A stretch of 64,000 nt of DNA from Serratia liquefaciens ATCC 27592 (lineage in GTDB: Bacteria; Pseudomonadota; Gammaproteobacteria; Enterobacterales; Enterobacteriaceae). Where the stretch lies: NCBI RefSeq assembly GCF_000422085.1, contig NC_021741.1, positions 992,001 through 1,056,000 on the forward strand. Direction: 5' to 3'. Shown piece after piece: positions 1-64,000 of this stretch (positions are counted from its first letter, which is position 1; every line of letters begins with the position of its first letter). A program made the translations under genes and the position numbers. Below the pieces are notes generated by a model. The model saw only the letters and a program-made list of their open reading frames with translations. It searched no databases and had not been told where the DNA came from.

Positions 1-612
1 CGTGGCGATGAAACCGGCCCGCAGTGGAAAAAGGGATTGAATATCTGGAACGAAGAGGTGGCCCGCCACCGCCATGCGATGACGGGAGAGCGCTATAGCG
101 GATGTCCGACCTATTACCCGCCGCGTTTTGCCGACGGCTCTGATGTCGGGGAGCACTATCCGCCAGAGGCATGGCCGTTCCGTTTGATGTCGTTCAAATC
201 GCATCTGATGAGCAGCTCTACGGCACCGATCGATCGCTTGCGTGCGGTGAAACCGGTCAATCTGGTGGCGCTGAATCCGGCCGATGCGCGACGCTATGCG
301 CTGCGGCATGGCGATCGGGTCAGGTTGCAGACCCCGGGGGGCAGCGTCGAAGCCCAGATCAGCCTGCTGGATGGTGTGATGCCTGGCGTAATTGCTATTG
401 AGCATGGTTATGGCCATCGTGAGATGGGCGCGCGGACACACACACTGGATGGTCAACCGTTGGCCGCGGATGCACGCATTGCCGCCGGCATTAATCTCAA
501 CGACCTCGGTTTGCCCGATCCGACCCGCGAAATCAGCAATAGCTGGCTGGATTGGGTCAGCGGCGCGGCGGTGCGCCAGGGGTTGCCGGCAAGGCTGCAG
601 CGGTTGAGCTAA
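1..612 (+). CDS. Molybdopterin oxidoreductase large subunit, C-terminal fragment (tetrathionate reductase TtrA-like)
   Basis: Reading frame 1 is open from the first base to a TAG-free end at the TAA before 613, so the 5' part lies outside the window. About 203 residues are visible. They resemble the C-terminal molybdopterin-dinucleotide-binding domain of the DMSO-reductase superfamily: a beta-rich stretch with the pattern HGDRVRLQTPGGSVEA, typical of that domain, then EHGYGHREMGAR and a Pro-rich tail ending in GAAVRQGLPAR. From memory the closest match is the catalytic subunit TtrA of tetrathionate reductase, a periplasmic enzyme in anaerobic respiration. The family assignment (molybdoenzyme) is firm; the substrate is inferred, and the cofactor and FeS regions are not in view. 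It converges with yajI. Confidence 0.7.
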   Translation, partial: RGDETGPQWKKGLNIWNEEVARHRHAMTGERYSGCPTYYPPRFADGSDVGEHYPPEAWPFRLMSFKSHLMSSSTAPIDRLRAVKPVNLVALNPADARRYALRHGDRVRLQTPGGSVEAQISLLDGVMPGVIAIEHGYGHREMGARTHTLDGQPLAADARIAAGINLNDLGLPDPTREISNSWLDWVSGAAVRQGLPARLQRLS

Positions 613-618
613 GCAGTA

Positions 619-648
619 GGCCCACGCTCGGTCAAGGCCGGGAGTGGG
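619..648. terminator. Imperfect stem-loop between convergent genes
   Basis: Arms CCCAC...GTGGG with an inner CTCGG/CCGG match lie between the stop of the molybdoenzyme and the stop of yajI. No clear T-run is present, so it is only a possible bidirectional terminator. Confidence 0.3.
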
Positions 649-659
649 CATTCAAAAGC

Positions 660-1214
660 TTAGTGCTGAGGGACGGCGGCCGTAGTGGGCTCTACGCTGT
701 GCAGTCGCACATAGCCCAATTGCTCTGGCGTCAGGCCGCTGAAACGCAGCTCAAAGCTGTATTCTGTTTTTGGCAGCAGCGAGTCCGCGGTGGCGATAGG
801 TTGTGAAAGCGCATCGGCCGTCAGCGGTTTACCGGTGGCCGCATCTAGCTGGCCCCATTCCACTACCGCCTTGAACGCAGGCAAGGAGGCTTGTGACAGG
901 GTGCGAACGTGCAACAAGGCCTGGGCGCCGTTAGCCTCGGTTTTTACGTGGCTAAGTGACACGCTCAGTTCGCCGAGATTGCTGTGCAGACGGGCGGCAT
1001 TATTGGCTGCAGGCACCAGATAGACGCCGCTGGTGGAGTTCTGATTCAGCTGGTTTTGCTGTTCCAGCGCCGTGGCCTGATTGGTCAGGATGGTGAGTTT
1101 CTGATTCAGTTCAACCACCTGGTTACGCAGCTTCGGCACTTCGCGAGTTTGTGCGCATCCGGCCAGCAGAACCAGTGCGCTGAGCAGGCAAATTTTGGGG
1201 TAACGGGTTGTCAT
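660..1214 (-). CDS. yajI: YajI-like outer-membrane/periplasmic lipoprotein (DUF3251)
   Basis: A 184-residue lipoprotein precursor. Residues 1-19 form a signal peptide with lipobox LLAG-Cys20, so the mature protein should be lipid-anchored. A coiled-coil-like stretch rich in Gln, Asn and Leu follows (about 25-60, including VVELNQKLTILTNQ). After it comes a globular domain matching the YajI/DUF3251 family in length and in the motif FKAVVEWGQL. It sits immediately upstream of nrdR, the position of yajI in E. coli, but is transcribed in the opposite direction to nrdR. The molecular function of this family is unknown. Confidence 0.85.
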   Translation of the reverse strand: MTTRYPKICLLSALVLLAGCAQTREVPKLRNQVVELNQKLTILTNQATALEQQNQLNQNSTSGVYLVPAANNAARLHSNLGELSVSLSHVKTEANGAQALLHVRTLSQASLPAFKAVVEWGQLDAATGKPLTADALSQPIATADSLLPKTEYSFELRFSGLTPEQLGYVRLHSVEPTTAAVPQH

Positions 1215-1400
1215 GGCGGGTATTTCCTATTCAACATCTCCTGATATCAGCTTAGCCCGCCTGATGGGGAAAGTCATGTTCGTCGCCTTTTGGGCCGCTA
1301 TTTCGAAGAGGGGCTCGCAACAAATAACCGGCGGCCTTTGTTGTGACCGCACTTCGGGGTAAACTGTTCTTAACTATGAAAACGTTTATCAGGACGTGTT

Positions 1401-1850
1401 ATGCATTGCCCTTTCTGCGCCGCCGTTGATACCAAAGTCATTGATTCTCGCCTGGTGGGTGATGGTTCGCAGGTGCGCCGTCGCCGCCAATGTCTGGTTT
1501 GTAATGAACGTTTCACCACCTTTGAAGTGGCTGAACTGGTGATGCCGCGGGTAATAAAAAGCGATGAAGTTCGCGAGCCCTTCAACGAAGACAAACTGCG
1601 TCGCGGCATGCTGAAAGCGTTGGAAAAGCGCCCGGTCAGCTCCGACGACGTGGAAAACGCGATTAACCACATTAAATCCCAACTGCGCGCCACCGGCGAG
1701 CGTGAAGTGCCGACTAAACTGGTGGGCAACCTGGTGATGGATGCGCTGAAAAAACTGGATAAAGTGGCCTATATTCGCTTTGCCTCGGTTTATCGCAGCT
1801 TTGAGGATATCCGCGAATTCGGCGAAGAGATCGCCCGTCTGCAGGACTAA
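1401..1850 (+). CDS. nrdR: Transcriptional repressor NrdR
   Basis: A 149-residue nucleotide-sensing repressor of ribonucleotide reductase operons. The N-terminal zinc ribbon is complete: the CPFC pair at Cys3/Cys6 and a second pair in CLVC at about 31-34, followed by the Arg-rich segment RRRRQ that contacts DNA. The ATP-cone domain follows (about 49-139, including [20 protein letters not shown]), which binds ATP/dATP. Length equals the E. coli protein. It is the first gene of a run of co-directional genes (ribD, ribE, nusB), with 10 bases between its stop and ribD, suggesting cotranscription. Confidence 0.97.
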
Positions 1851-1860
1851 GGGAGCTTTG

Positions 1861-2970
1861 ATGCATAACGACGAATTGTATATGGCGCGCGCCTTCGAAC
1901 TGGCGCGGCTGGGGCGTTTTACTACGGCACCTAACCCTAACGTCGGCTGCGTGATTGTGCGCGATGGCGAAATCGTCGGCGAAGGCTACCATTTGCGCGC
2001 CGGTGAACCCCATGCGGAAGTGCATGCGTTGCGCATGGCGGGCGAAAAAGCCCGTGGTGCCACGGCTTACGTCACGTTGGAGCCTTGTAGCCACCATGGC
2101 CGCACGCCGCCTTGTGCCGATGCATTGGTCGCCGCCGGCATTACCCGTGTGGTTGCGGCGATGCAAGATCCTAATCCGCAGGTCGCCGGTCGTGGTTTGT
2201 ATAAGCTGCAGCAGGCCGGGCTGGACGTACGCCACGGTGTGATGCTGGCCGAAGCCGAGGCGGTGAATTTGGGCTTCCTCAAGCGCATGCGCACCGGCTT
2301 CCCTTATGTACAACTGAAGCTGGGTGCCTCGCTGGATGGGCGCACGGCAATGGCCTCTGGCGAAAGCCAATGGATCACCTCTGAGCAGGCGCGTCAGGAC
2401 GTGCAGCGGTTGCGGGCGCAAAGCGCCGCGATTCTCAGCACCAGCGCTACGGTGCTGGCTGATGATCCGTCACTGACGGTTCGTTGGGATGAGCTGGACG
2501 CCGAAACTCAAAGCATTTATCCGCGTGAAAACCTGCGCCAGCCGTTGCGCATTATCCTCGACAGCCAAAATCGCGTCACGCCTCAGCATCGGGTGGTTAA
2601 TCAGCCGGGTGCAACCTGGTTGGCACGCCTGCAGGCGGACGCTCAAACCTGGCCGCAGGACGTCGAGCAACTGACGTTTCCGGCGCACGGCGGCGGAGTC
2701 GATCTGGTGGTGATGATGATGCAACTGGCAAAACGCCAGGTGAACTCGATCTGGGTAGAGGCCGGTGCACAGCTCGCCGGTGCCTTGCTGCAGGCGGGGC
2801 TGGTCGATGAGCTCATTTTGTACATCGCGCCAAAACTGTTGGGCGATAATGGCCGCGGTCTGTGTCAACTGCCGGGCCTTGAGCGTCTGGCCGATGCGCC
2901 GGAGTTTGTTTTCAGCGAAGTACGGCAAATTGGCCCCGATTTGCGGCTGCGGTTGAAGGCAAAATACTGA
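1861..2970 (+). CDS. ribD: Bifunctional riboflavin biosynthesis deaminase/reductase RibD
   Basis: A 369-residue enzyme catalysing the second and third steps of riboflavin synthesis: deamination of the pyrimidinone, then reduction of the ribosyl side chain. The N-terminal CMP/dCMP-deaminase-type domain (about 1-145) carries the zinc ligands in PHAEVHAL and in PCSHHGRTPPC. The C-terminal NADPH-dependent reductase domain begins near residue 150 (KLGASLDGRTA). The frame is open upstream to 1780, but the ATG at 1861 is preceded by AGGGAGC and gives a protein matching the known N-terminus MHNDE. It follows nrdR by 10 bases. Unlike the ribE gene downstream it shows no obvious separate promoter. Confidence 0.97.
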   Translation: MHNDELYMARAFELARLGRFTTAPNPNVGCVIVRDGEIVGEGYHLRAGEPHAEVHALRMAGEKARGATAYVTLEPCSHHGRTPPCADALVAAGITRVVAAMQDPNPQVAGRGLYKLQQAGLDVRHGVMLAEAEAVNLGFLKRMRTGFPYVQLKLGASLDGRTAMASGESQWITSEQARQDVQRLRAQSAAILSTSATVLADDPSLTVRWDELDAETQSIYPRENLRQPLRIILDSQNRVTPQHRVVNQPGATWLARLQADAQTWPQDVEQLTFPAHGGGVDLVVMMMQLAKRQVNSIWVEAGAQLAGALLQAGLVDELILYIAPKLLGDNGRGLCQLPGLERLADAPEFVFSEVRQIGPDLRLRLKAKY

Positions 2971-3089
2971 ATTTAATGCCCGCGAGCCGGGGCGGTCAGC
3001 GTTTTACAAAACCGCCCGCGCAGGCAGATAAAGAATGTGATAGAATCCGCCCCCCTGCGGGGTATTGAACCCATTTTTAAGGAAAGCCC

Positions 3090-3560
3090 ATGAAAGTTAT
3101 CGAAGGTGTTGTTGCTACTCCAAATGCCCGTGTGGCGATCGCAATTGCACGTTTTAACAATTTCATCAACGACAGCCTGCTGCAAGGTGCTATCGATGCA
3201 CTCAAGCGCATTGGCCAGGTTGCTGACGACAACATCACCGTTGTCTGGGTCCCGGGCGCTTACGAGCTGCCGCTGACTGCACGCGTGCTGGCTAACACCG
3301 GCAAATACGATGCGGTTATTGCACTGGGCACCGTTATCCGTGGGGGCACCGCGCACTTCGAATATGTCGCGGGCGAAGCCAGCTCCGGCCTGGGCAGTGT
3401 TTCTTTGAACACTGAAATCCCAGTTGCCTTTGGCGTGCTGACAACCGAGAGCATCGAACAGGCTATCGAACGTGCCGGCACCAAAGCGGGCAACAAGGGT
3501 GCTGAAGCTGCTCTGACCGCACTTGAAATGATTAATGTTATCAAAGCTATTAAAGCCTGA
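3090..3560 (+). CDS. ribE: 6,7-dimethyl-8-ribityllumazine synthase (lumazine synthase)
   Basis: A 156-residue penultimate riboflavin enzyme (RibE, also called RibH). It condenses 5-amino-6-ribitylaminouracil with dihydroxybutanone phosphate and normally assembles into an icosahedral 60-mer. Diagnostic motifs are ARFN near residue 20, the PGAYELP loop, [14 protein letters not shown] with the catalytic-region His, and GVLT. Length equals the E. coli enzyme. The 119-base gap after ribD holds GC-rich inverted repeats and a possible -10 (TAGAAT), so it may have its own promoter. nusB follows by 20 bases, as in E. coli. Confidence 0.97.
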
Positions 3561-3580
3561 ATTTAGTTAAGGGGAATTCC

Positions 3581-3997
3581 GTGAAACCTGCTGCTCGTCG
3601 CCGCGCTCGTGAGTGCGCTGTTCAAGCGCTTTACTCTTGGCAGTTGTCTAAAAATGACATTGCCGATGTTGAACACCAGTTCCTGACGGAGCAAGATGTC
3701 AAAGATGTGGACATCGCCTATTTTCGGGAGCTGCTGTCCGGCGTGGCGGTGAATGCAGGTCTGCTGGATGGCCTGATGGCACCTTACCTGTCGCGTCAGC
3801 TCGAAGAGCTGGGCCAGGTGGAAAGAGCCGTTCTGCGCATTGCGCTGTTTGAGCTGAAAATGCGTGAGGACGTGCCGTACAAGGTGGCTATCAATGAAGC
3901 GATCGAGCTGGCGAAAACCTTCGGCGCTGAAGACAGCCACAAGTTTGTGAATGGCGTGCTGGATAAAGCAGCACCAAGCATCCGCAAGAAAAAATAA
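3581..3997 (+). CDS. nusB: Transcription antitermination factor NusB
   Basis: A 138-residue all-helical RNA-binding protein. With NusE (S10) it binds boxA in rRNA leaders and supports antitermination. The N-terminus [20 protein letters not shown] is the typical basic RNA-binding helix, and the length fits the family (139 in E. coli). The start is GTG at 3581, preceded by AAGGGGAA. It lies 20 bases after ribE and is followed by a strong hairpin before thiL. Confidence 0.97.
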
Positions 3998-4000
3998 AAA

Positions 4001-4027
4001 ATTAAGGCCGGTATCCCCGGCCTTAAT
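4001..4027 (+). terminator. Rho-independent terminator after nusB
   Basis: A perfect 11-bp stem (4001-4011 with 4017-4027, arm ATTAAGGCCGG) and a 5-base loop, followed by TTCTTCT. It lies 3 bases after the nusB stop and only 22 bases before the thiL start, so it probably attenuates rather than fully isolates thiL. Confidence 0.8.
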
Positions 4028-4049
4028 TTCTTCTATTGGAACATCGACC

Positions 4050-5033
4050 ATGGCATGTGGCGAATTTGACCTCATTGCCCGCTATTTTGACCGGTTTAAG
4101 AGTCTGCGCCGGGACGTACAGTTGGGCATTGGAGATGACTGCGCACTCCTGACAGTGGCAGAAAAACAGCTTTTGGCCGTCAGTACCGATACCCTGGTTT
4201 CGGGCGTTCACTTCCTGCCGGACATCGATCCGGCCGATCTCGGCTACAAAGCGTTGGCAGTTAACCTGAGCGATCTGGCGGCTATGGGCGCGGATCCAGC
4301 CTGGCTTTCACTGGCATTAACCCTGCCGGAAGTGAATGAGCCCTGGTTGAAGGCGTTCAGCGACAGTCTGTTCGAACAACTTAATTATTACGGCATGCAG
4401 TTGATTGGCGGCGACACCACGCGTGGCCCATTGAGCATGACGCTGACAATCCACGGTCTGATCCCGGCCGGCCGGGCGTTGACCCGTGGCGGCGCACGTA
4501 TTGGCGATTGGATCTACACCACCGGTACGCTGGGTGACAGTGCCGCCGGGTTGGCTGTTTTGCAGGATCGCCTGCAGGTGGCGGACGCTGACGCTCGCGA
4601 TTACCTGATTGGGCGCCATCTGCGACCCCAGCCGCGGGTGCTGCAAGGGCAGGCGCTGCGCGATCTGGCCAGCTCGGCGATTGATATTTCGGACGGTCTG
4701 ATTTCCGATCTGAAGCACATATTAAAAGCCTCCGAGTGCGGTGCGCGCATCAATTTGGATGAGCTGCCGCTGTCGCAGGCGCTAAGCAGCCACACCGATG
4801 CTGAACAGGCGTTACGCTGGGCGTTGACCGGCGGAGAGGATTACGAGCTGTGCTTCACCGTACCGGAGATCAATCGCGGCGCGTTGGAAGTGGCGTTGAG
4901 CCATTTGGGCGCGGATTACACCTGCATTGGTCAGATTGGCCCGCTTTCGGAAGGCATCAAGTTCTATCGCAACGATGAAGGGGTTGAGCTGCCATGGCAC
5001 GGTTTCGATCATTTCAGCGAAGGGCAGGCGTAA
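4050..5033 (+). CDS. thiL: Thiamine-monophosphate kinase ThiL
   Basis: A 327-residue kinase converting thiamine phosphate to thiamine diphosphate. The AIR-synthase-like fold is shown by GIGDDCALL near residue 30 (Mg/ATP-binding Asp residues), [26 protein letters not shown] and the late GGEDYEL motif. The frame extends upstream to 3951 inside nusB, but the ATG at 4050 gives the known N-terminus MACGEFDLI. Its stop and the pgpA ATG are separated by one base, so the two are translationally coupled. Confidence 0.96.
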
Positions 5034-5034
5034 C

Positions 5035-5529
5035 ATGGATGAAGCAACACGTCGCTTGCGGATGAGCAATCCGTGGCACCTGTTGGCAACCGGCTTCGGC
5101 AGCGGTTTGTCACCGGTGGTACCGGGCACCATGGGGTCGCTGGCGGCGATCCCGTTCTGGTTGTTGTTGATCCAACTGCCGTGGCAACTCTATTCGCTGC
5201 TGGTGATGTTCAGCATCTGCATCGGCGTTTATTTGTGCCACCAGACGGCCAAAGATATGAAGGTCCATGATCACGGCAGCATCGTCTGGGACGAATTTGT
5301 CGGGATGTGGATCACGCTGATGGCGCTGCCGGTCAACGACTGGCAGTGGGTTGCCGCGGGCTTTGTGATTTTCCGCATTCTGGATATGTGGAAGCCGTGG
5401 CCGATCCGTTGGTTCGATCGCAACGTGCACGGTGGCATGGGGATTATGATCGACGACATCGTCGCCGGGGTGATTTCCGCCGGTATCATCTACCTGATTG
5501 GTCATCACTGGCCTGCCGGGCTGTTCTGA
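5035..5529 (+). CDS. pgpA: Phosphatidylglycerophosphatase A
   Basis: A 164-residue inner-membrane phosphatase that removes the terminal phosphate of phosphatidylglycerol phosphate. Characteristic motifs are GTMGSLAAIPFW, DHGSIVWDEFVGMW (Asp/Glu metal ligands) and FRILDMWKPWPI, with several hydrophobic helices. The start at 5035 begins one base after the thiL TAA. The next in-frame Met (MSNPWHL, residue 10) is an alternative, since conservation is strongest from there. E. coli PgpA has a slightly longer N-terminus. Confidence 0.95.
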   Translation: MDEATRRLRMSNPWHLLATGFGSGLSPVVPGTMGSLAAIPFWLLLIQLPWQLYSLLVMFSICIGVYLCHQTAKDMKVHDHGSIVWDEFVGMWITLMALPVNDWQWVAAGFVIFRILDMWKPWPIRWFDRNVHGGMGIMIDDIVAGVISAGIIYLIGHHWPAGLF

Positions 5530-5532
5530 TGA

Positions 5533-5563
5533 CAAGGGCGCAGTTCATCATGCTGTGCCCTTG
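5533..5563. terminator. Hairpin between convergent pgpA and yajO
   Basis: Arms CAAGGGC (5533-5539) and GCCCTTG (5557-5563) with additional inner pairing, placed between two converging genes. T-runs are weak on both sides. Confidence 0.5.
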
Positions 5564-5575
5564 ATACTCACTGTA

Positions 5576-6550
5576 CTATTCAAATCCTGTCACATGATGC
5601 GGCACATAAGCCGTTTCCAGCTCGGCTATCTCTTCCGGTGTTAATTCAAGATCGACGGCAGCGACCGCGTCTTCCAGATGTTCATGACGTGATGCGCCGA
5701 TGATTGGCGCACTGACGACCGGCTTGCTCAATAGCCATGCCAGAGCGATTTGCGCCCGAGATACGCCGCGTTCTTGCGCAATGCTCGCCACGCGTTCGGC
5801 GATGATGGCGTCAATGCCTTCGGTTTCATCGTACAAGTTTTTGCCGACCTGATCGGACACCAGCCGCGCGGTGGTTTCACCCCATGGGCGGGTCAAACGC
5901 CCACGAGCCAGCGGGCTCCAGGGCAGCACCGCGATACCCTCGGCGGCGCACAGCGGCAGCATCTCTCGCTCTTCTTCCCGCTGGATCAGGTTGTACTGAT
6001 CCTGCATGCTGACAAAACGCGTCCAGCCGTGCAGATCGGCGGTATAAAGTGCCTTGGCGAACTGCCAGGCGTACATCGAAGACGCGCCGATATAACGCGC
6101 CTTGCCGGCTTTCACCACCTCATGCAGCGCTTCCAGCGTTTCTTCCAGCGGCGTTTCATAGTCCCAACGGTGGATCTGCAACAGATCAACGTAGTCGGTG
6201 CCCAGTCGCTGCAAGCTATCGTCGATGGACTGCATGATTTTAGCGCGCGATAGCCCAGAATCGAGATTGCTCATCGGGAAATAGACTTTGGTGGCGAGCA
6301 CTACTTCGTCACGGCGAGCGTAATCGCGCAGCGCCCGGCCGACGATCTCTTCGCTGCTGCCATCTGAGTAACTGTTGGCGGTATCGAAGAAGTTGATGCC
6401 GGCATCCAGCGCCTGTTTCAGCAGCGGGCGACTGCTTTCTTCCGGTAGCGTCCAGGCATGGTTGCCACGGTCGGGTTCACCGTAGGTCATGCAGCCGAGG
6501 CAGATGCGGGAAACGTTCAGGTCGGTATTGCCCAGTTTCAGATACTTCAT
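5576..6550 (-). CDS. yajO: Aldo/keto reductase YajO
   Basis: A 324-residue NADPH-dependent aldo/keto reductase with a TIM-barrel fold. Seen motifs: the N-terminal RICLGCMTYGEP, FDTANSYSDGSSEE (catalytic Asp/Tyr region), VVLATKVYFP (Lys), LQIHRWD and the C-terminal cofactor-binding segment PIIGASRHEHLED. In E. coli, YajO has been linked to xylulose 5-phosphate to 1-deoxyxylulose conversion, which fits its position behind dxs. That role here is inferred. A terminator after dxs (6611-6637) suggests partly separate expression. Confidence 0.92.
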   Translation of the reverse strand: MKYLKLGNTDLNVSRICLGCMTYGEPDRGNHAWTLPEESSRPLLKQALDAGINFFDTANSYSDGSSEEIVGRALRDYARRDEVVLATKVYFPMSNLDSGLSRAKIMQSIDDSLQRLGTDYVDLLQIHRWDYETPLEETLEALHEVVKAGKARYIGASSMYAWQFAKALYTADLHGWTRFVSMQDQYNLIQREEEREMLPLCAAEGIAVLPWSPLARGRLTRPWGETTARLVSDQVGKNLYDETEGIDAIIAERVASIAQERGVSRAQIALAWLLSKPVVSAPIIGASRHEHLEDAVAAVDLELTPEEIAELETAYVPHHVTGFE

Positions 6551-6610
6551 GCTTTCCTCCCGGTATCAGCACAGAACTTTAACTGTAGCGGGTTTTCGGG
6601 CGACGCAAAT

Positions 6611-6637
6611 GAAAACGCCCCCGCAATGCGGAGGCGT
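6611..6637 (-). terminator. Rho-independent terminator after dxs
   Basis: Read on the minus strand: a 10-bp stem (6637-6628 with 6624-6615, one G-U pair), a 3-base loop, then TTTTC. It lies 22 bases beyond the dxs stop. Confidence 0.75.
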
Positions 6638-6658
6638 CGGTCAAATCAGGCGCGAAAA

Positions 6659-8524
6659 TTATTGCGCCAGCCAGACCTCAATCTTCTGCTGTATCCCTGC
6701 GGCATCCAGACCCAGATCGACACGCACCTCTTCCTGGCTGCCTTGTGAGATAAAGCTGTCCGGCAGGCCGATGTTCAGTACCGGGATAGCGCGACGCTTG
6801 GCCATCAGCAACTCGTTAACACCGCTACCGGCACCGCCCATAATGGCGTTTTCTTCCAGCGTGACCAGCGCGTCATGGCTGGCTGCCAGCTCCAGCACCA
6901 GCTGTTCGTCCAGCGGTTTTACGAAGCGCATATCCACCAGCGTGGCATTGAGCGCTTCCGCCACCTGCGCAGCTTCCGGCAGCAAGGTGCCGAAGTTCAG
7001 GATCGCCAGTTTTTCACCTTCACGGCGGACAACGCCTTTGCCGATCGGCAGCGCGCTAAGAGGTTCCAGCGGCGCGCCGGTACCCGTACCGCGAGGGTAA
7101 CGTACGGCGCTTGGGCCTTCGTTATAGTGATAACCGGTGTAGAGCATTTGGCGGCATTCGTTCTCATCACTTGGCGTCATGATCACCATAGTCGGGATGC
7201 AGCGCATGAATGACAGATCGAACGCACCCTGGTGAGTCTGGCCGTCAGCGCCGACAATACCACCGCGATCGATGGCAAACATCACCGGCAAATTTTGAAT
7301 TGCGACGTCGTGGATCAGTTGATCGTAAGCGCGCTGCAGGAAGGTGGAGTAAATCGCCACCACCGGTTTGTAGCCGCCAATCGCCAACCCGGCAGCGAAG
7401 GTCACCGCGTGCTGTTCGGCGATCGCTACGTCAAAATATTGCTGCGGATAGTCGCGGGAGAATTGCACCATGCCCGAGCCTTCACGCATTGCCGGGGTAA
7501 TCGCCATCAGTGAGCTGTCCTTGGCGGCGGTTTCGCACAGCCAATCGCCAAAGATTTTTGAATAGGTCGGCAGGCCGCCGGCGCTTTTCGGCAGGGTACC
7601 GCTGGCCGGATCGAATTTGGGTACCGCGTGGAAGCTGATCGGGTCTTTTTCTGCCGGTGCGTATCCACGGCCCTTTTTGGTCATGATATGCAGCAGTTGC
7701 GGGCCTTTCAGGTCACGCATGTTCTTCAACGTAGCGACCAGTCCCTGAACGTCATGGCCGTCGACCGGGCCAATGTAGTTAAAGCCCAGCTCTTCGAACA
7801 GCGTGCCCGGCACGACCATGCCTTTCAGGTGTTCTTCGGTACGCTTGACCAGCTCTTTGATTGGCGGCAGGCCGGACAGCACTTTTTTACCGCCCTCACG
7901 CAGGGTGGAGTAAAGCTTGCCGGACAGCAGCTGCGCCAGATGATTGTTCAGCGCACCGACGTTTTCCGAAATCGACATTTCATTGTCGTTAAGCACCACC
8001 AGCATATCCGGATCGATGTCACCGGCGTGGTTCATGGCTTCAAATGCCATACCGGCGGTGATGGCGCCATCGCCGATAACGCAAACCGTACGGCGGTTTT
8101 TGCCTTCGCGAGCCGCCGCTACCGCCATGCCGAGACCGGCGCTGATCGAAGTCGAGGAGTGACCAACCGACAAAACGTCATATTCACTTTCCGCACGCCA
8201 CGGGAAAGGGTGCAGGCCATTTTTCTGCCGAATGGTGGAGATCTTGTCGCGGCGACCGGTCAAAATTTTATGCGGGTAGGCCTGATGGCCCACGTCCCAC
8301 ACCAGATGATCGAAGGGGGTTTGGTACACGTAGTGCAACGCCACCGTCAGTTCGACGGTTCCCAGCCCGGAGGCAAAGTGGCCGCTGGAACGACTGACGC
8401 TGTCCAGCAGGTATTGCCGAAGTTCATCACACAGTTTCGGCAGGCTCTCTTTCGGCAGCGAACGGAGTTCATCGGGATTTTCCGCTAGCGCCAGGGTCGG
8501 GTATTTGGCTATATCAAGACTCAT
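6659..8524 (-). CDS. dxs: 1-deoxy-D-xylulose-5-phosphate synthase
   Basis: A 621-residue thiamine-diphosphate enzyme that joins pyruvate and glyceraldehyde 3-phosphate, the first step of the MEP isoprenoid pathway. It also feeds thiamine and pyridoxal synthesis. The ThDP/Mg motif runs from [12 protein letters not shown] to LNDNEMS (about 150-180). The transketolase-type pyrimidine-binding domain follows ([15 protein letters not shown], about 370), then the C-terminal domain. It is the third gene of the xseB-ispA-dxs operon, 34 bases after ispA. Length matches the family (620 in E. coli). Confidence 0.97.
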
Positions 8525-8558
8525 TCGATACTCATATCAGAGGAGTTAACGTCACACG

Positions 8559-9479
8559 TTAATTGTCGCGTTCAATAATGAAGCTGGCTAACGCTCGCAA
8601 TGGCGCTGTGTTATAAGATTGTGCTGCCAAAGTGTCTAATGCAGCTAAAGCTTCCTGATAGAGATCCCACGCTTTTGCTTTCGCGCTGTCAAGCCCGAGC
8701 AAAGCTGGATAGGTGCTCTTTCCGTGTTGCTGGTCCGCCCCCTGGCGTTTACCGATTTTTTCGGTTTCGCCGACCACGTCCAAAATATCATCCTGCACCT
8801 GAAACGCCAGGCCTATCGCGGCGGCGTATCGGTCAAGCTGCGGCAGCGCTTTACGGCCGGGTTCACCGGCGGCCAGAGCCCCAAGGCGAACTGCTGCGCG
8901 AATTAACGCGCCGGTTTTGTGGCGATGGATCTGTTCCAACGCTTCCAGACCTATCTGTTTATCTTCGGCTTCCAGATCCAGCGATTGCCCACCGCACATG
9001 CCGGCAACGCCGCTGGCGGTGGCCAGTTCGGAAACCATCGCCAACCGATCGCGCAGCGCCACATCGGGCATGTCGGCATCGGCCAGAATGGTGAATGCCA
9101 GCGTTTGAAGCGCATCTCCGGCCAGAATGGCATTGGCCTCGCCAAATTTGATGTGGCAGGTTGGCTGACCGCGACGCAAATCGTCGTCGTCCATGGCCGG
9201 CAAGTCGTCATGAATCAGCGAGTAGGCGTGGATGCATTCTACCGCAGCCGCGGGAGCATCCAAATTATTCAGTGATACGCCAAACATCTGCCCGGTAGTG
9301 TACACCAGAAACGGACGCAGGCGTTTCCCGCCCAGCAGTGCACCGTGACGCATTGCCGCCACCATATTGCCATCGTTGAATGGCAACGGTGCGATAAAAT
9401 CCAGCAGCGTGCGGTCGGCCCGCTGGCGCAAGGCCTGCAACTGGTCAGAAAAAGCGGTCTGTTGGACAGTTTCGGACAT
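8559..9479 (-). CDS. ispA: Farnesyl diphosphate synthase (geranyltranstransferase)
   Basis: A 306-residue prenyltransferase that condenses isopentenyl diphosphate with DMAPP and geranyl diphosphate. Both Asp-rich motifs are present: the first in HDDLPAMDDDDLRRG (about 84-98) and the second in FQVQDDILDVVGE (about 226-238). The substrate-binding GGKRLRPFLVY segment is near residue 50. It starts 5 bases after the xseB stop and precedes dxs, so sequential isoprenoid steps are coexpressed. Confidence 0.97.
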   Translation of the reverse strand: MSETVQQTAFSDQLQALRQRADRTLLDFIAPLPFNDGNMVAAMRHGALLGGKRLRPFLVYTTGQMFGVSLNNLDAPAAAVECIHAYSLIHDDLPAMDDDDLRRGQPTCHIKFGEANAILAGDALQTLAFTILADADMPDVALRDRLAMVSELATASGVAGMCGGQSLDLEAEDKQIGLEALEQIHRHKTGALIRAAVRLGALAAGEPGRKALPQLDRYAAAIGLAFQVQDDILDVVGETEKIGKRQGADQQHGKSTYPALLGLDSAKAKAWDLYQEALAALDTLAAQSYNTAPLRALASFIIERDN

Positions 9480-9484
9480 GGTGA

Positions 9485-9748
9485 TTACTCGGCATCCGGT
9501 GTGAAAGGCGTCAGCGCAGCATCATCGGCGCTGTCGTTAAGCAAAATTTGTACGCGTTGCTCCGCCTGCTGCAGCTTCTGCTGGCCCTGACGCGCCAACT
9601 GCACGCCGCGTTCGAATTCATTCAGCGCGTCTTCCAGCGGTAACTCACCCGATTCCAGACGCGTCACGATGTTTTCCAGCTCGCTGAGGGAGCTCTCAAA
9701 GCTGACGTTTTGCTCTGTACTGTCTGATTGTGCAGGTTTTTTCGGCAT
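9485..9748 (-). CDS. xseB: Exodeoxyribonuclease VII small subunit
   Basis: An 87-residue small subunit of exonuclease VII, which degrades single-stranded DNA with XseA. The core [20 protein letters not shown] followed by [16 protein letters not shown] is diagnostic. An N-terminal charged extension ([11 protein letters not shown]) and an acidic C-terminus are variable in the family. It is the first gene of the xseB-ispA-dxs operon, divergent from thiI. Confidence 0.96.
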
Positions 9749-9883
9749 AATTTTCTTTTTACATCATCATGTGAACAGTGGCGCCAGAGCCTATCCTAGC
9801 GGATCTTGATTGGCAAATCATGGCGCGCATGTGTGGTTTTGTGCACCGAGACTCACCAGATAGTGATATACTCTGCGCCGCAA

Positions 9884-9932
9884 ATGCGATTGATAAAACA
9901 TTCGGCAACCCCGTGGGTTTTATCAATCGCAT
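9884..9932 (+). other. 16-bp perfect inverted repeat in the thiI leader
   Basis: Arms ATGCGATTGATAAAAC (9884-9899) and its exact complement (9917-9932) enclose a 17-base loop beginning ATTCGGCAACC. No T-run follows on either strand, so it does not look like a terminator. A TATACT hexamer at 9867-9872 would place a transcription start close to the base of the stem. It lies 48 bases upstream of the thiI start, in the divergent xseB/thiI promoter region. Role unknown: an mRNA 5' hairpin or a protein-binding palindrome. Confidence 0.6.
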
Positions 9933-9980
9933 ATACATTGTAAATCCTTTTCCCTCGTAATTCTGACAATAAAGACCGCC

Positions 9981-11429
9981 ATGAAGTTTATCATTAAATT
10001 GTTCCCGGAAATCACCATCAAGAGCCAATCTGTGCGCTTGCGCTTTATCAAGATCCTCTCGACCAGTATCCGTAACGTCCTGAAGCAGTATGATGAAACA
10101 CTGGCGGTCGTCCGTCACTGGGATCATATCGAAGTTCGCGCCAAAGATGAAAACCAGCGGCCGGTAATTGCCGACGCGTTAACGCGCATTCCCGGCATTC
10201 ATCACATTCTGGAAGTGGAAGACCGCGAATATACCGATATCCACCATATTTTCGAGCAGACGCTGGAAGCCTACCGCGAGCAACTGCAGGGGAAAACTTT
10301 CTGCGTGCGCGTAAAGCGCCGCGGCAAGCAGGACTTCAATTCGCAAGACGTTGAGCGTTACGTCGGTGGCGGTCTGAACCAGCACATTGAGAGCGCGCGC
10401 GTCAAACTGTCGCACCCGCAGGTGACGGTTAACCTGGAAATCGAAGACGACAAGCTGATGCTGGTCAAAGCCCGTCGTGAAGGCATTGGCGGTTACCCGG
10501 TGGGCACTCAGGAAGACGTGCTGTCGCTGATTTCCGGTGGTTTCGACTCGGGCGTTTCCAGCTATATGCTGATGCGCCGTGGTTGCCGCGTGCATTATTG
10601 CTTCTTCAATCTGGGCGGCGCCGCGCATGAAATTGGCGTACGGCAGGTGGCTCACTACCTGTGGAACCGTTTTGCCAGTTCGCACAAGGTGCGCTTTATC
10701 GCCATCGATTTTGAACCTGTGGTCGGCGAGATCCTCGAGAAGGTCGAAGACGGTCAAATGGGCGTGGTGCTTAAGCGCATGATGGTGCGAGCCGCTTCAC
10801 AGATAGCTGAGCGTTATGGCGTGCAGGCTCTGGTGACCGGTGAGGCGCTGGGACAGGTTTCCAGCCAAACGCTGACTAACCTGCGTTTGATCGACAACGC
10901 ATCCGATACGCTGATTCTGCGTCCGCTGATCTCCCACGACAAAGAGCACATCATCAAAGTGGCGCGTGAGATTGGCACCGAAGACTTCGCCAAGACCATG
11001 CCGGAATACTGCGGCGTGATCTCGAAAAGCCCAACGGTGAAGGCGGTCAAAGCCAAAATCGAAGAAGAAGAAGCCCACTTTGACTTCAGCATTCTCGATC
11101 GCGTGGTCAGCGAAGCCAAGAACGTGGACATCCGCACCATCGCCGAGCAGACGCAGGAACAGGTTACCGAAGTGGAAACCGTGGCGGCGTTTGGCGCTGA
11201 CGAGGTGATTCTTGATATTCGTTCTAATGACGAGCAGGAAGACAAGCCGCTGAAGCTGGATCAGGTTGAGGTGAAACCGCTGCCGTTCTACAAACTCAGC
11301 ACCCAGTTTGGCGATTTGGACCAGAGCAAAACCTACCTGCTGTACTGTGAGCGTGGCGTAATGAGCCGCTTGCAGGCGCTGTATTTGCTGGAGCAGGGCT
11401 ACAACAACGTCAAGGTCTACCGTCCGTAA
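9981..11429 (+). CDS. thiI: tRNA 4-thiouridine synthase / thiamine sulfur carrier enzyme ThiI
   Basis: A 482-residue bifunctional enzyme. It adenylates U8 of tRNA and transfers sulfur to form s4U, and also helps load sulfur for the thiamine thiazole. Domains in order: N-terminal ferredoxin-like and THUMP (about 1-165), PP-loop ATPase with [10 protein letters not shown] near 183, and a C-terminal rhodanese domain with Cys456 in YCERGVMS. An EYCGVI cysteine is present near 344. The presence of the rhodanese domain is typical of enterobacteria and is needed for both functions. Divergent from xseB. Confidence 0.97.
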
Positions 11430-11435
11430 TCAATC

Positions 11436-11458
11436 CAGGGGCGGGTTAACCGCCCCTG
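11436..11458. terminator. Bidirectional hairpin between convergent thiI and yajL
   Basis: A perfect 9-bp stem CAGGGGCGG (11436-11444) with CCGCCCCTG (11450-11458) and a GTTAA loop, located between the two stops. U-tracts are short (ATTTAAT on +). Confidence 0.65.
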
Positions 11459-11462
11459 TGAT

Positions 11463-12053
11463 TTAATCGCGAAAGTCGTACATCCCCGGAATCAAGACCA
11501 ACTGAGCGGCAATCTCCGCCGCTTTGGCTTTCCCCAGCAGTAGATCAATCAGCTTCAGCGCAAACTCCATCGAAGTTCCCGGCCCCTGGCTGGTGAGCAG
11601 GTTAACGCGCGCGTCGTATACCACACGTCGTTCCATCCATTTATCGGCCGGGATCTGTTCTTTCAACCCCGGGAAGCCGGTCATATTGCCGACGGGGAAC
11701 AGATCGTGATGTTGCAGCACCAGCGCGGGTGCGGCACAAATGGCGGCGACGATATTGCCCTGAAGATGCATCTGACGCACTTTCTCCACCAGCAGCGGGC
11801 TGTCGCGGAAACACTCGGCACCTTTCAGGCCGCCGGGCAGCACTATCGCGTCGAAGGGATCATCGACAATGGACACCAGCGCCGCATCTGCCAGCAGCTT
11901 GACGCCGCGTGAGCAGACAATGGTCAGGTCGCCATCGCCGGCTACGCTGGCTGTAGTGACTTTGATGCCCGCCCGAACCAACAGATCTATCGTGGTGACG
12001 GCTTCGATTTCTTCGCTACCAGGTGCCAGGCAGACCAGCGCCGATACGCTCAT
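11463..12053 (-). CDS. yajL: DJ-1/PfpI family protein deglycase/chaperone YajL
   Basis: A 196-residue member of the DJ-1 superfamily, implicated in protection against oxidative and carbonyl damage to proteins. The conserved Glu15 lies in [10 protein letters not shown] and the reactive Cys106 in AAICAAPA; this numbering matches E. coli YajL. Two in-frame ATGs exist, at 12059 and 12053. The second is preferred because GAAAGGA lies at proper spacing (9 bases) from it but only 3 from the first. The start overlaps the 3' end of panE by 38 bases, so it is coupled to it. Confidence 0.94.
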
Positions 12054-12927
12054 ATTCATTTTCCTTTCGCTTAATCAATTCAAACAGTCGCGCGTTCTCC
12101 GGCAGAGTCACGCCGTGGCTGCGTGCGCGACGCAGCAGATAGCCGGTAATGTAGTCGATCTCGGTATGCCGCTGAGTGCGGATATCTTGCAGCATCGAAG
12201 AGACGTTGTCCGCAGTGCTCTGGATCACCTCCATCACATACTGCTGTAAGCCTTCGCAGGAGGTATGGTAACCCTCCATCGCCATCACGCCGGCGACTTC
12301 ACGGCAGATAATCTCAATTTGTTCCGGATAGCGCTGCAAATCGCCATTGCGGCAGTTATACAGGGCCGTTAACGGATTAATCACACAGTTGACCGCAAGT
12401 TTACGCCAGTTCGCCGAGGCAATGTTGTTGTGCCAGGCGACGTCAGGCAGTGCCTGATGCAGCACTTCCGCCAGGTGGCTGAGCGAAGTCGCCGCCGGAG
12501 ATGTCGGGCCGATATGGGTGGTGCCGCCGGCAACATGGATAATAGTGCTGCCGTCATGGCGTGCCGCATGGGTGGTGGTACCCTGCAGTATCGGCTGGTT
12601 GTTCGGCGGCAGCTCGTCCTGCGTGCCCATGCCGTTATGCAGCAGCAGGATGGCACAACGCGGGTGCAGCTTCGGCAGCAGGGCGCTGACCGCCCCAGAG
12701 ACTTGCCAGGCTTTTAGCGTGACCAGCAACAGTTCGCTCTGGGCCAGATGTTCAGGATCGTTGGTGGGCAAATTACGGTTGAACGAGCGGCCTTCAGGCT
12801 CAATGACGTTTACTGCGCAAAAGGGTTGCGGTACTCGTAACCATCCCTGTACGTCATGGCCCTGCTGATAAAGCCGGGAGAGCCACAGCTGTCCGAGCGC
12901 GCCGCAACCAAGAACAGTTATTTTCAT
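12016..12927 (-). CDS. panE: 2-dehydropantoate 2-reductase (ketopantoate reductase)
   Basis: A 303-residue NADPH-dependent enzyme making pantoate for coenzyme A. The Rossmann glycine motif [15 protein letters not shown] starts at residue 4. The catalytic-region lysine and Asn follow in the [18 protein letters not shown] stretch (about 176-193). Length equals the E. coli protein (303). It is upstream of, and overlaps, yajL on the minus strand; yajQ is divergent. Confidence 0.95.
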
Positions 12928-13094
12928 CCAGACTCCTTGGGGTAACGGGAAGAACGCCCAGTATCTATCCTATAATTATAGACTTTTCTGCTGCGCGGCG
13001 GGGCCGGCAAATTTTGTCTGAGGCGCTAAAGCGGTTATCATGCTCGGCATCGAAATCGCCTATCGCATTAGGCTCTAATTCAGGAGGAAGAAGT

Positions 13095-13586
13095 ATGCCA
13101 TCTTTCGACATTGTTTCCGAAATTGATATGCAAGAAGTACGTAACGCCGTTGAGAACGCCACGCGCGATCTTGGTACCCGTTGGGATTTCCGTAACGTGC
13201 CGGCCAGCTTTGAGCTGAACGAAAAAAACGAAAGCATCAAGGTTGCCAGCGAATCTGATTTTCAGGTGCAGCAGCTGCTCGATATTCTGCGTGAAAAACT
13301 CAGCAAGCGTAGCATTGACGGCGGCGCGCTGGAGATCCCCGAGGAGCTGACCCACAGCGGCAAAACCTACAGTGTGGAAGCCAAGCTAAAGCAGGGTATT
13401 GAAGCCGCCCAGGCGAAGAAAATCGTCAAGCTGATCAAAGACAGCAAGCTGAAAGTTCAGGTGCAGATCCAAGGGGATGAAGTACGGGTAACCGGTAAAT
13501 CACGCGACGACCTGCAGGGCGTGATGGCGCTGGTGCGCGGTGCCGATCTGGGGCAGCCTTTCCAGTTCAAAAACTTCCGCGACTGA
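13095..13586 (+). CDS. yajQ: YajQ family nucleotide-binding protein
   Basis: A 163-residue small cytoplasmic protein with two ferredoxin-like halves. It begins [18 protein letters not shown] and contains the family block [13 protein letters not shown]. Family members bind nucleotides, and some act as cyclic-di-GMP effectors; which applies here cannot be told from sequence. The frame is open upstream to 13014, but the ATG at 13095 follows a strong CAGGAGGAAG ribosome binding site and gives the E. coli length. Confidence 0.93.
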
Positions 13587-13614
13587 TCCTTTCGCCAAGA
13601 ACAATATATTGATG

Positions 13615-13632
13615 GGGCCGGCTTGCCGGCCC
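13615..13632 (+). terminator. Hairpin 1 of the left yajR-flanking cassette (after yajQ)
   Basis: Stem GGGCCGGC (13615-13622) / GCCGGCCC (13625-13632) with a TT centre, 28 bases after the yajQ stop. It is followed only by TTAG, so the T-run is poor. The same 18-base palindrome recurs exactly at 13764-13781. Confidence 0.6.
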
Positions 13633-13638
13633 TTAGTC

Positions 13639-13715
13639 TGATGACAAACACCCGAAAAACGTGGTTTTCGGATGTTTGGGGTAAATCAGAAGATATAATC
13701 CTTTGTTTTTATTAG
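13639..13715 (+). repeat. Left copy of a 77-bp repeat (inverted relative to 15382-15457)
   Basis: By eye about 71 of 77 positions match the reverse complement of 15382-15457. Within it is the perfect dyad CCGAAAA-N6-TTTTCGG (13653-13672), the block GATGTTTGGGG, and a consensus -10 hexamer TATAAT (13694-13699). The dyad centre lies about 43 bases before the start predicted from the -10, a position typical for an activator or operator site. The copy is flanked on both sides by the same GC-rich hairpin. Confidence 0.85.
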
Positions 13716-13785
13716 CCCCAAGGTCAGGACTTTTAACTGCAAAGGACTTTGTCAGTAATCTGGGGGCCGGCTTGCCGGCCCTTTT
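13706..13785 (+). ncRNA. Candidate small RNA, left cassette
   Basis: A transcript starting 6-7 bases after TATAAT (13694-13699) and ending in the hairpin plus TTTT at 13764-13785 would be about 80 nt. No open reading frame of note is inside. Its counterpart is 15308-15391 on the minus strand; an ungapped comparison of the two bodies shows a shared start (TTTxTATTAG) and a shared CTTTGTC before the terminator, with divergence between. Prediction only: promoter, length and terminator are read from sequence, and no known sRNA family was recognised. Confidence 0.45.
13764..13785 (+). terminator. Hairpin 2 of the left yajR-flanking cassette
   Basis: The same palindrome as 13615-13632 (stem 13764-13771 / 13774-13781), here followed by TTTTCTTT, which makes it a good plus-strand terminator. 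It ends 3 bases before the yajR stop on the opposite strand. Confidence 0.75.
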
Positions 13786-13787
13786 CT

Positions 13788-15152
13788 TTACAGCGAATTC
13801 ACCAGCGCTTCCAACTGACCGCGGTTGGTTTGCTTGGTATCGACCTTTACGTAGGCGCTGCGCTCTTCCGGCACCACAATCGCTTCTGCTACACCCGGCT
13901 GGGCCTTCAGGCGGCTTTCCAACGCCGAGTCTTTCACTGCCAGTTCCGACAGCGTAATACGCAGGCTGCTCACGTACGGCGGTTCCTGCATGGTACTGCT
14001 GACCATAAACCAGATGGCGGCTAAAACTGCCCCGGCGATAAAGACCAATCCCGCGCCCTGTAGGCCGTACAGAAATCCTCCCAGGCTGCCGCCAATCGCC
14101 ACGCCGATAAACTGGCTGGTGGAGTAAACCCCCATGGCCGTGCCTTTATAGCCCGCCGGCGACTCTTTACTGATCAGGGAAGGCAGGATCGCTTCCATCA
14201 CGTTGAACGCCATAAAGAACAACTGAACGCCGGCAATAATGCCCCAAAGATGCGCGCCAGACAGCCACAGCAGCACTTCAGCACAGAACAATACCGCCAC
14301 GCAGCCCATAAACACCTGCTTCATGCGGCGCTTCTTTTCGGCATAAATGATAAACGGCACTACGGCGGCGAAAGACACCAGCATGGTGACCAGATAGACA
14401 ATCCAGTGTTCGCTGGGCGCCAAACCGGCTTTTTCCATCGCTAATGGCAGTGCCACGAAGCTGGACATCAACAAGATATGCAGGCACATGATGCCGAAAT
14501 TCAGTTTCAGCAGGCGGGAATTGCTCAACACCTTGCTGAAACTGCCACGGACTATACTGGATTCGCGGTTCAGCACGTGGCTGCTGGCGGAAGGCACGAC
14601 CGCCAGGGTGATGACGATACCGGCCAATGCCAGCACGGCAATCATCCAGAACAGCGCATGCAGGCCAAAAGCGTGGGTGACTATCGGGCCGACCACCATG
14701 GCGATGGCGAAGGTAATACCGAAGCTGACGCCGATGAATGCCATCGCTTTGGTACGGTTCTGTTCCCGGGTCAAATCAGACAGTAGTGCCATCACCGCTG
14801 CGGCGATAGCGCCGGAACCTTGCAATGCCCGGCCGAGGATCACCCCCCAGATGGAGTCGGTGGCGGCGGCGATCACGCTACCCAGCGCGAAGATCAACAG
14901 CCCGCCGACAATCAGCGGCTTGCGGCCGATGCGGTCGGAAATCAGGCCGAAGGGAATTTGGAACACCGCTTGCGCCAGGCCGTAAATGCCAATGGCGATA
15001 CCGATCAGCGTTTCGCTGGCGCCGTTCAACGCCATACCGTAGGTGGTCAGTACCGGCAGCACCATAAACATGCCGAGCATGCGCAGTGAGAATACCGTTC
15101 CTAATCCCCAGGTCGCCCGTCGTTCCAGCGGGGTCATTGCATTATCGTTCAT
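13788..15152 (-). CDS. yajR: MFS transporter YajR
   Basis: A 454-residue major facilitator with 12 predicted membrane helices and a cytoplasmic C-terminal ferredoxin-like YAM domain (about 388-454, including PPYVSSLRI and a terminal metal-binding-like fold). The MFS signature RIGRKPLIVGG lies between helices 2 and 3. The frame extends to 15173, but the ATG at 15152 has TGAGGT at good spacing and matches the E. coli start MNDxxMTP. Substrate is unknown; the family is a proposed proton-driven exporter. It is bracketed by two inverted repeat cassettes. Confidence 0.93.
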   Translation of the reverse strand: MNDNAMTPLERRATWGLGTVFSLRMLGMFMVLPVLTTYGMALNGASETLIGIAIGIYGLAQAVFQIPFGLISDRIGRKPLIVGGLLIFALGSVIAAATDSIWGVILGRALQGSGAIAAAVMALLSDLTREQNRTKAMAFIGVSFGITFAIAMVVGPIVTHAFGLHALFWMIAVLALAGIVITLAVVPSASSHVLNRESSIVRGSFSKVLSNSRLLKLNFGIMCLHILLMSSFVALPLAMEKAGLAPSEHWIVYLVTMLVSFAAVVPFIIYAEKKRRMKQVFMGCVAVLFCAEVLLWLSGAHLWGIIAGVQLFFMAFNVMEAILPSLISKESPAGYKGTAMGVYSTSQFIGVAIGGSLGGFLYGLQGAGLVFIAGAVLAAIWFMVSSTMQEPPYVSSLRITLSELAVKDSALESRLKAQPGVAEAIVVPEERSAYVKVDTKQTNRGQLEALVNSL

Positions 15153-15307
15153 TAAAACCTCATTAAAAGCCATTCCGTCAGGTTATCGGTGATAACGCCT
15201 GATGGGATAGCTTCTGTTAAAACTGCGTCATTTTAGTGTGAAGGGCAGGGGGGGTAAATCTAATGTTGTTTAGCAGATATTACAGTTCGTCGGTTTTTCT
15301 GCGAGAC

Positions 15308-15391
15308 AAATAAAATGGGCCGCTAAGCGGCCCATAGAGAGCGGACAAAGACCTCAGTAGCTAGTAGTAATGCATTGAGTACTAATAGAAA
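15308..15391 (-). ncRNA. Candidate small RNA, right cassette
   Basis: On the minus strand, TATAAT at 15403-15398 is followed by a predicted start near 15391. An approximately 75-80 nt transcript would end in the 10-bp hairpin 15335-15315 plus TTTTATT. It is the inverted counterpart of 13706-13785. It lies upstream of, and in the same direction as, yajR, so it could alternatively be a terminated leader of yajR. Computational reading only. Confidence 0.45.
15315..15335 (-). terminator. Hairpin of the right yajR-flanking cassette (yajR-proximal)
   Basis: Arms ATGGGCCGCT / AGCGGCCCAT around a single A, followed on the minus strand by TTTTATTTG. An identical 21-base palindrome occurs at 15463-15483. 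Confidence 0.7.
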
Positions 15392-15457
15392 CAAAGGATT
15401 ATATCTCTGCCTTGCCCCAAACATCCGAAAACCACGTTTTTCGGGTATTTGTCATCA
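15382..15457 (-). repeat. Right copy of the 77-bp repeat (inverted relative to 13639-13715)
   Basis: Reverse complement of the left copy with about six differences, keeping the CCGAAAA-N6-TTTTCGG dyad and TATAAT. It fills most of the 326-base gap between yajR and cyoE. The remaining part of that gap (15174-15314) holds the yajR promoter region with no further gene. Confidence 0.85.
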
Positions 15458-15462
15458 ATTTA

Positions 15463-15483
15463 ATGGGCCGCTAAGCGGCCCAT
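15463..15483 (-). terminator. Hairpin after cyoE (cyoE-proximal copy)
   Basis: The same 21-base palindrome as 15315-15335, located 16 bases after the cyoE stop. On the minus strand it is followed by TAAATT, a weak U-tract. It probably ends the cyo operon. Confidence 0.65.
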
Positions 15484-15499
15484 TCACAGACGATTTGGC

Positions 15500-16393
15500 T
15501 TACCAGACGTAAGTCATCAAGGTTTCCGGCGAGGCCGAAGCGCTGAAGTCGATAGACATCATCACGCTAAGCGAGGTAATGGCAACAATCGAGAACACAA
15601 ACAGTTTGCGTGCCCAAACGCTGTCATTTTCGGCTTTGTAACCACGCAGCGCCATCCCCAGCCACCAAACGCTCACCGCCGCAGCGACGATCAGGTATTT
15701 GTAGCCGGCGTAGCCGCCCAAAGTCAGCATCAGCGTAGCAACCATAAACGCCACGATGTAGACGGTGATGTGGTTCTTCGCCACCGAGATGCCTTTGACG
15801 ACAGGCAGTACCGGAATGTTGGCCGCCTGGTAATCTTTAAAGCGGAAGATGGCAATCGCATAGGAATGCGGCATCTGCCACAGGCTAAAGATAGCCAGCA
15901 GGATCAACGCACCGGCATCGAACTCGTTGGTGACTGCACAGTAACCGATAACCGGTGGTGCAGCGCCCGACAAGCTGCCGATCAGCGTGCCATATACCGA
16001 GTGGCGTTTCATGTACAGGCTGTAGACGCCGACATAAACCACAAAGCCCATCACCGCCAGCCACATGGCCAGCGGGTTGGCGCCAATATACAGCAACGCA
16101 AAGCCCGCAATACCCAGGGCGGTAGCGTAAACCAGGCTTACACTCGGCGCGATCAGGCCTTTTACCAGCACCCGATTCTTCGTTCTCTCCATTTTCTTGT
16201 CGATGTCGCGGTCAATGTAGTTGTTAAACACACAGCCCGAAGCGACAACCAACGAGACACCCACCAGGGTGGCGAGAAACAGGGGATAGTCGATGCTTCC
16301 TTTGGAAGCCAACAGGAATCCCCCGACGACAGAAATTAAATTGCCGAAAATAATTCCTGGTTTAGTTACTTGCAGGTATTGCTTAATCATCAC
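15500..16393 (-). CDS. cyoE: Protoheme IX farnesyltransferase (heme O synthase)
   Basis: A 297-residue UbiA-family membrane prenyltransferase that adds farnesyl to heme B to give heme O for cytochrome bo3. The key Asp-rich loop [15 protein letters not shown] is near residue 73-87. About nine hydrophobic helices follow, including the conserved YCAVT segment. It is the last gene of cyoABCDE, 14 bases after cyoD. Two tandem ATGs open the frame; the first matches the E. coli start. Confidence 0.97.
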
Positions 16394-16407
16394 GTGCAGC
16401 TCGACTC

Positions 16408-16746
16408 TTAACTGACCATCATATTGATGTTGAGGTTGTACATAATCCAGAGTGAACCCACAACAACGATACCGATGATCATAGCGGTGAACAGCAATGC
16501 CACCAGGTTCCAGCGCTCTTCCGATGAGGTATTCATGTGCAGGAAGTAAATCAGGTGAACGACGACCTGAATCACTGCCATGCCAACAACAACCGCCAGG
16601 ATGGTTGAGTGAGAGGCGGTACCGCTCATCACCATCGCAAATGGAATCACCGTCAGGATGATCGACAGAATAAAGCCGATCAGATAGGTCTTGACGCTAC
16701 CGTGGCTTGCGCCGCCGTGAGAAGTTTCATGGGATGAATGACTCAT
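16408..16746 (-). CDS. cyoD: Cytochrome bo3 ubiquinol oxidase subunit IV
   Basis: A 112-residue small subunit with a His/Ser-rich N-terminus ([12 protein letters not shown]) and three membrane helices (ending [12 protein letters not shown]). It assists assembly of the copper site of the oxidase. The longer frame to 16896 overlaps cyoC. The ATG at 16746 overlaps the cyoC stop as ATGA, the same coupling as in E. coli. Confidence 0.96.
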
Positions 16747-17360
16747 GACATAACCCCCAGCAGGTAAACAACGGTGAAGACGCAGATCCAGACCACGTCC
16801 AGGAAGTGCCAGAACAGGCTCAGGCACATCAAACGGGTTTTGTTGGTTGCGGTCAGGCCACGCTTGCTGACCTGAATCATCATGATGATGATCCAAACCA
16901 GACCGGTAGTTACGTGCAGACCGTGGGTCGCAACCAGCGCGAAGAAGCTGGACAGGAACGCACTGCGATCCGGGCCATAGCCTTCAACGATCAGGTGATG
17001 GAATTCGTAGATTTCCATCGCAACGAAGCCCAGACCGAACAGGAAGGTCAGGAACAGCCAGGTGTTAACGCTGCTAACCTTGCCTTTGTTCATGCCGATC
17101 ATCGCCATACCGTAGGTGATGGAGCTGAACAACAGCAGGAAGGTTTCAACCAAGACAAACTTCAGATCGAAGATTTCTTTGCCAGTGGGACCGCCAGCGG
17201 TCCCGTTCACCAGTACTGCATAAGTCGCGAACAAGCTCGCAAACAAAATACAGTCGCTCATCAGGTAGATCCAGAATCCGAAGACTTTGGTCTCTCCTGC
17301 GTCGTGGTGCCCATGCTCTGCATGGGCTGCGTTATGGTTAGTCAGAGTATCAGTTGACAT
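16743..17360 (-). CDS. cyoC: Cytochrome bo3 ubiquinol oxidase subunit III
   Basis: A 205-residue integral membrane protein with five helices, homologous to cytochrome oxidase subunit III. The His-rich N-terminus ([13 protein letters not shown]) and motifs EIYEFHHLI and [13 protein letters not shown] are characteristic. Its start overlaps the cyoB end by 11 bases and its stop overlaps the cyoD start by 4. Confidence 0.97.
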
Positions 17361-19341
17361 GTTTCACGCCTGCTTTGCTGATTTGTTCATAGTGTTGGTT
17401 TTCAATGCGCTCGATCTCATCAACCTGCACATAGTAATCAACATCTTCATCGAAGCTCTTGGCAATCCAGGTCACGATCATACCTACGAAGGCAGCGATC
17501 GCCATCCACCAGATGTCCCAGATCATCGCGAAACCAAATACCAGGCTGAAGCCAGCAATAATCACACCGGCACCGGTATTCTTCGGCATATGAATCGGTT
17601 CGTATTTAGCCGGTTTCTTATAAGCTACGCCTTTTTCTTTCATGTCCCAGAATTCATCACGGTCATGAATCTGTGGCACTACGGCAAAGTTATAGAACGG
17701 CGGTGGAGACGAAGTCGACCACTCCAGCGTACGAGCACCCCATGGGTCACCGGTCAGGTCACGGTTCTGCTCACGGTCACGCACACTGACGAACACCTGA
17801 ATCACTTGGCACAGGATACCGCAGGCAATCAGAGCCGCGCCGCCAGCCGCTACCAGCAGCAGTGGGTGGAACTCTGGGTTGATGTTCTGGCTGATACGAC
17901 GAGTCATACCCATAAAGCCCAGAGCATACAGCGGCATAAAGGCAACGAAGAAGCCGATGATCCAGAACCAGAACGCACGGATACCCCATTTTTCGTTCAG
18001 CGTGAAGCCGAAGGATTTAGGGAACCAGTAGGTCAGGCCCGCGAAGCAACCGAACACCACACCACCAATGATAACGTTATGGAAGTGGGCAATCAGGAAC
18101 AGACTGTTGTGCAGCACGAAGTTCGCGCCCGGCACGGCCAACAGAACACCGGTCATACCACCCACGGAGAAGGTGATGATGAAGCCGATGGTCCACAGCA
18201 TAGCGGAGTTGAGCTGAATGCGGCCTTGGTACATGGTGAACAGCCAGTTGAAGATTTTCACCCCGGTAGGGATGGAAATGATCATGGTGGCGATACCGAA
18301 GAAGGCGTTTACGTTCGCGCCGGACCCCATGGTAAAGAAGTGGTGCAGCCATACGATGAACGACAGAACGGTAATCGCGATGGTTGCCCATACCAGTGAG
18401 GTATAGCCGAACAGACGTTTTCTCGAGAAGGTCGCGGTGACTTCGGAGAACACACCGAACACCGGCAGAACCAGGATATACACCTCTGGGTGACCCCAGG
18501 CCCAAATCAGGTTGATGTACATCATCATGTTGCCGCCCATATCATTGGTAAAGAAATGGGTGCCCAGATAGCGATCCAGGGTCAGCAACGCGATGGTTAC
18601 GGTCAGAATTGGGAAAGAAACGATGATCAGGACGTTAGTACACAGAGCTGCCCAGGTGAACACCGGCATCTTCATCAGAGGCATGCCAGGAGCACGCATC
18701 TTCAGAATGGTGGCGAAGAAGTTCACACCGGTCAACAGGGTACCAATACCGGAAATCTGCAGACTCCAGATCCAGTAGTCGACCCCGACGCCAGGACTGT
18801 ATTCCTTGCCCGACAGCGGCGGATACGCCAGCCAACCTGTCTGCGCGAACTCACCAACCCCCAGAGAGATGTTGATCAGCACTACGCCCACCACGAAGAA
18901 CCAGAAGCTCAGGGAGTTCAGGAACGGGAAGGCAACGTCGCGCGCACCGATTTGCAAAGGTACCACTACGTTCATCAGACCGACTACAAAAGGCATCGCC
19001 ATGAAGAAGATCATGATGACGCCGTGGGCGGTGAAGATTTGGTCGTAGTGGTGCGGCGGCAGGAATCCGGCCTCGCCGGCGGACGCAAGCGCCTGCTGAC
19101 TACGCATCATGATGGCATCGGCGAAACCACGCAGCAACATAACCATTGCCACGATGATGTACATGATACCAATTTTTTTATGGTCAACCGAAGTCAACCA
19201 ATCGCTCCATAGCCATTTCCACTTGCCGAAATAGGTTATCAGCGCCAGCAGTGCCAGGCCCCCAATAACAATTGCAGCAACGGTGACCATGATGATCGGT
19301 TCGTGGTACGGAACCGCATCAATCGTTAATTTTCCCAACAT
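17350..19341 (-). CDS. cyoB: Cytochrome bo3 ubiquinol oxidase subunit I
   Basis: The 663-residue catalytic subunit with about 15 membrane helices, which reduces oxygen and pumps protons. Metal ligands are visible: the low-spin heme His in [11 protein letters not shown], the copper His and the covalently linked Tyr in [12 protein letters not shown], the HH pair in [10 protein letters not shown], and the heme ligands in [11 protein letters not shown]. The frame extends to 19377. The ATG at 19341 ([11 protein letters not shown]) matches E. coli in start and length and lies 4 bases after the cyoA stop. Confidence 0.98.
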
Positions 19342-19345
19342 CAGT

Positions 19346-20293
19346 TTATTCCTCGGCTCCGGCGTGAGCATGTTCACCCATGTCCATACCCTGGCTCATG
19401 TCCATACCTTCGTGCGCGGTAGCGCCTTTGTGCATGTCCATATCACCCATGAATTTGCCAATAGTTTCTTTGAACAAATTCGGTTTGACACTGGAGAAGT
19501 ACTCGACCGGGTTGTTTTCACTCGGCTCTGCCAGTTTGTTAAAGTCGCTGGTGGCGTTTAGGTTATTCGACGATGCTTTCACCTTGGCAACCCACTGATC
19601 GAAGTCGCCTTCGGTTGGGGTGACAATGGCGGTGAATTTCATGCCGGAGAACCCGCGACCGCTGAAGCTGCTTGAAATACCGTCGTATTTGCCTGCTTCA
19701 TTGCCGATCAGGTGCAGTTTGGTCTGCATCCCGGCCATCGCATAAATCTGCCCACCTAACTGAGGAATAAAGAACGAGTTCATTACCGAGTTAGAGGTGA
19801 TCTTGAATTCGACTGGAACATCTTTCGGGAAGGCCAGCTCATTAACCGTCGCGATACCTTGTTCCGGGTAGATAAACAGCCATTTCCAGTCGAGCGACAC
19901 CACTTCGATCGTCATCGGCTTCTTGTCAGTGACAATCGGCTTGAACGGATCCAGTTCGTGGGTAGTCTTCCAGGTAATGGTGCCCAGGATGGCGATGATA
20001 ATGATAGGAATGGTCCAGACGACCGCTTCGATCTTGTTGGAATGTGACCAGTTCGGACTGTATTTGGCGTCTTTGTTGGAAGCACGGTACTTCCAGGCAA
20101 AGGCGAACGCCATAAAGATAACTGGTATCACTACGATCAACATCAATGCGATTGCAGTGATAATCAGTGTCCGTTGCTCAACACCAATTGCTCCTTTGGG
20201 ATTCATCAATACCATATTGCAACCACTGAGCATTACAGTGGAGGCAATTAATGACAACATCCCAATACTTTTATTGTATTTCTTAAGTCTCAT
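19346..20293 (-). CDS. cyoA: Cytochrome bo3 ubiquinol oxidase subunit II
   Basis: A 315-residue lipoprotein subunit. The signal peptide ends at a lipobox (MLSG-Cys25), followed by two membrane helices and a periplasmic cupredoxin-like domain that lacks the CuA ligands, as in other quinol oxidases. The C-terminus is Met/His-rich ([22 protein letters not shown]), longer and richer than I recall for E. coli; this may bind copper, but that is inference. First gene of the cyo operon. Confidence 0.96.
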
Positions 20294-20342
20294 CTAACGA
20301 CCTCAATTACAAAGGCTCTATTGTCGTTTCATGTGTGCGGGC

Positions 20343-20371
20343 ATTTTACGGGAAGGTTGCAGTACTGTAAA
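20343..20371 (-). promoter_or_regulatory. Predicted sigma70 promoter of cyoABCDE
   Basis: On the minus strand: -35 TTTACA (20371-20366), a 17-base spacer and -10 TAAAAT (20348-20343), about 50 bases before the cyoA start. Close to consensus. Confidence 0.75.
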
Positions 20372-20377
20372 CATGCT

Positions 20378-20444
20378 TAAGGGAGTGTCAGCGCCTTGTT
20401 GACACTTTCTGTTAAGGGTGTCACAGATGTCACGCTACGTGACA
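20378..20444. promoter_or_regulatory. Cluster of TGTCA/TGACA palindromes upstream of the cyo promoter
   Basis: A perfect palindrome TGTCACG-CTA-CGTGACA occupies 20428-20444. Another TGTCAC begins at 20419. A 6-9-6 inverted repeat GTGTCA...TGACAC lies at about 20384-20404. All are upstream of the -35 (palindrome centre about -100). cyo operons are controlled by ArcA, Fnr and other factors in E. coli, but this motif does not match the consensus of those I know. The rest of the gap up to 20670 is AT-rich with no gene. Confidence 0.5.
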
Positions 20445-20678
20445 ATTTACTAATGGCAACAACGCGTTGGCGCGCTGAATCGTTCCGGGTAATTCGTATG
20501 TTAAGGAAAACTAAAGGTATGATGAATCTTGCAGGTGAAAACGCTTTTTTGAAATACGAATGAAAGGTTTATTTAATGTAAAATAATTGTGTCTTAAAGG
20601 TGAATTTAATTTTATTTCCGAGCGCCGTACTCGGATAAAAAAATAATTTGGACAGGAATTATATTTTTTAACTAAATA

Positions 20679-20728
20679 AATACATCACTCTGATGCGTTT
20701 TTGTCGACCGGCACGATGGCCGGTCGAC
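20679..20728 (-). terminator. Hairpins after ampG
   Basis: A perfect 10-bp stem GTCGACCGGC (20703-20712) / GCCGGTCGAC (20719-20728) lies 4 bases beyond the ampG stop. It is followed on the minus strand by a second short stem (GCATCA/TGATGT) and ATTTATTT. Likely ampG termination in two steps; neither hairpin has a perfect U-run. Confidence 0.5.
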
Positions 20729-20732
20729 TCGA

Positions 20733-22211
20733 TCAGGCCAGCCGGGTTCGACGCAGTGCCAGATAGTCCAGCAGGCTCCCCATCGCAATACCTACCAGAC
20801 TCAGCGCGGCGCCCATCTGCAGTAACCGATCGGCCAGGTTCGGCAAGAGGGTCCAGTCGAGCGCATTGGTGATAAGCAGGAGCAGCCACAGGCCCAGCAA
20901 GGAGCAGCCAACCGTCAGCAGGCGCAATGCCCAGCGGTAAAATTGGCGGAATTCGGTACGCGGCATGAAGTTATCGGTGCGTTGAGTATATTCCAGCGTC
21001 TGACGGCACAGGTGCAACAGCAGCAGACCAGGCACCGCAGCAACGATCGAGAATAAATAGAACAGTGGCCAGCCGTGTGCTTCAACAAACCATCCGGCAA
21101 TCGGCCCGACGTATACCCGTCCGACGGCAGATAACGCCGACAGCAGGGCAAACTGGGTGGCGGAAAATGACTTGTTGCACAGCGTCATCAGCAGCGCGAC
21201 AAAGGCCGCAGTGCCCATGCCACCGCACAGGTTTTCCAGGAAGATGGCACTGCCCATGGTCATGATGTTTTTATCGGTGACCGCGAGGATCCAATAGCCG
21301 AGATTGGAAACCGCCTGCAGAATGCCGAACAGCATCAGGGCACGGAACAGGCTGAGGCGTTGCATCAGCACGCCGCCGAATAGTGCGCCGACGATGGTGG
21401 CGAACAGGCCGAGCGTTTTGTTGACCAAGCCGACTTCACCGGCATCGAAGCCAACGCCACGGATCAGGAAGGTGGTGCTCAGGCTGCCGGCAAAGGCATC
21501 GCCCATCTTGTACATCACGATCAGCAGTAAAATCAGCCAGGCATTGTTACGCGCAAAGAAATCACGCAGTGGAGCGACTACCGCCTGCTCCATGGTGCGC
21601 GGTGCCGGAATGCTGTCGTCGGGTTCAGGCGCCAGCAGGGTGGCAACAATACCGATCAACATCAAACCGGCCATCAACCAATAGGTCGACTGCCAGCCTA
21701 AGTAGCGGTCCGCCAGCCACAGCGCCAACCCACCGGACACCAGCATCGCCAGCCGGTAACCCAATACCGAGACGGCGGCACCGGTGCCGCGCTCTTCTGC
21801 GCTCAGCAGATCGGTTTTATAGGCGTCAAAAACAATATCCTGTGACGCAGAACAGAACGCCACCAGTACCGCCAATGCCGCCAGCCACCACAGGTGCTGT
21901 GCCGGCTGCATAAATCCCATCGCCACAATTGACACCACCAGCAACAGCTGGCTGATCAGTAGCCAGCCGCGCCGACGCCCGAGAAAGGGCGGGGTGTAGC
22001 GATCCATAAAGGGCGACCAGAGGAATTTGAACACATAGGCCTGACCGACCAGCGAAAAAATGCCGATGGTTTTCAGATCGATGTTTTCGACGGTCATCCA
22101 GGCTTGCAGCGTGCCGGAGGTCAGTGCCAAGGGCAGACCCGACGCGAAGCCCAGCAGCAGGAGGATGGCGGAATTACGCTGGGTGAAGATATTCAGATAC
22201 TGTTTCGACAT
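20733..22211 (-). CDS. ampG: Muropeptide MFS permease AmpG
   Basis: A 492-residue inner-membrane permease importing anhydro-muropeptides for peptidoglycan recycling, needed for AmpC beta-lactamase induction in species with ampR-ampC. About 14 hydrophobic segments. Conserved blocks include FASGLPLALTSGTLQAW, SPFMDRYTPPFLGRRRGW and DAYKTDLLSAEERG. The open frame runs up to 22250, but ATG 22211 (MSKQYLNIF) matches the E. coli start. It follows yajG by 53 bases on the same strand. Confidence 0.96.
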   Translation of the reverse strand: MSKQYLNIFTQRNSAILLLLGFASGLPLALTSGTLQAWMTVENIDLKTIGIFSLVGQAYVFKFLWSPFMDRYTPPFLGRRRGWLLISQLLLVVSIVAMGFMQPAQHLWWLAALAVLVAFCSASQDIVFDAYKTDLLSAEERGTGAAVSVLGYRLAMLVSGGLALWLADRYLGWQSTYWLMAGLMLIGIVATLLAPEPDDSIPAPRTMEQAVVAPLRDFFARNNAWLILLLIVMYKMGDAFAGSLSTTFLIRGVGFDAGEVGLVNKTLGLFATIVGALFGGVLMQRLSLFRALMLFGILQAVSNLGYWILAVTDKNIMTMGSAIFLENLCGGMGTAAFVALLMTLCNKSFSATQFALLSALSAVGRVYVGPIAGWFVEAHGWPLFYLFSIVAAVPGLLLLHLCRQTLEYTQRTDNFMPRTEFRQFYRWALRLLTVGCSLLGLWLLLLITNALDWTLLPNLADRLLQMGAALSLVGIAMGSLLDYLALRRTRLA

Positions 22212-22264
22212 GAGTTCCCTGTCTGCACCGCCCGATGGTTCGGGCGGCACAAGGCGTTCGCGGA

Positions 22265-22843
22265 TTAACGCGCGTTTTGCTTGATGAAGTCGTTGACGCT
22301 GGTGTCTTGCGCCATATCGGCAATAACGTCGCCCAACACGGTGTTGACCGCGTTAGTGATTTTCTCGTTGGTTGCCGTGAAGGCACCCTGAACGTTATAG
22401 GTTGAACGGTAGTTTTTCACCTGCTTGTTGCCGTTTTTGGCCTGGGCGGTAATAGAAATATCGGCCTTGGTGGTGATGTTGTAGCGCAGGTTGCCTTCGG
22501 AGACGTCTGCATACAGGTTATTGACGACGATTTGCAGATCAACTGCGCCGTCAGCGCCAATCATGTAGCCGCGTGCGCCCATTTGTTTCTCGAGCACTTC
22601 CTGCAGCAAGAAGCGCAGATCGCGTGATGGGGTCAACGTCACCAACTGGCCGTCGCGGTTCACTTTCGCCAGCGCCTGGTCCTGACGCTGATCCGCGCCG
22701 TTAATGCTGATGGTCACGCCCTGCAGGGTCGGATCCTGCTGCGGCAGGACGATCTTCGGCGTCACGTTCAGGGTGTTGCTGCTGGTGGCACAGCCGGCCA
22801 GCATCAGTGCGGCCAACAGTGGAAGGCAAAGTTTTTTTAACAT
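22265..22843 (-). CDS. yajG: YajG lipoprotein
   Basis: A 192-residue lipoprotein precursor with signal peptide and lipobox MLAG-Cys18. The body contains VSINGADQRxDQALAKV-type and LLQEVLEKQM motifs of the YajG family and ends NDFIKQNAR exactly as E. coli. Function is not established. The frame is open to 22915, but ATG 22843 gives a proper signal peptide. Upstream of ampG, the two probably share an mRNA. Confidence 0.93.
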   Translation of the reverse strand: MLKKLCLPLLAALMLAGCATSSNTLNVTPKIVLPQQDPTLQGVTISINGADQRQDQALAKVNRDGQLVTLTPSRDLRFLLQEVLEKQMGARGYMIGADGAVDLQIVVNNLYADVSEGNLRYNITTKADISITAQAKNGNKQVKNYRSTYNVQGAFTATNEKITNAVNTVLGDVIADMAQDTSVNDFIKQNAR

Positions 22844-23208
22844 AGTTACTGTCTCATTCTCGATGGATTTTAAGCCGCCGCAAACTGCCGATATTAACGA
22901 AGCGGGTTTGAGCAAGCTTTCTGTAATAATCAGAGCGGGATAGCCAACAACAAATTGTCGACATCATAGCATCGCCGCCGGCCGGAGGAAGCGCAGAACG
23001 CAATGGAGTGACAAATTTTTACCTGCCGTTGATAAAAACATGCTTTTTTGGCCGTCTCAATCGGATAAACCTCAAGCGACGGCGGATGTTGACCGTTTTT
23101 TGTCCGCAAAAAAGAGAAATTTACCTGAGGAATGGTCTAAAAGGGACGAAAGCGGCTAAGATTGAAATAGATGGGGGCGGTCCTCTGCCGGTGTAGTAAG
23201 GAGATCCT
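22844..23208. other. 365-base intergenic region between divergent yajG and bolA
   Basis: No credible gene is seen; a 62-codon frame at 23008-23196 lacks family resemblance and a ribosome binding site. Just before bolA, CGGCTAAG (23153-23160) loosely resembles the gearbox -10 motif CGGCAAGT known for bolA in E. coli. A strong AAGGAGAT ribosome binding site precedes bolA. Confidence 0.5.
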
Positions 23209-23523
23209 ATGATTCGCGAGCAAATAGAAGCAAAGTTAAGGGCGGCGTTTGAGCCCGCGTATCTGGAAGTCGTTGATGAAAGTTATCGTCATAACGTTCC
23301 GGCGGGTTCAGAAAGCCATTTCAAGGTGGTATTGGTTAGCGATCGCTTCGTTGGCGAACGCTTCCTGACGCGGCATCGTTCGATTTACGGCGTGCTGTCA
23401 GAGGAGTTGGCGGATGGCGTACATGCGCTGGCGTTGCACACCTACACCCTGAAAGAGTGGGAAGGGTTGCAGGATACCGTGCCGGCGTCTCCGCCTTGTC
23501 GTGGGGCCGGAACCTTGGCCTGA
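23209..23523 (+). CDS. bolA: Transcriptional regulator / Fe-S partner BolA
   Basis: A 104-residue stress-induced morphogene product with the class II KH-like BolA fold. It regulates cell-shape and biofilm genes and forms [2Fe-2S] heterocomplexes with monothiol glutaredoxin. Seen: [14 protein letters not shown], then [11 protein letters not shown] (the conserved His) and [14 protein letters not shown]. Length is as expected (105 in E. coli). Followed by a terminator. Confidence 0.95.
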
Positions 23524-23590
23524 CGGCTAAATTTGCGGTATCAGTGGAACTTTGACCACGATTTGGGGTATTACTACAGACGAATTTTGG

Positions 23591-23616
23591 AACGGCCTGC
23601 GGGCCGTTTCTGTTTT
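23591..23616 (+). terminator. Rho-independent terminator after bolA
   Basis: Stem AACGGCC (23591-23597) / GGCCGTT (23602-23608) with a 4-base loop, then TCTGTTTTT. Confidence 0.75.
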
Positions 23617-23648
23617 TGACGACGACATAGCCGATGCGTAATGCAGCG

Positions 23649-23676
23649 AAGGCCGGGTCGGCTTCGGCGGCCTTTT
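23649..23676 (+). terminator. Second GC-rich hairpin in the bolA-tig gap
   Basis: Arms AAGGCCG (23649-23655) and CGGCCTT (23668-23674), followed by TTGG. This could be a back-up terminator. Apart from the two hairpins and the tig promoter, the 366-base gap shows no gene. Confidence 0.4.
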
Positions 23677-23732
23677 GGCGATCAAATCGGCAAAAGTGTG
23701 AGTTTTAGCGCGCCGCCGCCGCCTTGCTTTCC

Positions 23733-23761
23733 TCGACTCGCTCCGCTTGCGCCGCTATAAT
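23733..23761 (+). promoter_or_regulatory. Predicted sigma70 promoter of tig
   Basis: -35 TCGACT (23733-23738), a 17-base spacer and a perfect -10 TATAAT (23756-23761). This implies a leader of roughly 120 bases before the tig start. Confidence 0.65.
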
Positions 23762-23889
23762 GTCGCGTCTTATTTTTCCGGAATGGTTTCGGGACGCTTC
23801 TGTCATCAGGAAACTCGGTTCTGTAATGTAGCCGTCCTGGTTCTTGGAACGGAGTTGACCGAGCACTGTGATTTTTTTGAGGTAACAAG

Positions 23890-25194
23890 ATGCAAGTTTC
23901 AGTAGAAACCACTCAAGGCCTTGGGCGCCGTCTCTCTATTACTGTACCCGCTGATACTATCAAGCAGGCTATTAAAAAAGAGCTGATCAACGCGGCAAAA
24001 AGCGTTCGTATCGATGGCTTCCGTAAAGGCCATGTACCGATGAACATCGTTGAGCAACGTTATGGCGCTTCCGTTCGTCAAGACGTGCTGGGCGAAGCGA
24101 TGCAACGCAGCTTTGTTGATGCGATCATCAAAGAAAAGATCAATCCGGCCGGCGCACCAAACTACGTGCCGGGCGAGTACAAAGAAGGTGAAGATTTCAC
24201 TTTCGCGGTTGAATTCGAAGTGTATCCGGAAGTTGAGCTGAAAGGCCTGGACAGCATCGAAGTTGAGAAGCCGGTTGTTGAAGTTAACGACGCCGACGTT
24301 GACACCATGCTGGACACCCTGCGCAAGCAGCAGGCGACCTGGAAAGACAGCGATCGCGCAGCGCAAGCTGAAGACCGCGTAACCGTAGATTTCTCCGGTT
24401 CTATCGATGGCGAAGAGTTTGAAGGCGGCAAAGCCTCTGACTTCGTACTGGCTATGGGCCAGGGCCGCATGATCCCAGGCTTCGAAGAAGGTCTGGTCGG
24501 TCATAAAGCCGGTGAAGAATTCACTATCGACGTTAACTTCCCGGAAGATTACCACGCTGAAAACCTGAAGGGCAAAGCGGCTAAGTTCGCTATCGTTCTG
24601 AAGAAAGTGGAAGAGCGTGAGCTGCCAGAGCTGACTGAAGAATTCATCAAACGTTTCGGCGTGGCTGATGGTTCTATCGAAGGCCTGCGTGCTGAAGTGC
24701 GTAAAAACATGGAGCGCGAGCTGAAAGGCGCAGTGCGTAACCGCATCAAGACTCAGGCAATCGACGGTCTGGTCAGCGCTAACGAAATCGACGTTCCTGC
24801 TGCGCTGATCGACGGCGAAGTTGACGTTCTGCGCCGTCAGGCTGCACAGCGTTTCGGCGGCAACGAGAAGCAAGCGCTGGAACTGCCACGCGAACTGTTC
24901 GAAGAGCAGGCTAAGCGTCGCGTAGTTGTTGGCCTGCTGCTGGGCGAAGTGATCAGCACCAACGATCTGAAAGCTGACGAAGATCGCGTTAAGACGCTGA
25001 TCGAAGAAATGGCTTCCGCTTACGAAGATCCAAGTGAAGTTGTTGAGTTCTACAGCAAAAACAAAGAGCTGATGAACAACATGCGCAACGTTGCTCTGGA
25101 AGAACAAGCGGTTGAAGCCCTGCTGGCAAAAGCGAAAGTGACTGAAAAAGCCACTACCTTCAGCGAGCTGATGAACCAGACTCAACAGGCGTAA
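23890..25194 (+). CDS. tig: Trigger factor (ribosome-associated chaperone, prolyl isomerase)
   Basis: A 434-residue chaperone that binds ribosomal protein L23 and shields nascent chains. The N-terminal ribosome-binding domain carries the signature [17 protein letters not shown] (about 43-59). The central FKBP-type PPIase domain (about 150-245) includes [14 protein letters not shown] and [14 protein letters not shown] long helical C-terminal domain follows. Codon use is strongly biased toward common codons, as expected for a highly expressed gene. The first of the tig-clpP-clpX-lon order. Confidence 0.98.
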
Positions 25195-25257
25195 TGTCTG
25201 TACGCCAGGGCGCAATCTAACGCGCCTTCGGGGCTGGCTTGCCGGTCCCGGCGTTAA

Positions 25258-25291
25258 AAAAGCCCGTAACCTTCGGTTGCGGGCTTTTCTT
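25258..25291 (+). terminator. Rho-independent terminator after tig
   Basis: A 12-14 bp stem (arms beginning AAGCCCG and ending CGGGCTT, one G-U pair) with a TTC loop, followed by TTTTCTTTTTG. Confidence 0.9.
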
Positions 25292-25462
25292 TTTGCCACG
25301 TAGCTGATTAATCTCAGGTTAAGCGTGACAATATGCACTATATTTACCCTGTTGCTCTTGGGACAGTCTGGCATGATGGTCATCGTCGACAATGCTGGCC
25401 GCGTTAAAATACGCAGTTGGGCTTGAAATTCTGTCAGCGGCCCCAATCTGTAAAATGTATAT

Positions 25463-25661
25463 ATACCCTATAGCTTTCAAGTCGCAGTCAGGCGCCCAGC
25501 TCGCTCATCCTCAGGCGCTTACTCGAGTAAGTCACTGGGGTGAGCGGCAAATCTGTCGGGAACAGATTTGAACGCGGCTTGCAGCGGCCCTTAAGGGGCA
25601 AGACCCACTGAGGGGTCTTGTAAGCAGGTAACAACGCTGCGACTTGAAAGATGATGGGTAT
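25463..25661. repeat. Enlarged ERIC element (about 199 bp) upstream of clpP
   Basis: Termini are inverted repeats: ATACCC...CTTTCAAGTCGCAG at the left and CTGCGACTTGAAAG...GGGTAT at the right. The core GTAAGTCACTGGGGTGAGCG (25528-25547) matches the conserved ERIC core. Compared with the usual 127 bp there are about 70 extra bases, which themselves form hairpins (CAAATCTGT/ACAGATTTG; AAGACCC/GGGTCTT). It occupies most of the 623-base tig-clpP gap; the remainder (25662-25817) is the clpP promoter region. Confidence 0.85.
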
Positions 25662-25817
25662 GGGCTGTTTGCCAGAGTGCGCGGTATGAGAAAAACCGTC
25701 GGGTACGTGTGGCGCGGGTCGAATGCTTGAGCATAGTCATCATGACCGTTCTCAAGTAGAATCGGTGTAATAGGGTGTAACCCTGGCCGCCAAGGCAATT
25801 TCTATTAGGAGACGGTA

Positions 25818-26441
25818 ATGTCATACAGTGGCGAACGAGATCAATTTGCACCTAACATGGCCCTGGTGCCGATGGTGGTAGAGCAGACTTCACGCGGGGA
25901 GCGTTCTTACGACATCTATTCCCGCCTGCTGAAAGAGCGCATTATTTTCCTGACCGGCCAGGTCGAAGATCACATGGCCAACCTGATTGTGGCGCAGATG
26001 CTGTTCCTCGAAGCGGAAAGCCCGGAAAAAGACATTTACCTGTATATTAACTCCCCGGGTGGCGTGATCACCGCTGGCATGTCAATCTATGACACCATGA
26101 AGTTCATCAAGCCGGACGTCAGCACCATTTGTATGGGCCAGGCGTGCTCGATGGGCTCTTTCCTGCTGACCGCAGGTGCCAAGGGCAAACGCTTCTGCTT
26201 GCCGAACTCACGCGTGATGATCCACCAGCCGCTGGGCGGTTATCAGGGCCAGGCGACGGATATTGAAATCCATGCGCGTGAAATCTTGAAGGTGAAGGCA
26301 CGCATGAACGAGCTGATGGCAGAACATACCGGCCAGTCACTGGAGCAGATCGAACGCGATACCGAGCGCGATCGCTTTATGACCGCGGAAGAAGCGGTAG
26401 AATACGGTCTGGTTGACGGCATTCTGACGCACCGCAAGTAA
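25818..26441 (+). CDS. clpP: ATP-dependent Clp protease proteolytic subunit
   Basis: A 207-residue serine peptidase forming the tetradecameric barrel used by ClpX and ClpA. The active-site Ser sits in [11 protein letters not shown] and the His in [11 protein letters not shown]. The N-terminal [10 protein letters not shown] is a short propeptide. The start is preceded by TAGGAGACGG. In the order tig-clpP-clpX-lon; clpX follows after 163 bases, so the two are probably cotranscribed with an internal promoter possible. An ERIC element lies in its upstream region. Confidence 0.98.
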
Positions 26442-26604
26442 GTACCACGCGGCTGGCGAGGTATATGTGCGAGCCGATAGGCTATAGTAATCAGAGCGGG
26501 CGCAGCTCGCTCTGGTGAGCATAATCGGCGTTCCCGGTATGCGTTTTGGGCGCACTGCCGCCGTGATATTCCTGCGGGACAAAGACTAAAGAAGAGGTTT
26601 ACTG

Positions 26605-27876
26605 ATGACAGATAAGCGCAAAGACGGTTCAGGAAAGCTGCTGTACTGCTCTTTCTGCGGCAAAAGCCAGCATGAAGTGCGTAAGCTGATTGCCGGTCCG
26701 TCAGTGTATATCTGCGATGAATGTGTTGACCTGTGTAACGACATTATTCGCGAAGAGATTAAAGAAGTTGCCCCGCATCGTGAGCGCAGTGCGCTGCCGA
26801 CGCCGCACGAAATTCGCCACCACCTGGATGACTATGTCATTGGCCAGGAGCAGGCGAAAAAAGTGCTGGCGGTAGCGGTGTATAACCACTACAAACGCCT
26901 GCGTAACGGCGATACCAGCAACGGTATCGAGTTGGGCAAAAGCAACATTCTGCTGATTGGCCCGACCGGTAGCGGTAAAACCCTGCTGGCAGAAACGCTG
27001 GCGCGCTTCCTGGACGTGCCTTTCACCATGGCCGACGCCACCACGCTGACCGAAGCTGGTTATGTGGGTGAGGACGTGGAGAACATCATCCAGAAGCTGC
27101 TGCAGAAGTGCGACTACGACGTGCAGAAAGCACAACGCGGCATCGTCTACATCGATGAAATCGACAAGATTTCCCGTAAGTCAGACAATCCGTCCATCAC
27201 CCGTGACGTGTCGGGTGAAGGCGTGCAGCAGGCCCTGTTGAAGCTGATCGAAGGCACCATTGCCGCAGTTCCGCCGCAGGGTGGCCGTAAGCATCCTCAG
27301 CAGGAATTCCTGCAGGTTGATACCTCGAAAATCCTGTTTATCTGCGGCGGCGCATTTGCCGGCCTGGATAAGGTGATTGGTCAGCGCGTCAATACCGGTT
27401 CCGGTATCGGCTTCGGCGCGACCGTGAAGGGTGAAGCTGAGAAAGCGACCGAAGGCGAACTGCTGCTGCAGGCTGAGCCGGAAGATCTGATCAAGTTTGG
27501 CCTGATCCCTGAGTTCATCGGTCGTCTGCCAGTCGTGGCAACCCTGAGCGAACTGAGCGAAGAAGCGCTGATCCAGATCCTGAAAGAGCCGAAAAATGCC
27601 TTAACCAAACAGTATCAGGCATTGTTCAATCTGGAAGGCGTGGAGCTGGAGTTCCGTGAAGAAGCGCTGAACGCCATCGCCAAGAAGGCCATGACGCGTA
27701 AAACCGGTGCACGTGGTCTGCGCTCCATTGTAGAAGGCGCGTTGCTGGACACCATGTATGACCTGCCATCCATGGACAGCGTCGATAAAGTGGTGATCGA
27801 TGAATCGGTTATCGCCGGCCAGTCCAAGCCTTTGCTGATTTACGGCAAACCGGAAGCACAGGCTTCAGGCGAATAA
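26605..27876 (+). CDS. clpX: ATP-dependent Clp protease ATPase subunit ClpX
   Basis: A 423-residue AAA+ unfoldase delivering substrates to ClpP. The N-terminal zinc-binding domain has four cysteines (CSFC and CDEC within residues 15-40). Walker A is GPTGSGKT near 120, Walker [11 protein letters not shown] near 180, and the ClpP-binding loop IGFG follows RVNTGSG. The C-terminal small domain includes TGARGLRSI. Length equals the E. coli protein. A terminator follows. Confidence 0.98.
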
Positions 27877-27908
27877 TTCGCCAGTCAAACCAGAAAGTTA
27901 ATGTCAAA

Positions 27909-27936
27909 ATGGGGGATTTTATCCCCCATTTCTTTT
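27909..27936 (+). terminator. Rho-independent terminator after clpX
   Basis: Stem ATGGGGGAT (27909-27917) / ATCCCCCAT (27921-27929) with a TTT loop and TTCTTTTT beyond. Confidence 0.85.
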
Positions 27937-27951
27937 TCCTGCATTCTTGCC

Positions 27952-27979
27952 GTTGAATGTAAGAGATTCATCCCCATAT
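27952..27979 (+). promoter_or_regulatory. Heat-shock (sigma32) promoter of lon
   Basis: GTTGAA (27952-27957), a 14-base spacer and CCCCATAT (27972-27979). This matches the sigma32 pattern CTTGAA-N13/15-CCCCATNT and the known E. coli lon promoter. About 90 bases upstream of the lon start. Confidence 0.85.
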
Positions 27980-28070
27980 ACTCATTAACCAGATTTTATG
28001 AAACGTTTGATGCTTGCGTCTCATGAGATTCCCCTCAACCTGGCGGAAGTTAAACTTAAGAGAGAGCTCT

Positions 28071-30425
28071 ATGAACCCTGAGCGTTCCGAACGCATTGAA
28101 ATCCCCGTCTTGCCGTTGCGCGACGTGGTGGTTTATCCGCACATGGTGATCCCGTTATTTGTTGGCCGGGAAAAATCGATTCGGTGCCTCGAAGCAGCAA
28201 TGGATCATGATAAAAAGATCATGCTGGTGGCACAGAAAGAGGCCTCAACGGATGAACCTGGCATTAATGACTTGTTCTCTGTCGGCACCGTAGCGTCGAT
28301 TTTACAGATGCTAAAACTGCCAGACGGCACGGTAAAAGTGCTGGTAGAAGGCCTGCAGCGGGCACGTATTACTACGCTTTCCGATAGCGGGGAGCACTTT
28401 GCCGCCCAGGCAGAATATCTTGAGTCACCGGCGATTGACGAACGTGAACAAGAAGTCCTGGTGCGCACCGCAATCAATCAGTTTGAAGGCTACATCAAAC
28501 TGAACAAAAAAATTCCACCGGAGGTGCTGACGTCATTGAACAGCATCGACGATGCTGCACGCCTGGCGGATACCATCGCCGCGCACATGCCGCTGAAACT
28601 CAGCGACAAGCAGTCGGTACTGGAGATGTTCGATATCACCGAACGTCTGGAATACCTGATGGCGATGATGGAATCGGAAATTGACCTGCTTCAGGTTGAA
28701 AAACGTATCCGTAACCGCGTCAAAAAGCAGATGGAAAAAAGTCAGCGCGAGTACTATCTGAATGAGCAGATGAAGGCGATTCAGAAAGAACTGGGCGAGA
28801 TGGACGACGCGCCGGACGAGCATGAAGCGCTGAAGCGCAAGATTGAAGCGGCGAAAATGCCGAAAGACGCGCGTGAAAAAACCGAAGCGGAACTGCAAAA
28901 GCTGAAAATGATGTCACCCATGTCTGCGGAAGCGACCGTGGTTCGTGGTTACATCGACTGGATGCTGCAGGTGCCGTGGAATGCGCGCAGCAAGGTTAAA
29001 AAAGACCTGGTTAAAGCGCAAGAAGTGCTCGATATCGATCACTATGGCCTGGAGCGAGTCAAGGACCGTATTCTTGAGTATCTCGCAGTACAGAGCCGCG
29101 TAAGCAAAATCAAAGGGCCTATCCTGTGTCTGGTGGGGCCTCCTGGCGTAGGTAAAACCTCGTTGGGACAGTCGATCGCCAAAGCGACCGGTCGCCAGTA
29201 CGTGCGTATGGCGCTGGGCGGCGTGCGTGACGAAGCGGAAATTCGCGGTCACCGTCGTACCTACATCGGCTCGATGCCGGGTAAACTGATCCAGAAAATG
29301 GCCAAGGTCGGGGTGAAAAACCCGCTGTTCCTGCTGGATGAGATCGACAAGATGTCTTCCGACATGCGTGGCGATCCGGCTTCTGCCCTGCTTGAGGTGC
29401 TGGATCCGGAACAGAACGTGGCGTTTAACGATCACTACCTGGAAGTGGATTACGATCTGTCCGACGTGATGTTCGTTGCTACCTCGAACTCGATGAACAT
29501 TCCTGCGCCGTTGCTGGACCGTATGGAAGTGATTCGCCTGTCCGGCTACACCGAGGACGAGAAGCTCAATATCGCCAAGCAGCACCTGCTGCCGAAGCAG
29601 CTTGAGCGTAACGCCCTGAAAAAAGGTGAGCTGACGGTCGACGACAGCGCCATCATTGGCATTATTCGTTATTACACCCGCGAAGCCGGGGTGCGTAGCC
29701 TGGAGCGTGAAATCTCCAAGCTGTGCCGTAAAGCGGTGAAAACGCTGCTGATGGACAAGAAGATCAAGCATATCGAGATCAACGGCGACAACCTGAAAGA
29801 TTATTTGGGTGTGCAACGCGTTGACTATGGCCGTGCCGATACCGAAAACCGTGTGGGCCAGGTCACCGGCCTGGCGTGGACGGAAGTGGGCGGCGATCTG
29901 CTGACTATCGAAACCGCGTGCGTGCCGGGCAAAGGCAAGCTGACCTACACCGGTTCTCTCGGTGAAGTGATGCAGGAATCGATTCAGGCTGCGCTGACCG
30001 TGGTCCGTGCGCGTGCAGACAAACTGGGTATCAACGCTGATTTCTACGAGAAGCGCGATATTCACGTGCACGTACCGGAAGGTGCGACGCCGAAAGACGG
30101 CCCGAGTGCCGGTATCGCTATGTGTACCGCGCTGGTGTCTTGCCTGACCGGCAACCCGGTTCGTGCCGATGTGGCAATGACCGGTGAGATCACCTTGCGT
30201 GGTCAGGTACTGCCGATTGGTGGCTTGAAAGAGAAACTGTTGGCTGCGCATCGCGGCGGCATTAAAACCGTGCTGATCCCGTATGAGAACAAGCGCGATT
30301 TGGAAGAAATTCCGGACAATGTTATCGCCGATCTGGAGATTCATCCGGTGCAGCGAATCGATGAGGTTTTGAACCTTGCGTTGCAGAATCCGGCCTTCGG
30401 CGCACTGCCGGTAGCGGCAAAATAG
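28071..30425 (+). CDS. lon: ATP-dependent protease Lon
   Basis: A 784-residue AAA+ serine protease degrading misfolded and regulatory proteins. The N-terminal substrate-recognition domain (about 1-310) begins [16 protein letters not shown]. Walker A is [11 protein letters not shown] near 356, and Walker [12 protein letters not shown]. The catalytic Ser lies in [11 protein letters not shown] near 679, with its Lys partner in [11 protein letters not shown]. Length is identical to E. coli. The frame is open upstream to 28014, but ATG 28071 follows AAGAGAGAGCTCT and matches the known start. Confidence 0.98.
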
Positions 30426-30459
30426 TGACGAATCGCAAAAACCATTGATAAAACTTATG

Positions 30460-30494
30460 CTGGCAAGTCATTTCGGACTTGCCAGTCTTTTTTT
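30460..30494 (+). terminator. Rho-independent terminator after lon
   Basis: A perfect 10-bp stem CTGGCAAGTC (30460-30469) / GACTTGCCAG (30476-30485), followed by TCTTTTTTT. Confidence 0.95.
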
Positions 30495-30641
30495 GTACCG
30501 CTAAGTTAGAAAGCTGTCGGCCCGCGTTTTGTCACGCTTTCGGTGGCTTGCCAAGGTTCGATGGGATTGATATAACAGCTGCGCTGTCGCAACCGTAGGG
30601 ATTTTCCGGTGCGACGATTGAATTCTAGAGGGGATGATAGA

Positions 30642-30914
30642 GTGAATAAGTCACAACTGATCGACAAAATTGCCGCAGGTGCTGATATTTCCAAAGCGGC
30701 AGCTGGGCGTGCTTTAGATGCAGTGATTGCATCTGTTACCGAATCCTTGAAGGAAGGGGATGACGTGGCGCTGGTTGGTTTCGGTTCTTTCACCGTGCGT
30801 GAGCGTTCTGCCCGTACTGGCCGTAACCCACAGACCGGTAAAGAGATCAAAATCGCGGCAGCCAAAGTTCCGGCCTTCCGTGCAGGGAAAGCGCTGAAAG
30901 ACGCAGTAAACTGA
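30642..30914 (+). CDS. hupB: DNA-binding protein HU-beta
   Basis: A 90-residue nucleoid protein that bends DNA as an HU dimer. Nearly identical to E. coli Hup[17 protein letters not shown] at the start, the [21 protein letters not shown]-binding arm, and KALKDAVN at the end. The start is GTG at 30642, chosen because upstream residues in the frame (from ATG 30609) do not belong to HU and the ribosome binding site AGAGGGGAT lies just before the GTG. Located between lon and ppiD as in E. coli. Confidence 0.97.
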
Positions 30915-30999
30915 TTGTTTGCGTCTAACCGTTTAGCGTTGCAGGGTTTAGCAATAAACAATCACCTGACGCAACGGTGCTGGTAAGGTAAGATATAAG

Positions 31000-31026
31000 G
31001 CGCATCAGATTGATGCGCTTTTTTTA
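31000..31026 (+). terminator. Rho-independent terminator after hupB
   Basis: Stem GCGCATCA (31000-31007) / TGATGCGC (31011-31018) with a GAT loop and a run of seven T. Confidence 0.95.
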
Positions 31027-31096
31027 TTTTTGTCGCAGGGAACGCGCCTGCACAAGGGTGTTTTTAATCCACATCACAGCGGAGTGTTGTCACACT

Positions 31097-32980
31097 ATGA
31101 TGGACAATTTACGCGCGGCAGCTAATCACGTCGTGCTCAAAATCATCCTGGGCTTGATCATTTTGTCATTTCTTTTGACAGGGGTGGTCAGCTATCAGGG
31201 GAGTGCCGGTGATTATGCAGCGAAGGTCAATGGCCAGGTGATCGAGCGTGCTCAGCTGGAACAGGCTTTCCAAAGCGAACGCAGCCGCATGCAGCAACAG
31301 TTGGGTGACCAGTTCTCCGTACTGGCGGGCAACGAAGGCTATATGCAGCAGATGCGCCATCAGGCACTGTCACAGCTGATCGACAACATGCTGCTGGACC
31401 AATATGCCAAGAAATTAGGCCTGAGCGTCAGTGACGATCAGGTGAAAGAAGCCATCCGTAAAGCGCCTTACTTCCAGACAAACGGCCAGTTCGATAACGC
31501 TAAATATCTCGATCTGATTAGCCGCATGGGTTACACCGCCGATAACTTTGCGCAGTCAATGCGTCAGCAGTTGGTTAATCAGCAGGTGATCCAGGCCTTC
31601 GGCGAGTCAGGTTTCATCCTGCCAACCGAAGCGCAAGGGATGACGTCACTGGTGCTGCAGCAGCGCGATGTGCGCCTGGCTACGCTGGATCTGAAAGCGT
31701 TGCAGGCCAAGCAGACCGTGACCGACGACGAGCTGAAAGACTACTACAGCCAGAACAAGAACAGCTTTATTGCGCCAGAGCAGGTCAAAGTAAGCTACAT
31801 TCCGATGGACGCCGCCTCTATGCAGGACAAGGTGACGGTAGCCGATGCGGATATCAGCGCCTATTACGACCAGCACAAAAGCAGCTACGGCCAGCCTGAG
31901 CGTAAAAACTACAGCGTGATCCAGCTGAAAACCGAGGCGGAAGCCAATGCGGTGCTGGACGAGCTGAAAAAAGGCGGCGATTTCGCCACCCTGGCGAAAG
32001 AAAAATCCACCGACATCATCTCACGCCGTACCGGTGGCGAGCTGGGCTGGCTGGAGCCGGACACCACGGCAGACGAGCTGAAACAGGCAAACCTGACCGA
32101 AAAAGGCCAGCTTTCCGGTGCAGTGAAGTCCTCTGTCGGCTATTTAGTCGTACGTCTGAACGACATCGAGCCGGAAAAAGTTAAGCCGCTTAGCGAAGTG
32201 CGTGATGCCATCGCCAAGCAGGTTAAGCAGGAGAAGGCAGTAGACGCCTATTACGCGCTGCAGCAAAAGGTGAGTGAAGCGGCGACCAGCGATAACGAAT
32301 CTCTGGCCTCAGCCGAAGAAGCCGCCGGTGTGAAAGCGACTCAGACCGATTGGTTCACCCGCGACAACATTCCGGCTGCGCTGAACTTCAAACCTGTCGT
32401 CCAGTCGATTTTCGACGGTTCACTGATTGGCGAAGGCGGCTCTCCGGGCAGCAACTCCGATGTAATCACCGTTGATGGCGACCGTGCCTTCGTGATCCGC
32501 GTCTCAGGCCACAAGCCAGAAGGCATTGAGCCGTTCGATCAGGTAAAAGATCGCGTGGCGGAATTGGTCAAGCGCAACAAAGCCGAACAGGAAGCGAAAC
32601 TGCAGGGCGAAAAGCTGTTGGTTGAGCTGAAACAGGGCAAGGGCGACGAAGCGATGAAAGCGGCCGGCCTGAGCTTTGGCAGCGTGCAGAAGATGGCACG
32701 CGCGCCGGAAGACAGCCAACTGGTGCAGAGCGTGTTCGCGCTGCCGCACCCGCAGGAAGGCAAACCGGTATACGGCATGTCGCAAGACCGTCAGGACAAC
32801 GTAGTGCTGATTGCACTTGATGCCGTGACGCCAGGCAGCCTGTCTGCAGACGAAATGAAAACCTTCGTCAGCAAAATGGAAGAAGGCGCTACCGGCGTCT
32901 CCTTTGACTCGCTGCTGGCCAGCTTGCGTAAAGAAGCCAAAATCACCATGGGTGCCGCTGAGCAGCAACAGCCTCAGTAA
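31097..32980 (+). CDS. ppiD: Periplasmic folding chaperone / peptidyl-prolyl isomerase PpiD
   Basis: A 627-residue inner-membrane-anchored periplasmic protein that helps newly exported proteins leave the Sec translocon. One N-terminal membrane helix (about 14-36, LKIILGLIILSFLLTGVV), then SurA-like chaperone regions flanking a parvulin domain (about 265-355, including GGDFATLAKEKSTD and GGELGWLEPDT). Of the two tandem ATGs at 31097 and 31100, the first reproduces the E. coli MMD start. The longer frame from 31010 runs through the hupB terminator and is rejected. Confidence 0.96.
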   Translation: MMDNLRAAANHVVLKIILGLIILSFLLTGVVSYQGSAGDYAAKVNGQVIERAQLEQAFQSERSRMQQQLGDQFSVLAGNEGYMQQMRHQALSQLIDNMLLDQYAKKLGLSVSDDQVKEAIRKAPYFQTNGQFDNAKYLDLISRMGYTADNFAQSMRQQLVNQQVIQAFGESGFILPTEAQGMTSLVLQQRDVRLATLDLKALQAKQTVTDDELKDYYSQNKNSFIAPEQVKVSYIPMDAASMQDKVTVADADISAYYDQHKSSYGQPERKNYSVIQLKTEAEANAVLDELKKGGDFATLAKEKSTDIISRRTGGELGWLEPDTTADELKQANLTEKGQLSGAVKSSVGYLVVRLNDIEPEKVKPLSEVRDAIAKQVKQEKAVDAYYALQQKVSEAATSDNESLASAEEAAGVKATQTDWFTRDNIPAALNFKPVVQSIFDGSLIGEGGSPGSNSDVITVDGDRAFVIRVSGHKPEGIEPFDQVKDRVAELVKRNKAEQEAKLQGEKLLVELKQGKGDEAMKAAGLSFGSVQKMARAPEDSQLVQSVFALPHPQEGKPVYGMSQDRQDNVVLIALDAVTPGSLSADEMKTFVSKMEEGATGVSFDSLLASLRKEAKITMGAAEQQQPQ

Positions 32981-33014
32981 CGCGCCGCAGTTTTCTGCAA
33001 CGCAATGCAATTCC

Positions 33015-33040
33015 AAAAGGCCGCTTTCGCGGCCTTTTCC
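33015..33040 (+). terminator. Rho-independent terminator after ppiD
   Basis: Stem AAAAGGCCGC (33015-33024) / GCGGCCTTTT (33029-33038), loop TTTC. Confidence 0.85.
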
Positions 33041-33119
33041 ATATCTGTTATCCGCCAATTGCTGAAGTTCACCCGCTGCGGCAAGGTGAGCTTGCTGTTA
33101 AACACAAGGAGGATACAGC

Positions 33120-33509
33120 ATGCAACTTGCAGAAATGAAAGCGGTTAATGGATATGGTTTCAGCCTCAAAGTTTTGCTGGCCGCGGCCCTGATAGGTTTG
33201 GCCGGGCCATCGATGGCCGCTGAGGAAAAGATCACGACCGGTCAGCCGGTGTTATCAGCACCGGCGGTGAAAGCAGGGCAAGGCACTGAAGCCGCAGTCG
33301 GCATCGACGATGAGGCATCGGTCAGTATCAATCAGGCCGATGCCGAGCAGTTGGCCAGTGTACTGAAGGGGGTGGGTTTGAAGAAAGCGGAAAGCATCGT
33401 GCGCTACCGTGAGCAGAATGGTCCTTTTACGCAGATTGAGCAGCTTCAGGAAGTGCCGGGTATTGGGCCCGCCCTGTTTGAACGGAACCGTGCGCGGCTC
33501 AAAATGTGA
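33120..33509 (+). CDS. ybaV: ComEA-type helix-hairpin-helix protein YbaV
   Basis: A 129-residue exported protein. A hydrophobic signal segment (VLLAAALIGLAGPSMA, about 19-34) is followed by a variable Ala/Gly/Val linker and a C-terminal pair of helix-hairpin-helix motifs (about 65-129, SINQADAEQLASVLKGVGLKKAE and EVPGIGPALFERNR). This architecture resembles the ComEA DNA receptor of competence systems. In enterobacteria its function is not settled, although periplasmic DNA binding is plausible. Ribosome binding site ACAAGGAGG is near-perfect. Confidence 0.9.
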   Translation: MQLAEMKAVNGYGFSLKVLLAAALIGLAGPSMAAEEKITTGQPVLSAPAVKAGQGTEAAVGIDDEASVSINQADAEQLASVLKGVGLKKAESIVRYREQNGPFTQIEQLQEVPGIGPALFERNRARLKM

Positions 33510-33519
33510 TATCTATCAC

Positions 33520-33553
33520 GGCTGCATGGCAAAGTGCCGATGCAGCCCTTTTT
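33520..33553 (+). terminator. Rho-independent terminator after ybaV
   Basis: Stem GGCTGCAT (33520-33527) / ATGCAGCC (33540-33547) with inner GGC/GCC pairing, then CTTTTT. Confidence 0.85.
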
Positions 33554-33664
33554 CCTCTGCTACATTTTACAGGTCTTACCAGTTTGGCGATTTGACCAAA
33601 CGGGTGAAGGAGCCATCAGTGGCTCCTTCTTTCTGTAATCACCAGGCAGGAGTGGCCGTTCCCT

Positions 33665-34078
33665 ATGCATCAGACCTTTATCAAAGTCCGTGGTTATCAT
33701 CTCGATGTTTACCAACATGTTAACAATGCACGCTATCTCGAATTTCTCGAGGAGGCGCGCTGGGATTGGCTGGAGAACCAGGAGGGCTTCCGTTGGATGA
33801 CGGAAAACAACATCGCCTTTATCGTGGTTAATATCAATATCAATTACCGCACGCCGGCGGTGCTGGGAGACAAGTTGCGTATCGACAGTCAGATGGTGCA
33901 GCTTAACGGTAAAAGCGGCGTGCTGAGCCAAAAGGTGACGCAGGATGCCACGGGCGCGCCGGTCGCGGATGCGATGCTGACCTTTGTCTGCGTCGATTTG
34001 AAAACTCAGCGGGCGTTGCCGATTGAAGGGCAACTGCGCGAACACCTTCAGGTGCTCACGCTGTCGGAAGAAGGGTAA
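33665..34078 (+). CDS. fadM: Long-chain acyl-CoA thioesterase FadM (YbaW)
   Basis: A 137-residue hot-dog-fold thioesterase of the 4-hydroxybenzoyl-CoA thioesterase type, acting on long-chain acyl-CoAs. The catalytic Asp region is VRGYHLDVYQHVNNARYLEFLEEARW. The IVVNININ and RTPAVLGDKLRI strands are typical. Convergent with queC, with a small hairpin in between. Confidence 0.93.
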   Translation: MHQTFIKVRGYHLDVYQHVNNARYLEFLEEARWDWLENQEGFRWMTENNIAFIVVNININYRTPAVLGDKLRIDSQMVQLNGKSGVLSQKVTQDATGAPVADAMLTFVCVDLKTQRALPIEGQLREHLQVLTLSEEG

Positions 34079-34086
34079 AGCAACGA

Positions 34087-34103
34087 GCGGCAATGTTTGC
34101 CGC
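34087..34103. terminator. Hairpin between convergent fadM and queC
   Basis: Stem GCGGCAA (34087-34093) / TTGCCGC (34097-34103). The U-tract is weak on both strands. Confidence 0.45.
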
Positions 34104-34113
34104 CGTTATTCAC

Positions 34114-34812
34114 TCAGACCAGGCCGGTCTTCTGTTTCAGGCTCGCCATCACTTCCGCTTTGTTGATTTGGTATTGCGTCAGGCCGTTGGCGCGCAGGTG
34201 ACAGGCGGCACATTCACCGCAGCCGTCGCCTTTAATACCGCTGTAGCAGGTCAGGGTTTCCTGCCGAACCAGATCCAACTGATGGTAGTAATCTGCCAGT
34301 GCCCAGGTCTCAGCCTTGTTCAGCCACATCAGTGGCGTTTCAAAACGGATATCGCGGGCGATGCCCAGCACTATTGCCTGGTTCAGCGCTTTGACAAATT
34401 CGTCGCGGCAGTCGGGATAACCGGAAAAATCGGTTTCGCAAACGCCGGTGATCACCGCCTCGGCTTCGACCTGGTAGGCATAAATCGCCGCCAGCGTCAG
34501 GAACAGAATATTACGGCCCGGCACGAAAGTGCTCGGCAACCCGTTGGCCTCGGTGCTGCCGTAAGCCGGAACCGGGATATTGTCACGGGTCAGGCTGCTG
34601 ATCGCCAGTTCATTGAGCAGGCCAACGTCCAGCAGTTTATGCGCCTTGGCCCCAAGGGCCACCGACAGCGCTTGAGCCACCTCAATCTCGGCGCGATGGC
34701 GCTGACCGTAATCGAAGGTGACGCAGTGAACTTCGTCGTACTGTTGCAATGCCTGAATCAAGCAGGTCGTGGAATCTTGTCCACCGCTGAAAACGACAAC
34801 CGCGCGTTTCAT
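34114..34812 (-). CDS. queC: 7-cyano-7-deazaguanine synthase QueC
   Basis: A 232-residue ATP-dependent enzyme converting 7-carboxy-7-deazaguanine to preQ0 in queuosine tRNA modification. The PP-loop [11 protein letters not shown] is at residues 8-18. The C-terminal zinc site is [19 protein letters not shown] (four Cys). Length is as in E. coli (231). The 97-base upstream region contains a CCTACC/GGTAGG hairpin but not a recognisable preQ1 riboswitch. Confidence 0.97.
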
Positions 34813-34909
34813 AAAATTACCTCAATTTAGTGCTGAGACCCTACCCGATGAACACTCGGGCGGTAGGATAAAAATGCGTTGCGGCAGCAATGGTAGCAGA
34901 AATAGCGGG

Positions 34910-36658
34910 TTACCGCTGGGCCGGGCCCATTAAGTCTGGGGAAAGCGGCTCTGTCGAGTCCAGCGGCGGCGGCAGCCAGGCCTGGCAGAAATCGAACCAG
35001 CCATGGGCGGTCAGAGTAACCCCATGAATGCGCGGCGGTGCGCTAATTTGATACTGATAGTGAAACAAGGGCGTGATGATCGCCGCCCTCATCAGCTGCT
35101 GATAATACTCTTTCAACTGCTCATAACGCGGTTGCTGTGCAGGTAACTGTTGGATCTGCTGCAGCGTCTGCTGCTGATGTCGCCAGCGATCGTCGGGCAG
35201 AATGCCGCGCCACAGCGTATCTTGCCGCAGCCAGCTTTCCAGCGTCGCTTCCGGTGACTCACCGATCAGGTTATCGGCCAGCAGCAGGTCGGCCTGTTCG
35301 ATTTGTTCGGCGCTTTGCCAGCGTTTACCCGCGTAATAACGCAGTTCCAGCTCGCAGCCGTGGCGTGCCAAAAGCTGCTGCAGAGCCACAGTGACCGTTT
35401 CCAGTTCTACCGGTGGCCGATACAGCAGCGTCAATTTGGCGGGAAGGGCTATCTCATCATCGACCTGATGCCGAGGGATGGCCCAGCCTGGCAGCATTTC
35501 GTGGCTGGGGGTGATGACGCTGTTTGGTACCGGCAGATTGGCCAACAGGCCAGATTGCTGGATCAACATCAGCAGTTTTTGGCCCTGGGCTTCGTTGAGC
35601 ACGCCGTGTTTCAAATTGACCGCCAGATAGCACCAGCCCAGGCTCATGCTGCGTTGCACCGGCCGTGCCAGCGCCATCTCTTCCTGCTGGCCGATGGTTA
35701 TGCGCACCGGGTGCTGGCAACTGGTGTAAGCCGCGTCGACCTGTAGCTCCGGGGTGATCCAATACTCGATACTCTCAAGATAAGGATGCTGCAAATGGTA
35801 AAACGGATGCTGTTCCAGCCGTACCAAATGCGCCTCGTTTAGCGTCAGTTTGAAAGGGCCAGCGCCAATGCCTGCGGCCTCCGGGTGGGTTAGCAGGCAA
35901 GGCAATTCCGCAAGACGATGCGCCAACCAGTAGTCGGGATGCTGTAAATCAAACTGCAGACACAGCGCATGCGGCAGGCTGATGGCCTTAACGTTGGCTA
36001 GGCTAGGCCGGCTGCGAGGGTGTCGTTGCAGCTTTTCCAGCGTTTGCAACAGCTGCTGGCCGGTCAGCATTTCACCGTTGTGCCAGCGCAATTGACTGCG
36101 CAGGAAGAACTGCCAGCGCAGGCCGTCATGGCTGATTTGCCAGTGATGTGCCAGATCGGATTGCGGTTCAGGATTGCCGGTAATGAAGCGCGTCAGCCCG
36201 GCATGCAGGGTGGCAACCAAATGTTGTTCGGCGCGGCCGGTCAGGGTCAGTGGATCCAGAGATTCCAGCGTGCGGTAATAGGGGATACGCAGCGTTGGGC
36301 TGCCTGCTTGCCACTGGCCGCCGAGATGCGGGCTGAGCAACTCCTGCAAATGCTGCGGCGCCAACTGCGCCATTTCCAACGCGCCCTGGTGGTCGCCGTC
36401 ATGCAGTAAGCGCTGCAAGTGTGCGGCGCGCAGCTCATCCGGGGTTTTCAAACACTGCAGGCGAGCCCGCTTGCCGCGACCGGGCTGTGACTGCCAGCTT
36501 AGCCAGCCCTGATCCTGTAGCTGTTGTACCAGCGTGCGAGCATGGCGTTCGCTGCAATAGAACAGGGCTGCGAGTTCGCCGATGGTGATGGCCACCGGCG
36601 CAGCACCGAGCTGTTGATACAGGCGTTGATACTGGCTGAGACGATGGGTCAGGCGCAT
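34910..36658 (-). CDS. ybaE: SgrR-family transcriptional regulator YbaE
   Basis: A 582-residue protein with an N-terminal winged helix DNA-binding domain (about 1-110, [20 protein letters not shown]). A solute-binding-protein-like domain of the extracellular SBP family 5 type follows (about 160-500, [24 protein letters not shown]). No signal peptide, consistent with a cytoplasmic ligand-sensing regulator like SgrR. Start ATG 36658 ([16 protein letters not shown]) matches E. coli YbaE; the frame opens further to 36715. The ligand and targets are unknown. Divergent from cof. Confidence 0.88.
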
Positions 36659-36761
36659 GATGGAAATCCGGAACAGTTTTCCAGAATTGTTCACTATTAC
36701 TTCCGCAAATACCATCTCATACTGCAGGGACTGTAATCGCGTTCACATTCATGAGGTCTTT

Positions 36762-37586
36762 ATGTATCGCCTGGCGGCTTTTGATATGGATGGCACATTG
36801 TTGACACCGGATCACCGGGTCGGGCCGGAAACTCTGGCGGTGCTAAAGCAACTGGTTGAACGGGAGATGGTTGTCACCTTCGCTACCGGGCGTCACTACC
36901 TGGACGCGCAGCCGATCATGGCGCAACTGGGTCTGCAAGGCTATCTGATTACCGGCAACGGTACGCGGGTTTACGATCATCTGGGGCAACAACTTCACGC
37001 CACCGATTTGCCTGCTGAGATAGCCGAAGAGGTGCTGCACACCCATTGGCATACGGTTGCCAGCATGCACGTCTTCCGTGACGAAGGCTGGATGACCGAG
37101 TTTGCGGTACCGGAAGAAATGTTGCGGGCTCATCATCTGAGCGGCTTCCGTTATCAGCTTACCGAAGTGCGTCGTTTACCGGCATTCGGCAACAGCAAGG
37201 TGTGCTTCGTTGGACCACATGTGGAACTGCTTAAGCTGCAGATTCAGCTACGAGAACAGTTTGGAACACGCGTTGATCTCTGTTTCTCTGCCTATGAATG
37301 CCTGGAGGTCTTGCCGTTGGGGTGTAACAAAGGCACCGCGCTGGATACGTTGAGCCGCCATCTGGGGCTGAAGATGGCGGACTGCATGGCGTTTGGCGAT
37401 GCCATGAACGACAGGGAAATGCTGGCGACGGTAGGGCACGGCGTGGTGATGGGCAATGCCCTGCCGCAGCTGAAGTCTTCACTGCCACAACTACAGGTTA
37501 TCGGCCATTGCGAACAGCAGGCGGTGGCTCACTATTTGCAACATTGGCTGCGTTCACCTTACCTCACCTATTCCCCCGAATTATGA
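36762..37586 (+). CDS. cof: HAD-family HMP-PP phosphatase Cof
   Basis: A 274-residue haloacid-dehalogenase phosphatase of the Cof/IIB subfamily. In E. coli, Cof hydrolyses 4-amino-5-hydroxymethyl-2-methylpyrimidine diphosphate and pyridoxal phosphate. Motif I is FDMDGTLL (nucleophile Asp8), motif II TFATGRH, motif III Lys in LGCNKGTAL, and motif [13 protein letters not shown]. The frame extends upstream to 36657, but ATG 36762 is preceded by GAGGTC and gives the family N-terminus [11 protein letters not shown]. Followed by a terminator. Confidence 0.95.
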
Positions 37587-37603
37587 GGCTTTATTGGCAG
37601 CCG

Positions 37604-37632
37604 GCCGGGTATGACTTACCCGGCTTTTTTTC
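37604..37632 (+). terminator. Rho-independent terminator after cof
   Basis: Stem GCCGGGTA (37604-37611) / TACCCGGC (37617-37624) followed by eight T. It sits between cof and the convergent cysteine desulfhydrase gene. Confidence 0.92.
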
Positions 37633-37647
37633 GCCTGCCCGGTGCGA

Positions 37648-38688
37648 TTACAAGTCTGCCAGCTGCGCCAGATACGGGGTCAGATCGCCGATATTGTTTC
37701 TCACCCATTCAGGGTTGTAGTAGGTATCCAGATAGCGCTCACCGCTGTCGCATAGCAGGGTGACGATAGAACCCTGTTCGCCATTTTCCCGCATCTGTTT
37801 CGCCAATTGCAGCGCGCCCCACACATTAGTGCCGGTGGAGGCGCCCACTTTACGGCCCAGTACCGTTTCCAGCCAATGAATGGTAGCAACGCTGGCCGCG
37901 TCCGGAACGCGCAGCATGCTGTCGACCACCGACGGGATAAACGAGGGTTCGGCGCGCGGGCGGCCAATACCTTCGATCCTGCTGCCGCAACTGCCGATCA
38001 AGGTGCGATCGCGCTGGTGGAAACAATCATAGAATACCGAGTTTTCCGGATCGACGACCGTCAAGCGGGTGTCGTGCCCCTGATAGCGAATATAGCGTCC
38101 CAGCGTTGCAGATGTACCGCCGGTGCCCGCGCTCATCACGATATGTTTAGGGACAGGGAAGGGTTCACGCGCCATCTGGCGGAAGATGCTGTCGGCGATA
38201 TTGTTATTGCCGCGCCAGTCGGTGGCGCGTTCGGCGTAGGTGAACTGATCCATATAGTGGCCGTTCAGTTCTTGCGCCAACTGCTCGGAGACCGCGTAAA
38301 TCTGTGCCGCGTGATCGACGAAATGGCAGCGGCCGCCGTAAAACGCAATTTGCTCAACCTTGCGGCGTGCCGTGCAGGAAGGCATCACGGCAATAAACGG
38401 CAGGCCAATCAGCCGGGCGAAGTAAGCTTCGGACACGGCGGTGCTACCTGAAGAGGCTTCGATAATCGTGGTGTTTTCGGTGATCCAGCCGTTGCACAGG
38501 CCGTACAGGAACAGCGAGCGCGCCAGCCGATGCTTCAGGCTGCCGGTCGGGTGAGTGCTTTCATCTTTCAGGTACAGGCAGATACCGGGAAATTCGGGCA
38601 GGTTCAGGCGGATCAGGTGCGTGTCGGCGGAGCGTTGGAAATCCGCTTCTATTTCACCGATAGCATATTTTACCCAAGAGTTTGTCAT
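37648..38688 (-). CDS. PLP-dependent cysteine synthase family protein, Cds1-like L-cysteine desulfhydrase
   Basis: A 346-residue fold-type II PLP enzyme. The PLP Lys52 is in [11 protein letters not shown], the substrate/phosphate loops are [11 protein letters not shown] and [12 protein letters not shown], and [12 protein letters not shown] is near the end. Length and motifs such as [19 protein letters not shown] fit, from memory, the mycobacterial Cds1 group, which degrades L-cysteine to pyruvate, sulfide and ammonia; the CysK/CysM biosynthetic enzymes are less similar. It is divergent from decR with 122 bases between, supporting a role in cysteine catabolism or detoxification. The function is inferred from family and neighbour. 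Confidence 0.75.
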
Positions 38689-38780
38689 CGTCTGGCCTCA
38701 GAATAGGGGGCTTATTTGCTGCATAATATAGCCTGCCGCCGGGAAAAAAGGATTGCCATTTTTCCTGTTTAATCGCTTAA

Positions 38781-38795
38781 TGAGAGAAAATTTTT
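38781..38795. promoter_or_regulatory. Palindrome between cds1-like gene and decR (possible DecR operator)
   Basis: GAGAAAA-T-TTTTCTC, a perfect 7-1-7 palindrome in the 122-base divergent intergenic region. A-T-rich centred palindromes are common Lrp-family sites; assignment to DecR is inference. Confidence 0.45.
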
Positions 38796-38810
38796 CTCCT
38801 GGTTGACGAT

Positions 38811-39272
38811 ATGTTAGATAAAACAGACCGTAAGTTACTGTGCATGCTGCAACAGGACTGCACCCAGCCGCTGCAGGCGCTGGCCGATGCGGTCAATCTG
38901 ACGTCGACGCCTTGCTGGAAAAGGCTGAAACGGCTGGAAGAGGAAGGCTATATCCGTGGGCGGGTCGCGCTGCTGGATAATGAAAAACTCGGGTTGAGCC
39001 TGACGGCATTTGTGCTGATCAAAACCCAGCAGCACAGCAGCGAGTGGTATCAGACGTTCGTGCAACTGACCCAGCAGATGCCGGAGGTGCTGGCATTTTA
39101 CCGCATGGCGGGGGAGTACGATTACCTGATGCAGGTCGAAGTGGCAGATATGAAGAGCTACGACAGCTTTTACAAGCGTTTGGTGAACGGGGTACCTGGG
39201 CTGATCGACGTCACCTCCAGCTTCGCGATGGAAAAAATCAAATACACCACCGCCCTGCCGGTTCCTGAGTGA
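38811..39272 (+). CDS. decR: Lrp/AsnC-family cysteine-responsive regulator DecR (YbaO)
   Basis: A 153-residue feast/famine regulator. N-terminal helix-turn-helix (about 4-60, [21 protein letters not shown]... and [19 protein letters not shown]) and a C-terminal RAM ligand-binding domain (about 65-150, [16 protein letters not shown]). In E. coli, DecR senses cysteine and activates the distant cyuPA cysteine-catabolism operon. Here a Cds1-like cysteine-degrading gene is adjacent and divergent, a likely target. Begins 27 bases after GAGAAAATTTTTCTC, a near-perfect palindrome at 38781-38795 that could be its operator. Confidence 0.9.
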
Positions 39273-39369
39273 AAAGTTCACCAAATTGGCAAAGTAACGG
39301 TGGTATCCTACTCTGCTGAGGCAGATCGAGAGAAAAAACTATTACATCTACATCCTGGAATAAAACTGC

Positions 39370-41145
39370 GTGAGACTATTTACCCAAATCGGCTGGTACT
39401 TCCGCCGCGAGTGGCGCCGCTACCTGGGGGCAGTGGTGTTGTTGATCATCATTGCCATTCTGCAGCTGTTGCCACCCAAGCTGGTGGGGATCATTGTCGA
39501 CGGTATTACCGAAAAACAGATGTCCAGCGGCGTGCTGATGGCATGGCTGGGGCTGATGCTCGGCACCGCCGTGGTGGTCTACCTGCTGCGCTACGTATGG
39601 CGAGTGTTGCTGTTTGGCGCGTCTTATCAGCTTGCCGTCGAACTGCGTGAAAATTTCTACCGCCAGCTTAGCCGCCAGAACCCGGCTTTCTATCTGCGCC
39701 ACCGTACCGGCGATCTGATGGCACGTGCCACCAATGATGTCGATCGGGTCGTTTTCGCTGCCGGTGAAGGGGTGTTGACGCTGGTCGATTCGCTGGTAAT
39801 GGGCTTGGCGGTGCTGGTGGTGATGAGCACCCAAATTAGCTGGCAGTTGACGCTGCTGTCGTTGATCCCTATGCCCATCATGGCGATCGTTATCAAGTAT
39901 TACGGCGATCAGTTGCATCAGCGCTTTAAATCGGCGCAGGCGGCGTTCTCCAGCCTGAACGATCAGGCGCAGGAAAGCATGACCAGCATCCGCATGATTA
40001 AGGCGTTTGGTCTGGAGGATCACCAATCCAATCAATTTGCCGAAGTGGCCGCCCAAACCGGCGCCAAAAATATGCACGTAGCGCGGGTAGATGCGCGTTT
40101 TGACCCGACGATTTACATCGCTATCGGTACCGCCAATCTGTTGGCTATTGGCGGTGGCAGCTGGATGGTGGTCAATGGCTCCCTGACGCTTGGGCAACTG
40201 ACCAGCTTCGTGATGTACCTCGGCCTGATGATTTGGCCGATGCTGGCGCTGGCCTGGATGTTCAACATTGTTGAACGCGGCAGTGCGGCATACGGCCGCA
40301 TTCGCAGCCTGCTGGAGGAAGCGCCGGCAGTGACCGACGGTGAGCATCCATTGCCGGCGGGGCGTGGCAGCCTGGCCGTCGATATCCGATCCTTCCACTA
40401 TCCTGGCAACCAGCACCCGGCGTTGCACGATGTCACGTTGAAGCTGGAGCCGGGTCAGATGCTTGGCCTGTGTGGCCCGACCGGTGCCGGTAAGTCAACG
40501 TTACTGTCGTTGATCCAGCGCCAGTTTGATGTGGATGATGGCCAGATTAGCTATCAGGGATTGCCGCTGACCCAGGTGAAGCTCGACGACTGGCGCTCGC
40601 GACTGTCTGTGGTGAGTCAGACGCCATTCTTGTTCTCGGACAGCGTGGCCAACAATATTGCGCTGGGGAATCCGGGTGCGACGCAGGAACAGATTGAGCG
40701 TGCGGCCCAGTTGGCCAGCGTGCATGAAGACATTATGCGCCTGCCGCAAGGCTATGAAACTGAAGTGGGCGAGCGTGGCGTGATGCTGTCCGGTGGCCAG
40801 AAACAGCGTATTTCTATTGCCCGTGCACTGTTACTGGATGCAGAAATCTTGATCCTCGACGATGCGTTGTCGGCGGTAGATGGTCGAACCGAACACCAAA
40901 TCCTGCACAATTTGCGCAGTTGGGGACAAAACCGGACGGTGATTATCAGCGCGCACCGGCTTTCGGCACTGACCGAAGCCAGCGAAATTCTGGTGATACA
41001 ACACGGCGGCGTGGCTCAGCGTGGCGAACATGCGTCCCTGGCGGCCCAACCGGGCTGGTACCGCGATATGTACCGCTATCAGCAACTGGAAGCGGCGCTG
41101 GATGAGGCACCGGAAAGCGGCGAGGAGATACTGGCCAATGAATAA
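39370..41145 (+). CDS. mdlA: ABC transporter permease/ATPase MdlA (SmdA)
   Basis: A 591-residue half-transporter fused to its ATPase. Six membrane helices (about 15-310) carry the exporter fold. Walker A is [12 protein letters not shown] near 377, the ABC signature [16 protein letters not shown], and Walker [12 protein letters not shown], where Asp replaces the usual catalytic Glu. This degenerate site is normal for one partner of heterodimeric exporters. Start is GTG at 39370, matching the E. coli N-terminus MRLFxQ. Overlaps mdlB by 8 bases. Substrate is not established. Confidence 0.95.
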
Positions 41146-42916
41146 GATGCAAAAGCTGTGGCCGACGCTGAAACGGTTGCTGGCTTATGGATCGCCATAC
41201 CGCAAACCTCTGGGGCTGGCGGTGTTGATGTTGTGGGTTGCGGCGGCAGCGGAAGTCGCCGGGCCGATCCTGATCAGTTATTTTATCGATAACTATGTGG
41301 CTAAGGGCCAGTTGCCGCTGATGATCGTCTGCGGGCTGGCGGCGGCCTATATTCTGCTGGAGCTGTTGGCGGCGGCGCTGCACTATTTTCAAGCGTTGTT
41401 GTTCAATCAGGCCGCGGTCGGGGTGGTTCAACGCCTGCGTACCGACGTGATGGACGCCGCGTTGCGTCAGCCGCTCAGCGCTTTTGATACGCAGCCGGTG
41501 GGGCAGTTGATCTCGCGAGTGACCAATGACACCGAGGTGATTAAAGACCTGTACGTCATGGTAGTGTCCACCGTATTGAAAAGCGCTGCGCTGATTGGCG
41601 CCATGCTGGTGGCGATGTTCAGCCTGGACTGGCGTATGGCGCTGGTGGCGATCTGCATCTTCCCGGCGGTGTTTGTGGTGATGGGCATTTACCAATACTA
41701 CAGCATCCCGATTGTGCGCCGGGTGCGCAGCTATCTGGCAGACATCAACGACGGCTTTAACGAAGTGATCAACGGCATGGGCGTGATCCAGCAGTTTCGC
41801 CAGCAGATCCGCTTTGGTGAACGCATGAGCGCCGCCAGCCGTTCGCACTACACCGCGCGTATGCAGACTCTGCGGCTGGATGGTTTCCTGTTGCGTCCGC
41901 TGCTCAGCCTGTTTTCGGCGCTGGTGCTGTGTGGCCTGCTGATGTTGTTTGGCTTCAGCGGTGAGGGAAGCATTGGCGTGGGCGTGCTCTATGCCTTTAT
42001 CAACTACCTCGGGCGTCTGAATGAGCCGTTGATTGAGCTGACGTCGCAGCAGTCGATTCTGCAGCAGGCGGTGGTGGCCGGCGAGCGTATTTTCGAACTG
42101 ATGGATCGCCGTCAACAGAGCTATGGGACGGACGATCGCCCGCTCGAGAGTGGCCGCATTGATATTGAAGACCTGAGCTTTGCCTACCGCGATGACAAAA
42201 AGGTGCTGCAGCATATTTCGCTGTCGGTGCCGTCGCGGGGTTTTGTGGCGTTGGTGGGGCATACCGGCAGCGGCAAGAGCACGCTGGCCAACCTGCTGAT
42301 GGGGTATTACCCGGTCAATCAGGGCGAAGTCCGTCTCGATGGTCGTCCGCTGGCCAGCCTGTCGCACCGTACGTTGCGGCAGGGGGTGGCAATGGTGCAG
42401 CAGGATCCGGTGGTGATCGCCGAATCGGTGCTGGCCAACGTTACGCTGGGCCGTAACATCAGTGAAGAGATAGTGTGGCAGGCGCTGGAAACGGTGCAAT
42501 TGGCTGAGCTGGTACGCAGCTTCCCACAGGGGATTCACACCCGGCTGGGCGAGCAGGGTAACAACCTGTCGGTGGGCCAGAAACAGCTATTGGCGATGGC
42601 CAGGGTATTGGTGCAGGCGCCGCAGATCCTGATCCTCGACGAAGCGACCGCCAATATCGATTCAGGCACTGAGCAAGCGATTCAGCGTGCACTGCGTTTG
42701 ATTCGTGAACATACCACGCTGGTGGTGATCGCTCACCGATTGTCGACCATTGTCGATGCCGATTCCATTCTGGTTCTGCACCGGGGTCAGGCGGTCGAGC
42801 AGGGCAATCATCAGCAACTGTTGGCTCAGCAGGGGCGTTACTACCAGATGTACCAGCTGCAACTGGTGGGTGAAGAATTGGCCGCTGCCAATCGCGAAGA
42901 AACACAACCCGCATGA
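41138..42916 (+). CDS. mdlB: ABC transporter permease/ATPase MdlB (SmdB)
   Basis: A 592-residue partner of MdlA. Six N-terminal helices; Walker [15 protein letters not shown] near 378, a signature variant [17 protein letters not shown], and Walker [13 protein letters not shown] with the catalytic Glu intact. So one competent and one degenerate site are expected in the MdlAB heterodimer. The start ATG 41138 overlaps the mdlA end (AATGAATAAG), and conservation with E. coli begins there. Followed by a terminator before glnK. Confidence 0.95.
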
Positions 42917-42920
42917 TCTG

Positions 42921-42948
42921 GGGGCCGTTTTAACGGCCCCTTTCTTTT
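42921..42948 (+). terminator. Rho-independent terminator after mdlB
   Basis: Stem GGGGCCGTT (42921-42929) / AACGGCCCC (42932-42940) then TTTCTTTT. Confidence 0.88.
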
Positions 42949-42998
42949 GTCGCCACGCACCACAAACAGGCACAAGTCCGTTTAAAATCCCTCTCGCT

Positions 42999-43033
42999 GC
43001 ACTTTTTCGACGCGCTACGCACCAAATTAGTGC
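42999..43033 (+). promoter_or_regulatory. NtrC-type enhancer sites upstream of glnK
   Basis: GCACCAAATTAGTGC (43019-43033) matches the NtrC pattern GCACY-N5-RGTGC. A weaker copy GCACT-N5-GACGC lies at 42999-43013, two helical turns upstream. Distance to the sigma54 promoter (about 110 bases) is typical for enhancers. Confidence 0.7.
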
Positions 43034-43141
43034 GCAATATTTAATCAGCCCATCAGTTGGTCGCGCGTTGTTAGCCGATCGTTGCATGCCAGATCCCCAT
43101 CCTGCCGGTTAATTTGCTGAATCCGCGTACAAAACCATTTG

Positions 43142-43156
43142 TGGCATAGCCTTTGC
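43142..43156 (+). promoter_or_regulatory. Sigma54 promoter of glnK-amtB
   Basis: TGGCATAGCCTTTGC, with GG and GC spaced by one helical turn, matches the sigma54 consensus TGGCAC-N5-TTGC. About 50 bases before the glnK start. Confidence 0.85.
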
Positions 43157-43208
43157 TTTATAAGTCTCGTACCGGGGTGAGTTTGGGCTTAATTCGTGGA
43201 GGGGCAAT

Positions 43209-43547
43209 ATGAAGCTGGTGACCGTGGTGATTAAACCATTCAAGCTGGAGGACGTGCGTGAAGCCCTATCCTCTGTAGGCATTCAGGGGCTGACCGTAAG
43301 CGAAGTAAAAGGCTTTGGTCGCCAGAAGGGGCACGCTGAGCTCTATCGCGGAGCCGAATACAGCGTCAACTTTTTACCTAAAGTAAAAATCGACATCGCT
43401 ATCGCCGACGATCAGTTGGATGAAGTGGTTGATGTGATTAGTAAAGCGGCGTACACCGGCAAAATCGGTGACGGCAAAATTTTCGTTGCCGAATTGCAAC
43501 GTGTCATTCGCATTCGCACCGGCGAAACAGACGAAGCAGCACTGTAA
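43209..43547 (+). CDS. glnK: Nitrogen regulatory PII protein GlnK
   Basis: A 112-residue trimeric signal protein that binds ATP/ADP and 2-oxoglutarate and blocks AmtB when nitrogen is plentiful. Tyr51 in the T-loop (ELYRGAEYSVNFLPK) is the uridylylation site. The B-loop TGKIGDGKIF is present. Ribosome binding site GTGGAGGGG. It is 36 bases upstream of amtB, the standard glnK-amtB operon, under a sigma54 promoter. Confidence 0.98.
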   Translation: MKLVTVVIKPFKLEDVREALSSVGIQGLTVSEVKGFGRQKGHAELYRGAEYSVNFLPKVKIDIAIADDQLDEVVDVISKAAYTGKIGDGKIFVAELQRVIRIRTGETDEAAL

Positions 43548-43583
43548 TCACAGGCTCAGTAAAGTAATGGGGATGGATTGATA

Positions 43584-44870
43584 ATGAAAAAACTTTTATC
43601 CATGTTGGGCCTGAGTACGGTAACCATGGTTCCTTCTTTGGCCCTGGCCGCTCCGGCGGTCGCAGACAAGGCTGACAACGCCTTCATGATGATTTGCACC
43701 GCTTTGGTGCTGTTCATGACCTTGCCGGGTGTCGCTCTGTTTTACGGTGGTTTGCTGCGCTCCAAAAACGTGCTCTCCATGCTGACCCAGGTCACCGTCA
43801 CCTTCGCATTGGTGTGTGTTCTGTGGGTGCTTTATGGCTACAGTCTGGCGTTCAGCGAAGGTAATGCCTTCTTCGGTGGTTTCCAGACGGCGATGCTGAA
43901 AGGCATTGGCATTGACAGCGTCACCGGGACCTTTAGCCAGATGATCCACGTAGCGTTCCAGTGTTCATTCGCTTGTATCACCGTCGCGCTGGTGGTGGGG
44001 GGCTTTGCCGAGCGTATCCGCTTCTCGGCGGTAGTGATTTTCGCCGCTATCTGGTTCACCATTTCCTACCTGCCGATTGCCCACATGGTGTGGGGCGGTG
44101 GCTTCCTGGCCGCTGATGGCGCGTTGGACTTTGCCGGCGGCACCGTGGTGCATATCAATGCGGCAAGTGCCGGCCTGGTGGGCGCTTATCTGCTCGGCAA
44201 GCGTGCTGGTTTCGGTAAGGAAGCTTTCAAACCGCATAACCTGCCGATGGTATTTACCGGCGCTTCTATCCTGTATATCGGCTGGTTCGGCTTTAACGCC
44301 GGTTCTGCCAGCGCGGCTAACGGCATTGCGGCCCTGGCTTTCCTGAACACCGTAGTGGCAACCGCAGGCGCTATTCTTTCCTGGACTTTTGCCGAGTGGA
44401 TTGTGCGCGGTAAACCTTCTCTGCTGGGGGCCTGTTCCGGCTGTATCGCCGGGCTGGTTGCCATCACGCCAGCTGCGGGTACCGTAGGGGTTGGCGGGGC
44501 GTTGATTATCGGCCTGGTCGGTGGCATTGCCGGTCTGTGGGGCGTGGTCACGCTGAAGAAATGGCTGAAAGTGGACGATACCTGCGATGTGTTCGGTGTA
44601 CATGGCGTATGCGGCATCGTCGGATGCTTGCTGACCGGCGTGTTCACCTCCGCCTCGCTGGGCGGAACCGGGTACGCAGAAGGCGTTACCATGGGACATC
44701 AGGTATGGATCCAACTGTTGAGCGTGGTGATCACGCTGGTATGGTCTGGAGTGGCCGCCTTCATTGCCTTCAAAGTGGCAGGTGCTATCGTCGGGCTGCG
44801 CGTACCGGAAGAGCAGGAGCGCGAAGGTCTGGACGTCAACAGCCATGGTGAGAGTGCCTATAACCAATAA
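43584..44870 (+). CDS. amtB: Ammonium transporter AmtB
   Basis: A 428-residue trimeric ammonium channel. Signal peptide (about 1-21, ending LALAAPAV), then eleven membrane helices. The conserved twin-His pore residues lie in the AHMVWGGGF and VHGVCG blocks, and GFNAGSASAAN is characteristic. The start ATG 43584 is preferred over an in-frame TTG six bases earlier and gives the E. coli length. Followed by a strong terminator. Confidence 0.97.
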   Translation: MKKLLSMLGLSTVTMVPSLALAAPAVADKADNAFMMICTALVLFMTLPGVALFYGGLLRSKNVLSMLTQVTVTFALVCVLWVLYGYSLAFSEGNAFFGGFQTAMLKGIGIDSVTGTFSQMIHVAFQCSFACITVALVVGGFAERIRFSAVVIFAAIWFTISYLPIAHMVWGGGFLAADGALDFAGGTVVHINAASAGLVGAYLLGKRAGFGKEAFKPHNLPMVFTGASILYIGWFGFNAGSASAANGIAALAFLNTVVATAGAILSWTFAEWIVRGKPSLLGACSGCIAGLVAITPAAGTVGVGGALIIGLVGGIAGLWGVVTLKKWLKVDDTCDVFGVHGVCGIVGCLLTGVFTSASLGGTGYAEGVTMGHQVWIQLLSVVITLVWSGVAAFIAFKVAGAIVGLRVPEEQEREGLDVNSHGESAYNQ

Positions 44871-44922
44871 GCCTTGAAGAAGGGCAGTGCGCTAAATAAC
44901 TCGAAAAATAATGATGATGCAG

Positions 44923-44957
44923 AAAGGGCGATGGAGACATCGCCCTTTTTCTTTTTT
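44923..44957 (+). terminator. Rho-independent terminator after amtB
   Basis: An 11-bp stem AAAGGGCGATG (44923-44933) / CATCGCCCTTT (44938-44948) with a GAGA tetraloop, followed by TTCTTTTTT. Confidence 0.93.
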
Positions 44958-45010
44958 AACGATATTCCCCCTTTTTAAGTAATGCACTGTTTTTATTGAC
45001 CTTATATTAA

Positions 45011-45038
45011 TTGCATTATCAAGTGCTTTTTCTATAAT
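45011..45038 (+). promoter_or_regulatory. Predicted promoter of the MOSC-PSD gene pair
   Basis: -35 TTGCAT (45011-45016), 16-base spacer, perfect -10 TATAAT (45033-45038), in a strongly AT-rich region about 60 bases upstream of the start codon. Confidence 0.6.
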
Positions 45039-45074
45039 GGCTTTGTTTTGTACTGTTTGTTTTATTTATTTGTA

Positions 45075-45088
45075 TTAATACGTATTAA
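45075..45088 (+). promoter_or_regulatory. 14-bp perfect palindrome TTAATACGTATTAA before the MOSC gene
   Basis: It lies 14-27 bases before the ATG and just upstream of the GGGAG ribosome binding site, in the predicted 5' leader. An operator-like site; the regulator is unknown. Confidence 0.5.
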
Positions 45089-45101
45089 ATGGGAGATAAC
45101 G

Positions 45102-45788
45102 ATGAAAGGAATAGTGAATTCTGTTTACGTAGGAAAAGTGGTTCCTTTCACTCGTCCTGACAGCTTTACCGGCATATTCAAAAAAGAGGTTAATCATCTG
45201 GTTTCAGTAGGTTATGAAGGCATTGAGGGTGATGAGATCGGCGACCTGAAGGTACATGGCGGACCGGAAAAGGCGGTACACGTTTATCCATTGGAACATT
45301 ATAAAAAGTGGAAGGCAGAATTTCCCGACTGTCCCTTTTTCGAGAATGCCGGCGCATTTGGCGAGAATTTTAGCACTATCGGTTTGGATGAAAGCCAGGT
45401 CTTTGTCGGCGACATTTTTAGCATAGGGACGGCAGTAGTGGAGGTTTCACAAGGTCGATTACCCTGTTGGAAGTTAAATGACAGATTCGACATTCCCTAT
45501 TTTTCGGAAATGCTACAAATTAACTACCGCACCGGTTGGTATTTCAGGGTGATTCAGCAGGGAAATGTCGGTTTGGGCGATGAAATTACCTTGATTAACA
45601 GGACCAATGATAAATGGAGTTTGCAGGAGATAATGAAAGTTATTTTTACTAAATCTCTTGATGAAGAAACCCTGACCAGTATGTTGGAATTACCCTTGGT
45701 TGCCTCTTGGCGGAAACTGTTTATGAAAAGATTGCTCACTGGGGCTGTTGAAGATTGGTCGCCAAGATTGCATGGAAAAAAGGATTAA
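45102..45788 (+). CDS. MOSC-domain protein, YiiM-like
   Basis: A 228-residue protein of the YiiM type. MOSC core about 1-160: KVHGGPEKAVHVYPLEHY, AFGENFSTIGLDE, and the catalytic Cys122 in SQGRLPCWKL. A short C-terminal 3-alpha domain follows. YiiM proteins reduce N-hydroxylated purines with molybdenum cofactor; the substrate here is inferred only. AT-rich codon use unlike the neighbouring amtB and tesB. The next gene starts one base after its stop, so the two are coupled. Start ATG 45102 chosen by GGGAGATAAC at good spacing. Confidence 0.85.
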   Translation: MKGIVNSVYVGKVVPFTRPDSFTGIFKKEVNHLVSVGYEGIEGDEIGDLKVHGGPEKAVHVYPLEHYKKWKAEFPDCPFFENAGAFGENFSTIGLDESQVFVGDIFSIGTAVVEVSQGRLPCWKLNDRFDIPYFSEMLQINYRTGWYFRVIQQGNVGLGDEITLINRTNDKWSLQEIMKVIFTKSLDEETLTSMLELPLVASWRKLFMKRLLTGAVEDWSPRLHGKKD

Positions 45789-45789
45789 A

Positions 45790-46638
45790 ATGAAAGGGTA
45801 CGTTGATTTTTTATCGCTGCTACGTACAAACCTATTCAAAATTGGTAAGCGGATGAGTGAAGCCAGTTTTTTTAACGTTCACTATATTTTTATTTTTATC
45901 CTGTGCAAGGCAAAGTCAATCGATCTGTCACGTTACCAGAAGAAGAACATCAAGGACTACAGCAGCTTCCAGGATTTTTTTTGCAGAGAGCTCAGCGAAG
46001 AAACAAAGAATAAAGTCAATTTATTGAATTCAACGGAGCTTTGTATGCCTTGTGATGGGCGTATGGGGGCCCATGGCGAGATAAAAGAGAATACGTTACT
46101 GCAAGCCAAGGGGGTTGAGTATTCCATCTTTAGGCTTTTTGGTTTTAATAATGAAATGACGCAGGGCTACAATGGCGGCCGTTTTGCGAATATATACCTG
46201 GCGCCGGAGGATTATCACAGGGTACATATGCCGTTCGACGGTTTCTTGATTAATACTATTTATTGCCCCGGAGATTTTAAATCGGTCAGGGAGAAGAATG
46301 TAAAAAATGATAAAGAATTATATGTGGGTAATGAACGACTGATTTGTGAGTTTATGACGGAGCATGGCAGGATGTCCGTTATTTTTGTAGGCGCATTTAT
46401 GGTGGGGGGGATAGTCACGGCTTGGGGAGGAAAGGTCAACTATAACCGGCTCTACACCCATGAGTCTTTTTATAATGATTGTTTGTTTTACAAGAAGGGC
46501 GAGGAGATAGGCTATTTCACTATGGGGTCAACAGTCATAGTTCTGTTTGATTCCTGCTGGAATCTCGATTTCAGTAGTGTAAATCAAGGGGATAGGGTTG
46601 AGTTTTCTGATGTTTTTGTCACTGTGATGAAAAAGTAA
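45790..46638 (+). CDS. Phosphatidylserine decarboxylase-like pyruvoyl enzyme
   Basis: A 282-residue PSD homologue. The self-cleavage motif is GST at 246-248 in GYFTMGSTVIVLF; the triad partners are Asp89 (MPCDGRM) and His146 in YLAPEDYHRVHMP. All of these align with the E. coli Psd residues Asp90, His147 and Ser254, so an active, self-processing pyruvoyl decarboxylase is expected. The N-terminus (LLRTNLFKIG) is short. It is not the housekeeping psd, which normally sits beside rsgA. AT-rich and coupled to the MOSC gene (start one base after its stop). The substrate could be phosphatidylserine or another seryl compound. Confidence 0.82.
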   Translation: MKGYVDFLSLLRTNLFKIGKRMSEASFFNVHYIFIFILCKAKSIDLSRYQKKNIKDYSSFQDFFCRELSEETKNKVNLLNSTELCMPCDGRMGAHGEIKENTLLQAKGVEYSIFRLFGFNNEMTQGYNGGRFANIYLAPEDYHRVHMPFDGFLINTIYCPGDFKSVREKNVKNDKELYVGNERLICEFMTEHGRMSVIFVGAFMVGGIVTAWGGKVNYNRLYTHESFYNDCLFYKKGEEIGYFTMGSTVIVLFDSCWNLDFSSVNQGDRVEFSDVFVTVMKK

Positions 46639-46696
46639 GCGTTAACTTTTCGCCGAATGATGAGGAAGTATTTTCATTTGAATAGGGAGTCAGAGC

Positions 46697-47296
46697 ATGG
46701 CGAATACACATCACATGGGCAATCCCGCGTTATTGCCAGACGACCTGCCATGCCCGGTGGATGACGGTGCGGCCGATCATCTGGTCGGCATGCCGATGCC
46801 GGCCCTGCGTTTTCACTCAACGTTTGGTGAGAGGGTAGACTTGTCTATCTTGCCGGGGCGAACGGTTGTTTATGCCTATCCGAGGACCGGCGAGCCCCAC
46901 GGCAATCTGCCGGCAGGTTGGGACGCTATCCCCGGAGCCCGTGGCTGCACAGCGCAAACTTTATCTTTTCAGGCCGAAAAGGAGGTGTTTACCACCTTCG
47001 GGATCAGGATCTTTGGGTTGAGCTCGCAAACCACGGATTATCAGAGAGAGCTGTCTGACCGCCTCAGGCTGACTTTCCCCATCTTGAGCGATGCTGAATT
47101 TGCATTGGTCGACGCCTTGCGTTTACCCACGATGAACGTGGAAGGCATGCGGCTGATTAAGCGTTTAACGCTGATCATCAGGGATGGCACGATTGAACAT
47201 GTGTTCTATCCTGTTTTCCCCGCGAACAGAGCGGCCGCTGAGGTCATCGGGTGGCTGAGAGACCATCCGGATTTAGCACCGGGAACCCTTGACTGA
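46697..47296 (+). CDS. Peroxiredoxin / redoxin-domain protein
   Basis: A 199-residue protein with a thioredoxin fold of the AhpC/TSA class. VVYAYPRTGEP is the strand leading to the active site, and Cys84 in ARGCTAQTLSF is the likely peroxidatic cysteine. The insertion of about 13 residues (HGNLPAGWDAIPG) between the YPRTG motif and the Cys is unusual compared with BCP/PrxQ. Only one other Cys (Cys19) is present, so it is probably a 1-Cys type or uses an external thiol. GC content returns to the chromosomal level. A gap of 58 bases separates it from the PSD-like gene. Confidence 0.75.
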   Translation: MANTHHMGNPALLPDDLPCPVDDGAADHLVGMPMPALRFHSTFGERVDLSILPGRTVVYAYPRTGEPHGNLPAGWDAIPGARGCTAQTLSFQAEKEVFTTFGIRIFGLSSQTTDYQRELSDRLRLTFPILSDAEFALVDALRLPTMNVEGMRLIKRLTLIIRDGTIEHVFYPVFPANRAAAEVIGWLRDHPDLAPGTLD

Positions 47297-47331
47297 GCTG
47301 GGTGCGCCCATTTGTGAAGGCACAAAGCAAA

Positions 47332-47356
47332 AATGCCAGCCAACCTGACTGGCATT
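47332..47356 (-). terminator. Terminator of tesB (bidirectional hairpin)
   Basis: Stem AATGCCAG (47332-47339) / CTGGCATT (47349-47356). The minus strand continues TTTGCTTTG. It sits between the convergent redoxin gene and tesB. Confidence 0.75.
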
Positions 47357-47375
47357 CCATTGAAGGGTGAATTGC

Positions 47376-48239
47376 TTAGGCTTCGCGCTGGCGGATGACG
47401 CCTTCCTGCACCGTAGTGGCAACCAGAACGCCGTCACGGGTATAAAATTGTCCGCGCACAAATCCACGGGCTCCGGAAGCTGACGTGCTTTCGACCACGT
47501 ACAACAACCAGTCATCCATGCGGAAGGGGCGGTGGAACCACATTGAGTGGTCAATTGTCGCCACCTGCATGCCCGGCTCCAGGAAACCTACGCCATGAGG
47601 CTGCAACGCCGTCGGCAGGAAGTTAAAATCTGACGCGTAACCCAGCAAATATTGGTGGATGCGCTGATCGTCCGGCATGGTACCGTTGGCGCGGAACCAA
47701 ACGTAGCGGTGTGGCTCTTCCACGCTGCCCTTCAGTGGGTTGTGGAATTTGACCGGGCGCATTTCGATCGGCTTCTGGCCGATAAACTTTTCACGCACTT
47801 TATCCGGCAGCATGTGCGACAACTTTTGGGCAATGTCCGATTCGGACATCAGCCCTTCCGGCGGCGGCACATCCGGCATGGTGTTCTGATGTTCAAACCC
47901 TTCTTCCGGGCTTTGGAAAGAGGCTGTCATATAGAAAATCGGCTTGCCATGCTGAATGGCGCTGACGCGGCGGGCGCTAAAACTGTTACCGTCGCGCAGG
48001 ATTTCCACGTCGTAGATAATCGGCTTGCTGCTGTCGCCTGGACGCAGAAAATAACTGTGAAACGAGTGTACGCTCCGCTCTGCGGGAACCGTCTGTTTGG
48101 CGGCATAAAGTGCCTGACCAACCACCTGACCGCCAAATACCTGACGTAGCCCCAGATCTTCGCTTTGGCCGCGGAACAACCCTTCTTCGATTTTCTCCAG
48201 ATCCAGCAGATCAAGGAGGTTTTGCAGTGCCTGGCTCAT
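47376..48239 (-). CDS. tesB: Acyl-CoA thioesterase II
   Basis: A 287-residue double-hot-dog thioesterase hydrolysing medium- and long-chain acyl-CoAs. Conserved blocks are [23 protein letters not shown] near the start, [12 protein letters not shown], and [19 protein letters not shown]. Start ATG 48239 gives the E. coli N-terminus MSQAL and length (286). The frame is open up to 48302 but conservation begins at the chosen Met. Divergent from ybaY. Confidence 0.96.
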
Positions 48240-48469
48240 AAAGTTACTACCCTTATAATAATCATTTTGCTCAGTGTGCGGAATATCACGGTAAGACGTC
48301 AATATATTGCGTTATGGCACAGAGAAAATTGGCTGAATACTGAACATTATTAGGGGGGTAAGTGATTAATAGGCAGTGTTAAATGGATTTTTCAGTGTTT
48401 TGTGCTAACTTTAATGAGTGGGGTGGTGGAAGCCACCAACGTGTTGATAATAAAAAAGGAGACCGATCC

Positions 48470-48961
48470 ATGAAACTCTGGCAAATCGTAGGTGGAGCTG
48501 CAGCATTAACCCTCACTCTGGCTGGCTGTGCCCAGAAGAGTGGCAATGTGCCTACTCCAACGGCGGGAAGCGCGGCGATTGCACAAACGCAGATTCAGGG
48601 CCCGGCGGTGACTGGTTCGGTTAACATTCGCCAGCGCATTGCGCTGCCGCCGGATGCGATACTGACCGTCACGCTCTCTGATGCTTCACTGGCGGACGCT
48701 CCGTCTAAAGTGATCGCCCAGCGTGCGGTACGTACTGACGGCAAGCAGGCGCCGTTTAATTTTGTATTGCCATTCAACCCGGCTGATATTCAGCCTAATG
48801 CGCGTATTATCCTGAGCGCGGCAATCACGGTTAATGGGCAGCTGATCTTTATTACCGACACAATCCAGGAAGTAGTTAACCGTAACGGCACCCGTGCCGA
48901 CCTGCTGCTGGTTCCGGTGCAAGGCATTCCGGTTCAGGCAACGCCAACGGCGATGCCGTAA
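48470..48961 (+). CDS. ybaY: YbaY family lipoprotein
   Basis: A 163-residue lipoprotein precursor: signal peptide with lipobox LAG-Cys19, a flexible Pro/Ala-rich linker, then a YscW/YbaY-type beta domain (about 45-150, VTGSVNIRQRIALPPDAILTV). Such domains occur in type III secretion pilotins, but no secretion genes are nearby. Function unknown. Start chosen at 48470 by AAAAAAGGAGACC. Strong terminator follows. Confidence 0.9.
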   Translation: MKLWQIVGGAAALTLTLAGCAQKSGNVPTPTAGSAAIAQTQIQGPAVTGSVNIRQRIALPPDAILTVTLSDASLADAPSKVIAQRAVRTDGKQAPFNFVLPFNPADIQPNARIILSAAITVNGQLIFITDTIQEVVNRNGTRADLLLVPVQGIPVQATPTAMP

Positions 48962-48990
48962 TCCGGTGGTCCTGAAGCAGTAAGCTATCA

Positions 48991-49025
48991 ACAGCCTTTG
49001 CGCTCCGGCCAAAGGCTGTTTTTTT
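48991..49025 (+). terminator. Rho-independent terminator after ybaY
   Basis: Stem ACAGCCTTTG (48991-49000) / CAAAGGCTGT (49010-49019), then a run of seven T. Confidence 0.95.
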
Positions 49026-49026
49026 A

Positions 49027-49341
49027 TCACCAGCGCCAGCCGTAAACCAACAGATCCACCGTGCTGTGGGCGCCAAAAACGATCCCTTCCCCAAGCAATG
49101 CCTGACGTTGGCGTTGGAAGTCCTCGCCCTGCTGCGAAATCTGCCCGTGCCGGTTAATCACCCGATGCCAGGGCAGGCTGCTGCCTTCCGGTAGGCGACG
49201 CAATACGCCGCCCACCTGACGTGCCGCACGTGGTGAACCGGCCAGGCGCGCTACCTCACCGTAGGTCGTCACTTTGCCATAAGGAATGGCGGCCACGATG
49301 TGAAACACCCGCTGGCTGAATGAGGCGTCTTCTGATTCCAT
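49027..49341 (-). CDS. atl: Alkyltransferase-like protein (Atl/YbaZ)
   Basis: A 104-residue member of the O6-alkylguanine-DNA alkyltransferase-like family. It binds O6-alkylguanine lesions and signals nucleotide excision repair without transferring the alkyl group. The PCHR active-site motif of true alkyltransferases is replaced by PWHRVIN, with Trp in place of Cys, as expected for ATL proteins. RAARQVGGVLRRLPEG is the lesion-binding helix. Start ATG 49341 has AGGAA at good spacing; the frame extends to 49377. Confidence 0.93.
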   Translation of the reverse strand: MESEDASFSQRVFHIVAAIPYGKVTTYGEVARLAGSPRAARQVGGVLRRLPEGSSLPWHRVINRHGQISQQGEDFQRQRQALLGEGIVFGAHSTVDLLVYGWRW

Positions 49342-49490
49342 TTCTGTGTTCCTGCTGCGGCGAAATCCCAAGATCAAAGTGTGCCACAGCCGAGGTGGGC
49401 AAGAAAACAGCGGTTGGCCCCGGTTGGCTTGCTATTTGGCTGGCCATCACCGATAATGCCCACCGCTTCGCAGTACCAGAAGCCGTCAAT

Positions 49491-49603
49491 GGGGGCCCTG
49501 TTGGTTCTCCCGCAACACTAACTTGTGAACTCGGTCAGATCCGGAAGGAAGCAGCCGCAGCAGGTGACGTGTGTGCCGGGATGTAGCTGGCAGGGCCTCC
49601 ACC
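49491..49603 (+). ncRNA. ffs: 4.5S RNA, signal recognition particle RNA
   Basis: About 113 nt, closely matching E. coli 4.5S RNA. It begins GGGGGCCCTGTTGG, carries the apical tetraloop region TCCGGAAGGAAGCAGCC and ends GGGATGTAGCTGGCAGGGCC. The two ends pair into the long SRP stem. It binds Ffh for membrane targeting of nascent proteins. Location next to atl/ybaZ is the same as in E. coli. Exact ends are approximate by a few bases. Confidence 0.95.
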
Positions 49604-49710
49604 AATTTCAGCGCCGCATCATTCTTTCACTACTCTCTCGTATTTACTATCGCCCCAAAAATCTCGCTGCAGGAAAACTGCCGGCGCCGATTGCTCGCCA
49701 GCAATTCACC

Positions 49711-51054
49711 TCAGTGCTTCACCAGCGTAGCGAAATAGTACGCCAGCGGGATAGCCAACAGGTAAAGCCCGACCGGGACTTCACGCCATTTGCCTGCAAT
49801 CACCTTGATGATGATATAAAACAGCAGCCCACCTGCGATACCGGTGCCGAAGCTGTTGGCAATCAGCGTGATCATCACCATCATCAGCACCGGCAGGCCG
49901 TCGGTAAAGTTGGCCAAATCGACTTTGCGCAATCCACTGAACATATTCAGGCCGATCAGGATCAATGCCGGTGCGGTAGCCTCTTTTGGGATCATCAGGG
50001 CAATGGGGGTAAACAGCAGCATCAGCAAGAACATGATGGCTGCCGCCAGCGCCGTTAATCCAGTCTTGCCACCGGCTTCGGCAGCGGCTGACGATTCGAT
50101 CAGCGCCGTGGCGGCTGGAATGCCGACCCAGGGCCCGAGAGCCGCTGCGATCGAGTCCACCATAAACGGCCGGTTGATGTGCGGCATGTTGCCGTGCTCG
50201 TCCAGTAACCCGGCTTCACCGCCGACGGCGAGCGTGGTGCCCATGGTGGAGAAAAACTCCGAGGCGAAAAAGACAAACAGGTAAGGCAGGAAGGCGATAT
50301 TCAATGCACCAATCATATCGACGTGGCCGAGCACAGGGGCCAATGAGTGTGGCATTGCCATCAGACTGGCTGGAAGGTGCGTGACGCCGAATGGAATACC
50401 CACCAGAGTCGCGACCAGGATCGCCCACAAAATCGCGCCCGGGATGCGTCGAGCTTGCAGGGCAATGGCCAGAAACAGACCGCACAGGGCGATCAACGCA
50501 CCGGGTGCCGTGAAGTCACCCAGCATCAGCGCATTGGATTTGGCATTGGCCAGTACCAGCCCGGCGTTACGGAACCCCAGCACCGCAACAAATAATCCGA
50601 TAGAGGCGGTCAGCCCCAGCTTGATGGACTGCGGTACCGAGCGGGTAACCACCTCGCGCAGCCCAAGACGAGTCAGGGCAAAAAACAAAATGCCGGACCA
50701 GCAGGCGATACCCAGCCCAATCTGCCAACCTATGCCTTCGCTGCCCGCCAACGTCACGCCGACCAACACCGAACCGCCGATCCCTGGGCCAACGATAAAC
50801 GGCAGATTACCGTAAAACGCCATAAGCAAGCTGCCGATCACAAACACCAGAATGGTGCCGGTGGTCACCGCGCCCTTATCCATGCCGCCGATGGCCAGCA
50901 ATCCGGGGATTACCACCAACAAATAGGCCGCAGCCAGAAAACCGGTGATACCGGCCAGGCATTCGGTTTTGACATTGCTTTGCCGCGCATGCAGTTGAAA
51001 ACGCCGTTGCAGCCAGCCCCCTGGTGTTGGAGCATTTACTGAATTCTCAGCCAT
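49711..51054 (-). CDS. NCS2-family nucleobase (adenine/guanine/hypoxanthine) permease
   Basis: A 447-residue membrane protein with about 13 hydrophobic segments, of the AzgA-like branch that includes AdeP and GhxP. Family features: TECLAGITGFLAAAYLLVV near the N-terminus, FIVGPGIGGSVL at the usual glycine-rich transport motif, and FFSTMGTTLAVGGEAGLLD. The start ATG 51054 (MAENSV) is preferred; the open frame continues into the ERIC element. It follows the adenine deaminase gene on the same strand with the ERIC between, so adenine uptake is the likely role. Confidence 0.82.
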   Translation of the reverse strand: MAENSVNAPTPGGWLQRRFQLHARQSNVKTECLAGITGFLAAAYLLVVIPGLLAIGGMDKGAVTTGTILVFVIGSLLMAFYGNLPFIVGPGIGGSVLVGVTLAGSEGIGWQIGLGIACWSGILFFALTRLGLREVVTRSVPQSIKLGLTASIGLFVAVLGFRNAGLVLANAKSNALMLGDFTAPGALIALCGLFLAIALQARRIPGAILWAILVATLVGIPFGVTHLPASLMAMPHSLAPVLGHVDMIGALNIAFLPYLFVFFASEFFSTMGTTLAVGGEAGLLDEHGNMPHINRPFMVDSIAAALGPWVGIPAATALIESSAAAEAGGKTGLTALAAAIMFLLMLLFTPIALMIPKEATAPALILIGLNMFSGLRKVDLANFTDGLPVLMMVMITLIANSFGTGIAGGLLFYIIIKVIAGKWREVPVGLYLLAIPLAYYFATLVKH

Positions 51055-51072
51055 ATAGACAATCTCCGTTGC

Positions 51073-51196
51073 TACCCGTCGTATTTCAAGCCGCAGCGTT
51101 GTTGGCAACACTCACTCACCCCAGTAACTTACTTGAGTAAGCGCCTGGGGATGAGTGAGCGTACCTGTCTAGCTGCAACTAGAAATCCATAGGGTA
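51073..51196. repeat. ERIC element in the ade-permease intercistronic region
   Basis: About 124 bp with termini TACCC...TATTTCAAG and the complementary CTAGAAATCCATAGGGTA. The central core CCAGTAACTTACTTGAGTAAG and CCTGGGG are typical of ERIC repeats (standard size 127 bp). It ends 19 bases before the permease start codon. Confidence 0.88.
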
Positions 51197-51218
51197 TATA
51201 TTGTTATTATGATTATTT

Positions 51219-53006
51219 TTACGCCGGGGTTTCCCAGCAGGCGATCAGTGGATCGACAATTTGGCGCGTGGTGCCGTCGGTCAGGCCGAGATCGGTCAGG
51301 TGCGGCCCGGCGTTACACGCCAGACAGGTGCCCTCGATTGCCTTGAAAACCCGGTAGGGCGGTTCCCAATCGGCGATTTGTGCGCTCAGATCGCGCAGTT
51401 TTTTAAATTGTTGTGCCAGTTCCGCGGCAGGCAGATCTGAAAGCATGCCGGCAATCGGCATCGCCACCTGAGCCAGAATTTCCCCGTTTTGACTTAGGGC
51501 CATGCCGCCACCGCAGGCGATCAGGGCATTGGCCGCCAGCGCCATATCGGTTGCGTCACGGCCAAGAACCACCAGGTTATGCGAGTCGTGTGAATAGCTG
51601 GTGGCGATGGCACCGCGCAGTTCCCCCCAGCCTTCCAACAGTGCCAGTTGCGGGGTGGCCTGGTGGCGACCATGGCGATGTTTCACCCAGATCAGGCTAA
51701 AGCCATCCGGTATCTGCACTTCGCCGTCGCGAACCTCGACGGTGGTTTCGTTCCACTGGGTAAAACGCGCGCCTTTAATGTGGCGCAGAGTGGCTTTACC
51801 GTGGCGGATCGCCGGGACTTTCAATATGAAATCTGCGGGAGTCAGTGGCGGGAGCCGCAGCGTATCGCGCGGCACCGTCACCTTCGGGTTTGCACTGAGC
51901 GGTGTCAGCATTTTTCCGTTCTGCGCCAGCAGCTTTCCTGCGACGTAGACTTGCCGCGCACTCAGTTGAGTGAGCGAATCAAAGACCACCAGATCGGCAA
52001 TGCGGCCCGCGGCAATCAAGCCCAGATCGTTGCGTTGCAGGCGAATAGCGGCGTTAAGCGTCGCCATCCTCAATACGTCGGTTCCCGACATCCCCTGTTC
52101 GATCAGCATATTGAGTAACGCCACAATGCCGCCTTTTTGCAGCAGCATATCCGGCGGTACATCGTCGGTGCAGACGGTGACCTGCGAGGACAGGTGTGGC
52201 AACGTTTTTAGTGCCGAAACGATCTCGGGTAGCAGGTAAGGGTGAGATCCTCTGATCTCCAGCGTCAGTCCGGCGCGTAGTTTCTCCAGCGCGTCGGCTC
52301 CGGAGGTCAGCTCATGGTCGGACGTCACGCCCGCGGCCAGATAGGCCTGAAGCTGAGCGCCGCTTAGCCCACGTGCGTGACCTTCGATCAACTTGCCGCT
52401 GTTCAGCCCGGCGTTGAGGATCTCCAGCATGCGTTCGCTGCCGTTCAGTACGCCGTGCATGTCCATCACTTCGGCAACCCCGCCGACTTCCGGCCAGGCC
52501 AACATGGTTTCCATTTCATGACCGCCGAAATCAGCGCCGGACATTTCCAAACCTGGAGTGGAAGGGACGCTTGACGGTGCCGCACAGATCACCCTGAGCG
52601 GGAGACCACGGCTGGCGTCGACCGCGTAACGCACACCCTCAACACCGAGCACGTTGGCCAGTTCGTGTGGATCCCAGAAAATGGTAGTGGTGCCTTGGGC
52701 AACGACGATTTCGGCGTATTTTTCCGGCGGCAGGTGCGAGCTTTCAACGTGTACGTGGGTGTCGATCAGGCCGGGGCTCAGATATGCGCCGGCCAAGTCT
52801 TGCGTTTGAAGGGCTTCGGTCATAGTGCCACAGGGATGAACGCTGGCAATCAGTGCGCCGACGATGCCGACATCAGCGCTACGGATTTCACCGGTGGCCA
52901 TATCAACCAGCGCAGCGTTCATCAGCAGCAAATCAAAAGGAAGTTGGCCTAATGCAGCCTTCACCGCGCGTTGACGTTCGCCCGCGCTGGTGTAATGAGT
53001 GGTCAT
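51219..53006 (-). CDS. ade: Adenine deaminase
   Basis: A 595-residue amidohydrolase converting adenine to hypoxanthine. The N-terminal metal site is PGLIDTHVHVESSHLPPEKYAE. Further metal or substrate ligands lie in EGHARGLSG and TSDHELTSG, and CTDDVPPDM is near 280. The C-terminal Ade-specific domain contains SHDSHNLVVLGRD. E. coli has a cryptic homologue of similar length; here a permease follows and a LysR gene is divergent, suggesting an inducible adenine-salvage operon. Confidence 0.95.
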   Translation of the reverse strand: MTTHYTSAGERQRAVKAALGQLPFDLLLMNAALVDMATGEIRSADVGIVGALIASVHPCGTMTEALQTQDLAGAYLSPGLIDTHVHVESSHLPPEKYAEIVVAQGTTTIFWDPHELANVLGVEGVRYAVDASRGLPLRVICAAPSSVPSTPGLEMSGADFGGHEMETMLAWPEVGGVAEVMDMHGVLNGSERMLEILNAGLNSGKLIEGHARGLSGAQLQAYLAAGVTSDHELTSGADALEKLRAGLTLEIRGSHPYLLPEIVSALKTLPHLSSQVTVCTDDVPPDMLLQKGGIVALLNMLIEQGMSGTDVLRMATLNAAIRLQRNDLGLIAAGRIADLVVFDSLTQLSARQVYVAGKLLAQNGKMLTPLSANPKVTVPRDTLRLPPLTPADFILKVPAIRHGKATLRHIKGARFTQWNETTVEVRDGEVQIPDGFSLIWVKHRHGRHQATPQLALLEGWGELRGAIATSYSHDSHNLVVLGRDATDMALAANALIACGGGMALSQNGEILAQVAMPIAGMLSDLPAAELAQQFKKLRDLSAQIADWEPPYRVFKAIEGTCLACNAGPHLTDLGLTDGTTRQIVDPLIACWETPA

Positions 53007-53092
53007 GGTAATTACCCGGCATGATGACAGGGTTGTTACTCTAGGGGGGCGGGCAGGCTTTGCACAGATGATTTAATTTATTGCCTGATAAG

Positions 53093-53122
53093 AAACGTTT
53101 ATGCTGTCGCAAACGTTTACTT
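53093..53122. promoter_or_regulatory. PurR-like operator with a tandem AAACGTTT, between ade and the LysR gene
   Basis: The 16 bases at 53107-53122 (TCGCAAACGTTTACTT) match the PurR consensus ANGCAANCGNTTNCNT at every fixed position except the first. A second AAACGTTT core lies 18 bases upstream (53093-53100). They sit just before the LysR start codon and upstream of ade, so PurR could repress either. Confidence 0.6.
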
Positions 53123-53144
53123 GGTTGGCGAATGGAAACCTGAC

Positions 53145-54077
53145 ATGTCTGAACCCTGGCGCCGCTTGCCCGCGCTGTCTCTGAAGCAGATTCAATATTT
53201 CGTTACTCTGGCGCGGCTACGGCATTTTACCGATACCGCGAACCGTTTGGCGATCAGCCAACCGGCACTGAGTAGCGCGCTGCGACAGATAGAGTTGGTG
53301 CTGGGTGGAAAATTGGTGAATCGCACGGCTTCCGCGGTGACGTTGACCGAACAGGGGGCTGCAATTTTGCCGCATGCCGAGCGGCTGCTGAATGTGGCGC
53401 AGGCGTCCTTTGACGATATGCAGCGCATTATGTTGGCGGGGGGCGACGGGACCTTGCGCATCGGGTTGGTACCTTCGGTCAGCAGGCTGTTGTTTCCGGC
53501 CGTGCCACAGTTGCTGGCGGCGAACTTTCCACGGCTGAGGGTAGAATTTCACGATCAAACTAATGATTCTCTGCTGCTGCAATTAGAGAACGGCATGATT
53601 GATTTTGGTATTGGGGCGCTCGATAGTTCCGTGCCGGAGTCGTTGGAGATATATCCGCTGCAGGAAGATCCCTTTGTGGTGGTTATGCGCCGTGATGACC
53701 CTTTGGCTGAATCACATCATCTGCCGTGGCGGCAATTAGCCCGGCGTGATATTGCGGTTTTTTCCAAGGGGAATATCAGCCGGCTGGTACTGGCATTGGC
53801 AGAAAGCCACCGTCTGAATTTAATCGCACGCTACCAGGTCGATTTTCTGGAGACGTTATACGGATTGGTACGTTCGGAATTAGCGGTCGCTATTTTACCT
53901 CAGCTTTACACCACCCATTTGAAAGACGATGAATTAACCGTGGTTCAACTGCAGCAACCGATGCTTAGCCGTACCGTGGCATTAATGCGCAGTGCACACA
54001 GAAATCACCCGGCATTAATTGAGGATTGTTTCCAATTGTTATTACAGGATTTTCAACGGCGGATGAAAGTGCAGTAA
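53145..54077 (+). CDS. LysR-family transcriptional regulator
   Basis: A 310-residue regulator. N-terminal winged helix-turn-helix (about 10-68, LSLKQIQYFVTLARLRHFTDTANRL, then SQPALSSALRQIE) and a periplasmic-binding-protein-like effector domain (about 95-300, GTLRIGLVPSV...). The chosen start ATG 53145 is the first consistent with family length. It is divergent from ade, the classic arrangement for a LysR activator of the neighbouring operon; adenine or a purine as inducer is inference. Confidence 0.85.
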   Translation: MSEPWRRLPALSLKQIQYFVTLARLRHFTDTANRLAISQPALSSALRQIELVLGGKLVNRTASAVTLTEQGAAILPHAERLLNVAQASFDDMQRIMLAGGDGTLRIGLVPSVSRLLFPAVPQLLAANFPRLRVEFHDQTNDSLLLQLENGMIDFGIGALDSSVPESLEIYPLQEDPFVVVMRRDDPLAESHHLPWRQLARRDIAVFSKGNISRLVLALAESHRLNLIARYQVDFLETLYGLVRSELAVAILPQLYTTHLKDDELTVVQLQQPMLSRTVALMRSAHRNHPALIEDCFQLLLQDFQRRMKVQ

Positions 54078-54110
54078 GTCAATGAGATAAATACGAGAAT
54101 TTGCCTGACA

Positions 54111-54135
54111 TTGAGGCCGATAGTCTATCGGCTCA
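54111..54135. other. Inverted repeat between convergent LysR gene and hha
   Basis: TTGAGGCCGATAG and CTATCGGCTCAA form a 12-bp stem with one bulged G. No U-tract follows on either strand. Possibly a terminator that is not of the classic type. Confidence 0.4.
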
Positions 54136-54153
54136 ACGCATCTCGAGCCTTGA

Positions 54154-54357
54154 TTAACGTACGAACTTCCAAACGGCCGTTGGGATTTTATCGTAGAGCT
54201 TATTCATGGTGAGCTCAGCCAGACGGTGGTCAGCTGCAGAGTAAAACAGCTCCAATTCGTCATCCGAAAGCTCATACTTATTTTTTTCAATAACGCGTTC
54301 AAGGGTGTCAATAGTGGTGCATTTACGTAAACGCATCAGATAATCAGTTTTAGTCAT
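54154..54357 (-). CDS. hha: Hha/YmoA-family nucleoid-associated regulator
   Basis: A 67-residue protein that binds H-NS and helps silence horizontally acquired, AT-rich genes. The sequence [52 protein letters not shown] is continuous across the family, and the start and length match Hha/YmoA. It follows tomB on the same strand, the usual hha-tomB pair. Confidence 0.97.
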
Positions 54358-54412
54358 GATAACCTTTGGTGTTATAAAACGTAGAATAGAATAATTTAGG
54401 GATAATTATCCC

Positions 54413-54781
54413 CTAAGATTTCATTGTCGTACAGATGCCCTCTCCTGAGAACATTCTGAATAATCGCGCCTTGGTTTTTTGCCAGCGACGCAGATCGGAA
54501 TCATTGATACCGTAACTGCTGAACAACGTGTAGGTATCATCGAGATATTCCTCGACTAACTCCGATAAATCACTTTCGTCCATGTATTTAATTTTATAAC
54601 TCATCACAAACGAAGCAATATGTTCAATCAACTCATTAAGCTGGAGGTTGACGGAAGACGTTGGGTCGTTCACCCAGCCGTGGTGGCTGTCGCCCAGCGT
54701 GGCTATGCCTTCATCATACAAATTTTCGCACAAGAATTTCAGCTGAGCAATATCGTGCCTTTTAGGCGAATACTCATCCAT
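54413..54781 (-). CDS. tomB: Hha toxicity modulator / antitoxin TomB
   Basis: A 122-residue acidic protein that counters Hha toxicity and influences biofilm. It begins MDEYSPKRHDIAQLKFLCENLY and has the family block GDSHHGWVNDPTSS. A Cys near the C-terminus (GEGICTTMKS) is present. 55 bases upstream of hha. Confidence 0.95.
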   Translation of the reverse strand: MDEYSPKRHDIAQLKFLCENLYDEGIATLGDSHHGWVNDPTSSVNLQLNELIEHIASFVMSYKIKYMDESDLSELVEEYLDDTYTLFSSYGINDSDLRRWQKTKARLFRMFSGEGICTTMKS

Positions 54782-54943
54782 ATCATCCCCTCCGTAAGTC
54801 TTAATTTCGGTGTTGATAACACTCTGTGAGTAAGCTGATTTACATCATGGACAGAGGTAGCTTAATGACGGTGATAAAATAAACTTCCTATATAATGAAT
54901 ATAAATCATTTCTCCACGTCTGGCCTGCTGTTATTACGTAAAC

Positions 54944-55297
54944 TTACAATTCATCTGCAGTAGATGGACGGGAGTTATCAATGATGTCAAAGCACAAGCT
55001 CGATTCAGTCACGCTAAAAATCACGCTTTCGTTGATGTATTCCTCGGCGTTGATATCCAGACAGGCGTTGAAAATTGTCCATTTATAGCGGTAACTCATT
55101 GAATACTCATGGTCGCTCAATTTATGAATATCAAGTATTTCTAATGAACCTTCACTATACCGTGCGCTTTCTGAATAAAAACTCAAGCCGCTGGTCAATG
55201 CCGGCACCAACTCTGACATTCTATCGTTAATCACTTTCTTTAGTTTTTTAACAGAAAGTGCTTCTATCATTGTGCTGTAGCTAAGAGTTACCTGCAT
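54944..55297 (-). CDS. Hypothetical protein (117 aa), family not recognised
   Basis: No motif is recognised. It has no signal peptide or membrane helix, and two Cys residues (in NACLD and SSLCFD). The N-terminus is basic (KKLKKVINDR) and the rest acidic; the composition (Ser 15 of 117) and strand-like segments (YSMSYRYKWTIF) suggest a small alpha/beta protein. The start MQVTLSYS has a plausible ribosome binding context (AGAGTTACCTGC gap). AT-rich compared with most of the window. It lies between tomB and the zinc island, same strand as tomB but 162 bases upstream. Confidence 0.6.
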   Translation of the reverse strand: MQVTLSYSTMIEALSVKKLKKVINDRMSELVPALTSGLSFYSESARYSEGSLEILDIHKLSDHEYSMSYRYKWTIFNACLDINAEEYINESVIFSVTESSLCFDIIDNSRPSTADEL

Positions 55298-55558
55298 TTA
55301 ATGCCTGACCGTATAGCGATCCTATCTATTAATCTTACTCCTTTTTCATCCATACGTCGGTAAACTTTTCGTTAACCAGATGCTTTTTTACAGTAACTCA
55401 ACGTTGTTTACCGGTTAATAACCCTGACGTTTCTCAGTATATCCCTGAAAGAGTTCCGCTGGTGTTCCAAAAATGGCGCTGGTCAACGTTGGTATCACTT
55501 TATTGTTACGTTCGGTTGCATTAATCACCGAGAGGGTGCTTGAGTCACAGAAGTGATT

Positions 55559-55581
55559 GTGATGTTATACTGTAACAGTAA
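55559..55581 (+). promoter_or_regulatory. Zur-type box of the zinc-transport operon
   Basis: GATGTTATAC-TGTAACAGT matches the Zur consensus (ATGTTATA-N-TATAACAT) with two differences, and includes a TATACT hexamer suited to a -10. It ends 18 bases before the micropeptide start. The rest of the 302-base gap 55298-55599 shows no gene. Confidence 0.78.
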
Positions 55582-55599
55582 ATTCTCTCTCGTTTGGCC

Positions 55600-55746
55600 A
55601 TGAAACTGACATCCACACCACAAGATGGCGATCTGCCGTCATTGAACTCGCTGTTCACCGCTTCCGCAGGCCTGCGCTGCGGTATTGCCGCTTTGCTGCT
55701 CGGCTTACTCTGGTTGGGCATCCATTGGGCGGTAGCGCTGCCATGA
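55600..55746 (+). CDS. 48-residue membrane micropeptide in the Zur-regulated operon
   Basis: ATG 55600 to TGA 55746. N-terminal 25 residues are polar (KLTSTPQDGDLPSLN), followed by one hydrophobic segment (about 28-47, IAALLLGLLWLGIHWAVALP). It lies 18 bases after the Zur box and its stop overlaps the ATG of the ABC ATPase (ATGA), so it is the first cistron and is translationally coupled. Too short for usual gene calling. Family and function unknown; it may be an accessory of the transporter, a regulator or a leader peptide. No strong ribosome binding site is seen upstream (CTCTCGTTTGGCC), which lowers confidence. Confidence 0.55.
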   Translation: MKLTSTPQDGDLPSLNSLFTASAGLRCGIAALLLGLLWLGIHWAVALP

Positions 55747-56465
55747 TAACGCTACAAAAAGCCGTCATCGGCTATGGCAGAACGCCGTTGTTTCCCCCAC
55801 TTAGCGGGCATTTCGCCGTAGGATCGCTGACCGCCGTGGTTGGCGTTAACGGCGCAGGTAAGTCTACGTTGCTGAAAACACTGGCTGGGCTTTTACCGCT
55901 GCAGGGCGGGAACTTACGTTTTAGCGGCAACAAATTACCGCGTATGGCGTATTTACCCCAACAGGCGGAACTGGATCGCCAGTTTCCGATCCTGGTGAGC
56001 GATCTGGTGGCGATGGGGAGCTGGCCGACCAGTGGGATGTTCGGTGGGTTGAATAAGCACGCGAAGCGGCAGATTAGCGAGGCGCTGGACAGGGTAAACA
56101 TGACCGCTATGGCGCGCACTCCCGTCGGCGAGTTATCCGGTGGCCAACTTCAGCGGGTGTTATTTGCCCGATTATTGGTGCAGCAGGCACCGCTTATTTT
56201 ATTGGATGAACCCTTTACCGGCATCGATAGTTCCACCGTTCAGTTATTGCTTCAGGTGATCGCAGGTTTGCATCAGCAACGAAAAACGGTAATTGCCGTA
56301 TTGCACGATATGTCGATGGTGGCGAATCACTTCCCACAGGCGCTGTTGCTGACCCCAGAGTGTTGCCACTGGGGTAAAGCCGACAGCGTGTTGGAACATA
56401 TTCCTGCGTTAAATATTGCCAGCGCTCCGCTGTGCGGCAGAGGAGGGCGCAGTGATGTTGCTTGA
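55743..56465 (+). CDS. Zinc/manganese-type ABC transporter, ATP-binding protein (ZnuC-like)
   Basis: A 240-residue ATPase of the metal (ABC-3-associated) family. Walker A is [12 protein letters not shown] near residue 41, signature LSGGQLQRVLFARLLV, Walker B PLILLDEPFTGID, and the H-loop VLHDMSM. It starts in the overlapped ATGA of the micropeptide stop, and overlaps the permease by 11 bases. Three cistrons with a Zur box strongly imply high-affinity zinc import; manganese cannot be excluded from this subunit. Confidence 0.9.
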   Translation: MITLQKAVIGYGRTPLFPPLSGHFAVGSLTAVVGVNGAGKSTLLKTLAGLLPLQGGNLRFSGNKLPRMAYLPQQAELDRQFPILVSDLVAMGSWPTSGMFGGLNKHAKRQISEALDRVNMTAMARTPVGELSGGQLQRVLFARLLVQQAPLILLDEPFTGIDSSTVQLLLQVIAGLHQQRKTVIAVLHDMSMVANHFPQALLLTPECCHWGKADSVLEHIPALNIASAPLCGRGGRSDVA

Positions 56466-57309
56466 GACATTAATTGATCCCTTTGCTTCCTTCGGTTTTA
56501 TGCGGCGTGCGCTGGTGGCCTGCTTTGCCTTGTCGATCAGCGCCGCGCCTTTGGGCGTTTTTTTACTGCTACGGCGCATGAGCCTGGTGGGTGATGCATT
56601 GTCGCATGCGGTGCTGCCGGGTGCGGCGATAGGGTATTTGATTTCCGGTATGTCGCTGGTGGCGATGGGCGTGGGGGGATTTATCGCCGGGCTCGCCGTG
56701 GCCATGCTGTCTGGGCTTGTCAGTCGTCGAACGCCGTTGAAAGAGGACGCCAGTTTTGCCGGTTTCTATCTGGGATCCTTGGCGCTGGGAGTCACACTTG
56801 TCTCCTTGCGTGGTTCTAGTGTCGACTTGCTGCACGTGCTGTTCGGCTCGATCCTTGCCGTGGATACGCACGCCATTTTCATGGTCGGGGCGATAGCCAG
56901 TTTTTCACTTTTGTCGCTGGCGGCGCTGTATCGCGCTCTGGTGATTGAGTCTTTCGACGCGACCTTTTTACGCGTTAGCGCCCCGCGCTGGTTAGCACTG
57001 ATCCACGGGTTATTTTTAGCGCTGGTCGTGATCAATTTGGTGGCCGGTTTCCAAATCCTCGGCACCTTGATGTCGGTAGGGCTAATGATGCTGCCTGCCG
57101 CCAGCGCACGTTTTTGGGCCCGTAATCTGCCACATACGTTGGCGGTGGCGATGGGCATCGGCATGCTATCGAGTTTGATCGGCCTGGAGTGGTCGTATTA
57201 CGCCTCGTTGCCTGCCGGCCCGGCTATTGTGCTCAGTGCCAGCGTGATCTTTTTTGGGTCGATTCTGTTTGGGACGCGTGGGGGGATCTTTTCCCTGGCG
57301 CGCCGTTGA
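56455..57309 (+). CDS. Metal ABC transporter permease (ZnuB-like, ABC-3 family)
   Basis: A 284-residue membrane protein with about eight helices, matching the ABC-3 family that transports zinc, manganese or iron. The EAA-like loop and the motif LVGDALSHAVLPGAAIG are typical. The start ATG 56455 is preceded by AGGAGGG and lies inside the ATPase end. Pairs with the ATPase upstream and the binding protein downstream. Confidence 0.9.
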   Translation: MLLETLIDPFASFGFMRRALVACFALSISAAPLGVFLLLRRMSLVGDALSHAVLPGAAIGYLISGMSLVAMGVGGFIAGLAVAMLSGLVSRRTPLKEDASFAGFYLGSLALGVTLVSLRGSSVDLLHVLFGSILAVDTHAIFMVGAIASFSLLSLAALYRALVIESFDATFLRVSAPRWLALIHGLFLALVVINLVAGFQILGTLMSVGLMMLPAASARFWARNLPHTLAVAMGIGMLSSLIGLEWSYYASLPAGPAIVLSASVIFFGSILFGTRGGIFSLARR

Positions 57310-57334
57310 GAAGTGTCATGTGCAAGGAGAAAGT

Positions 57335-58213
57335 ATGAAACGTTTACCTATTACGCTGGCAGTCGCTGCTCTGCTGTCCAGCCCGTTGGCGATGGCGAAA
57401 ACCGTAGATGCCGTTGCCAGTTTTTCCATCCTGGGCGATATCGTCAAGCAGGTAGGGGGGGAGCACGTTAAGGTCACCACCTTGGTGGGGCCGGACGGCG
57501 ATCCGCACAGCTTTGAGCCTTCGCCTAAGGACAGCAAGGTGCTGTCACAGGCCGACGTGGTGTTCGTCAGTGGTTTAGGCCTGGAAGGTTGGATCGATCG
57601 GCTGGTTAGCGCCTCGGGGTATAAAGGGCAGGTCATCACCGCATCGCAGGGAATAAATTCGCGCCAGATGGAAGACGATGGCAAAGAGATCACCGATCCT
57701 CATGCCTGGAACAGCATGAAAAATGGTGTGCAGTACGCCACAAACGTGATGAACGCGCTGATTGCCGCCGATCCTGAAGACGCCAATTATTTCCGCCAGC
57801 GCGGCGCAGAGTATATCCAACAGTTGCAGAAGCTGGATTTGTGGGCCAAAACGCAGTTTGCCGCAGTACCGCAGCAAAAGCGTAAGGTGCTGACCAGCCA
57901 CGATGCTTTTGGCTACTTTGGGCAAGAATATGGCGTCACCTTCCTTGCCCCGGTCGGTTTCTCTACCGAAGCAGAGGCCAGCGCCAGCGACGTGGCCGGT
58001 TTGATCAAGCAGATCAAACAGGAAAAGGTGACCGCCTACTTTATTGAAAACCAGACCGACCCGCGACTGGTGAAGCAGATTGCTGCGGCGACCGGGGCAA
58101 AAGCCGGTGGTGAGCTGTATCCTGAGGCGTTATCCCAACCGCAGGGGCCGGCAGCGAACTACGTGCAGGCATTTAAACACAATGTTGATACCTTACTGAG
58201 CAGTATGAAATAA
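57335..58213 (+). CDS. Metal ABC transporter substrate-binding protein (zinc type)
   Basis: A 292-residue periplasmic protein of the cluster A-I (ZnuA/TroA/AztC) type. Signal peptide 1-21 ending AMAKTVDA. Metal-ligand candidates are His in GDPHSFEPS, His in DPHAWNS, His in SHDAFGYF, and Glu/Asp in ENQTDP. The His-rich loop of classical ZnuA is absent. Start ATG 57335 with AAGGAGAAAG. Followed by a terminator shared with the convergent ribosomal protein genes. Confidence 0.9.
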   Translation: MKRLPITLAVAALLSSPLAMAKTVDAVASFSILGDIVKQVGGEHVKVTTLVGPDGDPHSFEPSPKDSKVLSQADVVFVSGLGLEGWIDRLVSASGYKGQVITASQGINSRQMEDDGKEITDPHAWNSMKNGVQYATNVMNALIAADPEDANYFRQRGAEYIQQLQKLDLWAKTQFAAVPQQKRKVLTSHDAFGYFGQEYGVTFLAPVGFSTEAEASASDVAGLIKQIKQEKVTAYFIENQTDPRLVKQIAAATGAKAGGELYPEALSQPQGPAANYVQAFKHNVDTLLSSMK

Positions 58214-58270
58214 ACCCACATGTCCCCGTTATGATGGCGGGGACACTGATGACACTTCGGCTTTCTCCAT

Positions 58271-58303
58271 AAAAAAAGCCCCGTTGAGCAGCAACGGGGC
58301 TTT
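58271..58303. terminator. Bidirectional terminator between zinc transporter operon and L31/L36 operon
   Basis: A perfect 12-bp stem AAAGCCCCGTTG (58275-58286) / CAACGGGGCTTT (58292-58303). The minus strand has seven T beyond the stem, so it best serves the L31/L36 operon. The plus strand has only TTTGCG. Confidence 0.88.
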
Positions 58304-58325
58304 GCGACAGATGACACTACGGAAG

Positions 58326-58466
58326 TTAACGCTTTTTCTTACGTCCCTGTACCGCTTTAAAACGCGGGTTGGTTTTACAGATCACATAGATGCGACCTTT
58401 GCGGCGCACGACTTTGCAATCCGGATGGCGATTCTTCGCCGAACGCAATGAACTCAAAACCTGCAT
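58326..58466 (-). CDS. rpmJ2: Ribosomal protein L36, zinc-independent type B
   Basis: 46 residues: [17 protein letters not shown], then [20 protein letters not shown]. It has only two Cys (17 and 30) and lacks the C-X2-C...C-X4-H zinc ligands of normal L36. In zinc limitation this C-minus paralogue replaces the zinc-binding one and frees zinc. Partner of the L31 gene upstream (12-base gap). Confidence 0.92.
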
Positions 58467-58478
58467 GTTGATTCCCTT

Positions 58479-58733
58479 TTACTTCTTGCCAAGAAAACGG
58501 CCAAAACGCTGCTGGAAACGTGCAGTGCTGCCCTCTTTGGAGAACTCCTTCTGCTTGCCGGTGTAGTACGGATGCGAAGCGGAAGAGACGTCGATAGTGA
58601 CATACGGCCAGTTTTCACCGTCCAGCTCAATGGTGCGATCGGTGTTAATGGTCGATCCCACCTTAAAGTAGGCATTGGCACTCAGGTCGTGGAATACCAC
58701 GGTACGATAATTTGGATGGATACCTGCTTTCAT
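58479..58733 (-). CDS. rpmE2: Ribosomal protein L31, zinc-independent type B
   Basis: 84 residues: [43 protein letters not shown]. The Cys pairs of zinc-binding L31 are absent, as in YkgM of E. coli. First gene of an rpmE2-rpmJ2 operon under a Zur box 14 bases upstream. Confidence 0.95.
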
Positions 58734-58746
58734 GATGCACTCTCAT

Positions 58747-58769
58747 GTAATGTTATACTATAACAATAA
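58747..58769 (-). promoter_or_regulatory. Zur-type box of the L31/L36 operon
   Basis: ATGTTATA-C-TATAACAA matches the consensus (ATGTTATA-N-TATAACAT) with one change, just before the rpmE2 start. It faces the other Zur box across the island. Confidence 0.88.
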
Positions 58770-58860
58770 TTATGCGCTGCACGGCAGAGCGGATCAAGTA
58801 CAAAATGCATCCGCAGCTAAATTAATGAGAGTGATTTGCATTAAGCAGATGAAGCAAAAG

Positions 58861-58888
58861 AAAAAGGCCGCATAAGCGGCCTTTTTTC
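58861..58888 (-). terminator. Terminator of acrAB
   Basis: Stem AAAAAGGCCGC (58861-58871) / GCGGCCTTTTT (58876-58886) with an ATAA loop. It lies 26 bases beyond the acrB stop on the minus strand. Confidence 0.88.
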
Positions 58889-58911
58889 AGGAGGGAAACA
58901 GCACTGAGTTA

Positions 58912-61900
58912 TCAGTGATGTTCGACCGGATGGCTGTGTTCTATGTCTTCAGACTTCTTGCCGAAGCGGCGGCGAACCACCACGAAGAACACCGGAACAA
59001 AGAACAGGGCCAGCACGGTGGCGGTAATCATCCCGCCCATAACGCCGGTACCTACCGCGTTCTGTGCGCCGGAGCCTGCACCGTTACTGATAACCAACGG
59101 CAGTACCCCGAGGATGAAGGCCAGTGAGGTCATCAGGATTGGACGCAGACGCATACGTACCGCATCGAGCGTCGCTTCGATCAAACCCTTGCCCTCTTTC
59201 TCCATCAGATCCTTGGCGAATTCCACTATCAGGATGGCGTTCTTCGCCGACAGACCTATGGTGGTCAACAGCCCCACCTGGAAGTAAACGTCGTTGTTCA
59301 TGCCGCGCATGGTTGCTGCCAGCAGAGCACCGATAACCCCTAGCGGCAGTACCAGCATGACCGAGAACGGAATCGACCAGCTTTCATACAGCGCTGCCAG
59401 ACACAGGAATACGACCAGAATCGAAATGGCGTACAGCGCAGGCGCCTGGTTACCGGACAGACGTTCCTGATAGGACATACCGGTCCAATCGTAACCAATA
59501 CCGCTCGGCAGTTTGGACGCCAGCTCTTCCATCATGTTCATCGCCTCACCGGTACTCTTACCCGGTGCCGCTTGTCCAAGAATTTCCATGGATGGCAGGC
59601 CGTTATAACGTTCCAGACGCGGAGAACCGTATTCCCATTTCGCCGTAGAGAACGCGGAGAAAGGAACCATCTGGCCGGTGCCGCCACGAACAAACCATTT
59701 ATTGATATCTTCTGGCAGCATACGGAATGGCGCATCAGCCTGAACGTAGACCTTCTTCACACGACCGCGGTCGATGAAGTCGTTAACGTAGGTGCCACCC
59801 AGCGCGGTAGTCAGCGTACTGTTGATGGTGGTGATGCTCACGCCCAGCGCCTTGGCTTTCTCCTGATCGATGATCAGTTTGAACTGTGGCGTATCTTCCA
59901 GGCCGTTAGGACGCATGCCCACCAGCAGATCCGGGTGTTTGGCAGCCATGCCCAACAACTGGTTACGCGCTTCGGTCAGTTTTTCATGGCCTAAGCCACC
60001 CTGATCGATCAGTTCAAAGTCGAAACCTGTCGCAGTACCGAGTTCGATAATCGCCGGCAGGTTGAACGGGAATACCAGGCCTTCTTTAATCTGAGAGAAC
60101 GCACCCATCGCGCGGCCGGCAATCGCAGGCACTTTATTGTGCTCACCGGAGCGTTCGGACCAGTCTTTCAGGCTGACGAATGACAGACCGTTGTTCTGGC
60201 CGTTACCGTTGAAGCCGAAGCCCGCTACGGTAAACACCGAGACCACGTTGTCCTTTTCCTTGGTCATGAAGTAGTCGGTGACTTCTTCCAGTACTTTAGC
60301 GGTACGCGCTTCAGTCGCACCCGCCGGCAGCTGAACCATGGTTAACAGGATGCCCTGGTCTTCTTCCGGCAGGAACGAGGACGGCAGGCGCAGGAACAAC
60401 AGGCCCATGCCAACGACGATCAGCAGGTAGATCACCAGATAACGCCCGGTACTGCGCAGAATATTGGCTACGCTGTCGGTGTAGTGGTTGGTGCTCTTTT
60501 CGAACATGCGGTTAAACCAGCCGAAGAAGCCTGTTTTAATCCCATGATCGCCTTTCGGGACCGGTTTGAGCATGGTGGCGCAAAGTGCCGGCGTCAGGAT
60601 CATCGCTACCAGAACCGACAGGGCCATCGCGGAAACGATGGTGATCGAGAACTGACGATAGATGGCACCGGTAGAACCACCGAAGAACGCCATTGGTACG
60701 AATACCGCTGACAGCACCATGGCGATACCGACCAACGCACCCTGGATTTGGCCCATCGATTTGCGGGTGGCTTCTTTCGGCGACAGTCCCTCTTCGGACA
60801 TTACACGCTCGACGTTTTCCACCACCACGATGGCGTCATCCACCAACAGGCCTATCGCCAGCACCATACCGAACATCGTTAGGGTGTTGATCGAGAAGCC
60901 GAACGCCGCCAGGATCGCAAAGGTCCCCAGCAATACTACCGGTACCGCGATGGTTGGGATCAACGTCGCACGGAAGTTCTGCAGGAACAGGTACATAACC
61001 AGGAACACCAGCAAGATCGCTTCCATCAGCGTTTTTACTACTTCGTTGATGGAGATTTTAACGAACGGCGTGGTGTCGTACGGGTAAACCACTTTCATCC
61101 CCTGCGGGAAGAAGGGTTCCATTTTGTTCAGTGCATCTTTTACGCCTTTAGCGGTGTTCAGGGCGTTGGCGCCGGTGGCCAGTTTGATCCCCAAACCTGC
61201 TGCCGGTTTACCGTTATAGCGTGCGGTTACCGCGTAGCTTTCTGCACCGCGTTCAATGTGCGCAACATCACTCAGGCGAACCTGAGAACCATCACTATTC
61301 ACCTTCAGCAGAATTTTACCGAACTCTTCAGGAGAGGTCAGGCGAGTCTGCGCGATGATCGAGGCGTTCAGCTGTTGCCCCGGCACCGGTGGCATACCGC
61401 CCAGCTGCCCTGCGGCGATCTGGTTGTTTTGCTCGGTAATGGATGAGGTGACATCCGAAGTGGTCAACTGGAAATTATTCAGTTTGTTCGGATCCAGCCA
61501 GATACGCATGGCGTACTGGGCACCGAACAGCTGCACTTCACCCACGCCGGATGAACGGCTGATAGGATCTTTGATGTTGGAAGCTACGTAGTCCGCAATG
61601 TCATCCTGGGTCATGTTCGGATCGTCGGAAACGAAACCGGCCACCATCAGGAAGCTGCTGCTGGATTTTTCTACTTTCAGGCCCTGCTGCTGCACTTCTT
61701 GTGGCAGTAAAGGGGTAGCCAACGACAGTTTGTTCTGGACCTGAACCTGCGCAATGTCAGGGTCGGTACCGGATTCAAACGTCAATGTAATGGTGACGCT
61801 ACCAGAGGAATCGCTGGTGGAAGACATGTACATCAGATTATCGATACCGTTCATGTTCTGTTCGATAATCTGAGTGACGGTATCTTGCACCGTTTTGGCA

Positions 61901-62058
61901 TCCGCGCCTGGATAGTTTGCGGAAATACTGACCGCCGGTGGTGCAATAGTTGGATACTGCGCAATCGGCAGTTTCATTATTGACAACACACCCGCCAACA
62001 TGATGATGATGGCGATTACCCAGGCGAAAATCGGGCGATCTATAAAGAACTTAGCCAT
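58912..62058 (-). CDS. acrB: Multidrug efflux RND transporter AcrB
   Basis: A 1048-residue trimeric proton-drug antiporter that pumps antibiotics, dyes and bile salts with AcrA and TolC. Twelve membrane helices and two large periplasmic loops. The proton-relay Asp pair is in [16 protein letters not shown] (about 407-408), with the Lys in [16 protein letters not shown] near 940. Length matches E. coli (1049). 17 bases after acrA, same operon. Confidence 0.98.
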
Positions 62059-62075
62059 GTCTTACCGGCTCCTTT

Positions 62076-63263
62076 TTATGACTTCTGCGCTTCAGACTGC
62101 GGCTGCTTTTGCGCCTGAGTGTCAACTTCCTGCACTTTTACCTGAGCGCCCGGACGGACTTTCATCAAGCCGGTGACAATCACGCGGTCGCCGGCTTTCA
62201 AACCGTCGGTAACCAGCCATTTGTCGCCGATAGCCTGATCGGCCTTCAGCGTACGCAATTCAACTTTGTCGTCAGCACCTACCACCAGTGCAGTAGCATC
62301 GCCACGTGGGTTACGCGTCACACCCTGCTGCGGTACCAGCAATGCGTCGCTGCGCACACCTTCGTCCAGACGGGCGCGAACGAACATGCCTGGCAACAGC
62401 GTATCGTTAGGGTTAGGGAACACCGCACGAATGGTGATGGAACCGGTGGTTTCATCAACGGTGACGTCAGAGAATTCCAGCGTGCCTTCCTGAGCGTATT
62501 GCGCGCCGTTTTCCAGCAGCAGTTTCACTTTGGCTTTGCCGTTCTCTTGCTTCAGCGCACCGCTTGCCAGTTCTTGCTTCAGACGCAGGAAGTCGTTGCT
62601 CGACTGAGTCACGTCGACGTACATCGGATCAAGCTGCTGCACGGTAGACAGAGCAGTAGCTTGGCCGTTAGTGACCAGTGCCCCTTCGGTCACGGCAGAT
62701 TTGCCGATACGGCCGGAGATTGGTGAAGTCACCTTGGTGTAAGCCAGGTTGATGCGCGCGGTTTCCACAGCGGCTTTGGCTGCCACAACAGCGGCTTCCG
62801 CCTGCTGCAGGTTGGAGACTGCGGTGTCGTAATCTTGCTTACTGATGTAACTGGTACCCAGCAATGGTTTGTAGCGGTTAACCGTCACGCGTGCGATAGA
62901 CGCGCTGGCTTGGGCTTTCGCCAAATCGCCTTTAGCGCTGTCATAGGCCGCCTGATAGGTAGCAGGATCGATTTGATACAGGGAAGTACCTGCCTTGATA
63001 TCGCTGCCTTCTACGAAGTTACGTTTCAGGATAATGCCGCTAACCTGAGGGCGAACTTCGGCGATACGATACGCAGCGGTACGACCAGGAAGATCGGTGG
63101 TGATGTTGAGAGGTTCTGCCTTCAATGTCACTACACCCACTTCGGGAGCCGGTGCCTGGGCGCCTTGCTGTTGGGTTTCTTTATCGTTACATCCTGTTAG
63201 CACTAAGCTGCCTGAAAGCATCAGAACTGCCGCCAGAGGCGTTAACCCTCTGTTTTTGTTCAT
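62076..63263 (-). CDS. acrA: Multidrug efflux periplasmic adaptor AcrA
   Basis: A 395-residue membrane fusion protein. Signal peptide with lipobox LTG-Cys25, then the beta-barrel, lipoyl and alpha-hairpin domains: GRTAAYRIAEVRPQVSGII, FVEGSDIKAGTSLYQID and a coiled-coil hairpin (about 100-170, LAKAQASASIARVTVNRYK...). Bridges AcrB and TolC. First gene of acrAB; divergent from acrR across the AcrR operator. Confidence 0.97.
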   Translation of the reverse strand: MNKNRGLTPLAAVLMLSGSLVLTGCNDKETQQQGAQAPAPEVGVVTLKAEPLNITTDLPGRTAAYRIAEVRPQVSGIILKRNFVEGSDIKAGTSLYQIDPATYQAAYDSAKGDLAKAQASASIARVTVNRYKPLLGTSYISKQDYDTAVSNLQQAEAAVVAAKAAVETARINLAYTKVTSPISGRIGKSAVTEGALVTNGQATALSTVQQLDPMYVDVTQSSNDFLRLKQELASGALKQENGKAKVKLLLENGAQYAQEGTLEFSDVTVDETTGSITIRAVFPNPNDTLLPGMFVRARLDEGVRSDALLVPQQGVTRNPRGDATALVVGADDKVELRTLKADQAIGDKWLVTDGLKAGDRVIVTGLMKVRPGAQVKVQEVDTQAQKQPQSEAQKS

Positions 63264-63353
63264 AGAAAAACCTCAAGTGTCCGATTTCAAAATGATCAAT
63301 GGATCACAAGCTTTAAAACCCATTGCTGCGTTAATTATTAGTGCGTGCTATGG

Positions 63354-63377
63354 TACATACATACACGAATGTATGTA
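63354..63377. promoter_or_regulatory. AcrR operator in the acrA-acrR intergenic region
   Basis: A 24-bp inverted repeat TACATACAT-N6-ATGTATGTA, matching the AcrR site known in E. coli except for the six centre bases. It lies 29 bases before the acrR start and near the acrAB promoter. Confidence 0.9.
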
Positions 63378-63405
63378 AATCTCACTTCCCCGAAAAAACA
63401 ACGCC

Positions 63406-63424
63406 ATGGCACGAAAAACCAAAC
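63406..63424 (+). promoter_or_regulatory. Marbox-like site overlapping the acrR start codon
   Basis: The first 19 bases of acrR match the degenerate MarA/SoxS/Rob consensus AYNGCACNNWNNRYYAAAY at every fixed position. In E. coli acrAB is activated by these regulators. This site would be about 140 bases upstream of the acrA start. Confidence 0.6.
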
Positions 63425-64000
63425 AGCAAGCGCAAGAAACTCGACAGCACATTCTTGACGCTGCGGTGCGAGAATTCTCTGAACGTGGCGTTTCTGCAAC
63501 GTCCCTCACCGATATAGCCACCGCTGCTGGGGTGACGCGTGGCGCAATTTACTGGCACTTCAAGAATAAGGTAGACCTGTTTAACGAAGTTTGGGAGTTA
63601 TCAGAGTCGAAAATAGGCGATCTCGAACTAGAGTATCAGGCAAAGTACCCTGAGAATCCACTGCGTATTTTACGCGAAATTCTAATTTATATTCTGACGG
63701 CTACGGTAGATGACGCACGCAGGCGTGCCCTGATGGAGATCGTTTTCCATAAGTGTGAATTTGTCGGTGAGATGCTCCCGTTGCAAGATGCCCGTAAAGT
63801 CCTCTATCTGGAAGGTTACGACCGTATTGAGTCCGTGCTGCGCAACAGTATGCGCCACGGCCAACTGCCGGCTGATTTACATACCCGCCGCGCTTCTATC
63901 ATTCTGCGCGCCTACATTACCGGCCTGATGGAAAACTGGCTTTTTATGCCGGAAAGCTTTGATCTGAAAGCCGAGGCGGCGGTGTTGATCGACTCATTTA
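63406..64000 (+). CDS. acrR: TetR-family repressor AcrR (3' end outside the window)
   Basis: 198 codons visible, open to the window end; E. coli AcrR has 215. N-terminal helix-turn-helix of the TetR family (about 10-56): [46 protein letters not shown]. The C-terminal ligand-binding domain follows. It represses acrAB through the nearby palindrome. Starts ATG 63406 after CGCC; no good Shine-Dalgarno is seen. Confidence 0.95.

Follow-up and report, generated by a model that had tools for sequence, protein, structure and literature searches.

The described systems closest to the elements reported here belong to the IS1182 family of insertion sequences (IS). IS1272 and TnSha1 of staphylococci are of the same transposase family and insert at hairpins, several of which are confirmed terminators, but in the passages of the two papers drawn on here they delete or replace the stem-loop without target duplication (PMC4923244, PMC5678879), whereas the elements of our locus duplicate the hairpin. 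Furi et al. 2016 describe loss of the hairpin with no duplication and refer to Siguier 2015 on the targeting of palindromes by the family (PMC4923244), and Wan et al. 2017 draw duplication of the whole hairpin as a hypothetical pathway (b in their figure 13) for IS1272, an element that removes the stem-loop (PMC5678879). More generally, IS1182-related transposases are described as acting with or without target duplication or deletion and as possibly recognising target structure (PMC12056078), and a table lists ISPse1 with the value 4 (PMC3281130). Short non-autonomous MITEs are also known in the family: those of ISMac2 in Methanosarcina acetivorans measure 160 and 169 bp and occur in 14 and 7 copies; they are archaeal, and the main text of that paper does not use the word terminator (PMC3852290). 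REP and other short palindromic repeats are hairpin-forming, intergenic and short, as are the elements of our locus (PMC3733652, PMC10969869). The parts of the open-access literature that were searched yielded no report in which a whole terminator hairpin was observed to be duplicated. Target duplications in ISfinder for IS1182 run from 0 to 60 bp, so its curators may already hold such repeats.

The window, by which we mean the whole stretch of 64,000 nucleotides of Serratia liquefaciens ATCC 27592 that was analysed, holds two cassettes on either side of yajR. A preliminary description had noted near-identical inverted blocks flanking this gene, and they are present where it placed them. Its account of their make-up also stands: the aligned conserved parts differ at about six positions, the bodies are diverged and of equal length, both copies carry TATAAT, and the two hairpins of each cassette are exact copies of one another while left and right hairpins differ. 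The dyad it had pointed out is far from a chance pattern: the window has two occurrences of CCGAAAA-N4-8-TTTTCGG, and 100 dinucleotide shuffles of it average 0.01. The emphasis shifts in one respect: the unit is not the 77-nt block by itself but the whole 127 nt with a flanking hairpin on each side. The left hairpin (GGGGCCGGCTTGCCGGCCCTT, 13614-13634) recurs exactly at 13763-13783, a spacing of 149, and the right hairpin (ATGGGCCGCTAAGCGGCCCAT, 15315-15335) recurs at 15463-15483, a spacing of 148; the repeats are identical over 21 nt at the left locus and 22 nt at the right. The A at 13635 is possibly part of the left element. We refer to the 127-nt element as family A, and the features of the locus are as follows.

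13614..13634, + strand: left copy of the yajQ/yajR terminator hairpin, forming half of the target duplication; present as a single copy at the orthologous empty site of genome G029
13636..13762, + strand: family-A element (probable MITE), left copy, 127 nt; found at 2 of 29 readable orthologous sites
13645..13678, + strand: subterminal hairpin CAAACACCCGAAAA-ACGTGG-TTTTCGGATGTTTG, holding the dyad at 13652-13671; covariation over 40 copies; autonomous IS ends likewise have subterminal hairpins
13745..13762, + strand: right terminal inverted repeat GACTTTGTCAGTAATCTG, resembling the IRL end of the IS
13763..13783, + strand: terminator hairpin, second copy of the left target duplication, adjoining the 3′ end of the convergent yajR
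13788..15173, - strand: yajR, the host gene between both insertions (open reading frame only, named after the earlier reader)
15315..15335, - strand: inner copy of the terminator hairpin in the DNA between cyoE and yajR
15336..15462, - strand: family-A element (probable MITE), right copy, 127 nt; in 3 of 30 genomes of the genus, with a single hairpin and no element in 27 of 30
15463..15483, - strand: terminator hairpin of cyoE-yajR, outer copy, adjoining the 3′ end of cyoE

Our reading, to which we give a probability of roughly 0.9, is that each cassette is a miniature, transposase-less derivative (MITE) of an IS1182-family insertion sequence. Of two readings offered in the preliminary description, the one supported is that of a short mobile repeat which doubles a terminator as it inserts; the support comes from dispersed copies, hairpin pairs specific to each locus, empty sites, and similar ends on autonomous IS. 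The accompanying statement that no named family could be recognised gives way, as the known kind can be named: a MITE of the IS1182 family.

Family A is short, without a transposase, multi-copy and dispersed, as a MITE should be. There are 11 copies in the window's genome. We looked for others in 60 genomes, 30 of the genus Serratia and 30 of other genera; strong matches (best E 8e-30 or lower) occur in 11 of the 30 Serratia genomes, the window's own included, while the other 19 have none or chance-level matches only (E >= 0.09), and the 30 genomes of other genera give chance-level matches at most (lowest E 0.03). Plasmid and phage collections contain no match to family A. A scan of contigs for the exact 20-mer core identifies like elements in Cedecea, Dryocola and the isolate RIT693 (80 of 86 stretches listed). 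In the window's genome, nine copies lie outside the window; for eight of them a long open frame has its 3′ end no more than 55 nt away, and five of the nine sit between convergent long frames, these being stop-to-stop open frames and not annotated genes.

The same exact 20-mer (CCGAAAAACGTGGTTTTCGG) is also found in multi-hairpin repeats of Deltaproteobacteria, Desulfovibrio, and gammaproteobacterial and clostridial MAGs (L086, L098, L123, L140 and others). Outside Enterobacterales there are 57 copies at 56 loci among the matches listed, a few perhaps due to chance, where base-count arithmetic predicts about 0.5. The ends of these repeats look unlike those of family A, and Rfam gives nothing above the gathering score at seven loci of other phyla save one tRNA. 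We considered the 20-mer as a marker of one mobile family across phyla and dropped it; a flanking direct repeat is present at 0 of the 45 testable copies among the 57.

Flanking duplication is the rule for family A. The preliminary description had named multiple copies without flanking hairpin duplication as the observation that would count against a mobile repeat of this kind; on looking, we found a direct repeat across the flanks (score >= 14) at 46 of the 52 copies fetched; when flanks of different copies that are not orthologous were paired as a control, 17 of 1500 pairings reached this score. In form the repeat is a stem-loop resembling a terminator, mostly with A before it and T's after it, and is 19-25 nt long at 31 of 37 distinct sites. 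Nine of the 11 copies from other Enterobacterales show the same hairpin duplication. Repeat length correlates with hairpin length (r 0.69), a value that is partly circular, the hairpin having been sought within the repeat. The six copies without a clear duplication include L056 and L064, where the right hairpin is missing, L044, which has two unlike hairpins, and diverged or indel-bearing copies.

Comparison of orthologous sites gives both states of the locus, the product being X-hairpin-element-hairpin-Y and the empty sites X-hairpin-Y. Between cyoE and yajR, three of the 30 genus genomes have a family-A element with two hairpins, and the remaining 27 have one hairpin and lack the element. 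Between yajQ and yajR, readable in 29 of the 30 genomes, a single hairpin is seen in 23, family A in two, a second family (B, below) inside the same kind of doubled hairpin in three, and a degenerate inverted B-like copy in one. Occupied and empty orthologous sites are thus both at hand, as looked for in a MITE. In G029 the right-hand insertion is filled and the left site is empty, and therefore the “twins” of the window are separate insertions, not a designed pair. The sole unreadable yajQ-yajR site is that of G028, in which the matches to the two genes lie about 1.5 kb apart (G028:C1:1076584-1078074), so that something larger occupies the site. In four genomes (G010, G026, G028 and G025; L346, L353, L354 and L355) the cyoE-yajR intergenic region exceeds its usual length by about 30-125 bp, has one hairpin and lacks the family-A core.

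These separate insertions bear on the other reading in the preliminary description, namely twin regulated small RNA genes in which a TATAAT promoter and an operator dyad control an RNA of about 80 nt ended by the second hairpin. Both window copies do have TATAAT and a T-tailed hairpin downstream, and CATAAT is found as the -10 hexamer in 18 of 40 aligned copies; however, TATAAT itself is present in only five of the 40, so that the promoter is not conserved among copies, and no -35 box was recognised by eye. When the window's genome is compared with G011, the left element agrees more closely (123 of 125 aligned positions) than do yajQ (268/287) and the 3′ part of yajR (298/313), a small sign in favour of this reading, but the right element (126/127 between genomes) is no more alike than the adjoining intergenic DNA (140 or 141 of 141). 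Rfam yields nothing above the gathering score at the cassettes, the nearest being a weak match of the right copy to MicF (24.9 bits against a gathering score of 79, E 0.9). The supposed operator is a stem that covaries, and its position corresponds to that of the subterminal hairpin of the IS. Taken with the separate insertions, these results make twin small RNAs sharing an operator very improbable, though transcription of single family-A copies is possible. Elsewhere in the window, sraA (27896-27991, - strand) and the bacterial small SRP RNA (49499-49595, + strand) score above the Rfam gathering score and are ordinary.

The link to the IS1182 family comes from autonomous elements with similar ends. 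Of 394 genomes of the order, 24 contain the end pattern in exact form, and in G133 and G260 a pair of ends separated by 1,595 bp encloses one long ORF. The ORF at L293 is an IS1182-family transposase (NF033551 at 493 bits, cut-off 270; PF05598 and PF13751); loci L296 and L298-L311 were read for their ends and left out of the scoring of duplications. In G133, each of the four complete IS copies is bracketed by an exact hairpin duplication of 21-23 bp; in G260, the hairpins to the left and right of the only complete copy are unlike. The left end of this G260 copy and the right end of another copy bound a segment of 5,953 bp that holds other genes (L292:972-6924). An exact hairpin duplication of 23 bp flanks this segment, as if a composite transposon had moved as a whole.

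A similar picture emerges for plasmid copies of IS with these or similar ends, where 11 of 14 lie in an exact 16-28 bp duplication that is a hairpin. The plasmid IS copies examined in all were picked by hand and not at random (11 of 30 listed, then three more of these and five of 60 listed); the 14 come from Vibrionaceae, Enterobacterales, Rhizobiales and one member of the Bacillaceae (ISBspe1). The three exceptions are L377 and L378 (Salmonella and Providencia, in the order listed), with unlike hairpins on each side, and L376, which abuts an IS1182 copy. At L376 the element joins the second IS1182 copy at the subterminal hairpin of that copy, as if the end of a relative had served as target. 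Altogether an exact hairpin duplication of 16-28 bp flanks 15 of the 19 complete IS copies examined, the same target product as at 46 of 52 MITE copies. Five distant IS1182 elements (ISEfa7, ISCfr1 and three more, 26-43% identity), whose exact ends were not located, show the hairpin duplication in none. We take the duplication to be a trait of a subgroup of IS1182, because these distant members lack it, IS1272 deletes the hairpin and ISPse1 is tabulated at 4. The IS of this subgroup, those with CAGACTGCTGACAAA ends, have terminal inverted repeats, subterminal hairpins and whole-hairpin target duplication as do the window elements, and differ in carrying a transposase, which the 127-bp window elements lack. 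Plasmid records annotate them as IS1182 family only; ISBspe1, with somewhat different ends, is the nearest named element among those compared.

No transposase of the IS1182 family scores above the cut-off in any of the 30 genus genomes, four of which contain weak fragments of 17-38 bits. Mobilisation by such a transposase is therefore something we infer, and the family is probably immobile in these genomes at present. A full-length partner in the same genome was not found; a MITE need not have one, and the partner may have been lost.

The ends themselves connect the short and the full-length elements. The IS has two distinct ends, IRL (CAGACTGCTGACAAAGTCCT in L374) and IRR (CAGATTGATGACAAACCCC in L373), and a subterminal hairpin comes after either one. 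Compared with the leading 20 bases of the L374 IRL, the right end of family A agrees at 17-20 positions in 25 of 40 copies, and at five or fewer in three. In 23 of the 40 the left end is TGACAAACAC, which resembles the TGACAAACCC of the L373 IRR but is short; the IRL of the Rhizobium element also reads TGACAAAC, so the left end is assigned less firmly. Terminal inverted repeats are thus common to the MITE and the full-length IS1182 element, with the left one shorter and less specific. The dyad of the preliminary description occupies the place of the subterminal hairpin of the IS. In the family-A alignment, which comprises 40 of the 52 copies after 12 were left out as orthologous (two in L047, and L057-L062, L064, L065, L072 and L078), five pairs of this stem have changed on both sides, and the covariation of the two helices together is reached by 0 of 500 shuffles, although the structure was drawn from the sequences tested, which favours covariation. 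When the partner columns are slid by one to three positions every measure of covariation falls. Within the stem, the pair of columns 18-40 is unpaired in 24 of the 40 copies.

Family A is not alone in having such ends. A scan for the right end, allowing up to two mismatches, gives 36 sites in the window's genome compared to six for the reversed control, family-A copies being counted in. Besides A there are at least three families (B, C and D) with unlike interiors and like ends, TCAGAC.GCTGACAAA and TTTGTCA....TCTGA. The plasmid collection has no match to family C, and the loop of family D (AAAAGCGTGGTTTT) is related to the 20-mer CCGAAAAACGTGGTTTTCGG. Among B-D, a doubled hairpin scoring at least 13 is found at six of the 12 loci with both ends located, two of which (L245 and L248) are orthologous; the count leaves out the single-ended L236, L241, L243, L244, L247 and L251 and the three orthologous yajQ-yajR copies of B, where the hairpin is doubled by eye. 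There is no doubled hairpin at L233, L235, L239 and L246. At L232 the changes that separate the two hairpins are paired, which fits an old duplication of which both copies were retained as terminators.

Such families are also relevant to a different route of spread, in which replication would switch template between terminator hairpins, with a hairpin likewise left to either side. Palindromes can promote template switching, and a few left flanks have extra homology to the end of the element: at L042, L055, L061 and L067 the flank before the hairpin holds a stretch like the element's right end (TCAGCCATAAA, GTCAGCCGTCT). This stretch is perhaps what remains of an older element at the same terminator. 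Template switching does not readily account for families with unrelated interiors having common ends, and ends like those of transposase-bearing IS, and we give this route little credence. A second alternative is that the elements were moved by a Y1/RAYT-type transposase in the manner of REP. They are short, hairpin-bearing intergenic repeats, and Y1 matches are present in four of the 11 element-bearing genus genomes (G011, G019, G022 and G029); the REP partner, Y1_Tnp (PF01797), is nevertheless missing from the window's genome and from seven of the 11, and both ends and products resemble IS1182 elements instead, so that this is the least plausible of the alternatives, with next to no chance of being right.

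Transposition by an IS1182 enzyme would give the product seen if 3′ ends were joined at the 5′ feet of an extruded stem-loop, with repair after joining producing a duplication that matches the hairpin in length. Each of the two neighbouring genes would then retain a terminator after insertion. Since both neighbours keep one, whole-hairpin duplication may make insertion nearly cost-free and explain the spread of the short derivatives through gene ends, a proposal that we regard as somewhat favoured.

The IS and MITE copies, together with the filled and empty sites, provide natural evidence, drawn from many loci, for duplication of an entire hairpin by a DDE transposase, with structure defining what is duplicated, and how IS1182 transposases see the hairpin becomes a directly testable question. 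They also carry a warning about cassettes that look “sRNA-like”: where a -10 box and a hairpin occur together at a terminator, the cassette may be what is left of a transposon. For the elements themselves, a terminator left on each side offers a simple reason why they build up at gene ends.
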